Positions 1-34,356 of a DNA stretch of 34,356 nucleotides are shown piece by piece (positions within the stretch are counted from its first letter, which is position 1; each line of letters starts with the position of its first letter). Under the pieces are notes generated by a model. It ran no database searches, was not told the DNA's origin, and worked only from the letters and a program-made list of their open reading frames with translations. Source of the stretch: a virus; IMG/VR virus record IMGVR_UViG_3300022701_000405, positions 1 to 34,356 of that record. One strand, given 5' to 3'. The translations under genes and the position numbers were made by a program.

Positions 1-1
1 A

Positions 2-187
2 ATTTTTCTAAATATGTTAGAAAAATCATCAGAAGTTATGAAAATCCTACAAGTGCTTTCAGTTGAAACTAAAATGGGGACGAATCCTAAGCTTGAAATT
101 ATCTGGGAATGTAACCAACTATTCATAAAAAGTGAACTTTTTGGACAGTATGTATCAATGATTATGAATGCCATAATTGAAAGATGA
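2..187 (+). CDS. 3' end of an unidentified host gene
   Basis: An open frame runs from the window edge to a TGA at 185-187 and gives the last 61 residues of a protein. The stop overlaps the ATG of the next gene (184), an ATGA-type overlap that suggests one operon with translational coupling. The visible part is mixed charged and hydrophobic with no membrane segment and no motif I recognise. Given the permease that follows, it could belong to the same transporter system, but the sequence does not show this. Confidence 0.6.
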   Translation: MFLNMLEKSSEVMKILQVLSVETKMGTNPKLEIIWECNQLFIKSELFGQYVSMIMNAIIER

Positions 188-1506
188 TGGCTTTAACTTC
201 ATTACATTTAAAAAAACTATCAAAAAATAGCGTTATTTTATCTGCTACAATTTTAATTATAATATCTTTAGTTCTAACTCAAATCGGTATTATAAAGTTA
301 CAGGATTATAAAAGAAGCCAGAAGGAATTTATAAAGTTAGAATCACAACTGATAAAAAAATATACTAATTATAGAATTTATGGAATATACGGATTTCGTT
401 TGGGATTATTCCCTTCACCTCTTTTTTCTCTATTTTATAAATCCTCACCATTCACTAATCTTCAGTCTTATGTTGATAATGCCGCAAGACTGGACTTTCA
501 AAAGTCAGAGGCACCTCAATTAATATTTAATAGTAGCGGATTTATGGATTTTTTTACTTTTTTAACGCTTGTACAGAGTATATTTTGTGTTTTTTTGGGA
601 TACTTTGTGTTGAAAGACACTGAGTATATAACATTCTTAAGGTTTTATACAAAAAAGAATATTTATCTATCTTTATTTTTATCTCAATCGATTTTTATCT
701 TTATTTGTTTGGTAATTCAATGGTTTTTAGTCTTAGGATTGTTTTTAGTTAATAGAATTGGAATTGAGTATTTTCTATTTAAATATTTATTTTTACTTTT
801 CTTATCAATTCTATTGACTTTTGTATTTTGTTGTGTCATAGGTATGTTTGCCGGAACACTGAAAAAATCTGGAGTTATTGTCGCGGTATTACTTTGGGGT
901 TTTTTTACTATTGCAATTCCAGAATCAATTGATGTAATAATAAATCGTGATGCATCAAAATTAAGTAGACATATGTTTGAATTAAGTAAAATATCAGTTC
1001 TAATGGATTTCGAAAAGGATGTATATAATGAAAAATTGAGGAACCATGCAGAAACACCAGAAGAGAAATTTAAAATAGATAAAAAAATGACTGATCGTTA
1101 TCATTATAAAGATTCAAAAAAAATTGATGCTCTTGAAAAAAGTAATATATCAGCAACAAAAGAATTAATCTCGAAATTCCATAAATTGAGTAATATTTCT
1201 CCTTTTACATTTCTGAAAAGTTCCGCTAATGAAATTGGTTCAATGGGCTACAACTCATATTTATCTTTTTACTTAAACAACCGATATCATCAGAAGAAAT
1301 TCTTTTTATTTTATAAAAATCATGTGTATGAGAACCCGTATAGTAAAGTGATTCCCTATTTAAAGGAAGGAGATAATATCTTTTTAGCTTCTCCTTCACT
1401 CCCACAATATTTTCATATCGGATTATTAATAAATATTTTTTATATATTTATATTCTACATGGTAGGTTTTTTAAAGGAACAAAAAGTTACGAAAGAGACT
1501 GATTAA
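184..1506 (+). CDS. ABC-2 type transporter permease subunit
   Basis: This is a 440-residue integral membrane protein. One hydrophobic segment lies near residues 15-35, followed by a soluble stretch to about 120. Further segments lie near 122-143, 161-190, 200-223 and 230-247, then a long charged soluble region, and a last segment near 411-430. A single N-terminal helix, a large external domain and a clustered membrane core are typical of ABC-2 permeases that pair with a separate ATPase for export. The ATPase itself is not in the window. The start could be either of two adjacent ATG codons (184 or 187). The gene is very AT-rich like its neighbours and looks like host DNA rather than phage. The permease assignment comes from topology and not from a signature motif, so the substrate is unknown. 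Confidence 0.7.
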   Translation: MMALTSLHLKKLSKNSVILSATILIIISLVLTQIGIIKLQDYKRSQKEFIKLESQLIKKYTNYRIYGIYGFRLGLFPSPLFSLFYKSSPFTNLQSYVDNAARLDFQKSEAPQLIFNSSGFMDFFTFLTLVQSIFCVFLGYFVLKDTEYITFLRFYTKKNIYLSLFLSQSIFIFICLVIQWFLVLGLFLVNRIGIEYFLFKYLFLLFLSILLTFVFCCVIGMFAGTLKKSGVIVAVLLWGFFTIAIPESIDVIINRDASKLSRHMFELSKISVLMDFEKDVYNEKLRNHAETPEEKFKIDKKMTDRYHYKDSKKIDALEKSNISATKELISKFHKLSNISPFTFLKSSANEIGSMGYNSYLSFYLNNRYHQKKFFLFYKNHVYENPYSKVIPYLKEGDNIFLASPSLPQYFHIGLLINIFYIFIFYMVGFLKEQKVTKETD

Positions 1507-1512
1507 ATTGAA

Positions 1513-1968
1513 TTGGATTCAAAAAAGAAATATACATATTTTTTAACAAAAGATGAGCAAGTTGAAAAATCTTGTATAAATTTAATTACTCAAGAAAAAA
1601 TTTTATTAGATGGAATACCTTTGGATGCTTCTAATATATTCTATATGCCATCTATTAATGAGTTACCACAAATAAACAAATCATGGAGAAAATTCTTTGG
1701 AATAACAATTTCTTCTCCTATACAATTATGGAAAATTTTTTATATTGCTGCCCTTAAGGATTCAAAAAAATTGATTGTGGCTAGACGTTTCTTTGAAAGA
1801 AGGAAAAAAAAAGAAATAAATAAGATTAGAGAAGAATTAGAAGAAAATGGAGTTTTGCTATTAGAAATTGGTCGAGATCGCAACCAATGGAGTGAAGCAG
1901 ATGATCCGATTTTCCGTAAAGGCGATCAATCTGTTGATATAAATGGATTTAGCGATTGTTTTTCTTAA
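1513..1968 (+). CDS. Host protein of unknown function, possibly truncated by the prophage
   Basis: A 151-residue frame starts with TTG six bases after the permease stop, so it is probably the next gene of the same operon. There are no membrane segments. The central part is basic with a run of Arg/Lys near residues 90-105, and the last 35 residues are acidic and polar. Its stop overlaps the stop of the minus-strand phage gene by two bases. Because a Mu-like left end must lie here, the last codons may be phage DNA, and the intact host protein may have had a different C-terminus. I do not recognise the family. Confidence 0.6.
   Translation: MDSKKKYTYFLTKDEQVEKSCINLITQEKILLDGIPLDASNIFYMPSINELPQINKSWRKFFGITISSPIQLWKIFYIAALKDSKKLIVARRFFERRKKKEINKIREELEENGVLLLEIGRDRNQWSEADDPIFRKGDQSVDINGFSDCFS
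1850..1968. other. Probable region of the prophage left end (attL)
   Basis: The leftward phage operon ends at 1965 and host coding sequence runs into it from the left, so the transposon end should fall in this stretch. Ends of Mu-type elements usually begin with TG. Candidate TGTT starts are at 1932 and 1957. I could not find a convincing repeated transposase-binding site by eye, so the exact base is undecided. Confidence 0.3.
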
Positions 1969-2339
1969 GCACCATTTACTTTAAAAGCCCTTTTAATAGC
2001 TAAATGGTCCTTTACCCTTCTTTCGCGGTATTTCCTATACTTTTCTAATGTAAGAAGATAATCCTTATAATATTCATTATCAGGCTCAATTATAACAACG
2101 TCTTTTGATTTCCTCTTTAGAGGAATAATACAATTCTCTTTTTCATGTAAAATTTCATTTAATTCATTTTTATAGCCTTCATAGATTATTTGTTTCGTAT
2201 GTAATAACATCTTAAAAATCTTCGGATGTTTTGCTAAAAAGGCTAACTCTCGTAATAGTCGATCGGGATTTGGAGCTTCTTCCTCACCCTGAAAGTTAAT
2301 TGATGGAAATGCAATAACATTGGTTTCTTCAAGTTTCAT
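1965..2339 (-). CDS. Phage protein of unknown function downstream of repressor
   Basis: This 124-residue protein is read leftward, starting 14 bases after the repressor stop with its own good ribosome site (GTGAGGTAAA before ATG), so it is probably co-transcribed with the repressor from the lysogenic promoter. The C-terminal half is strongly basic (many Arg/Lys near residues 95-120) and the N-terminal part is acidic with no membrane segment. Its position, expressed in the lysogen and next to the left end, would suit a superinfection or accessory lysogeny gene, but no domain supports a specific role. Confidence 0.7.
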   Translation of the reverse strand: MKLEETNVIAFPSINFQGEEEAPNPDRLLRELAFLAKHPKIFKMLLHTKQIIYEGYKNELNEILHEKENCIIPLKRKSKDVVIIEPDNEYYKDYLLTLEKYRKYRERRVKDHLAIKRAFKVNGA

Positions 2340-2353
2340 TTTACCTCACAATA

Positions 2354-2818
2354 TTATACACCTCCCACATTTACCGAATTATTTCTATCCCCTTGCTCAT
2401 TAAATATATGTGGAAACTCTGCTTCTGCCAAGCCCAAAGCGATAGCAAATTTATGTCGTATAAGTTTGGTCAACTTTGGATTTGCTAAAGCTTGGCAAAC
2501 CTCAATTAGAGTATCATCTATTTTAATTTCAGGAAAGGCAAATTTTATTCTATCTGCAAATGATTTATATGAATGATCACTTACATTGTTTTCCAGCATT
2601 TCACCTTCTCCTGATATCAACCAGTTGGTATTCATTTTGTAATATTTATGCAGATATGACAAATAAGTTATGTTTGGAAAAACATCACCGGATTCCATCC
2701 GTGCAACGTTTGCCTGAGATACGGATGCTTCGTGTGCAATGTCAGCTTGTGTTTTCTGTATAGCTTTTCTAAATTTTCTAAGTCTGTAACCGATAGATTC
2801 TTTATTATACTGATTCAA
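2354..2818 (-). CDS. XRE-family phage repressor (C/CI-type)
   Basis: This DNA-binding protein is expected to keep the lytic promoter off. The N-terminal half has a clear lambda-repressor-like helix-turn-helix (TQADIAHEASVSQANVARME), followed by the NWLISGEGEML motif common just after the HTH in XRE phage repressors. The remaining roughly 75 residues are a short C-terminal domain without an S24 peptidase Ser-Lys pair, so control by RecA-type self-cleavage is not expected. I chose the TTG start at 2818 (154 residues) because GAGGT sits five bases upstream. An in-frame TTG at 2839 and an ATG at 2833 would add a few residues but lack a good ribosome site. It is divergent from the early operon, the standard immunity arrangement of Mu-like phages. 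Confidence 0.88.
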   Translation of the reverse strand: MNQYNKESIGYRLRKFRKAIQKTQADIAHEASVSQANVARMESGDVFPNITYLSYLHKYYKMNTNWLISGEGEMLENNVSDHSYKSFADRIKFAFPEIKIDDTLIEVCQALANPKLTKLIRHKFAIALGLAEAEFPHIFNEQGDRNNSVNVGGV

Positions 2819-2852
2819 TTTGTACCTCGCCATATCCAAAAACTAATATTTT

Positions 2853-2936
2853 GTTGACTTTTATGCAAATATGTATTATAATATTACCATGATAATAAAA
2901 AGCAAAAAATATAAAAGTCTTAACAAAGTTGACTTT
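2853..2936. promoter_or_regulatory. Candidate operator half-sites in the immunity region
   Basis: The 9-mer GTTGACTTT occurs at 2853-2861, overlapping the early -35, and again at 2928-2936. An imperfect inverted copy, AAAGTCTTAAC, lies at 2914-2924, so the second site forms an inverted pair. A leftward promoter for the repressor probably reads out of the same AT-rich stretch: on the minus strand TTGCTT is followed after 16-19 bases by TATTAT/TATAAT. The binding protein is not shown by the sequence. Confidence 0.45.
2854..2882 (+). promoter_or_regulatory. Early lytic promoter (Pe-like), near-consensus sigma-70
   Basis: A -35 box TTGACT (2854-2859) and a perfect -10 box TATAAT (2877-2882) are separated by exactly 17 bases. 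Transcription would begin near 2889, at the ATG of the Ner-like gene. The -35 overlaps a GTTGACTTT half-site that recurs downstream, consistent with repressor or Ner control. Confidence 0.8.
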
Positions 2937-3104
2937 AAGATATTTCAAGCAAAAACAGGTTTGACACAAAAACAGATTGCAGAAAAGATTGGATGTTCTC
3001 AAGGATTTATAGGATTGTTGCTCAGTGGGAAAAGGAAATCCAAAAGATTTACAAGAAGCCTCCTTTCTCTTATGGAATCCATTCAAAATAATACAGGAAA
3101 CTAA
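2889..3104 (+). CDS. Ner/Cro-like HTH regulator
   Basis: This small 71-residue DNA-binding protein is the first gene of the lytic transcript. A helix-turn-helix is visible in LTQKQIAEKIGCSQGFIGLL, followed by a basic tail, as in Cro- and Ner-type repressors that shut down the repressor promoter and damp early transcription. An upstream in-frame ATG at 2871 exists but lies between the -35 and -10 boxes, so it cannot be on the transcript from this promoter. The ATG at 2889 falls at the predicted transcription start, suggesting a leaderless message, with no SD in front. The role is inferred from position and fold. Confidence 0.75.
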   Translation: MIIKSKKYKSLNKVDFKIFQAKTGLTQKQIAEKIGCSQGFIGLLLSGKRKSKRFTRSLLSLMESIQNNTGN

Positions 3105-3209
3105 ATGATTAATTACCATAGTTATAATATATTACAAAAAATCCATAAATGCAATGGCTATTCACAAAAAAAATTAGCCATCTATAAACTAAAGGATAAA
3201 TGTCAATGA
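3105..3209 (+). CDS. Possible 34-residue peptide
   Basis: An ATG directly follows the stop of the Ner-like gene, and the frame ends ten bases inside the next gene. The peptide is basic and resembles the first part of an HTH protein only loosely. There is no clear ribosome site, so it may be translated by coupling or may not be a gene. Confidence 0.25.
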   Translation: MINYHSYNILQKIHKCNGYSQKKLAIYKLKDKCQ

Positions 3210-3679
3210 TTGAAGAGTTCCAAAAAATGTTAGAAGAATCAGAAACTGGAAAACAACTTGATATCCCTGCAATGGTTAGGTGGTTACTTCGGAAAGGAAT
3301 TGAATATGCGGGTGAAAAAAACTTAACACGAGAAAAAATTGCAGAATTGATGTCCCAAATCATAGGACTTGATAAAGATAAAAAGATTACAAAAACAATG
3401 GTGGATAAATGGACAAGGGAAAAGAATCCAGTTCGTTTTCCCTTGGAATTTTCTCATGCCTTTTGCATCGCGACTGAAGATTATCGTCTTGCGTGCCTCA
3501 TCCCTCACATTCTCGGACTAAAAGTATTAGAAAATGAGAAAACTTTGCGAACTCGTCTTGAAAAGACAGAATTAATAATAATAGCTGCACAAAGAAAAAT
3601 GAAAATACTTCGAGAGCAATTAGAAGAGCTGAAAGATAAAAAGGATAATTTAATACCTATTTTTAAATTGGAAGCATGA
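3200..3679 (+). CDS. Early phage protein with putative DNA-binding domain and coiled coil
   Basis: This is a 159-residue protein. Residues about 40-75 (starting LTREKIAELMSQIIG) look like a helix-turn-helix in which the second helix includes ITKTMVDKWTRE. They are followed by a conserved-looking segment with RFPLEFSHAFCIATEDYRL, and the last 50 residues are a predicted coiled coil rich in Glu, Lys and Leu. From memory this order (HTH, RFP...FC..T, coiled coil) resembles a family of early proteins in B3/D3112-type transposable phages, of unknown role. It is coupled to the next gene by an ATGA overlap at 3676. Confidence 0.75.
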   Translation: MSMIEEFQKMLEESETGKQLDIPAMVRWLLRKGIEYAGEKNLTREKIAELMSQIIGLDKDKKITKTMVDKWTREKNPVRFPLEFSHAFCIATEDYRLACLIPHILGLKVLENEKTLRTRLEKTELIIIAAQRKMKILREQLEELKDKKDNLIPIFKLEA

Positions 3680-4362
3680 GTAAAAAAAAGATTGAACAAA
3701 TAAAAATAGAGAAATCTTTTTATGGTCCCCCACCTTTTTTGGAAATTATAGTAGGGAAGCGAAGTGGAAAGTTAAAACCACTCATGGAAAAAATATTACA
3801 AAGGAATAATGGGATGATTTCTCCGATAAACAAAGGCAAAAGAAATTGTAACTGCAATAACGTATATTTTGGGACATATCAAAATCAAGAGACTCTTGAA
3901 GTTCCCGGCTATAACATACCTTTTTTCCCATCAAAATGCATAACTATACCAATAAGCACAAATACAGATATTAAGGAGGATAGAAAAATGGGCATACATA
4001 GTACAGGCCTATATTATCTCGATGTAGAGCGAAAATCGGTTCTTTTGCTTGATAATAATCCATTATTTCATGCCTCTCTTGCAGAAAAAATAACCGGGAT
4101 GCAAGAGAAAAAAATCAAACAAATCTCGGAAAAGAAAGAGTTTCAGTCTCACGTCGTGTTGATACGAGATGAAATGTACTTTGACCGCACCGGCGTATTT
4201 TTAATTGCATTAAAATCAAACTCGAAAAGAGCACGAAAGTTTCAAATTGGATGCGCAAATATGATGGTGGATATGCTATTCAGTTTCGATGGCTTACTTC
4301 TCGATGAAGAAACTCTTGACCCGATTAGCAAGAGGGTTAAAGAACTTTGTACCGTTGAGTGA
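3676..4362 (+). CDS. Rha-like phage regulatory protein, long form with internal start
   Basis: The full frame is 228 residues. The C-terminal 124 residues have the layout of phage Rha/ANT-type regulators: a short strand region, a helix where the partner is probed, then YFDRTGVFLIALKS and a helical KARKFQ-like end. A very strong ribosome site (AAGGAGGA) sits just before an in-frame ATG at 3988, so a 124-residue short form is likely and may even be the main product. It would match in size the paralog at 11110. The 104-residue N-terminal extension has a CNC motif and no domain I know. The ATGA overlap with the gene before supports translation of the long form. Confidence 0.65.
   Translation: MSKKKIEQIKIEKSFYGPPPFLEIIVGKRSGKLKPLMEKILQRNNGMISPINKGKRNCNCNNVYFGTYQNQETLEVPGYNIPFFPSKCITIPISTNTDIKEDRKMGIHSTGLYYLDVERKSVLLLDNNPLFHASLAEKITGMQEKKIKQISEKKEFQSHVVLIRDEMYFDRTGVFLIALKSNSKRARKFQIGCANMMVDMLFSFDGLLLDEETLDPISKRVKELCTVE
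3970..3990 (+). promoter_or_regulatory. Internal ribosome binding site inside the Rha-like gene
   Basis: TTAAGGAGGATAGAAAA leads directly into an ATG at 3988 in the same frame as the long gene. It is one of the best SD sites in the early region, much better than that of the long form, and predicts a separate 124-residue protein. Confidence 0.7.
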
Positions 4363-4365
4363 ACC

Positions 4366-4506
4366 ATGGATAAGCAACAAGTTGAGTTCATACATGACGT
4401 GCTGTGCAAAGTACGTGACGCGACACGTTGGAATGAACAAAGGAACCTGTATACCGATGTGCAAGGTGATTGGGAATTCTCAGAAGAGGAGTATATAAGC
4501 AAATAA
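4366..4506 (+). CDS. Small acidic protein of unknown function
   Basis: A 46-residue frame starts four bases after the previous stop. The composition is soluble and acidic at the C-terminus (WEFSEEEYIS), which looks like genuine coding sequence compared with the competing overlapping frame. The ribosome site is weak, so coupling to the gene before is likely. No family is recognised. Confidence 0.5.
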   Translation: MDKQQVEFIHDVLCKVRDATRWNEQRNLYTDVQGDWEFSEEEYISK

Positions 4507-4554
4507 ATCATGGTAGAGGAGAATTCTTCTATCCCAAAAGTGTTGGAGGTGTTT

Positions 4555-4707
4555 ATGAAAAAAGATAAAAGACATGATGAATTAGTAAAAGAATGGTTCA
4601 GGGCAAAACTATTAGATATTTTAAAAGGAGGAGTACCCTATAAAATAATTAAAGACAATGGAAAAGACTATTACAGAGGCAAAGAAAAGAAAAATGGCAA
4701 TAACTGA
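4555..4707 (+). CDS. Small basic protein of unknown function
   Basis: I place the start at the ATG at 4555 because TTGGAGGT lies four bases upstream, giving 50 residues. An in-frame ATG at 4510 has no ribosome site at a usable distance. The protein is highly charged, with an EWFRAKLLDILKGG helix, and ends with a Lys/Asn-rich tail that overlaps the next gene by 50 bases. No family is recognised. Confidence 0.55.
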   Translation: MKKDKRHDELVKEWFRAKLLDILKGGVPYKIIKDNGKDYYRGKEKKNGNN

Positions 4708-5341
4708 TAAAACTGGCAAAAAGAAAGTTCTGCCGGAAATAGATGTAGAAATTCCAATGCCAAAAGTTAAACCTCCAAGGAATAAAAATTCTGTCTCTAA
4801 CCTTTATTTCGGGATAGATTTTGGATGTGAACCTGATTATAGTGTTGTTTTCATCAGTTTTAACAATCATATTTCCAAGATATTTGGAGAAAAAAAAGGT
4901 TTTAATAAAGAGTTTCTTTCAGAGTTTATCAAAAAGTTTGAGGAGATAGTTGCATTCATGAAAAATAATAAAAGATATAAGCAAAATAATCGCTATAAAT
5001 ATCGGGTTTCACTTCCTGGAAGGCTCTTCGCCGTTGAATTTATGATTGATTTAACACAACCTGATGATTTTATCCGATCATATCTTGATGAAAAAGGAAT
5101 TCCGGGAGACTTATTGAACATATGTGATGATTACTGGGAAATCATATGCCGGATTGTAGCTTATCATATACACAACAATCCTACAGAGGATGTGAAAAGT
5201 GTAATAGAATCGTTTGAATCCGAAGGATTATCGCTCGATGGCCGGCAAGGAATCGAGTTAATTGATATTGATTTTCCAGCTATCCTTGAGTCCGAGTTTT
5301 TTGTTGAAATATACGACCCTGAAGGTAAATACATCAAATAA
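4658..5341 (+). CDS. Early phage protein of unknown function
   Basis: This is a 227-residue protein. A Lys-rich N-terminus (1-45) is followed by a globular part that begins with LYFGIDFGCEPDYSVVFISF, where the FGIDFG segment recalls the first strand of actin-like or RNase H-like folds. I see no matching second motif, so this is only a hint. The rest is mixed alpha/beta with acidic loops. The long form overlaps the preceding small gene, and an ATG at 4694 is an alternative start giving 215 residues. It sits in the block of accessory genes before the transposase. Confidence 0.7.
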   Translation: MEKTITEAKKRKMAITDKTGKKKVLPEIDVEIPMPKVKPPRNKNSVSNLYFGIDFGCEPDYSVVFISFNNHISKIFGEKKGFNKEFLSEFIKKFEEIVAFMKNNKRYKQNNRYKYRVSLPGRLFAVEFMIDLTQPDDFIRSYLDEKGIPGDLLNICDDYWEIICRIVAYHIHNNPTEDVKSVIESFESEGLSLDGRQGIELIDIDFPAILESEFFVEIYDPEGKYIK

Positions 5342-5364
5342 AAAAGTACAGCAAAGGTAATAAT

Positions 5365-5838
5365 ATGAATAACAAAAATTGGTCACCTGTAATCACTAAC
5401 GATGATTGGAAATTAATTGAAGAGAATCTCGATATAATAAATCCAATTCGATTGAAGATCGATGGTTACAATGTCAAGATTCATTTAACACACATAAAAA
5501 TGAGATTAATAATAGTACCTTTCATCAATGGTTATTATAATCCTGATAAATGGGAATTGGAAAATAAAGAAATATTGGAAAAGTTTTTCCAGCCAAAGGA
5601 AGCTTGGATTCACCGCAAAAAATTCCGAGATAATTTTGTAAAGATATATGGGAAAAGGAATGCCAAAAAAAAAGGGGTTTTCGATAAATATAAGTATATC
5701 CAGTATTACTGGGAAAGTTTTCGGTCTATGAAACTTCATTATAAAAAAAAATGTAAGCAAATATTAGTTCATAAACATGACTTAAATACTGAATTTATCC
5801 TGAATTACTTTAAAAGCTTGACTGAAGAGGTTGATTAA
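5365..5838 (+). CDS. Early phage protein of unknown function
   Basis: This 157-residue protein is preceded by an AAAGGT ribosome site, and its stop lies two bases before the transposase ATG. The N-terminal half looks beta-rich with alternating hydrophobics. The C-terminal half is strongly basic and aromatic (many Lys, Tyr, Trp), compatible with nucleic-acid binding. No known motif is visible. Tight linkage to the transposase gene places it in the early operon. Confidence 0.7.
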   Translation: MNNKNWSPVITNDDWKLIEENLDIINPIRLKIDGYNVKIHLTHIKMRLIIVPFINGYYNPDKWELENKEILEKFFQPKEAWIHRKKFRDNFVKIYGKRNAKKKGVFDKYKYIQYYWESFRSMKLHYKKKCKQILVHKHDLNTEFILNYFKSLTEEVD

Positions 5839-5840
5839 CG

Positions 5841-7835
5841 ATGCCTGATGAATCACAGACTATTGAACTTTGGCTTAAAACCAGAGAACTGGCACATTTT
5901 TTAAATATAGAAAAAAGGTCGGTAAGAAGAATATGTGAAAAAAAGAACTATAAAACTCGAAAAGTAAAATCAAGAAGCGGTTCCGATGGATGGGAGATAG
6001 CTGTTTCATCTTTACCGCCTGAGATATTAAAGAAGATAGAAGAAGAACGCAAACGTAAGGTATTAGAGAGTCGTGAGGAATTCAGAGGATTAACAGCAAA
6101 TCAAAAGAGTGTTGCTTTAGAACGTCAAGAAATATTAAACAATTGGAGTCAATTTGCTCATGAACGTGGTGTTAAACTGTGGGCATGTGCGCAAGAATTT
6201 TTATCTGAATTGGAGAATTCGGGTAAGAAAGTTTGCCGGGCAACTCTTTTTAATTGGCTGAAAGCTTATAAAAAAGGTGGTATTGTCGAATTGGCACCAG
6301 GAAAACGGGCAAAAAGTGGCGTATCTGATAATACTTTTTCCCCGGAGGCACTACAATTTTTAAATGACACCTGGTTAACACAAAATCAACTTTCAATTCG
6401 AGAATGCTACAACAAACTAGTAAAGATGGCCCGGTTGAAAGGTTGGAAAGTAGGTAGTTACTCATCGGCCAAACGGTATTGTAATAGCATTCCCCCCGAT
6501 GTCCGTGTAATGAGGAGAAATGGTCCGAAAAAATTCTCGGATACCGTAGTTCCCTATATACCGCGAAATCCAGAATCACTTGAACCAATGCAACTCATCG
6601 AGTGCGACCATCATCAATTGGATGTTGCATGTCGCTATCATGATGGCCGGATAATATTCCCATGGTTAACATTGTGGATCGATGTAAGGAGTTGGAAACC
6701 ATTGGGTTGGTGTTTATGTGAAAGGCCAAACAGTGATAGCATTGCCGTTGCATTCTATAAACAGGGTTTGTCTCATGGACTACCTAAAGAGGTTTATCTT
6801 GACAATGGAAAAGACTTCCGAAGTAAACTTTTTGTAGGACGTAAAAAGAAAAAAGAGGAAGATTGCCGATATGATCTTAAACCAATTATAAAAGGTGTTT
6901 TTGATCTATTAAAACTAAAGGTACACTTTGCCCTTCCTTATAATGCAAAGGCAAAGTTAATTGAGAATCTTTTTGGTATTCTAACAAAAGAGTTTGCAAA
7001 GTGGATGCGAGGGTACCGTGGTCGTAATGTTGTTGCAAGGCCGGAAAAACTAAAGGATGAAATTAAGAAAGGCAACATCCTATCCTTCGATGAGTTAAAG
7101 GAAAATTTAGAGGGCTGGCTTTCTTACGAATTTGCAGAAAACCGTAAAATGTGGGGAAAATATCATAAAGGTGATACTCCAAATAATATTTTTTATGCAG
7201 ATAAAGAGCGCAAAAAAAGAATGGTTAGGGAAGATGAATTAATGTTGATGTTAACCGCTCATCCCAACCAACAAAAGGTAAAACAAAACGGGATATGGTG
7301 GATGGACCGCTGGTATTGGAGCGAAAAACTCCATCGCAATTACTATGGCAAGTGGGTACAGTTCCGAGTACCACCCGATAATCCGGATAAGATATTTGTT
7401 TTTGATGATCAGGATTGTTATATCGATGTAGCAGAACGAATCAGTGAACCTCCACACATAGGTATTACAAATGAACAAATCCGAAAATTTAACCGGATGA
7501 AAAAAATCGTTCGAGAAAATGAAGAGAAAAAATACCAAAAGTTGGTTCCTAAGCCACTTACTGATGAAGAGAGAGAATCATTGGCTGTCGATCGAGACGC
7601 GGCCCAAAAACACAAAGAACCCGAACTGCCTGTAACATATATCAATACAAGGTTCCGGGAAGCATTTGACAAAGAAAAAGAAAAAAAGATAAACAGAGCA
7701 GTTATGAAGAAACGCCAAAATGATCTAGATAAGAGGCTGCGCGATATGGCTGTTACAGAAGAAGAGGAAACCCCGGAAAAATTAGCACAAGAAAGAGCAA
7801 ATAAGTATTTACGAGACCTTTATATAGAAGACTAA
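5841..7835 (+). CDS. A: Mu-type DDE transposase (MuA homolog)
   Basis: This protein binds the phage ends and catalyses strand cleavage and transfer for integration and replicative transposition. It is 664 residues, almost the same as MuA (663). Residues about 8-70 form the N-terminal winged-helix end/enhancer-binding domain, about 85-210 a second DNA-binding region, and about 245-395 an RNase H-like integrase core. The catalytic triad is visible: D256 in LIECDHH, D321 in VYLDNGKDF and E375 in KLIENLF. A beta-barrel domain follows near 465-525 (WWMDRWYW), then a long charged C-terminal helix region (about 540-664) that in MuA contacts MuB and ClpX. Gene B follows 15 bases later. All key residues are intact, so the enzyme should be active. 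Confidence 0.97.
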   Translation: MPDESQTIELWLKTRELAHFLNIEKRSVRRICEKKNYKTRKVKSRSGSDGWEIAVSSLPPEILKKIEEERKRKVLESREEFRGLTANQKSVALERQEILNNWSQFAHERGVKLWACAQEFLSELENSGKKVCRATLFNWLKAYKKGGIVELAPGKRAKSGVSDNTFSPEALQFLNDTWLTQNQLSIRECYNKLVKMARLKGWKVGSYSSAKRYCNSIPPDVRVMRRNGPKKFSDTVVPYIPRNPESLEPMQLIECDHHQLDVACRYHDGRIIFPWLTLWIDVRSWKPLGWCLCERPNSDSIAVAFYKQGLSHGLPKEVYLDNGKDFRSKLFVGRKKKKEEDCRYDLKPIIKGVFDLLKLKVHFALPYNAKAKLIENLFGILTKEFAKWMRGYRGRNVVARPEKLKDEIKKGNILSFDELKENLEGWLSYEFAENRKMWGKYHKGDTPNNIFYADKERKKRMVREDELMLMLTAHPNQQKVKQNGIWWMDRWYWSEKLHRNYYGKWVQFRVPPDNPDKIFVFDDQDCYIDVAERISEPPHIGITNEQIRKFNRMKKIVRENEEKKYQKLVPKPLTDEERESLAVDRDAAQKHKEPELPVTYINTRFREAFDKEKEKKINRAVMKKRQNDLDKRLRDMAVTEEEETPEKLAQERANKYLRDLYIED

Positions 7836-7850
7836 AATATAGGAGGCAAA

Positions 7851-8807
7851 ATGGATTTTAGTAATTTAACGGGTGAAAATGAAGTACGTAAAGCCCTAAA
7901 AGAATGGATGGCAATGAATAGTTTTAGCCAGGCTGAAGTAGCCAGGAAGATAGGAAGAAGTGATTCTGTCATATCTCAGTATCTTGCCGGTAAATACACC
8001 GGCAACAATTCAGAATTGACACATGATATCCTTTCTCTGATGGCGCGTGAGTTTACACGGAAACTTGAAAATGTGGAAATTCCAAAGGTACTAACAACCA
8101 ATGCCAAAGACATCCTGGCTGTTTGCAGTCTAGTACATCAAACCAAAGTCATGGGAGTTATTCATGGTGGCAGCGGGTATGGTAAAACAACCGGTTTAAA
8201 ACTATACATGGAAAGACATAATCAATCAATAATGATTACTGCGTTTTCCGGTATTAGCAGCGGCGCTTTAATGAGTATGTTGCTTGACCAACTAAGACCA
8301 AAACGGAAACGTTTACGGCTCAACCATGGATTTATGATGAAGACCATTATTGAAGAATTGACAGGAAAAGACCTATTGTTAATCATTGATGAAGCCCAAC
8401 ATCTTACCTATACATCTTTAGAAAAAATATGGGCAATACATGATGCAACAGAAACACCGGTGATATATTCAGGTAATAACGATATTATCGACCGAATGAC
8501 CGGGGCAAAACAATTCGATTATGACCAGATTTATAGCCGGGTCCCGATTGTTAAAACCCTGGATGGAAAGGTAAAACGTGAAGATGTATGGCAAATCCTT
8601 GCTGCTGTAAATTGTTCAGCAGATACGGAAATAGTTCGTTTTCTTGAAAAGAAAGCCAATGAGCAGGGTCATTTTCGGAAAATAAAACATCTCCTATCAA
8701 ATGCGATAAGGTTTGCCAAGAAAGACAAGATTCCAGTCAATATAGATCACCTAAGAGCCGCAGAACAGCTTTTATTAGGAAAACGTTACTCATCATCAGC
8801 AAATTAA
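7851..8807 (+). CDS. B: AAA+ ATPase, MuB-like transposition target activator
   Basis: This protein coats target DNA, stimulates transposase A and provides target immunity. It is 318 residues (MuB is 312). An N-terminal XRE-like helix-turn-helix is at about 24-50 (SQAEVARKIGRSDSVISQYL), as in MuB. Walker A is GGSGYGKTT at 106-114 and Walker B is LLLIIDEAQH at 175-184. A conserved sensor-like segment VIYSGNND follows near 204-211. The C-terminal domain (about 240-318) is helical and corresponds to the MuB DNA/A-contacting part. A strong ribosome site (AGGAGG) precedes the ATG. Confidence 0.95.
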   Translation: MDFSNLTGENEVRKALKEWMAMNSFSQAEVARKIGRSDSVISQYLAGKYTGNNSELTHDILSLMAREFTRKLENVEIPKVLTTNAKDILAVCSLVHQTKVMGVIHGGSGYGKTTGLKLYMERHNQSIMITAFSGISSGALMSMLLDQLRPKRKRLRLNHGFMMKTIIEELTGKDLLLIIDEAQHLTYTSLEKIWAIHDATETPVIYSGNNDIIDRMTGAKQFDYDQIYSRVPIVKTLDGKVKREDVWQILAAVNCSADTEIVRFLEKKANEQGHFRKIKHLLSNAIRFAKKDKIPVNIDHLRAAEQLLLGKRYSSSAN

Positions 8808-8829
8808 AATTATGGAGGATAGAGAATAA

Positions 8830-9312
8830 ATGAGTAAAAAAAAGACATTCCTGCAAAATTGGGAAGATGTCGGTGTAGAAATCGGCAAATTGGGTAAACT
8901 TATGGCTACACGGAAGTTTATAGTCGGAAAGATCGATGAATTGATTGCCCAGGTGAAAACAGAAAAAGAAAAAGAACTCAATGAAGTGGAAATGAAGATC
9001 AAACAATTATTGTTGAATATTGAGGAATATACTGAAGAGCATATCGATGAGGTTCGGACAGATGAGAGAAAGCACATGACCTTTTCAACTGGTGTGATAA
9101 AAACCAGGTTGGAAACTGATTACAATTACCCGGCTGACAAATTCATAGTGAAAAAACTTGATGAATTGGGATTGGTAGACCTTATTAAGATTACCAAAAA
9201 ACCCGATAAAAGAGCGATTAAGGATGAGGCAGAATGTAATTCCGCCCTCCTCTCTAAATTGGGAATAAAAAAAGAAGAATACATCGCTGTCGATGTAGAA
9301 CCACTTTTTTAA
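8830..9312 (+). CDS. gam: Gam-like host-nuclease inhibitor
   Basis: This 160-residue protein has a long N-terminal helix pair (about 15-85, rich in Glu/Lys/Leu) followed by a small alpha/beta part with FSTGVIKTRLETDY and a GLVDLIKITKKPDK segment. This is the pattern of Mu Gam, a Ku-like homodimer that binds double-stranded DNA ends and blocks RecBCD and other exonucleases. Its position right after A and B matches many Mu-like phages. GGAGG lies 12 bases before the ATG. An inverted repeat follows the stop. Confidence 0.85.
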   Translation: MSKKKTFLQNWEDVGVEIGKLGKLMATRKFIVGKIDELIAQVKTEKEKELNEVEMKIKQLLLNIEEYTEEHIDEVRTDERKHMTFSTGVIKTRLETDYNYPADKFIVKKLDELGLVDLIKITKKPDKRAIKDEAECNSALLSKLGIKKEEYIAVDVEPLF

Positions 9313-9340
9313 AAGATTAACCTCCTATACACAACTTCCA

Positions 9341-9389
9341 CCCAAAAAAGGCTCCGGCCCCGGTAAAACGGGGTCGGAGTCGTTTGGGG
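9341..9389. terminator. Strong hairpin after gam (terminator or mRNA structure)
   Basis: A 13-base-pair stem pairs 9350-9362 with 9369-9381 around a six-base loop (GTAAAA). Two G-U pairs are allowed only if plus-strand RNA folds, and outer CCC/AAA and TTT/GGG (9341-9346, 9383-9388) extend it. No T-run follows on the plus strand. On the minus strand the stem is followed by TTTTTT but has two mismatches. It may attenuate early transcription or protect mRNA. Confidence 0.6.
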
Positions 9390-9405
9390 TTGAGAAAAGG
9401 AGTTA

Positions 9406-9420
9406 ATGAAAAGGAGTTAA
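9406..9420 (+). other. Four-codon mini-ORF in a tandem ribosome site
   Basis: AAAAGGAG is followed by ATG AAA AGG AGT TAA, whose own AAAAGGAG then serves the ATG at 9423. The peptide would be MKRS. The stop lies two bases before the real start, so ribosomes could pass directly on. Confidence 0.4.
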
Positions 9421-9422
9421 AC

Positions 9423-10112
9423 ATGAAGACAGGAAAAATTAACAGAAGTAAACTACTAAAAAGGTTCTGGCTGATTGCAAACTCCATCGGAAAAGAAAAT
9501 GCTTATGATGTAGTTGAATTGTTATATAAAAAGAGAAGTTTGAGTTCTCTCTCTCCAGCAGAATTAGAAAAAGTAGTGAGAATATTGGTTGAGAAATCGG
9601 GGTTTGTCTTTCAGAGCAAAAAAGAAATAGAATTCCAAACACCGTTAAAATCTCAGAGACAAAAACGAAGATTCTTTGTTTTTCCCTGTAATTTTTTTGA
9701 TGATTTGGGATTAATTGCAGACATATCTACCCCTTTAAAGCGAAAAATTCAAGTTATGGTATATGAGTCCGGCGTATCAACAAATTTCATAAAAAGTCTG
9801 GTAAAAAAAATGGCTGTTGGAAATTATTTTGGGATAACATCTGCTCAAAAGGTAATTGAAGCTCTAAAAAATATTAAAATAACCGGATGGAAAGAAAACG
9901 GCCAACCACAGAGAAAAAAGCAATCGATCAATAAAAATAAAGAAAAGAAGGAAGTAAAACCACCGGAACCAAACCCAGTCAAATTACCCCCTTCCGTTCC
10001 TTATTGGGAGCATCCAGAAAAAATAGTAAATAAAGGTAATAAAAGATATTTGATCGATGTGTTTTGGCGTATGGATAAAGCGGGTCATGATTATGTTGTA
10101 AAGCCTAAGTGA
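9423..10112 (+). CDS. Mu gp16-like protein (DUF1018 family)
   Basis: This is a 229-residue protein. Two segments match the layout of the gp16 family of Mu-like phages: an N-terminal helical part with a K..LLKRFWLIANSIG-like start, RSLSSLSPAELEKVVRIL and GFVF, and a later part with KIQVMVYESG and ITSAQKVIEALKNI. Between them is a variable basic linker, and a Lys/Pro-rich linker near 165-190 joins a short C-terminal module ending in VKPK. The molecular role of gp16 is not established. In Mu-like phages it always sits in the early/middle block after A, B and gam, as here. The start at 9423 is chosen for its ribosome site. Confidence 0.8.
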   Translation: MKTGKINRSKLLKRFWLIANSIGKENAYDVVELLYKKRSLSSLSPAELEKVVRILVEKSGFVFQSKKEIEFQTPLKSQRQKRRFFVFPCNFFDDLGLIADISTPLKRKIQVMVYESGVSTNFIKSLVKKMAVGNYFGITSAQKVIEALKNIKITGWKENGQPQRKKQSINKNKEKKEVKPPEPNPVKLPPSVPYWEHPEKIVNKGNKRYLIDVFWRMDKAGHDYVVKPK

Positions 10113-10119
10113 GGTGAAA

Positions 10120-10479
10120 ATGGAATCAAAAGTTGATACTAAAAATTCTGAATTGAATTTGGAGGAACTACTCTCTAAGGCTAGGCTTTCTGGTAAAATA
10201 ACAAAGCAACAAAGAGCTGACTGGATTAAGATTATCTTAGAAAAAAAGAGTAATGTATTGTGCATGAAAGAGTTAGCTCACATTTTGGGGACAAGCTATA
10301 ACAAAATCCAGAAAGCCTGGAAAAGAGGAGAAATTGAGGATTCTGTAAAAATGGGTGGTGAAAGTTCAAGATGTCCGGTACAGATATCCAAGAGAGGTGC
10401 AATCGATTATATTTTAAATTTTGAAGGGACTGATGATTTTGAGGACCCACGGCAAAGAAAGTTGCCTTTCACCTTTTAG
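10120..10479 (+). CDS. HTH protein, possible middle/late regulator
   Basis: This is a 119-residue protein. I chose the ATG at 10120, which follows GAGGTGAA. The N-terminal half is a charged helical region. Residues about 50-80 form a helix-turn-helix of the MerR/excisionase kind (MKELAHILGTSYNKIQKAWK), followed by a wing-like segment (SRCPVQISKRGAIDYIL). In Mu this region of the genome encodes the Mor/C activators. This protein does not show the Mor signature, but it is the best candidate DNA-binding regulator before the lysis and late genes. Confidence 0.7.
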   Translation: MESKVDTKNSELNLEELLSKARLSGKITKQQRADWIKIILEKKSNVLCMKELAHILGTSYNKIQKAWKRGEIEDSVKMGGESSRCPVQISKRGAIDYILNFEGTDDFEDPRQRKLPFTF

Positions 10480-10489
10480 GGAGGTAGGT

Positions 10490-10774
10490 ATGCCAGAAAT
10501 TAAATGTGTATTGAGAAGTACTGCAAAAAATATAAATCAAGATTGCCAGGGTAATGAATCTGAAGAATGTCAAACCTGTACCCGGAGAAAATCCGACCTA
10601 AATGATTTGTCAGCGGATATAATGCTTACAAATAGGATCGGATTGTGCGATTTGTTCACAACAAACCCTATATCAATAAGAAGGACATGCCCAGGGAAAG
10701 GTTATGACCTTTGTATGCTATGTACTAAATTTAAAGGTGCTGTTCATGCACTTGAGGAGGTAAAATTTGAATAG
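10490..10774 (+). CDS. Small Cys-rich, probable zinc-binding protein
   Basis: This 94-residue protein starts at the ATG at 10490 after a GGGAGGT ribosome site. It has eight cysteines, at about residues 6, 19, 27, 30, 53, 67, 75 and 78, including two CxxC pairs (CQTC and CMLC). The spacing suggests one or two zinc or iron-sulfur sites. No catalytic motif is visible and I do not recognise the family. The stop overlaps the start of the next gene, which shares its ribosome site region. Confidence 0.7.
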   Translation: MPEIKCVLRSTAKNINQDCQGNESEECQTCTRRKSDLNDLSADIMLTNRIGLCDLFTTNPISIRRTCPGKGYDLCMLCTKFKGAVHALEEVKFE

Positions 10775-11084
10775 ATCAGAATTATATAAAAAATTTGGTA
10801 GAACGTATGGGACAAAAACAGTTTTAACTAATCTCTCTATTTCTATGGTGAATACTCAATGTCAAATAGGAGAATTTATAAGAAAACATAAGGAAATGAA
10901 TCCTGAATTAAATCTGAAAAATGACTTTACTGAAAGTATTGCACATCTTCAAACCTGGTTAGAACTCATGATTGAACTGTTGCCACCAGAAGAAAGAAAT
11001 CGTTTATCTGAAAAAAAAGGAAACTTTCTTGATAATATTTATGATAGAGTTTTACCAGAAACAATAATGAGAGAAGGTAAATAA
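10767..11084 (+). CDS. Helical phage protein of unknown function
   Basis: This 105-residue protein uses a TTG start preceded by GAGGAGGT at good distance and overlaps the Cys-rich gene by eight bases. It is predicted to be largely helical with no membrane segment and no recognisable motif. It belongs to the run of tightly packed middle genes. Confidence 0.65.
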   Translation: MNRSELYKKFGRTYGTKTVLTNLSISMVNTQCQIGEFIRKHKEMNPELNLKNDFTESIAHLQTWLELMIELLPPEERNRLSEKKGNFLDNIYDRVLPETIMREGK

Positions 11085-11109
11085 AAATAGGATTAGAATT
11101 GGAGGTAAA

Positions 11110-11493
11110 ATGAAACAAAACACAAATGATAGTAATGAAGTAAGGAGTAAAGATGTAAGGAGTAGATCGGTCCTTCTGGTAGAAGGAAGCCCATTATTCC
11201 ATTTTTTATTGGTCGAGTCTTTTCTTGAAATATCACAAGAAAAGATTCAAGAAATCGTTAATCAAAATAAGATGATCGCTTTTTATTGTAAGGATATTAA
11301 CCAGGAAAGGTACATTGATATGAGTGGATTTATTCTATTGGCAATGGAACTCGACACAAAACCTGCAATTGATTTTAAGAAATGGGCTAAAGAAGTGTTA
11401 TGGTTGAATATTTATAATCCCCCGGAAATTTTGAATGAACTTAAAGGACCACATAAGAAAATCCAAGAGTTAATTCAATTGAGATGGGAATAG
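11110..11493 (+). CDS. Rha-like phage regulatory protein, paralog of the 3676 gene
   Basis: This 127-residue protein is preceded by TTGGAGGTAAA. It shares its plan with the C-terminal 124 residues of the gene at 3676: an SVLLVEGSPLFHFLL segment equivalent to SVLLLDNNPLFHASL there, a helix ending in an Ile-Gln/Lys-rich stretch, then RYIDMSGFILLAMEL equivalent to MYFDRTGVFLIALKS, and a C-terminal helix. That order is typical of Rha/ANT-like phage regulatory domains. The two copies in one phage probably arose by duplication and divergence. The target is unknown. The stop codon uses the first G of the ten-G run. Confidence 0.65.
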   Translation: MKQNTNDSNEVRSKDVRSRSVLLVEGSPLFHFLLVESFLEISQEKIQEIVNQNKMIAFYCKDINQERYIDMSGFILLAMELDTKPAIDFKKWAKEVLWLNIYNPPEILNELKGPHKKIQELIQLRWE

Positions 11494-11502
11494 GGGGGGG
11501 GG
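11493..11502 (+). repeat. Run of ten G directly before a start codon
   Basis: Ten consecutive G occupy the whole gap between the stop of the Rha-like gene and the ATG at 11503, in otherwise AT-rich DNA. Such tracts slip during replication. Here a length change would alter the ribosome site and spacing of the ClpP-like gene, and possibly the stop context of the gene before. Confidence 0.8.
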
Positions 11503-12060
11503 ATGAAAACGATTGTTTATGAAAGAGATATAGACAATACTGCCTTCGTAGGTTTAATAAAACAAATAGAGGCAAGTAAAGAAGAAAACGAATTTACTAT
11601 ATATTTTGCATCACGTGGTGGTCATTATGATGCGATGGAATGTATGGTACATTACTTCGATTCTTTAGCGGAAAGGGGAAAAAAGATTAAACTTGTAGCT
11701 TTTCACGAATTATCAAGCGCAGCATTTATATTATTCTTTAGTGCAAAAGTAGATAGGGAAATTCTTAACACTGCTTTTAGCGTAATACATCTGCCTGTAC
11801 TCGATGCAAATAGTGTCCAAATTGCAAATGATGAAAAGATTTTTATGATGAAAGAACATTGTGAGAAAGACCAAGTTTCTATTATACAATGGTTCTCCTC
11901 TTTAGGCTTTAGTGAAGAAGAGCTGCGGCAGGTTTTATACTTTAAAAATGTGATTTTCGATTCAGAGAGATTAAAAAAAATCGAACCTCATGAATATAAA
12001 AAAATTAACAAAGAAAATTTGCCGGAAAGAGTAAAAAACGTTCTTAAAGATATGAGGTGA
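11503..12060 (+). CDS. ClpP/SDH-fold serine protease-like protein
   Basis: This 185-residue protein has features of the ClpP/crotonase-like fold. FASRGGHYDAME (35-46) matches the ClpP SPGG oxyanion loop region. AFHELSSAAFILF (66-78) matches the nucleophile elbow, with S71 aligned to the catalytic Ser. VIHLPV (94-99) matches the catalytic His (H96) loop. The third residue of the triad is not obvious. ClpP-fold proteases serve as prohead proteases in many phages, but this phage already has a Mu I-type protease in the head block, and this gene lies in the middle region. It may process a regulator or host protein, or have lost activity. Only the G-run acts as its ribosome site. Confidence 0.75.
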   Translation: MKTIVYERDIDNTAFVGLIKQIEASKEENEFTIYFASRGGHYDAMECMVHYFDSLAERGKKIKLVAFHELSSAAFILFFSAKVDREILNTAFSVIHLPVLDANSVQIANDEKIFMMKEHCEKDQVSIIQWFSSLGFSEEELRQVLYFKNVIFDSERLKKIEPHEYKKINKENLPERVKNVLKDMR

Positions 12061-12062
12061 AA

Positions 12063-12248
12063 ATGAATATATATCTTATCGGAATTGGATTTATCCTGGG
12101 TATTGTTACCCAGGCACTATCTGAATATCTATCGAGAAAAATTTTTTCTTATATTTCAAAAGGTCTTTTAGTTATTGTTAAAAAAAATGAAGATAATGAA
12201 GATAATGAAGACAAAAACATTAAAGCAATTTGCGAGTGTTCATCTTAA
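12063..12248 (+). CDS. Small membrane protein
   Basis: This 61-residue protein starts at the ATG at 12063 after ATGAGGTGAA, overlapping the ClpP-like gene's end region. One membrane segment lies near residues 3-20 (IYLIGIGFILGIVTQAL). The cytoplasmic part ends in an acidic repeat (EDNEDNED), encoded by a 9-base tandem repeat near 12189-12211. It is the last gene before the terminator. Function unknown. Confidence 0.6.
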   Translation: MNIYLIGIGFILGIVTQALSEYLSRKIFSYISKGLLVIVKKNEDNEDNEDKNIKAICECSS

Positions 12249-12288
12249 AACGCCTCAGTAGAGATGGAAAGGAAAAAGGTAATAAAAA

Positions 12289-12327
12289 GCGGGCAAAGCC
12301 GGGGTGGTTTTTGCCCGCACCTTTTTC
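12289..12327 (+). terminator. Rho-independent terminator of the early/middle operon
   Basis: GCGGGCAAA (12289-12297) pairs perfectly with TTTGCCCGC (12310-12318) around a 12-base loop, followed by ACCTTTTT. It separates the middle genes from the lysis and head genes. Confidence 0.88.
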
Positions 12328-12465
12328 TTAAGAAATAAAAAATCCCACCTCAGCCATCCCCCCCAAAAAAAATTAAAATTCTTCCGCCAAATCCGCCGTA
12401 TCGCTGCATCTATGGTGAAATATCCCTATAATTCAATCATGAAAAAATCAAGCGTGAGGTTTAAC
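12328..12465 (+). promoter_or_regulatory. Intergenic region before lysis genes, possible late promoter
   Basis: This stretch has no convincing gene. A perfect TATAAT lies at 12427-12432 but the expected -35 position (12404-12409, CTGCAT) is poor, as would fit a promoter needing a phage activator. A run of seven C followed by eight A lies at 12358-12372. Confidence 0.4.
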
Positions 12466-12855
12466 ATGACGAATAATGTGGACAAAATATTTAAGCAATT
12501 TCGGAGTAGGAAAACTATTCTGTTTTTCCTGGGGGTTGTTTACGCGCTACTCACTGTCTTAAAAAAGGAGATTGGATTTCACATCGATCCGGAAATGGTA
12601 GTTTATGCATTAGCATTAATCGTAATCTATCTTCAAAAAGAAGGTAAAGAGGATTTAAACAAACTTAAAACAAGTATTCATGGCAAAAAATGGAAAGACG
12701 CAAAATTTTGGGTAGCGGTAAGTGGTGCACTCCTTCCAGTGCTATCCCCACTTTTAGGATTGAATAGTATGCCTGAAGGTGCAGTGAGTACGGGAATCGC
12801 CTGTTTACTAATGCTTCTTTTTAAAAGAGAGAAAGAAAAGGAAGAGAGGGAATAA
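12466..12855 (+). CDS. Holin-like membrane protein
   Basis: I place the start at the ATG at 12466 because TGAGGT lies five bases upstream, giving 129 residues. The frame is open upstream but has no ribosome site there. Hydrophobic segments lie near residues 17-33, 43-60, 80-98 and 101-118, separated by a charged Lys/Glu loop, and the C-terminus is a dense Lys/Glu tail (FKREKEKEERE). Small size, several membrane segments and a highly charged tail are typical of holins, and the next genes look like spanin and XhlA-type lysis proteins. The protein would form the membrane lesions that start lysis. The family is not identified. Confidence 0.6.
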   Translation: MTNNVDKIFKQFRSRKTILFFLGVVYALLTVLKKEIGFHIDPEMVVYALALIVIYLQKEGKEDLNKLKTSIHGKKWKDAKFWVAVSGALLPVLSPLLGLNSMPEGAVSTGIACLLMLLFKREKEKEERE

Positions 12856-12856
12856 A

Positions 12857-13039
12857 ATGGAAGAAGTCCTCAAATTTTTAATTGATACTTTGCATAAGTA
12901 TTTCTTTTCTATTGATGCCAAAAAAAGGAGGATATCAAGTGAGTATAAGAAAAAACTCCAGGAAATCGGAAATGCAGTTGATAGTAATGTTGGTGATATT
13001 AGCCGGATTTCTCACGACGTGCTCAACTCTGGGTTGTAA
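12857..13039 (+). CDS. Small overlapping ORF in the lysis cluster
   Basis: This 60-residue frame has its ATG one base after the holin-like stop, in a purine-rich context. It overlaps the start of the lipoprotein gene by 101 bases in another frame, reminiscent of nested Rz/Rz1 genes. However, its N-terminal hydrophobic part (VLKFLIDTLHKYFFSI) is amphipathic rather than a clear membrane anchor. It may be an inner spanin remnant or simply the leader through which the next gene is translated. Confidence 0.4.
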   Translation: MEEVLKFLIDTLHKYFFSIDAKKRRISSEYKKKLQEIGNAVDSNVGDISRISHDVLNSGL

Positions 13040-13337
13040 AACTACTGCGAACTCTGTTTTTCTTGAAGACTGGGAGTATATTAAAACGAGTCCTGATTAC
13101 CCAGATTCCTATATCATCCATGTTAAGAATTGGGAACGGGCCCAGGAGAGGCTTAAAGAACTTCGGACCGAATTGGATATTGAACATACTGATAGTACCG
13201 ATTTTACCTTATTCCCTTCTCCTTCAGAGAATTATTATATAGTAAAAAGGAAAATATGGAAGAGGTTCCTGGAAGAAGTAGAGAGATTAAAAGCTAAGAA
13301 AAAACTAAAAAGCCTCGATACAGAATCGCTTGAATAA
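12939..13337 (+). CDS. Probable lipoprotein, o-spanin (Rz1)-like
   Basis: This 132-residue protein begins with GTG at 12939, chosen because AAAAGGAGGA lies six bases upstream. The N-terminus has a basic stretch, a hydrophobic core (LIVMLVILAGF) and a lipobox LTTC with Cys28 as the likely lipidated residue. The mature part is a charged helical protein with many Glu/Lys/Arg. In lysis clusters a lipoprotein of this sort is usually the outer-membrane spanin, which would imply a Gram-negative (two-membrane) host. It is longer than Rz1, so it could also be a unimolecular or accessory lysis lipoprotein. Confidence 0.6.
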   Translation: MSIRKNSRKSEMQLIVMLVILAGFLTTCSTLGCKTTANSVFLEDWEYIKTSPDYPDSYIIHVKNWERAQERLKELRTELDIEHTDSTDFTLFPSPSENYYIVKRKIWKRFLEEVERLKAKKKLKSLDTESLE

Positions 13338-13362
13338 AGTGATAAAAATAGGAGAAGGTAAC

Positions 13363-13671
13363 ATGGCAGTGCAAGATAAAATCTGTCCCTATCATTATGA
13401 GCACCACTCCTCCATTGAAAAGATGGGAACTGATATTGAAAAATTATACTCAAAAGTAAATACAGTCGAAAAGAGCTACATTAAATATGATACCGACATC
13501 CCTTCACAAATCAAAGAATTAAAAAATAAGTTTGAATCCTTTCAGTCATGCATAAGTAAGAAGTTACTTCATATTCGTTATCGGGCCTATGTCACTGCTA
13601 CAACTTCCGGTATCATTGGTGCAATAGCAATTAAAGCTCTTGAATTATTATGGAAACTAATTACTAAGTGA
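13363..13671 (+). CDS. XhlA-like holin-associated protein
   Basis: This 102-residue protein starts at the ATG at 13363 after GGAGAAGGT. Residues 1-75 are soluble with a coiled-coil look (IEKMGTDIEKLYSKVNTVEK), and a single hydrophobic segment lies at about 78-100 (ATTSGIIGAIAIKALELLW) with a basic C-terminus. An N-terminal coiled coil and C-terminal membrane anchor match XhlA-type proteins that act with holin in lysis. The N-terminus holds a Cys/His cluster (CPYHYEHH), which is unusual. Confidence 0.6.
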   Translation: MAVQDKICPYHYEHHSSIEKMGTDIEKLYSKVNTVEKSYIKYDTDIPSQIKELKNKFESFQSCISKKLLHIRYRAYVTATTSGIIGAIAIKALELLWKLITK

Positions 13672-13684
13672 TAAGTGAGTAAGA

Positions 13685-14146
13685 ATGGGAAAATATAACC
13701 TTCAGGGCGCTGATGCAGAAAGGCTATACTTGGAAGGAAACACCTTAAAAACCATCTCAAATATAACAGGCGTTTCTGTAACAACCCTGTCATCATGGAA
13801 GAACCGGTATAATTGGGAAGAAAAAAAGAGTGATTATGTCAGGAGACCTGGAACTTTAGCTAATAAAATCGCAGGGATTTTAAACTCCTACCTCGATCAA
13901 ATAGAGATCGATACGGAAGGGATTGCAGGCGGTGCCGATGCGATCAGTAAATTTGCCAGTGCACTCAATCGTCTTGGTTCAATCGAAGACCTCCCAGGAA
14001 TGGCAGTCACAGTAATGCATAAATTTTTGAAGTTCATAAATATGAAAAAGAGGAATGATGAAGGCTTTAAGGAAATGCTTGTAGAAAATATACAGGCATT
14101 TTTTAAATATATAAAACAAAAGGAGTATGGGGAAAGGAAAATCTAA
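13685..14146 (+). CDS. Terminase small subunit-like protein
   Basis: This 153-residue protein starts with a helix-turn-helix (about residues 12-42, including LKTISNITGVSVTTLSSWKN and NWEEKK), as in small terminases that recognise phage DNA at packaging initiation. A mostly helical C-terminal part should mediate oligomerisation. Its stop overlaps the large terminase start (TAATG at 14144-14148), and small-then-large terminase is the Mu gp27-gp28 order. Mu-like phages package headfuls starting near the left end. Confidence 0.75.
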   Translation: MGKYNLQGADAERLYLEGNTLKTISNITGVSVTTLSSWKNRYNWEEKKSDYVRRPGTLANKIAGILNSYLDQIEIDTEGIAGGADAISKFASALNRLGSIEDLPGMAVTVMHKFLKFINMKKRNDEGFKEMLVENIQAFFKYIKQKEYGERKI

Positions 14147-15732
14147 TGGCATTTGGTAGAAAAAGGAAACTGTCTCCTAAAGAATTTCAACAGAAAGTTG
14201 ATGAGATTCTTGCACTGCAAAAGTCAATAGTAAAACCATCACCGGATGATTCTGAAGAAGCAAAAGAAAAAAGACGTGAAAGAGGCCGTACAGACATAGA
14301 ATGGTTTGCTAAATATTATTTAGGACATTACTTTACATTGGACTTTGATGAGTTTCAGATAGAACTCCATGAAATGTGCCGGACAGGAGATAAAACCCTG
14401 AATGTAGCTGGTGTTCCCCGGAAACATGGGAAATCCAGTATTGTTACCCTCCTGGAACCGATTCACCAAAATCTCTATCTTATCAGCCGCTTTACTCTAA
14501 TTATAGGAGGTTCAAAAGAACTGGCAGAACCTTTTCTTATATTTATTAAAATTGAATTTGAAGAGAATGAACGTATTAAGCAAGATTTCGGGAATTGTAT
14601 AACAGATGGGCACTGGACTAATGATGAAATATGGATTAAAAACCAGTCCTGTATCCGTGCTGTAGGAATAAGGCAAAATTTTCGCGGTTTACGCTTTCGA
14701 CAATTCCGACCAGATTTTATTATCGGAGATGATATCGATGAAGATGAACATGTAAATAATATTAAATATTGCAGAAAAATCTTCGGTAAACTTCTCCGGG
14801 CAGGTTTTCCTTCCCTGGCTGATCACGGAACAATGATAGTCATCGGTACACTATTAAATAAAAAAGCAGTTCTAGCCTTATTAATCGATCATTGCAGAGA
14901 AAAAGCTAAAGAACTCATGGAAAGATTTGGTAAAAGCTATATTAAAGTAATTGTCTATTCAGCAATACAAAATGGTGTGCCTTTATGGAAGAAAGCTTAC
15001 ACGTTAGAGGACCTGGAACGGATTAGAATTCAAGTTGGAGAAAGCGTTTGGGCCTCTGAGTACATGAACGAACCTTTAGACGATTCAAAATTTCGTCCTG
15101 AATGGTATCAATATTTTGGTGATGAAATTATACTACTACGGAAACGCTATTGGACATATTACTCAGGTAGTGACCCATCCGCCAGAGATACCGAAAAACA
15201 CGATTACAAATCGCATGTTGTTATAGCCCACGATCGAGAGACCAAGAAAATACATGTAGTAGAAGCGTGGGGGAAGAAAGTACCTATAGGAGAGTTTTAT
15301 AAAGCGTTTTTTGAAATGTATGGTACTTACCACATGGTTGTATGTGTTTTCGAAGAAAATAGTTATCAAATATACCTCAAAAACGATATGAGTGATTATT
15401 GCATAGAGAGAAAACAATACCCCAATATTATAGGAGTTACTCACACTTCCGATAAAGTAATGCGTATAGGAAGATTAGAGCGGAGTGTTTGGGTAGGAAA
15501 TATATTATTCCAGAAGCATCATTCCGACCAGGATTTACTTATGGAACAACTACATTACCTGGGAACAAATATGAATGATGATATCCCGGATGCCTTAGAA
15601 ATGGCAGTTTGGGGCTTAGAAAATGCAGGCCCACAAGGGAAATGTAGATCAAAATCCAGTGGCACCCGCGGAATATATTCAAAAGGTATTAGACCTTCTG
15701 CAATCCTAAAAAGAGAATATTACATTAATTAG
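14146..15732 (+). CDS. Terminase large subunit (Mu gp28-like)
   Basis: This is the DNA-packaging motor ATPase and nuclease, 528 residues. The ATPase domain has the Walker A variant GVPRKHGKSS at 89-98 (the Arg/Lys-GKS form common in terminases) and Walker B FIIGDDIDEDE at 191-201. A nuclease domain follows with SGSDPSARD near D343, an acidic VFEEN near 401-405 and NDDIPDALEMAVW near 477-489, matching the three acidic clusters of the RNase H-like headful nuclease. The protein assembles on the portal encoded next. All key motifs look intact. Confidence 0.93.
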   Translation: MAFGRKRKLSPKEFQQKVDEILALQKSIVKPSPDDSEEAKEKRRERGRTDIEWFAKYYLGHYFTLDFDEFQIELHEMCRTGDKTLNVAGVPRKHGKSSIVTLLEPIHQNLYLISRFTLIIGGSKELAEPFLIFIKIEFEENERIKQDFGNCITDGHWTNDEIWIKNQSCIRAVGIRQNFRGLRFRQFRPDFIIGDDIDEDEHVNNIKYCRKIFGKLLRAGFPSLADHGTMIVIGTLLNKKAVLALLIDHCREKAKELMERFGKSYIKVIVYSAIQNGVPLWKKAYTLEDLERIRIQVGESVWASEYMNEPLDDSKFRPEWYQYFGDEIILLRKRYWTYYSGSDPSARDTEKHDYKSHVVIAHDRETKKIHVVEAWGKKVPIGEFYKAFFEMYGTYHMVVCVFEENSYQIYLKNDMSDYCIERKQYPNIIGVTHTSDKVMRIGRLERSVWVGNILFQKHHSDQDLLMEQLHYLGTNMNDDIPDALEMAVWGLENAGPQGKCRSKSSGTRGIYSKGIRPSAILKREYYIN

Positions 15733-15740
15733 GAATTTCC

Positions 15741-18125
15741 ATGGATTTAAAAACACCTAAAATATCAAACCCGGCAGAATTTTCAAGCACGGTTGTATCT
15801 GATGGTACGAGAATAAGTAAAAAAGCCTTAAAACCCTTGCTGATTTCCGCCATTAACTATGGCAAAAAATACAAGAAATTCATAAAGGAAATAGAAAATC
15901 CCAACTTTATTTTGAAAGAAACCAGTGAGGGCATGCGTAAAGGTTGGAAAATAATCGAGGAGATGAAAAGAGATGCACAAGTTGGAAGCGATTTACGGAC
16001 ACTTAAAGGAAAAATAAAAGGCTTAAAGTGGAGCATTCAAATCGATAGTGATAAAGAAGAGGATCACAACCAGGCTGAATTGTTAAGAAATCAAATAGAA
16101 CCGATTTATCGTGACCTGGTAACTGAAATACTCGAAGCAGTAGAATACGGTTATGCAATCGTAGAAAAAAATTGGGCAATAAATAAAGATGGACTCGTTG
16201 TATTGTCTTCAGTGAAAGGCCATGACCAGGATGATTGGACCTTTGATGAGAATGGTACTCCAGGTCTTAAAACCTCAGAAAATCCAGAACCAACTGCCGT
16301 TGAAATGGAGCGCATTATACATGCAACTTTCGATGCACCTAGAGGTAATCCCTTTGGTCGCTCGGTATTAATCGAGGCATTTTGGGCATGGTATTGGAAA
16401 AAGCATTGTATTCTTTTTTGGGCAATCCATTGTGAGAAATTTGGGCAACCAACTATAATTGGCTTTCATGAGAAAACGGCTGAAGATGAGGAAGTTAATA
16501 AACTCCTGGAAACGTTGGAAAGTATACAGAGCGATACGGCGGTAACTCTGGAGAAGGGCTGGCAAATAGAATTTATGGAAGCCAAACGTTCCGGGCAGGA
16601 TAGTTATGAAGCGTTTGTTAAATATTGTGACCGGCAAATAAGTAAAGCTATTCTTTCCGCTGTTCTCACAACTAATGAAAGCCAATATGGAGCAAGAGCA
16701 CATGCAACAGAGCAAAAGGAAATTACAGATGAAGTATTAGAAGGATATGCACTGAGATTACAGGATATAGTAAATAAGGATGCTGTACATCTTTTGGTTA
16801 AGTGGAATTATAAATTCACAATACAACCAAACCTATACATCCATTATGATGCCAAAACAGTTCCAAAGGAAGAAGCAGAAGGAGATGAGATTCAACAGAA
16901 ATTAATGCCTATTTCACTGGATGATTTTTATAAAAAATATGGCTGGACAAAACCTGATGGAAATGACCTGGTTATTTTTAATGGAACTATTTCGACATGG
17001 GATTCATTAATTAAAAGACAAGCAAATCAACCTTCAAAATCAAATTTCTCAACTTTTGAAGACCAAAATGCAAACACTTCCGCTGTATCGCCGAACTCTG
17101 ATCAAGATGATAGCGCACTTTTTCTCTTGAAAGAGGGGGATTTCTTAAATCAGATATTTGTTGAAAATCAAAGCAGGTTCAATGATTCAATAAATATCAA
17201 TGGCATAATAGAAGCCTTTGATGTGGATGATTTCACCTCTGCTTTACCTCGACTTGACAATACCCAGATCACGCAATCACAACCGGTTTGGGAAGAGTTC
17301 CTGGAATTAGCTGGTTGCCTTGCTGAATATTCAATTTTACACCAAACAGAACGAATTCAAAGTACAGACTCTAATTACTTTAGTAAAGAAGATGATCTTT
17401 TAGAAAGTTTAAACTTGCTGGACATGGATTATGGCATAGATGCATTTAAAAATATCACTCCAAAACAAGCTATAAATTGGTTTAAATCAAAGGTGCCGGT
17501 TTCAAAGGAAGTATGGGAAGCATTACGTAAAGAGCTTAAAAACAATGCTTTCTATCTGGCAAAGATAGATGACATTGAACTTAAATTAAAAGCTAAAGAA
17601 GAAATGTTAAAAAGCCTTGAAGAAGGTATACCATATCAGGAATTTAAAAAGTCAGTTCAAAGTATTTTAGACGTTAAAAAGCTCAATGCCTATTTAAGGA
17701 CATCTTTTAATACTAATATGTTTTCAGCTCTTTCAGTAGAAAATGAGCAAGCTTTACTTAGAAATACAGATATGTTCCCCTATTGGCGTTATTCAACTCT
17801 AATAGACATACCTACACATACCTGCAATCTTTGTAGAAGATTACATAATTTTACAGCCCGTTACGATCATCCGGCCTGGTCAATTATCACTCCCCCCAAT
17901 CACCATAACTGCAAATGCCGAAAAGTTATTGCCACACCGGCTGAAGTCCAAAGATACCTTGGTGTAATCAAATGGAATCCTGAAAATCCATCCTTCAAAC
18001 CTATTGAAGGTTTCGATTTTAATCCGGCTGCCAGCCTGGAACGTGTATTCAAAAAAATCCTTCTAAAAAAGAGTAAAGAAAGTATTAAATTAAATGCCAA
18101 AATTCGGGAAAAAGTGACAATCTAA
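15741..18125 (+). CDS. Portal protein (gp29/DUF935-like) fused to a MuF-like head protein
   Basis: This 794-residue protein combines two Mu genes. Residues about 1-410 match the portal family of Mu-like phages (DUF935), with LRTLKGKIKGLKWSI, NPFGRSVLIEAFWAWYWKK and a YDAKTVPKE region. The portal is the ring through which DNA enters the head. A low-complexity Asn/Ser/Asp-rich linker (about 430-540) leads to a C-terminal MuF (gp30) domain, about 610-760, with the diagnostic Cys/His pattern: C695 and C698 in CNLCRRLH, then PNHHNCKCR with H721, H722, C724 and C726. In Mu these are separate genes. There is no sign of frameshift or internal ribosome site at the junction, so the fusion looks real. 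Confidence 0.92.
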   Translation: MDLKTPKISNPAEFSSTVVSDGTRISKKALKPLLISAINYGKKYKKFIKEIENPNFILKETSEGMRKGWKIIEEMKRDAQVGSDLRTLKGKIKGLKWSIQIDSDKEEDHNQAELLRNQIEPIYRDLVTEILEAVEYGYAIVEKNWAINKDGLVVLSSVKGHDQDDWTFDENGTPGLKTSENPEPTAVEMERIIHATFDAPRGNPFGRSVLIEAFWAWYWKKHCILFWAIHCEKFGQPTIIGFHEKTAEDEEVNKLLETLESIQSDTAVTLEKGWQIEFMEAKRSGQDSYEAFVKYCDRQISKAILSAVLTTNESQYGARAHATEQKEITDEVLEGYALRLQDIVNKDAVHLLVKWNYKFTIQPNLYIHYDAKTVPKEEAEGDEIQQKLMPISLDDFYKKYGWTKPDGNDLVIFNGTISTWDSLIKRQANQPSKSNFSTFEDQNANTSAVSPNSDQDDSALFLLKEGDFLNQIFVENQSRFNDSININGIIEAFDVDDFTSALPRLDNTQITQSQPVWEEFLELAGCLAEYSILHQTERIQSTDSNYFSKEDDLLESLNLLDMDYGIDAFKNITPKQAINWFKSKVPVSKEVWEALRKELKNNAFYLAKIDDIELKLKAKEEMLKSLEEGIPYQEFKKSVQSILDVKKLNAYLRTSFNTNMFSALSVENEQALLRNTDMFPYWRYSTLIDIPTHTCNLCRRLHNFTARYDHPAWSIITPPNHHNCKCRKVIATPAEVQRYLGVIKWNPENPSFKPIEGFDFNPAASLERVFKKILLKKSKESIKLNAKIREKVTI

Positions 18126-18126
18126 A

Positions 18127-18339
18127 ATGAGAAAAAATAGACGTTTTTTAAGAGTCCTAAAAGTCGCAGAAATAGTGCAAAATTTAACGCATTTTTTTTG
18201 CAAAGCCCAAAGGGAACCCCTTTGTGTATTTAAAAGAAATCTAGGGTGTTTGTGGGCCTTGCTCCTCGTAACGCTTATTATAGCTGGTTGTTGGGTTTTG
18301 GGGATTTTGGCTGTTTTAAGGGCATTAAAGACCATTTAA
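18127..18339 (+). CDS. Small single-membrane-segment ORF, possible lysis protein
   Basis: This 70-residue frame starts two bases after the portal/MuF stop without a clear ribosome site. The N-terminus is basic and a strong hydrophobic segment spans about 41-66 (LWALLLVTLIIAGCWVLGIL). Its position before an endolysin-like gene makes a holin or antiholin thinkable. The middle contains a perfect 7-base inverted repeat, so the region may instead be partly non-coding. Confidence 0.35.
   Translation: MRKNRRFLRVLKVAEIVQNLTHFFCKAQREPLCVFKRNLGCLWALLLVTLIIAGCWVLGILAVLRALKTI
18208..18224. repeat. Perfect short inverted repeat
   Basis: CAAAGGG and CCCTTTG are separated by three bases (AAC). It lies inside the small membrane ORF and has no T-run after it, so it may be an mRNA structure limiting expression of the following gene rather than a terminator. 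Confidence 0.5.
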
Positions 18340-18351
18340 AAGGGCCGTAAA

Positions 18352-18774
18352 ATGATTTTAAAAGATATAAGACAAAATTATAAAAAAAAGAAAATTTCTC
18401 AAATAGAAAAAATGACAAAATTGGAAGAAGAGCCAAACGATTTGACAATCAAGAATGAAAAAGAATTATTTGAATTGGCCGTTAGTTTTACTTTAAAGTG
18501 GGAAGGGTATAAAACAACAGATACCGGGGGAAGGACTGTGTATGGAATTTCCGAGAATGCACATCCAGGAATGGTAAAAAAAATGTGGAAAATGCCTGCC
18601 GCAAAAGCTTTAGAAATAGCTAAACAGATTTATTTTAAGGAATATTGGGAAAAGCTCTGGAATTTTTCTCCGTTTTCTACACTTTATAACAATATGCTTA
18701 ATCATCCGCATTTTAAAGCTATTGCATCCTCTCAAAGAACAATATATATAAACCTTATCTCCGGGGATGGTTAA
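18352..18774 (+). CDS. GH108-type peptidoglycan hydrolase-like protein, C-terminus shortened
   Basis: The central part (about residues 45-105) has the signature of glycosyl hydrolase family 108 muramidases: FTLKWEGYK with the likely catalytic Glu51, then TDTGGRTVYGISENAHPGM and a helix ending KQIYFKEYWEKLW. These enzymes cut the glycan strands of peptidoglycan. At 140 residues it is shorter than usual. After about residue 107 the sequence no longer resembles the family, and no C-terminal cell-wall-binding domain is present. An N-terminal basic extension of about 40 residues is unusual. It may be a minimal endolysin, a virion-associated enzyme or a decaying gene. Its place between portal/MuF and protease is not the normal Mu position. 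Confidence 0.65.
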   Translation: MILKDIRQNYKKKKISQIEKMTKLEEEPNDLTIKNEKELFELAVSFTLKWEGYKTTDTGGRTVYGISENAHPGMVKKMWKMPAAKALEIAKQIYFKEYWEKLWNFSPFSTLYNNMLNHPHFKAIASSQRTIYINLISGDG

Positions 18775-18811
18775 ATAGGACTATACAACTTAGAAAAAGT
18801 GTGAGGTGAAA

Positions 18812-19078
18812 ATGAAAACATTTAAAAACATCCAAAACGCCTTCGTTCATTTGACACATGGAATTTTTCCGTTTATTTGGAAAGAAAGAATTCATTCAAA
18901 GGACGATGGCGATCCAACTCCCAGGCAAGAAAAAATTCTAGAAAAAACTGGTGATAATTATTTAACCCATTTTCTGTTAAATATCTTTCTCGCCTTTAAT
19001 CATTTGAGTGGGACTTATAAAAGTAAAGTTCCAGTCCGATTAAGTAAAAAGAGTCGGAAAAGTCAGAGACAAAGATGA
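18812..19078 (+). CDS. Small protein of unknown function
   Basis: This 88-residue protein starts at the ATG at 18812 after TGTGAGGTGAA, a ribosome site nearly identical to those at 10110 and 12052. It is basic, with a strongly Arg/Lys/Ser-rich C-terminus and moderately hydrophobic segments that are not long enough for clear membrane helices. Its stop overlaps the protease start by ATGA. Function unknown. Confidence 0.5.
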   Translation: MKTFKNIQNAFVHLTHGIFPFIWKERIHSKDDGDPTPRQEKILEKTGDNYLTHFLLNIFLAFNHLSGTYKSKVPVRLSKKSRKSQRQR

Positions 19079-20178
19079 CTGACAAAGAGTTTGTAAATTT
19101 AAAAGAAGCAATGAAAGAAGGATATTTCACTTGCTTCCGCACTGGAGTATGGACTGACTCAAAAGGAAAACAGCATAATATTACCCAGGGTGATCTTGAA
19201 GCAATAGAAAAAAAATTCAATACCTCAGCAGAAAAAAAACCACCACTGCTATTTGGGCACAAGGGTAAAGAGGAAAAAGGAAAGATATCACAGCTCCGGC
19301 GATTAGGCGATTACCTCTTGGCTAAAGCTGTCGATGTTAAAGATAATATCCTGGGAAAAATTAAAGAGGGTGCACTGAAGTTCGTATCCTTAGCTATAAA
19401 TCCAGAATCTGAAATAGAGCATATTGCCCTGACAAATACTCCAGCCGTTGAAGGGCTTCTCCCTCTTCAAGGGGCTTTCTCCAAGACGGAAGCTTCCGGC
19501 ATCGAAAAAAGAATAATCCTTTTCCAATTCGAATTGACGCCGGCAGCCGAAAATTTTTCAAATGATTTTTTTGTTCCACTCCTGGAGGAGGAATCAACTA
19601 AAGAGTTTCAAAAAACAGATATAAAATTCAATCAATATAAGGAGGTAAAAATGCCTGAAGATGACAAAGGCAATGTCAAAAAAAACAGTCCGCCGGATTC
19701 GGATTCTCCAGATAAAGCGGAATTTGAGAAAAGGCTCTCCCTTGCTGAAGAAGAAAAAAGGGTAGCCTTAAAAAAAGCAGAGGATGCCCAAAATAAATTA
19801 GCTGAATTTCAGAAAAATCAAAAAATTGAAGGTATCTCTGCTTTTACTAAAAAAATGGTTACCGAGGGTAAGCTATTCCCTAACGAGGTTGAAGAATGGA
19901 AAAATTATCTTCTCCAATTAGACTACGAAAAAAGCCACCACTTCTCTAAGGAAAAAACTCAAACACAATATGAATTCATAACTGATTTTATTTCCAAATT
20001 AAATAAACGAATTCCACTTGAGAAAATTGATGTAACAACAGAGACAAAAACAAAGCAAGATGCTTGCTTCTCCCGAATTAATCCCGATGATGATGACTTG
20101 GAAAGACATGAAAAAGCCCTGGTATTAATGAAAGAAAAAGGAGTCACTTATGGGGTGGCTCTGGCTTTATTGGACTAA
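19075..20178 (+). CDS. I: Prohead protease with C-terminal scaffold (Mu gpI-like)
   Basis: This 367-residue protein has an N-terminal protease domain (about 1-150) with the Mu I pattern: LLFGHKG (His62), LKFVSLAI (Ser105) and the conserved ALTNTPAVEGLLPL segment. It processes the scaffold and head proteins during assembly. Residues about 193-367 are a charged, coiled-coil scaffold region, ending in a short conserved-looking helix. A strong internal ribosome site at 19639-19650 allows the scaffold part to be made alone, exactly as Mu gene I produces the scaffold Z. The gene precedes the major capsid gene as expected. Confidence 0.88.
   Translation: MTDKEFVNLKEAMKEGYFTCFRTGVWTDSKGKQHNITQGDLEAIEKKFNTSAEKKPPLLFGHKGKEEKGKISQLRRLGDYLLAKAVDVKDNILGKIKEGALKFVSLAINPESEIEHIALTNTPAVEGLLPLQGAFSKTEASGIEKRIILFQFELTPAAENFSNDFFVPLLEEESTKEFQKTDIKFNQYKEVKMPEDDKGNVKKNSPPDSDSPDKAEFEKRLSLAEEEKRVALKKAEDAQNKLAEFQKNQKIEGISAFTKKMVTEGKLFPNEVEEWKNYLLQLDYEKSHHFSKEKTQTQYEFITDFISKLNKRIPLEKIDVTTETKTKQDACFSRINPDDDDLERHEKALVLMKEKGVTYGVALALLD
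19651..20178 (+). CDS. Z: Internal in-frame scaffold protein (Mu gpZ-like)
   Basis: An ATG at 19651, inside and in frame with the protease gene, is preceded by ATAAGGAGGTAAAA, the best ribosome site in the head region. Translation from it gives a 175-residue, highly charged protein with a central coiled coil (about residues 22-60). This is the shape of a capsid scaffold needed in many copies, while the full-length protease is needed in few. The arrangement is known for Mu I/Z. Confidence 0.82.
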   Translation: MPEDDKGNVKKNSPPDSDSPDKAEFEKRLSLAEEEKRVALKKAEDAQNKLAEFQKNQKIEGISAFTKKMVTEGKLFPNEVEEWKNYLLQLDYEKSHHFSKEKTQTQYEFITDFISKLNKRIPLEKIDVTTETKTKQDACFSRINPDDDDLERHEKALVLMKEKGVTYGVALALLD

Positions 20179-20190
20179 AAGAGGTTAAAA

Positions 20191-21117
20191 ATGACAACAG
20201 CAGTAACTCACAAAGAATATGCAACACTTACGTTCTTGGCCCAGGGATATAGTAATAATGACCTGGTAGGAATGAAACTTTTACCGCTGGTTACAAAACC
20301 GAACCTGCGTGTAAAGATTCCTGTTTGGGGGCCCGATTCGTTACGGATATACAAAACGAAACGTGCCATGTATGCAAAAAGTAATATGGCAGAAGCCCCG
20401 GATGGCAAAGCGATCTTAATTGAACTCAATGAGCATGATCTTGAATTCCCTATTGATTTAAAGCAAACAGAGAACAATGAAATACCTGCAAAACGCCGGC
20501 GTAATACTGTTTTGGCGCAAGAAGGTATCATGCTGTCACTTGAGAATGATATTGCTACACTCTGCCAGGATGTTAATACATATCCTGTTGATCATCGATT
20601 CTCAGTCAGCGGAACGGATATCTGGAGTGATTATACAAACTCCGACCCGATCGATGATGTAGAACAAATGAAAATGAAGATTAAAGCATCCGTTGGGAAA
20701 AAAGCAAATATATTATTCCTTGGCAGTGAAGTATTCGATGTTGTAAAGAATCACCCAAAATTACAGACAACTAATGAATTGAACCAGAAATTTCCGGCAA
20801 CACCTGAAACACTGGCAAAATATTTTGGAGTCAGTGAAGTGGTAGTGGGAGAAGCAATCTATGCAAAACCGGATGGAACCTTTGATTTTATTTGGGGAAA
20901 GGTTGTAATCTGTGCTTATGTTAATGCGTCTCCTTCTGAGTCCCGTTCAAATGAGGATATGTCTTTTGGGTACACACTAAGACAAACAGGATATCCCAAA
21001 GTCGATAGTTACGAATCCAATCCGGGAAAAGTCGAAAACATAAGAAACACAGATACAATTATCCCAGTTGTAACTTCCAATATTTGCGGGGCAATCCTAA
21101 CTGGCGTTATTGAGTAA
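20191..21117 (+). CDS. Major capsid protein
   Basis: This 308-residue protein lies directly after the protease/scaffold gene and is preceded by AAAGAGGT. Its length is close to Mu gpT (305). An extended N-terminal part with ARMYAKSN-like basic loops is followed by a helix (VLAQEGIMLSLENDIATL) that would be the spine helix of an HK97-type fold, and a beta-rich C-terminal part (GKVVICAYVNASP, DMSFGYTLRQTGYPKVDSY) resembling the P-domain end of gpT/E-like coat proteins. Identification rests on position, length and general pattern. It is expected to be among the most abundant products. Confidence 0.85.
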   Translation: MTTAVTHKEYATLTFLAQGYSNNDLVGMKLLPLVTKPNLRVKIPVWGPDSLRIYKTKRAMYAKSNMAEAPDGKAILIELNEHDLEFPIDLKQTENNEIPAKRRRNTVLAQEGIMLSLENDIATLCQDVNTYPVDHRFSVSGTDIWSDYTNSDPIDDVEQMKMKIKASVGKKANILFLGSEVFDVVKNHPKLQTTNELNQKFPATPETLAKYFGVSEVVVGEAIYAKPDGTFDFIWGKVVICAYVNASPSESRSNEDMSFGYTLRQTGYPKVDSYESNPGKVENIRNTDTIIPVVTSNICGAILTGVIE

Positions 21118-21146
21118 AAGCAGTCACTTTTATAAAAGAGGTAAAC

Positions 21147-21344
21147 ATGACAAAAGACAAAGATGAAAATAAAGACAAGACGTTAAGAGCAGGGTACATG
21201 GTAACTGGGAATGTAAAATTTAAAAAGAAATGGTATCGCCATGGGGACGGTCTTCAGCTTTCTCAGGAAGAGTATGCAAAGTTTCCTGATGTATTTAGGA
21301 CATATCTTCTTAAGTTGACAAAGGAAGATCAAGGAGGTAAATAA
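21147..21344 (+). CDS. Small head-region protein of unknown function
   Basis: This 65-residue protein is preceded by AAAGAGGTAAAC. A charged N-terminus leads to a short beta-type segment (YMVTGNVKFKKKWYRHGD) that loosely resembles the 86-residue gene at 23093, so both may be small connector or decoration modules. Its stop overlaps the next start (TAATG). Confidence 0.6.
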   Translation: MTKDKDENKDKTLRAGYMVTGNVKFKKKWYRHGDGLQLSQEEYAKFPDVFRTYLLKLTKEDQGGK

Positions 21345-21682
21345 TGGCAACAGCTCAGGATACAATTAATCCTGGTGTAACAATTACTGAAATTGCATCA
21401 AACGATATTACACAGAATCGTTTCGTAAATGCGATAGGTACACACTGTGGTGCCGCCGCTAGAGCAAGTGGTATTTCAAGAATCGGCGTAACCGCCGGAT
21501 CGCCGTTCTCTATTGTAGTTACCGGTAAGTATCTTATCGAATTAGGTGCAGCAGCAAATGCAGATGATGAAGTTGAAAGTGATGCTAATGGTAAAGCTAT
21601 TCCTCTATCAGCAGGAAAGGCCAATGGGATTTTAATGGCTTCTGGTACCACTGGTGATATTGTTCCAATTTTAATTAAATAA
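21344..21682 (+). CDS. Capsid decoration protein (DUF2190-like)
   Basis: This 112-residue protein has a strong AAGGAGGT ribosome site. It is rich in Ala, Gly, Thr and Val, with ATAQDTINPGVTIT at the start and an alternation of small residues (ELGAAANADDEVESDANGKA, then GKANGILMASGTTGDIVPIL) typical of the DUF2190 family of beta-rich head decoration proteins. It would bind the capsid outside, consistent with its place right after the coat gene. The composition contrasts with the Lys-rich neighbours. Confidence 0.8.
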   Translation: MATAQDTINPGVTITEIASNDITQNRFVNAIGTHCGAAARASGISRIGVTAGSPFSIVVTGKYLIELGAAANADDEVESDANGKAIPLSAGKANGILMASGTTGDIVPILIK

Positions 21683-21691
21683 CTTCAGAGG

Positions 21692-21721
21692 TTTAAGGGG
21701 GATTATTTCATCCCCCTTAAA
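21692..21721 (+). terminator. Perfect 12-bp hairpin after the capsid genes
   Basis: TTTAAGGGGGAT (21692-21703) pairs perfectly with ATCCCCCTTAAA (21710-21721) around TATTTC. There is no T-run after it, so it may be a leaky terminator or an mRNA 3' stabiliser that boosts capsid and decoration protein over downstream tail genes. Confidence 0.7.
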
Positions 21722-21746
21722 TCCTGGAGAATAAAAGGATAGAAAG

Positions 21747-22193
21747 ATGATATATTATTGCGAAAAAAATGATATCGGACTCAGTGATAATGAATTACTC
21801 CGACTCTGTGATGACAATGGGGCTGGATATTGGGATGATAATTGCCAACAAAAATTTGATAACATCCGAAAAGCAAGCACAGATATTATTAATTCATATG
21901 CAGTAAAAAAATATCAAGTCCCATTTGAAAATGTTCCCGGTACAATTAGAGATATTGCTGCCTTAATAACTCGCTATAAGCTTTTGGCTTTAAGAAATGC
22001 GGCGTCGGAACAGGTTCGGAAAGATTATGAAGATGTGATACGCTTTCTTGAAAAACTATCGAGAAACGAAGTTGGTATTTTAGAAATTGATCAAGAAAAT
22101 GACACGGAATCTAAAATTAAACCGAAAGCCCGCATATTTTCCAACCGAAGCAAAGATGACCGTAAGTTTTTTGCAGATATGCCAGGTTATTAA
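21747..22193 (+). CDS. Head-tail connector, Mu gp36-like (DUF1320)
   Basis: This 148-residue protein matches the gp36 family in layout: an N-terminal acidic segment where residues are spaced like the D...L..L family start (LSDNELLRLCDDN), a helical middle (KASTDIINSYAVKKY, VPGTIRDIAALITRYKLLA), and a C-terminal helix (DYEDVIRFLEKLSRNEVGI) with a disordered acidic/basic tail ending DMPGY. These proteins link head and tail at the neck. The gene order gp36, gpG, gp37 is the normal Mu-like one. Confidence 0.85.
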   Translation: MIYYCEKNDIGLSDNELLRLCDDNGAGYWDDNCQQKFDNIRKASTDIINSYAVKKYQVPFENVPGTIRDIAALITRYKLLALRNAASEQVRKDYEDVIRFLEKLSRNEVGILEIDQENDTESKIKPKARIFSNRSKDDRKFFADMPGY

Positions 22194-22196
22194 AAA

Positions 22197-22628
22197 ATGA
22201 AATTCTTGATACAAATCCGTGAAGAACTTCAAAACCTTACAAAATTAAAAAAGAATCTCCAGGCTTCAGAAATAGAAAGAATCCTGGAGGGAATCGGTTT
22301 GTATATGGTAAAGTCAACACGGGAAAATTTCGAAGAGGGCGGCCGACCTAAAAAATGGAAAACATTAAAAAAAGAAACCAAACAGAGAAAAAGAGGTACT
22401 AAAATCTTAGTAGAAAACGGCTTGCTTTCCGGGGGGATAACCTTCGATACAGTACTAATGGAAAAAGCAGTTTTTATCGGGCCGTCCGGTCCTTCAGCCA
22501 AGTATGGACGTCGGCATAATGAAGGGGACATAGGTGGAGAGCCTATCCCCAAAAGGCAATTTTTAATCGTACAAACGGAAGATTCCGAGTATATTGACGA
22601 CTTCCTCCATGTATCGATGTTTAATTAA
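22197..22628 (+). CDS. Virion morphogenesis / tail completion protein (Mu gpG-like)
   Basis: This 143-residue protein has the family hallmarks: an N-terminal helix region, then STRENFEEGGRPKKWKTL, where F..GG.P..W is the typical signature, a lysine-rich loop, LVENGLLSGGITF with the conserved L..SG, and a C-terminal GPSAKYGRRHNEG...IPKRQFL segment with PXRXFL. These proteins complete the head-tail joint. It lacks a clear ribosome site and is four bases from the gene before, so it is likely coupled. Confidence 0.9.
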   Translation: MKFLIQIREELQNLTKLKKNLQASEIERILEGIGLYMVKSTRENFEEGGRPKKWKTLKKETKQRKRGTKILVENGLLSGGITFDTVLMEKAVFIGPSGPSAKYGRRHNEGDIGGEPIPKRQFLIVQTEDSEYIDDFLHVSMFN

Positions 22629-22637
22629 AAGAATTTT

Positions 22638-23096
22638 ATGGACCTTTTAAAATCAGTTCAAACAGTATTAAAAGCGGCTTTAAATACTATTAAATATAGT
22701 AATCGTATTTTGAATGTCGAACGTATCCCGGATGTAAAGGCTTTGTCAATAAAATATGGCTTTCCAGCAGTGGGAATTTTAGACGGAGGTGAAACCAATG
22801 TATTGAGGCAAACTACAATCTTAAAAACTGAGACTGTTAGCGTTGCAATATATGTTAAGGTCATCGGTGATCAAGAGAAGTGCATAGAAGAATTAAGAGC
22901 AATAATAGGGAATTGTATTTTTGAAATACGAAAAAAAGAACATTACCGAAGCGGTGGAGCTTTTGAAGGTTACTCCCGTGCCTGGTGTAGGGCACAGAGT
23001 GAAATTAAACAGGTCTTTTGTAATAATGATTATAGTCCACTGCTTTTAAAATTATCACTTATTGATTTCATTAAACAGGAGGCTATTACACAATGA
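22638..23096 (+). CDS. Tail terminator-like protein, Mu gp37-like (DUF1834)
   Basis: This 152-residue alpha/beta protein has an FPAVGILDGGET segment near residues 40-51 and TVSVAIYVKV strands followed by a helix, the general plan of gp37-type tail terminators that close the tail tube at the head-proximal end. Its stop overlaps the next ATG (23093). The family call rests on position plus this pattern. Confidence 0.7.
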   Translation: MDLLKSVQTVLKAALNTIKYSNRILNVERIPDVKALSIKYGFPAVGILDGGETNVLRQTTILKTETVSVAIYVKVIGDQEKCIEELRAIIGNCIFEIRKKEHYRSGGAFEGYSRAWCRAQSEIKQVFCNNDYSPLLLKLSLIDFIKQEAITQ

Positions 23097-23353
23097 AAAT
23101 TAAGGAACCCAATATAAAATATATTGGGAAAGTACCAGTAAAGTTAGCAAATGTTCAAGGCTGGATTAAAACTGGACGATCTCTTCATCTTCCAGAAAAT
23201 ATAGTAAATAATCTCGTTTTGGATAAAGAGAATTGGACTCGGTATCCTTCTCTTGAAAAAAAGACCCCTCTTGTAGAATCTCCACCAGTTGAGACTACTA
23301 TGGGGAATAAAGAAGATTCCATATCAAAAAAAAAGAAAAGTAAAAGGAGGTAA
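23093..23353 (+). CDS. Small gp38/DUF2635-like phage protein
   Basis: This 86-residue protein has an AGGAGG ribosome site nine bases upstream. The N-terminal 50 residues are beta-type (GKVPVKLANVQGWIKTGRSL, HLPENIVNNLV) and the C-terminus is a Pro/Ser/Lys-rich tail ending in a basic cluster. Short proteins of this form sit between the gp37-like gene and the tail shaft protein in Mu-like phages. No function is known. Confidence 0.6.
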   Translation: MKIKEPNIKYIGKVPVKLANVQGWIKTGRSLHLPENIVNNLVLDKENWTRYPSLEKKTPLVESPPVETTMGNKEDSISKKKKSKRR

Positions 23354-23355
23354 TT

Positions 23356-24543
23356 ATGCCATCAAAAAAAATTCTTAGCGGTGAAGGTGATGTACTTTTC
23401 GTTGCTATTCAAACAGGGCTAGAACAACCGACTAAACCTTTGAGTAGCGGGACTGTTTTTTTAACTGCCACTCCGACGTTAACTCATAAACCACGTGAAG
23501 CGGAAAATAAAGAGTTAAGAAGAACCCGTGATCCACAACCCGGTAAAAATGTAGGTATGTCGATAGGAGATTTCAAATTTTCAACGAATTTTGCTTTGTC
23601 AGGCTCGAAGGGAGTAACTTCTTGTATACATCCTTTTTTATTATCCGGTTTTGGCAGGTATACAGAAACACCAGGTGATAATGTTACATATACTCATTAT
23701 CAATTTGATGATGAGTGGGTATATTTGACCGTCTTGTGGAAAAAGGAGAGTGAGACTATTCTACTGGAGGATTTCGTTGTTGATACACTAACAATTAAAT
23801 CAACGGCAGCAACACTCCAAACTATTGATTTTTCAGGATACTTTCTTAAGAAAAAACAAGCAGGTACCGGATATCTTAATGCAGCGCTCACTACAGGAAC
23901 AACCAATATTGTTCTTAAAACAAAAACCCAAATAGAGACATTTGAGATAGGTTCTTTAATTAATATTGGAACCGACACCAATTCAGGTGAAGGATTCCAG
24001 ATAACTGCTGTAGATATAAGTACTAATACATTGACTGTAGATACCGGTATAACAATTGCCCAGGATGCGGATGCCCTGGTAACGGGTTGGTCTCCTGTGG
24101 AAGTCGCTTCCGGGTATACTGTTGACGGAGGGTTTGGGGAATTCTTGGTTAACCAAAACAGCGATGGAGCCGGAGCCGTTCAAATAATTTCAGCGGATTA
24201 TACATTAAAAAATAATATCGCTAAGCTGGAAGAAGAAAGAGGTAGCTCATCCAACGGTGGATATGTCGGACGTTTTGGAACGGGGAAAAGAGAAATCACA
24301 TTCAATACTGAACAATACCTGACTATCGATGGACTCTCAGCAGATTATCATTTGAAAAACAATAGCGTTATTACAACTGAATTGAACATGGGTGAAGAAG
24401 AAGGGAAAACCGCAAAACTCATTATCCCCAATATGAGACTTTCTGATGTTTCAGAATCGGGTGATGCCCAAAAGAAACAATCAAGACAAGGCAAATGCTT
24501 CCCGGATGCAGGGGATGATGCTTCAAGTTTAGTGTTAAGATAG
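23356..24543 (+). CDS. Major tail tube protein with inserted domain
   Basis: This 395-residue beta-rich protein is preceded by AAAAGGAGGT. Residues about 1-170 and 250-395 look like one domain of a tail tube (FKFSTNFALSG, YTHYQFDDEWVYLTVLWKK, then GYVGRFGTGKREITFNTEQY). Between them, about 172-245, is an insert with the repeating pattern AALTTGTTNIVLKTKTQI, GSLINIGTD and ITAVDISTNTLTVDTGI, a motif common in small accessory domains of phage structural proteins and likely exposed on the tail surface. No sheath gene accompanies it, so the tail should be non-contractile. The family is not certain. Confidence 0.7.
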   Translation: MPSKKILSGEGDVLFVAIQTGLEQPTKPLSSGTVFLTATPTLTHKPREAENKELRRTRDPQPGKNVGMSIGDFKFSTNFALSGSKGVTSCIHPFLLSGFGRYTETPGDNVTYTHYQFDDEWVYLTVLWKKESETILLEDFVVDTLTIKSTAATLQTIDFSGYFLKKKQAGTGYLNAALTTGTTNIVLKTKTQIETFEIGSLINIGTDTNSGEGFQITAVDISTNTLTVDTGITIAQDADALVTGWSPVEVASGYTVDGGFGEFLVNQNSDGAGAVQIISADYTLKNNIAKLEEERGSSSNGGYVGRFGTGKREITFNTEQYLTIDGLSADYHLKNNSVITTELNMGEEEGKTAKLIIPNMRLSDVSESGDAQKKQSRQGKCFPDAGDDASSLVLR

Positions 24544-24586
24544 TAAACAAACCTAAAACAAAATTTAAAGAAAAAGGAGAATAAAC

Positions 24587-25054
24587 ATGAAGTTAGTACA
24601 TGTTGAAAACACTGGTACAATCGAGTACAAGTACAATACCAATTGTGGTAATACGATCAATGTGGGGATTAAATATGTCGATGAGGACCAAAAAGAAAAA
24701 CTAAGGAAACAGTGTACAGACCCAATGAAAGGAAAGAAGTTAAATTTCAAAAATCGTTTGTATCGAAGAATGCTGGCAAGAGCAGCAATTGGTTATATCA
24801 AAAATATGACTTTTAAAGACCTAAACTACATCACAGAACCGGCAGTACAAGTAGTTCTGGAATCAGGAGAGAATTGGACCGACACAGTACAAGTTACAGA
24901 TGAAATCAAAGAATGGCTCGTTACTAATATGATTGAAGAATTCTCCGATTTCATTGATGAAGCTTGTTCCGATGTGGAAACTTTTCAAAAGAAAGCCAGT
25001 GCTAAGGAGATGAATAATTTAAAGCATGGCTCCGCAGCCCCTCAAGAAAACTAA
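24587..25054 (+). CDS. Tail assembly chaperone, G-type
   Basis: This 155-residue protein lies between tail tube and tape measure, has a good AAAAAGGAG ribosome site and is highly charged. The position and size match the G protein of long-tailed phages, which chaperones the tape measure. A TTTAAAG heptamer near its 3' end allows a minority of ribosomes to enter the -1 frame and make a G-T fusion. It has no catalytic motif. Confidence 0.75.
   Translation: MKLVHVENTGTIEYKYNTNCGNTINVGIKYVDEDQKEKLRKQCTDPMKGKKLNFKNRLYRRMLARAAIGYIKNMTFKDLNYITEPAVQVVLESGENWTDTVQVTDEIKEWLVTNMIEEFSDFIDEACSDVETFQKKASAKEMNNLKHGSAAPQEN
25018..25024 (+). other. Probable -1 programmed frameshift site TTTAAAG
   Basis: The heptamer fits X XXY YYZ with zero-frame codons TTA AAG. 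The -1 frame is closed by TAA just upstream (25015-25017) and opens exactly at the heptamer. A small GGCT/AGCC stem begins about three bases downstream. Confidence 0.75.
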
Positions 25055-25338
25055 GTAAAGAGCAGCTAAAACTGCTAAGAAAAAAGTTTCATGGAAGGTT
25101 GCCGGGGCATCTTAAGCCGGTACGATTAACTTATGAAAATTATTATAGTTACAAACTATACAAGTTGATTTATGACCAGGTAAGAGTGGATTTTGGACAT
25201 ATAACTTCACTTGATCTTGGAACGATTACGATCGTCTTTCAGGCACTTGGTATCACCGGAAAAGCATTATGGAAGGAATTAGAAAAAATGCGGTTATTCC
25301 ATGATTGCCTAGTCATGAAAAAAGAAATAAAAAAATAA
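25018..25338 (+). CDS. Tail assembly chaperone, T extension made by -1 frameshift
   Basis: This frame, -1 relative to the G protein, is open from 25018 to the stop at 25338. It has no credible start of its own: the TTG at 25099 lacks a spaced ribosome site. If ribosomes slip at TTTAAAG, about 146 residues of G are joined to 104 of this frame, giving a product of about 250 residues. The extension begins basic (SRKLSKEQLKLLRKKFHGRL) and then has an aromatic, helix-rich region with DYEFG-like spacing, as in T parts that contact the tape measure. Confidence 0.72.
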   Translation, partial: FKAWLRSPSRKLSKEQLKLLRKKFHGRLPGHLKPVRLTYENYYSYKLYKLIYDQVRVDFGHITSLDLGTITIVFQALGITGKALWKELEKMRLFHDCLVMKKEIKK

Positions 25339-25364
25339 ATATAAAGGAGCCACGACCCAATACC

Positions 25365-28300
25365 ATGTCAGTTGAAAAAGTTGACCAAGTAGCTATAAAA
25401 ATCAGTCTACAAGAGGATGGGACCTGGGTCGTGGAAAACCTCCAGGAAAAGATAAAAAAAGGTACGAAAAATATTGTAGATGACTTCTCCAGGGCTAACA
25501 AATCCCTGGGAAAATGGCTGAAAAATTTAGCAGCAGCCGCAGGGCTTTTTGTAGGTTTTGAAACTGCTATTCGTGGGGGAATAAGCAATATAAGGAATCT
25601 TGTCAGTGAAACTATAAGTTTTGATACAGAACTTAATCAAGTGGCCACCCTTGGTGTTGAAAGTACGGAAGATATGTCGGAAGGACTTTTGAAAATGGCC
25701 GGAGCAATGGGTACTGTATCGGACTTAACCAGAGGCACTTACCTGGAAATAAGCTCTTCCGTTCCTGCTGAAAGATCACTACAAGAACTCACAGAAGCAG
25801 CAAAAGCAGCAGCCGGAGGACATGCAAATCTATATGATACCGTCAACCTTGGCACTACTGTCTGGAATGTTTACAATAAGGAAGCCCAAAACATGACACA
25901 TATATTTGATGTCATGTGGCAAGTAGTAAGAGACGGTAAGACTAATATGGCCCAACTTTCTTCTTATTTTGGAGACTTCATCCCACTTGCAAAAGAAGCA
26001 AATCTGACATTTGAAGAAGCCTCCGGGGCACTTGCAATCATGACACAGATTAGCGGGAAAACTAATATTTCTGTGACACAACTCAAAGCCATAATGCAGG
26101 CAGTGATTAAGCCTACTAAAGAAGCTGCCGAAGAATCAGAGCGGATAGGAGCCAATTTCTCTACAGCCGCAATTAAAGCCATGGGTTTTGAATCCTGGTT
26201 AAGACATCTACAAAAAGCTGTAAAAGATAACAACGGTGATATGTCAAAATTATTCGGAAGTGTTGAAGGGCTTTCAGGAATCCTTCAACTTGGCCGAAAT
26301 GATCTCAAAGATTTCAGCACTGAAATGGTAAAGATGGAGCAGGTCTTTGGAAATAATGAAGAAAACTTTGAAAAATTTAAAAATACCCTTCAGGGTTCAT
26401 ATGAAGAAATAAAAAATAAACTCCAGGCTCTCTATATTCAAGTTATTTATCCACTTATGAAGGAAGCAGCCAAATGGCTTCGGGAAAACTCCGATAGTAT
26501 TTTGGCTTTTGCAAAAAATGCGATTAGCGCATTTAAATCAATTATCGGCTTTATACTTCAATTTAAAGACGCGATAATTGCAGTAGGTAAAGCCTGGACA
26601 ATTTATTTTGCAATAACAAAAGTTAATGCACTTTTTACCGCATTCTCAACCGGCAGTGGAGTCATAAGCCAAGTAGTAACCGGATTTATAAATTTAAAAA
26701 GATATGGGCTTAGTTCTATGGACGCACTACGTGGGTCTTTCCAGACAGCAACTGGCAGTGCCCTCTCGATGGGAAATGTTCTAAAAAAAATACCAACCTC
26801 ATTGAAAATAACTGTTGCACTGGTTGGAGCTGAAATCGCAGGGAAAATATTAGCATACTTATTCGATTTACAATCAAAATTTTATGACCGCGAAATGGCG
26901 AAAATTATTAAAGATACCGCTGAATATGAAGGAAAGGTATCTCAAATGACAATGGCAATTAATGATTTTCGTATGGCTAGCCCCGAATATGAAGAAGCTT
27001 TCAAAAGAATTAAGAAAAGAGCCGAAGGTTTTAGATCGGAAAATGAAAGCCTTATTGTAACTCAACAAAGAGTTCTAAACGCTTTAAAAGGTACAAAGGA
27101 GTGGAGGGATTATGAAGAAAAATTGAAAAACGCCGGTGCGGCAGCCGATCAATTAAGTACTTCATTGGAAGATAATTTAATAATATATAATGATTTGGCT
27201 AAAGCGGTGGGAAACTTTACAAAGGAAGAATTAGAGACGGAATTAGAAGGATTAAAAAAACAAGGATTACTTACCGTCACACAAATACAACGACTGAAAG
27301 AACTTTATAAAGAAGTAGAAAAAAATAGAGAAGCATATGAACAACTTGCTACATCTATGAATATATTAACCGCGCATGGAATTAAAGAGCAATCAAAGGA
27401 AATTTCAAATATATTAGTATTATATGGTCAACATAAAGACCAAGTATATAAATCAAATAAATCAATCGAAGCCTGGTTTCAAACTATAACTACATTATAC
27501 ACAACTGCTCTCCCTCAAGAAAAGGAAAAGCTTGCTTCGGTAACAGCGGAACTAATAGAACACAAGATGAATATTGACCTTCTAAATGATAGCCTGGAAA
27601 CAACATTTATATCCAGTGAAGAAATTCGAGAACAAATGGAAAACCAATCGGATGCTCATCTAGAGGCTGCACATTCATCAGAGATTCAACAGGAAGCAGC
27701 AGAAGCTTTAAATTCACTCATGAAGGAAAGTGTTGATTTAAGTAACGATCTTGCTGAATCCTATAATGCATTGGGAAGTACCATAGGAGATATCCTCTTA
27801 ATAAGTATAGATAAACTTGAATTAGGCTTAAAAGGAATTAATGCATACCTATCCGGGAAGGGTTCAATCATAGATGGGATGCAAGGACTTGCTATAGCCG
27901 GTAGTGCAGCCGCTGGAATTTTATCGCAGTTAGGTATTACTTCGGAGAAAACAGCCCAGGAAATTTCACAATTGACAAAGGGGACCTCTAATCTTGTTAC
28001 AGGGATTTCAAGTGGGAATCCTTTCCAGGCGATTGCCGGAGGTTTAGATTTGATTTCTGCTGCTATTAGCATTTTCACCGGAAAATCAGGAGAATTCGAG
28101 GCAGCCGAAAGAATGCTTCGAGGTTTAGGGAACGCGGCGGACGGATACGCAGAGCAAATAGAAGAGTTAGCCAAAAAACTTGGAGGGTCCGGTAGTGCAG
28201 AAAGAGCTTTTGGAGAATTCATGGCAGAAATATTTAGTGATATGCCTTCAACTGAAAGCAATTTTAATATCATGTTCCAGAAAATGATGGACTATGGTGC

Positions 28301-30977
28301 TGCGGTACAATGGGCAGGGATTTCACTTTCGGAAGCCTCAAAAAACTACGGTGAAGCTTTTTCCGAGATGGTAAGAGTGGCAGAAGAGACCGGACAGCTT
28401 GGCAGTGATAAATTCCTCTATTTAATTGAAAATGCTGAAAAATTAGGACTTGAATGTGAAGAGATTACAGAATATGTCGAAAGCAAAACACAAACGGCAT
28501 TTGAAGGCTGGCAAGATGCAGTTAAAGTTTTTGGGGATATTAATATTCCCATGTTCCAAAATATGCAAAAAGAACTGGATGTAATTGCTTCAATTCCCCC
28601 GGAAATAATGGCGGGAATAGAAGGACTTACGCAATCAGTCATAGATTACTCCGAAGCCCACCGGGTTACAAAAGAAGAATTTCTCGAATTCAACAATGCT
28701 GCAACAAGGGCGATTGAACAACTCCGAGGCCAAAATAAAACTAATGAAGAGATCGCGATCGCCATGGCACCTCTATTGCAAAAACTTGCATTCCTTCAGT
28801 CCGAATTTGGTTTTGAAGTAGATGCCACAACACAAGAAATGATAAACCAGGCGGATAAAATGGGCCTATTAGAGGGAGATTATCGAGATAGCAATCAAAT
28901 TATGAAGGACGGCTTTGGAGAAGTAACCGGGGCTATCCGTGAACTTTCAGCAGTTCTTAGAGGTGATTTCTCTGGTGCATTTTCAGATGCAGCAGATCAG
29001 GCTAAAAAGTCAGCCGGAATAATAAGTGGTCAATTCAAAAATGTTCAAGGAGATGTTCAGTCCACGACAAAAGATATTGAAAAAATGGGCAGCGCAATTA
29101 AAAGTGTCGATGCAGATTTTGTAAAATCCATTTCCGGGAATACAATAATAACCGAACTGAACAAAATGCAAAATAAAGTTATTGAGACTAGTTCCGTAAC
29201 TGAAAAACTTGGATCAGCAATACTACCGGTTCATGAACAGTGGGTTAATAGTACAGCAGCTATGCAAGATTATCTTGACAATATCAATGATAGAGTAAGT
29301 GAACTACAGGACCTAATCGAAGCATACAAAGGGAATCTGACTGATCTTGAGGAGCAAGAGAAGGCTCAATATGAGGCGGAACTTGCTATGTTAGAATCAC
29401 TTCTTGACTCACGTGAGGCAGCACTTGGAATTTCTGAAGAACTTAGCAGCATTCAATTTGATGCGGATAGCTTTGCAGATGGGATAAGTTCTATATATGA
29501 TGTCTTTACAGCTTTAGAACAAGGAATAATTACAACCACAGAAGCTTCACAAGAATTAGGTGATTCCTTTAATGTAATGATCGCCAATGCTAAAGAACTC
29601 GGTATGGAAGGAAGTTCCAGTCTTCTTCAATTCATGAATGATGTAGAAGCATCTGGTCTTAATGTCCCGGAAATAAAAGAGTATAAAACCTCAAAATTAG
29701 GAACAGCCGGTAATGCACTTGGTAAATACTTTTCAACTTTTGCCGATACTGCTGCCATAAGAGTAAATATAGCCGACCTTGAAGCTGAACTGGCAAATGC
29801 ACGCGGTTCAAGAGTTCAGGAGTTGGAACAAGAAATTGCTGCGCAAAAAAATCTTTTAGACCAGGGGATTGATGATATAAAGAAAAATGCTGATAGTATG
29901 GGCGTTTATACTATGGGCATTTTTTCCAGCATGATTAAAAATGGGGCATCCTACATGGACGCCATGAAAGAGATGGGACCGCAACTGAGTCAACTAAAAA
30001 AAATCTATGAGGATAACGGAATCAAAGTCAGTGGCCCATTAAAAGAAATGCTGGATATGCAAAAATTTATTGAACAACAAAGCCAACTTGCAGATAGAAT
30101 TTCGGCTTCCACTGAAATGTTAACCGCTCTCGGAGATGCAGGATTCTTGACGAAAGAGATATTTAGTCAGTTCCAGACAGATGCGGCGTCTCAATTCGAA
30201 GAATTAGTAGCAAAAACTGGAGATACAAAAAAAGCATACCAGATGCTTGGCCCTGAACTTGCTAAAATGCTCTGGTACTCGGAACAGTACGGTTACTCTC
30301 TCGATGCTAACACACAAAAAATGATTGCCGAAGCCAGCCAACAAGGAGTAAATCTAAAAGCCATGATCCCGGCAGAAGAAAAAATGGTAAGCTTGTTAGA
30401 ACAGATAGTAAAGCTATGGGGAGGCGATATCCCATATGCAATGCAAAAACAAGAAATAGATATAAATCAGGCAAATCAAGATTTATCAGTGCCTCTCTCT
30501 GCCGCAAAAGGGGCATCTTTTATTGTTCCACCAGGTTATGAAGATATTCAAGGAGGATTCCCTATGCTGGTACACTCCGGGGAACTGGTTCAAGTCTTCC
30601 CAAAAGAAGAAACATCACGGATTTCAGATATGTTTAAATTCCAACCGATGTATAAGGATTTCTTAAATGAGAATCAGGAGTCCGACATCTCTAAAATCAC
30701 TGTATTTAATATTTTAAAAGATGATTTAAATGAAGATTTAGAAAATTTTAATACTAAAAAAAATAATACCATAAACTCAAACTCCAGCCCTTCGATAGAA
30801 ATAAATATCCCTTTAGAGAAAATCAATATCACTTTCGAAGTAAAAGAAAAAATTGATAAATCACCTATAACAGATGATCTCGAATCATTTTCAACGGCTT
30901 TTAAAAAAGTTATAACAGGAGATATAAGAGACGCTACAACAGTAGCAGCTAGAGAATTTCAAAGGAGAACAAGATGA
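25365..30977 (+). CDS. Tail tape measure protein
   Basis: This is the longest protein in the window, about 1870 residues from the ATG at 25365, whose AAAGGAG lies 15 bases upstream. An in-frame TTG at 25305 has no ribosome site. The N-terminal 300 residues match the phage-tail tape-measure core (FDTELNQVATLGVEST, EAAKAAAGGHANLYDTVNLG, GALAIMTQISGKTNISVTQL). Hydrophobic segments lie near residues 55-70, 390-415 and 481-502, and long coiled coils follow. The last third contains five degenerate copies of an 80-residue helical unit. The C-terminus has ASFIVPPGYEDIQGGFPMLV and SGELVQVFP, a common tape-measure end motif. It sets tail length and may help DNA enter the cell. Confidence 0.95.
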   Translation: MSVEKVDQVAIKISLQEDGTWVVENLQEKIKKGTKNIVDDFSRANKSLGKWLKNLAAAAGLFVGFETAIRGGISNIRNLVSETISFDTELNQVATLGVESTEDMSEGLLKMAGAMGTVSDLTRGTYLEISSSVPAERSLQELTEAAKAAAGGHANLYDTVNLGTTVWNVYNKEAQNMTHIFDVMWQVVRDGKTNMAQLSSYFGDFIPLAKEANLTFEEASGALAIMTQISGKTNISVTQLKAIMQAVIKPTKEAAEESERIGANFSTAAIKAMGFESWLRHLQKAVKDNNGDMSKLFGSVEGLSGILQLGRNDLKDFSTEMVKMEQVFGNNEENFEKFKNTLQGSYEEIKNKLQALYIQVIYPLMKEAAKWLRENSDSILAFAKNAISAFKSIIGFILQFKDAIIAVGKAWTIYFAITKVNALFTAFSTGSGVISQVVTGFINLKRYGLSSMDALRGSFQTATGSALSMGNVLKKIPTSLKITVALVGAEIAGKILAYLFDLQSKFYDREMAKIIKDTAEYEGKVSQMTMAINDFRMASPEYEEAFKRIKKRAEGFRSENESLIVTQQRVLNALKGTKEWRDYEEKLKNAGAAADQLSTSLEDNLIIYNDLAKAVGNFTKEELETELEGLKKQGLLTVTQIQRLKELYKEVEKNREAYEQLATSMNILTAHGIKEQSKEISNILVLYGQHKDQVYKSNKSIEAWFQTITTLYTTALPQEKEKLASVTAELIEHKMNIDLLNDSLETTFISSEEIREQMENQSDAHLEAAHSSEIQQEAAEALNSLMKESVDLSNDLAESYNALGSTIGDILLISIDKLELGLKGINAYLSGKGSIIDGMQGLAIAGSAAAGILSQLGITSEKTAQEISQLTKGTSNLVTGISSGNPFQAIAGGLDLISAAISIFTGKSGEFEAAERMLRGLGNAADGYAEQIEELAKKLGGSGSAERAFGEFMAEIFSDMPSTESNFNIMFQKMMDYGAAVQWAGISLSEASKNYGEAFSEMVRVAEETGQLGSDKFLYLIENAEKLGLECEEITEYVESKTQTAFEGWQDAVKVFGDINIPMFQNMQKELDVIASIPPEIMAGIEGLTQSVIDYSEAHRVTKEEFLEFNNAATRAIEQLRGQNKTNEEIAIAMAPLLQKLAFLQSEFGFEVDATTQEMINQADKMGLLEGDYRDSNQIMKDGFGEVTGAIRELSAVLRGDFSGAFSDAADQAKKSAGIISGQFKNVQGDVQSTTKDIEKMGSAIKSVDADFVKSISGNTIITELNKMQNKVIETSSVTEKLGSAILPVHEQWVNSTAAMQDYLDNINDRVSELQDLIEAYKGNLTDLEEQEKAQYEAELAMLESLLDSREAALGISEELSSIQFDADSFADGISSIYDVFTALEQGIITTTEASQELGDSFNVMIANAKELGMEGSSSLLQFMNDVEASGLNVPEIKEYKTSKLGTAGNALGKYFSTFADTAAIRVNIADLEAELANARGSRVQELEQEIAAQKNLLDQGIDDIKKNADSMGVYTMGIFSSMIKNGASYMDAMKEMGPQLSQLKKIYEDNGIKVSGPLKEMLDMQKFIEQQSQLADRISASTEMLTALGDAGFLTKEIFSQFQTDAASQFEELVAKTGDTKKAYQMLGPELAKMLWYSEQYGYSLDANTQKMIAEASQQGVNLKAMIPAEEKMVSLLEQIVKLWGGDIPYAMQKQEIDINQANQDLSVPLSAAKGASFIVPPGYEDIQGGFPMLVHSGELVQVFPKEETSRISDMFKFQPMYKDFLNENQESDISKITVFNILKDDLNEDLENFNTKKNNTINSNSSPSIEINIPLEKINITFEVKEKIDKSPITDDLESFSTAFKKVITGDIRDATTVAAREFQRRTR

Positions 30978-31726
30978 GTACTCCACCGGAGAACGGCGGA
31001 TTTATCTTTAGGAAGAATCCCAATCAAATAAGTTGCGAACAAGAAGTACCTGATTATCCTGCTTCTAATCTTTTTTCTAATAATCCAAATATAATATTTA
31101 TGAATGACGGCCATAGCACTAAAATTGAAATGATTTATGATACTCCAACCACATTAACGGCAATTTCTATAATCAATCACTCAATACCATCAAATGCTAT
31201 TATAAGACTCCAATATTTTGAAGGTGAATTTGAGACCTGGATAGGTAGTATTGAAATCCCTTGGAGCAAAAAAAGTATATATTATAAATTTTCAAGCATC
31301 ACTTACAAAAGTTATCGACTATATATTACAGAAATTTCGGGGACTGTTATCTATATCGGAGAGTTTGTACCAGGGTATTATTTCCAATTTCCCTATAACT
31401 ATGAATGGGGATTTGAAGAATCATTCAACGTGGTCAAGGAGGTTGTTACCTCTGATGAAGGTGTACATTTTGAAGTACCTTCATCAGATGCACCAGAGTA
31501 TTCCAAATTTAAAGTCAAATTTTCAAATTCACCGGCAAATAATCTATCTTTGTTTTATGACATCATCCGCATCGGAAAAAAAGTGTTTATCCCTGATTTT
31601 ACTCAACCTGAGTGTTACTTTGGAATAGTGCCGGATTCAGCAATAAATGCAATACGGACAATAAAGGGTGATGAGTATAGTATTAGCTTTTGGCAAGATG
31701 CAATATCAGGCGATTGGATAGAATGA
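30974..31726 (+). CDS. Distal tail protein
   Basis: This 250-residue protein's start overlaps the tape-measure stop (ATGA). The N-terminal part (about 1-135) has the beta-sandwich pattern of a carbohydrate-binding or discoidin-like module (TTLTAISIINHSIPSNAIIR, YRLYITEISGTVIYIGEFV), common in tail-tip proteins of B3-type siphophages. The C-terminal half is another beta-rich domain. It precedes the tail hub, with which it is coupled by ATGA. It probably forms the ring between tube and tip. Confidence 0.75.
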   Translation: MSTPPENGGFIFRKNPNQISCEQEVPDYPASNLFSNNPNIIFMNDGHSTKIEMIYDTPTTLTAISIINHSIPSNAIIRLQYFEGEFETWIGSIEIPWSKKSIYYKFSSITYKSYRLYITEISGTVIYIGEFVPGYYFQFPYNYEWGFEESFNVVKEVVTSDEGVHFEVPSSDAPEYSKFKVKFSNSPANNLSLFYDIIRIGKKVFIPDFTQPECYFGIVPDSAINAIRTIKGDEYSISFWQDAISGDWIE

Positions 31727-33162
31727 ATTATTACTGCAAAATTAATTGGCCCGCGGGTCCTATATATTATTCCAAATTTGGTGTCTATTTTTCTAATACA
31801 CAAGCAATTCCATTACTAAAAACCGTCCAAAGTATTTCAAGAGTTCTCATCCAATATGAATCTTTTGAAAATTCATCAGCTAGTATAGAATTAAGTGATC
31901 ATACTGGCCATTTCTCTGAAAAATTGAATAATGATGATGATAAGTATTGTGTAGGAATAGAAGTAACTATTTTTCAGAAAGGTGATGCAATTTTTACAGG
32001 TTATATATCTGAAATACCGGAGATCAAATCAAGAATATGCTACATAACAATAGACCTATTTACCATTTTGAAAAAAAAAATAAATAAACAAATTACAAAA
32101 TCTGAATTCATAGGAGTCCCCGCTCAAAATGAAGGGAAATGGGGAAATATAGTATTTGGGAATGGGAATACAAATAGTGGGAGAATGTTTACCGCTTATC
32201 GAGTCGGAGAAAATAAATTCTTAGCTGCCTGGAATTCCCTTTCAAACATAGACAAAGCGTATAAAGGAGATATCAATATTACTTCAAATATTACGATTTC
32301 AATAGATTCTGTCACAGGCTATACATATATAATATGTACTTCAACAGAATTGGAAATATCATTCTCCTGTTTAGGCCCAGAAAGTGGAAGTGGAGAACTT
32401 ATAGAAAATCCGGCAAAAATGTTGGAAAGTTTACTCTCTCAATTTACCTCAATAATAATATCTAACACGGATGCTATTGCCACATCATATGAAGGCAGAG
32501 CCGTTTATAACGGTAACTGTCTTTATATTTATGATGATAAAACAATAAAAGAGTTTTTAAGTGAGTTTTGTTTTAACTATGATGCCAGCTTGATATTTAC
32601 AAGGGATGGACATTTTTTACTTAACCTGGTCAATTGGGGAAACATTATTTCAAAGGCAAATCCCCACCCTACAGAATATTTAAAATTTGAATCATGGAAA
32701 GAATCAACGAACCTTATAAATAAGGTTCAAAGAAAATACCAATACATCCCGTTAGATGGGAAATTTAATCGAGAACCACAGGATTTGAATGCTTCAACAC
32801 AATATAATGAAATCCTAAAAGAGCTACAACATAGATTTCTGCAAAACAATCAAACCTCATGGGATGTAAGTGCAAGATATGTCTATTTATTCCAACAGCA
32901 AGAAGAGTTAGTCTCTTTTGAAATTTCTAGAGAATTGGTCAAGGAATATGATATTAATATAGGAGATATCCTTAGTGTCAGCCATCGGAAGACGAATTTT
33001 ATTGAAAAACTTGTATATATACGCCGTGAAAACCATGAAGGCCCTATAAAATTTGAAGGTATTGATGTCAGCTCGCTTACGGGTGCTGAGTTTTATTTGT
33101 ATTCAGGCACGGATGAGCGAAATCCATACTTGTCAGAATCAGAAGGGCCATTACTATTTTAA
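31723..33162 (+). CDS. Tail hub / baseplate-like protein
   Basis: This 479-residue protein starts at the ATG overlapping the distal-tail stop; the frame is open further upstream only by chance. The beta-rich N-terminal part (about 1-110) contains SSASIELSDHTGHFSEKL and FTGYISEIPEIK, typical of hub proteins that contact the tail tube. A middle domain holds YLKFESWKEST, and a C-terminal segment (NIGDILSVSHRK, IRRENHEGPIKFEGI) resembles the end of hub domains in siphophages. It should anchor the receptor-binding proteins. Confidence 0.7.
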   Translation: MNYYCKINWPAGPIYYSKFGVYFSNTQAIPLLKTVQSISRVLIQYESFENSSASIELSDHTGHFSEKLNNDDDKYCVGIEVTIFQKGDAIFTGYISEIPEIKSRICYITIDLFTILKKKINKQITKSEFIGVPAQNEGKWGNIVFGNGNTNSGRMFTAYRVGENKFLAAWNSLSNIDKAYKGDINITSNITISIDSVTGYTYIICTSTELEISFSCLGPESGSGELIENPAKMLESLLSQFTSIIISNTDAIATSYEGRAVYNGNCLYIYDDKTIKEFLSEFCFNYDASLIFTRDGHFLLNLVNWGNIISKANPHPTEYLKFESWKESTNLINKVQRKYQYIPLDGKFNREPQDLNASTQYNEILKELQHRFLQNNQTSWDVSARYVYLFQQQEELVSFEISRELVKEYDINIGDILSVSHRKTNFIEKLVYIRRENHEGPIKFEGIDVSSLTGAEFYLYSGTDERNPYLSESEGPLLF

Positions 33163-33172
33163 GGAGTAAATA

Positions 33173-33598
33173 ATGCTAAAACAACCAGGATACGTAAATT
33201 TAGCAGAATGGAACCAACAGGTAATGCAATTAGGTTTAGGAGATACTAGCACATATTCCCCGGATGAAAGAAGAATGAAACAAGAAAGCGGGCAATATAA
33301 TCTGTATGTCTATAATGGTACAGAAGAGATTCTTGTAAATAATGTGTTTACAGATTTTAAAAAGCCCGGTTTTGAGACCAGAAAATTTGCTGTTAGTTCT
33401 TCAGGTACAACCTTATTTTTTATTGAAGCATTTGAGGATATACCAATACCTGTTGCTACCTGTGCTGAAGGGCCTAAATTTGTACACATACAGAATATCA
33501 CTACTACAAGCTTGAAAGTATACTTGTATAACTCGTCTGGGACCCTCACAAGTGGTTTTGTGACAATTCATGTTGTAGGGGAAAGAAATGCAATTTAA
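33173..33598 (+). CDS. Tail-tip protein of unknown function
   Basis: This 141-residue protein is preceded by TTTAAGGAGT. An N-terminal helical part (EWNQQVMQLGLGD) is followed by a beta-rich part with alternating hydrophobic strands (TTSLKVYLYNSSGTLTSGFV), like a small tail-tip or fibre-base domain. It overlaps the next gene by 11 bases. No family is recognised. Confidence 0.7.
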   Translation: MLKQPGYVNLAEWNQQVMQLGLGDTSTYSPDERRMKQESGQYNLYVYNGTEEILVNNVFTDFKKPGFETRKFAVSSSGTTLFFIEAFEDIPIPVATCAEGPKFVHIQNITTTSLKVYLYNSSGTLTSGFVTIHVVGERNAI

Positions 33599-33995
33599 TA
33601 TAAACAAAAAAGTTATTACAAGTAAAAAAGGTAAAAGGGTGTACTATTCTATAAATAATATTGAAATAACCGGAGATACTGAGTTAAATATTAAATGGGA
33701 TCCTTTTGTTTTTTATACTCCAAAAGGAAATTTAGAGGATCTAGAGGGATATCTCTATTTTGAAGTTCCTGCACTGGATGAAACTTTTTCCATAGGTACA
33801 TTGGATAAAGAAATTCAGATAATTATTAAGCTCATTGAGAACGAGTGTAATATATATGTAATTGAAAAATATGTTGGGACAACAGAACCAGAACCAATTA
33901 ATATAGATGGATTGGAAGGCGATATTGTACTAACTGGATTAATTCCAGCCGATACGACAAAAGAGGTAACAATAGAATATAAGGAGGTAAAATAA
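33588..33995 (+). CDS. Tail-tip protein of unknown function
   Basis: This 135-residue protein is preceded by TAGGGGAAAGA. It is beta-rich and acidic, starting with a basic KKVITSKKGKRVYYSINN stretch and ending in EVTIEYKEVK, suggesting an immunoglobulin-like or beta-sandwich fold. It lies between hub and fibre genes, so a structural tip role is likely but not shown. Confidence 0.65.
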   Translation: MQFNINKKVITSKKGKRVYYSINNIEITGDTELNIKWDPFVFYTPKGNLEDLEGYLYFEVPALDETFSIGTLDKEIQIIIKLIENECNIYVIEKYVGTTEPEPINIDGLEGDIVLTGLIPADTTKEVTIEYKEVK

Positions 33996-33996
33996 T

Positions 33997-34233
33997 ATGA
34001 TAAAAAGATTTGTCGTTGGAGATGAAACGTCTATTAACAAAGAAGTAAATGAGAAAAAAGTTTGTTTACAACTCATTACTACTGCTGCTTCAATGAATGA
34101 GGATGATCTTAAATCCTATTTTGATAATCATTTCTCGTCTTTACCCGATAAGGTAAAAGAAGGTATCGAAATGATGCTAAAACTCAGTTGGGCGAATTCA
34201 AAAGCATTAAACTATTTATTAAACAAGTTTTAA
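33997..34233 (+). CDS. Small tail-region protein of unknown function
   Basis: This 78-residue protein is preceded by AAGGAGGT nine bases upstream. It is mostly helical, acidic in the middle (NEDDLKSYFDNHF) and ends in a helix with WANSKALNYLL. It could be a fibre chaperone or adaptor given its place before the fibre gene. No motif is recognised. Confidence 0.6.
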   Translation: MIKRFVVGDETSINKEVNEKKVCLQLITTAASMNEDDLKSYFDNHFSSLPDKVKEGIEMMLKLSWANSKALNYLLNKF

Positions 34234-34257
34234 AAGTTATTTAAAAAGGAGAAATAA

Positions 34258-34356
34258 ATGGCTCTCACCACCCTTACCAAAAGCGGCCTCTCCCTGGCTA
34301 AACTGGAAAAATTCCGCCTCCAATTTATCGACGCCCTAAAAAATATCGCCCTCAAT
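34258..34356 (+). CDS. 5' end of probable tail fibre gene (cut by window)
   Basis: An open frame begins at an ATG after AAAAAGGAGAAATAA and runs off the window after 33 codons. The protein begins MALTTLTKSGLS. By position after the hub and tip genes it should be the tail fibre or receptor-binding protein. Its base composition changes abruptly: about 48% GC here with many C-ending codons (CTC, ACC, GGC, GCC), against roughly one third GC in the genes just before. This suggests acquisition from another source. Confidence 0.6.
   Translation, partial: MALTTLTKSGLSLAKLEKFRLQFIDALKNIALN

Follow-up and report, generated by a model that had tools for sequence, protein, structure and literature searches.

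Which role can a ClpP-like protein have in a Mu-like phage that encodes a head maturation protease of another type elsewhere in its genome? The question is raised by P0001, the 185-amino-acid product of an ORF in the window analyzed here, which is the whole 34,356-base stretch and spans all of a virus record that is linear and perhaps a fragment.

Position of the ClpP-like gene

The phage is of the Mu-like transposable type. Its landmarks are given below; MuB-like and Gam-like ORFs, named from sequence and gene order and with relatives of MuB found, lie in their usual places.

5841: MuA
9384: GemA-like gene (Pfam E 3.2e-4, below the cut-off)
11110..11493, plus strand: gene for 127 amino acids, weakly Bro-N-like (E 0.012, below the cut-off), 9 nt 5′ of the ClpP-like ORF
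11493..11502, plus strand: run of ten G immediately 5′ of the ATG of the ClpP-like ORF (final base of the stop codon of the preceding gene and nine G)
11503..12060, plus strand: ClpP-like ORF, open from ATG, product P0001 (185 amino acids)
12057..12248, plus strand: ORF for 63 amino acids overlapping the stop codon of the ClpP-like ORF, with a hydrophobic N-terminus (membrane helix by eye)
12289..12318, plus strand: terminator-like hairpin, perfect arms of 9 bp followed by a T-rich stretch, ending the gene cluster
15741: Mu portal protein fused with an F-like domain
19075..20178, plus strand: Mu I-type head maturation protease (phrog_976, E 1.7e-31; Pfam Mu-like_Pro, E 5e-5)
20191: capsid E-type protein, with the Mu I-type protease just 5′ of its gene

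The original prediction had named a separate Mu I-type protease at 19075, and the phrog_976 match confirms this; the Mu-like_Pro match of the same gene reaches 23.4 bits, just below the cut-off of 25.2. The gene cluster is unidirectional and runs from the MuA/MuB/Gam/GemA side, with the ClpP-like gene at its end, and because of this gene order early or middle expression of the ClpP-like gene is likely. The hairpin (fold z −2.29, with a fold equalled by 7 of 200 shuffles) stands between the ClpP-like gene and the terminase and head genes, and is followed on its 3′ side by lysis-like genes, named by eye, and then by the terminase. No promoter is claimed, because the sites found by a sigma-70 scan were about as numerous in shuffled sequences (54 versus 59.0 in shuffles); a terminator scan likewise gave numbers close to those of shuffles (15 sites versus 12.5), a shorter form of the hairpin being among its sites. 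Directly before the ATG, the ordinary ggagg motif is absent and the G10 tract is found instead. When the window was shuffled 200 times with its dinucleotides preserved, 7 shuffles contained a run of at least ten G or C. The tract could be a translation switch prone to slippage, or else a mistake of assembly.

Several observations concern the record as a whole. Both of its ends look incomplete. The left end (1-1968) has about 27% GC, which suggests host DNA, and is perhaps, even probably, host DNA beside the integrated phage; it holds a 440-amino-acid permease-like ORF, named by eye, for which searches of Pfam, of plasmids and of one phylum (344 genomes) gave no match. At the right end, a gene start with visibly higher GC (34259-34356) is interrupted by the end of the record. 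An ORF at 12882-13337 in the lysis-like region shows, by eye, a signal resembling that of lipoproteins (LTTC / TLGC), a hint that the host has an outer membrane. The products of 3676-4362, in the left early region, and of 11110-11493, just 5′ of the ClpP-like gene, are related (34% identity over 76 amino acids, E 4e-11 in a single comparison).

Homology to ClpP and search for relatives

The ORF at 11503-12060 is genuine, and its product is distantly related to ClpP. Pfam CLP_protease (PF00574) matched P0001 at E 1e-3 with about 19 bits (18.8-19.5), short of the cut-off of 20.2, and this signal is little above noise because an unrelated RRM domain comes next at E 0.004. The NCBIfam Clp subfamily PRK12553 matched at E 4.1e-5 with 23.3 bits, far below its cut-off of 228. 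PHROG 11747, which elsewhere matches several sites in other genomes that are also CLP_protease-positive, matched at E 0.0012 (2.1e-5 in another search). Searched alone against the PDB sequences, P0001 gave no ClpP match up to E 10, nor did it match anything in PADLOC.

The resemblance to ClpP is above chance level. With an HMM built from 44 ClpP-like sequences, P0001 scored 20.1 bits and ranked top among the 41 genes of the window, the next scoring 6.6; none of 2000 shuffles of P0001 reached this score, the best attaining 10.3. An HMM of canonical ClpPs only gave just 12.8 bits. In profile-profile comparison, P0001 alone aligned with the ClpP profile over 114 columns (probability 66.3, E 5.5e-5). 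Homology to ClpP over the catalytic domain is thus detectable by both methods, and the ClpP-type homology originally proposed is borne out. P0001 is a ClpP relative, yet we did not file it as a ClpP, because it does not reach the score cut-off and lacks both the catalytic Asp and the N-terminal docking part.

By sequence, the best-scoring relative of P0001 that we found is gp084 of Cellulophaga phage phi4:1. A viral structure search with P0001 listed an uncharacterised 162-amino-acid phi4:1 protein at rank 8, and a phmmer search of the phi4:1 ORFs of at least 80 amino acids identified gp084 (162 amino acids, E 4.2e-5), which is AGO49497.1, the protein of PHROG 32912, and has no annotated function. 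P0001 matched PHROG 32912 itself weakly (E 0.033; 6.1e-4 in a genome search). The local alignment of the two proteins scored 82, whereas shuffles averaged 32.6 (sd 5.3) and none of 1000 reached it; by shuffle z, gp084 is no closer to P0001 than one cellular ClpP, L195, is (9.3 vs 9.4). Both phage proteins are small and have in common the YFA[S/T]xGG and ME motifs, the Ser, HL and K[N/D]VI, whereas gp084 is 23% identical to P0001, has Asp instead of N149 and is encoded by a 146-kb phage, with genes for helicase, recA and thymidylate synthase in its neighbourhood.

A profile of P0001 and gp084 found P. falciparum ClpP (2f6i) as its best PDB sequence (E 0.0033; the next at 0.39), and it aligned with the ClpP profile over 135 columns (probability 89.5, E 2e-6), a result reached by 0 of 200 column shuffles. 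This signal comes mainly from P0001, because gp084 alone gives no match: it is absent from the ClpP HMM matches up to E 1 and reaches E 0.089 with the ClpP profile. Against five ClpP-like proteins its shuffle z ranged from −0.1 to 1.4. By itself, the gp084 link is weak evidence for ClpP. The protein matched PHROG 26024, ‘protease’, at E 2.3e-5, and no meaningful Pfam family; a match to the PADLOC model PRTase_III-A (E 3.5e-4) was not used as evidence. In the phages collection, its relatives were confined to the phi4:1 and phi17:2 records (7 records). In the genomes tried, PHROG 32912 gave no matches at ClpP: besides the window it had one weak match, at E 0.4, in 7 records, and it matched 1 of 14 controls. 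The link to P0001 gives this unannotated family a tentative function.

Close relatives of P0001 were not found in phages by tblastn up to E 1. Pattern scans with P0001 yielded 5 stretches in the viral contigs and 32 in the genome contigs, none of them confirmed, and a scan with the alignment of P0001 and gp084 yielded 66 viral stretches, likewise with 0 confirmed. Among the ORFs of at least 60 amino acids in 165 loci, none resembled P0001 (best phmmer E 1.6). Two further sets of candidates were rejected: 4 weak matches (E ≤0.01) in 344 genomes of the phylum of the Treponema MAG behind L147 are about at chance level, and the frames matched by a two-row profile at E ≤0.001 in 1 of 395 and 1 of 398 genomes of two other phyla look unrelated.

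For rarity, we considered the window together with 49 of 80 MuA-related IMG/VR records, many of which are perhaps fragments. None of the 49 had a CLP_protease match at E ≤0.01, and the window alone did, its match being itself below the cut-off; the ClpP-like gene is therefore uncommon in phages of this kind (1 of 50 records). Canonical ClpP is common in viruses: relatives of cellular ClpP are encoded by 253 of 254 IMG/VR pattern stretches, of which 80 were kept. As a side observation, locus L216 (8433-10391; genome G071, contig C4) encodes a 185-amino-acid ClpP-like protease (PF00574, E 1.3e-14) whose gene immediately follows those of a Cys-rich peptide with CXXX repeats and of a radical SAM/SPASM maturase-like protein. 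These genes may form a cluster for a peptide natural product that includes a ClpP-type peptidase.

Active site and N-terminal end

The residues that correspond to the ClpP active site are encoded at the following positions.

11611..11622, plus strand: SRGG, residues 37-40, counterpart of the SPGG oxyanion loop of ClpP (Pro to Arg)
11713..11718, plus strand: codons of S71 and S72, candidate nucleophile
11788..11790, plus strand: codon of H96, counterpart of the catalytic His of ClpP
11947..11949, plus strand: codon of N149, which pairs with an Asp of phi4:1 gp084 in the pair alignment

The catalytic Ser and His stand at ClpP positions, within HELSSAAFIL (residues 68-77) and VIHLPV (94-99), and the register of the nucleophile is uncertain by one residue. 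S71, assigned as the nucleophile at the outset, was picked by the canonical profile and preserves the Ser-to-His spacing of 25 found in ClpP, where we take S97-H122 to be the pair of the E. coli enzyme. S72 was picked by four other alignments, and S72 and H96 form invariant columns among 28 sequences. The assignment of H96 stands, and that of the nucleophile becomes S71 or S72. The proposed correspondence of SRGG to the SPGG region also holds, with the proline replaced by arginine.

The remainder of the active site is altered. At the position of the catalytic Asp, P0001 has N149 in the gp084 pair alignment or K148 in the ClpP profile alignment, and in a third register the Asp column of ClpP faces a gap; the Asp is absent in all three. 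The glycine-rich stretch that follows the His in ClpP (GGxxGQAxD) reads VLDANSVQIAND in P0001. Taken as sequence changes, those in the Asp, GGxxGQAxD and SPGG elements are compatible with loss of activity. The absence of the Asp may represent decay, because gp084 has Asp in the N149 column. That Ser and His have been kept at only 19-28% identity to 27 aligned ClpPs is a hint that the active site is under selection; the viral, phage and genome searches yielded no orthologue close enough to show such selection.

A single-sequence model was poor (mean pLDDT 52.2) and ambiguous: Foldseek ranked the first ClpP 27th (E 0.16), and in VIA-align the best Z was 6.3, to other folds, vs 5.0 for the first ClpP. 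A second model, folded with an alignment of 27 viral ClpPs, reached a mean pLDDT of 73.8, with 77-94 per ten-residue block over residues 1-90 and low confidence beyond about residue 98, in the C-terminal half. For this model Foldseek listed ClpPs, and residues 1-98 superposed on ClpP residues 26/27-124/125 (Z about 12, rmsd about 2 Å, about 94 residues), the best 50 rows all being ClpP; a long helix spans residues 102-133. Because it was given ClpP sequences, the model leans towards ClpP and indicates compatibility, not proof. The superposition on ClpP proposed as a check was obtained for residues 1-98 of the ClpP-guided model, and the unguided model is ambiguous; absence from a list of folds was not taken as evidence.

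Residue 1 of the P0001 model corresponds to about residue 26 of ClpP. The N-terminal elements with which ClpP contacts the unfoldase, an axial loop and the first helix, are lacking in P0001, and they are truly missing, because the protein starts at this position and its reading frame comprises only 188 codons from stop to stop. Neither this gap nor the replaced Asp featured in the original prediction. Since the axial region is absent, P0001 is unlikely to dock on ClpX or ClpA.

Alternative readings and comparison with known systems

We tentatively read P0001 as a minimal, highly divergent homologue of the ClpP-fold serine peptidases, predicted to be weak or inactive and with improbable unfoldase docking, and give this reading a probability of roughly 45%. 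P0001 is probably either a pared-down peptidase or a decoy. P0001 would be made from the end of the early or middle gene cluster and, without the axial region, would hardly dock on ClpX or ClpA. ClpP-like rings, if formed, would have a wide pore through which peptides or loosely folded proteins could enter without an unfoldase. Catalysis would fall to Ser71 or Ser72 and His96, supported weakly by Asn149 as the third residue or by none, and the resulting low peptidase activity may be directed at early phage or host proteins. By analogy with PpClpP1 of Pseudomonas plecoglossicida, P0001 would assemble into an open ring with weak peptidase activity. A bolder version, that an unfoldase-independent family of minimal ClpP-fold peptidases acts early in unrelated phages (this Mu-like phage and phi4:1) by cutting host or phage regulators, with the G10 tract tuning expression here, is a long shot.

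A less likely alternative is an inactive ClpP-fold pseudo-peptidase, which would bind, for instance, into host ClpP rings or occupy a partner. It remains a serious rival, given the changes in three conserved features of the active site: Asn or Lys occupies the Asp position, SPGG has become SRGG, and the glycine-rich stretch after the His is lost. Mixed rings with an Asn-bearing subunit also exist; in Listeria, ClpP1 has Asn instead of Asp and its active triad is aligned only in complex with ClpP2 (PMC9765437). The retention of Ser and His at ClpP positions in so divergent a protein speaks against an inactive protein, and the same divergence, together with the absent N-terminal region, makes mixing with host ClpP doubtful.

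It is improbable that P0001 serves as an additional protease of morphogenesis or of the scaffold, produced together with the structural proteins. Head proteases of the ClpP fold do occur, as in the Mu-like Flavobacterium phage fF4, where the Clp/prohead protease ORF29 is described between the terminase ORF27 and the capsid ORF30 (PMC7761591). Here, however, the place just before the capsid gene is already taken by the Mu I-type protease, and the ClpP-like gene lies about 7 kb upstream of it, before the hairpin, the lysis-like genes and the terminase, and not beside the portal or capsid genes. A head role is therefore unlikely, as the original prediction had held.

We also consider it quite unlikely that P0001 is a crotonase-superfamily fold protein without a protease role. 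Several other alpha/beta folds fit the single-sequence model at least as well as ClpP does, and the RRM domain follows CLP_protease closely in Pfam, but the Pfam and NCBIfam matches at E ≤1e-3 are Clp proteases, and Ser and His occupy ClpP positions. Nor did any crotonase or serine dehydrogenase proteinase (SDH) family (presumably PF00378 and PF01972) match P0001 in Pfam up to E 1, a range in which filters drop most matches above 0.1; the profile search proposed for the ClpP and SDH families returned ClpP, below cut-offs, and listed no SDH family within that range.

Very unlikely, finally, is a full ClpP-like subunit working with host ClpX or ClpA, for example in clearing the phage repressor: the Mu repressor is a known Clp target and viral contigs carry canonical ClpP (253 of 254 pattern stretches), but P0001 begins at about ClpP residue 26 in a frame that cannot be extended, and the missing axial loops and replaced triad acid weaken the connection to Mu and ClpXP suggested earlier.

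Phage-encoded ClpPs have been described in several settings: use against host proteins has been proposed for those of jumbo phages (PMC7824862), the freshwater phage P26059A carries clpP (PMC5964084), and some V. harveyi prophages carry ClpP (PMC12482185). The literature that we met interprets phage ClpPs as head proteases, as host ClpP copies or as anti-host weapons; among the matches listed, titles and abstract openings mention no ClpP-like protein outside the head genes of a Mu-like phage. The fF4-type prohead protease resembles P0001 in being a phage-encoded ClpP-type protein, as described (PMC7761591), but it sits in the head region, where the present phage has its Mu I-type protease. Canonical ClpP (PF00574), phage-borne copies included, shares with the ClpP-guided P0001 model the fold of residues 1-98, the positions of Ser and His and the long helix, whereas P0001 is without its N-terminal axial region, its Asp, the proline of SPGG and the GGxxGQA stretch.

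Among the systems compared, PpClpP1 (PDB 9UXT) offers the analogy on which the open-ring proposal draws. This protein lacks the N-terminal helix, has the triad Ser73-His96-Pro151 and a pore of 42.7 Å, and forms a weakly active tetradecamer; it cannot work without its Ser and His, and its low activity is not mainly due to the third residue (PMC12900304). Like P0001, it is without the N-terminal region and has Ser73 and His96 where P0001 has S71 or S72 and H96, and Pro151 where P0001 has N149. Unlike P0001, it is the product of a cellular gene with a solved tetradecamer and measured activity, and its likeness to P0001 is one of features. A truncated bacterial ClpP whose triad is altered has already been published, as have ClpPs of phages, so that P0001 is a variant of these; as a ClpP-fold protein outside the head genes and without the docking end, it would test a ClpP chamber that lacks an AAA+ partner.
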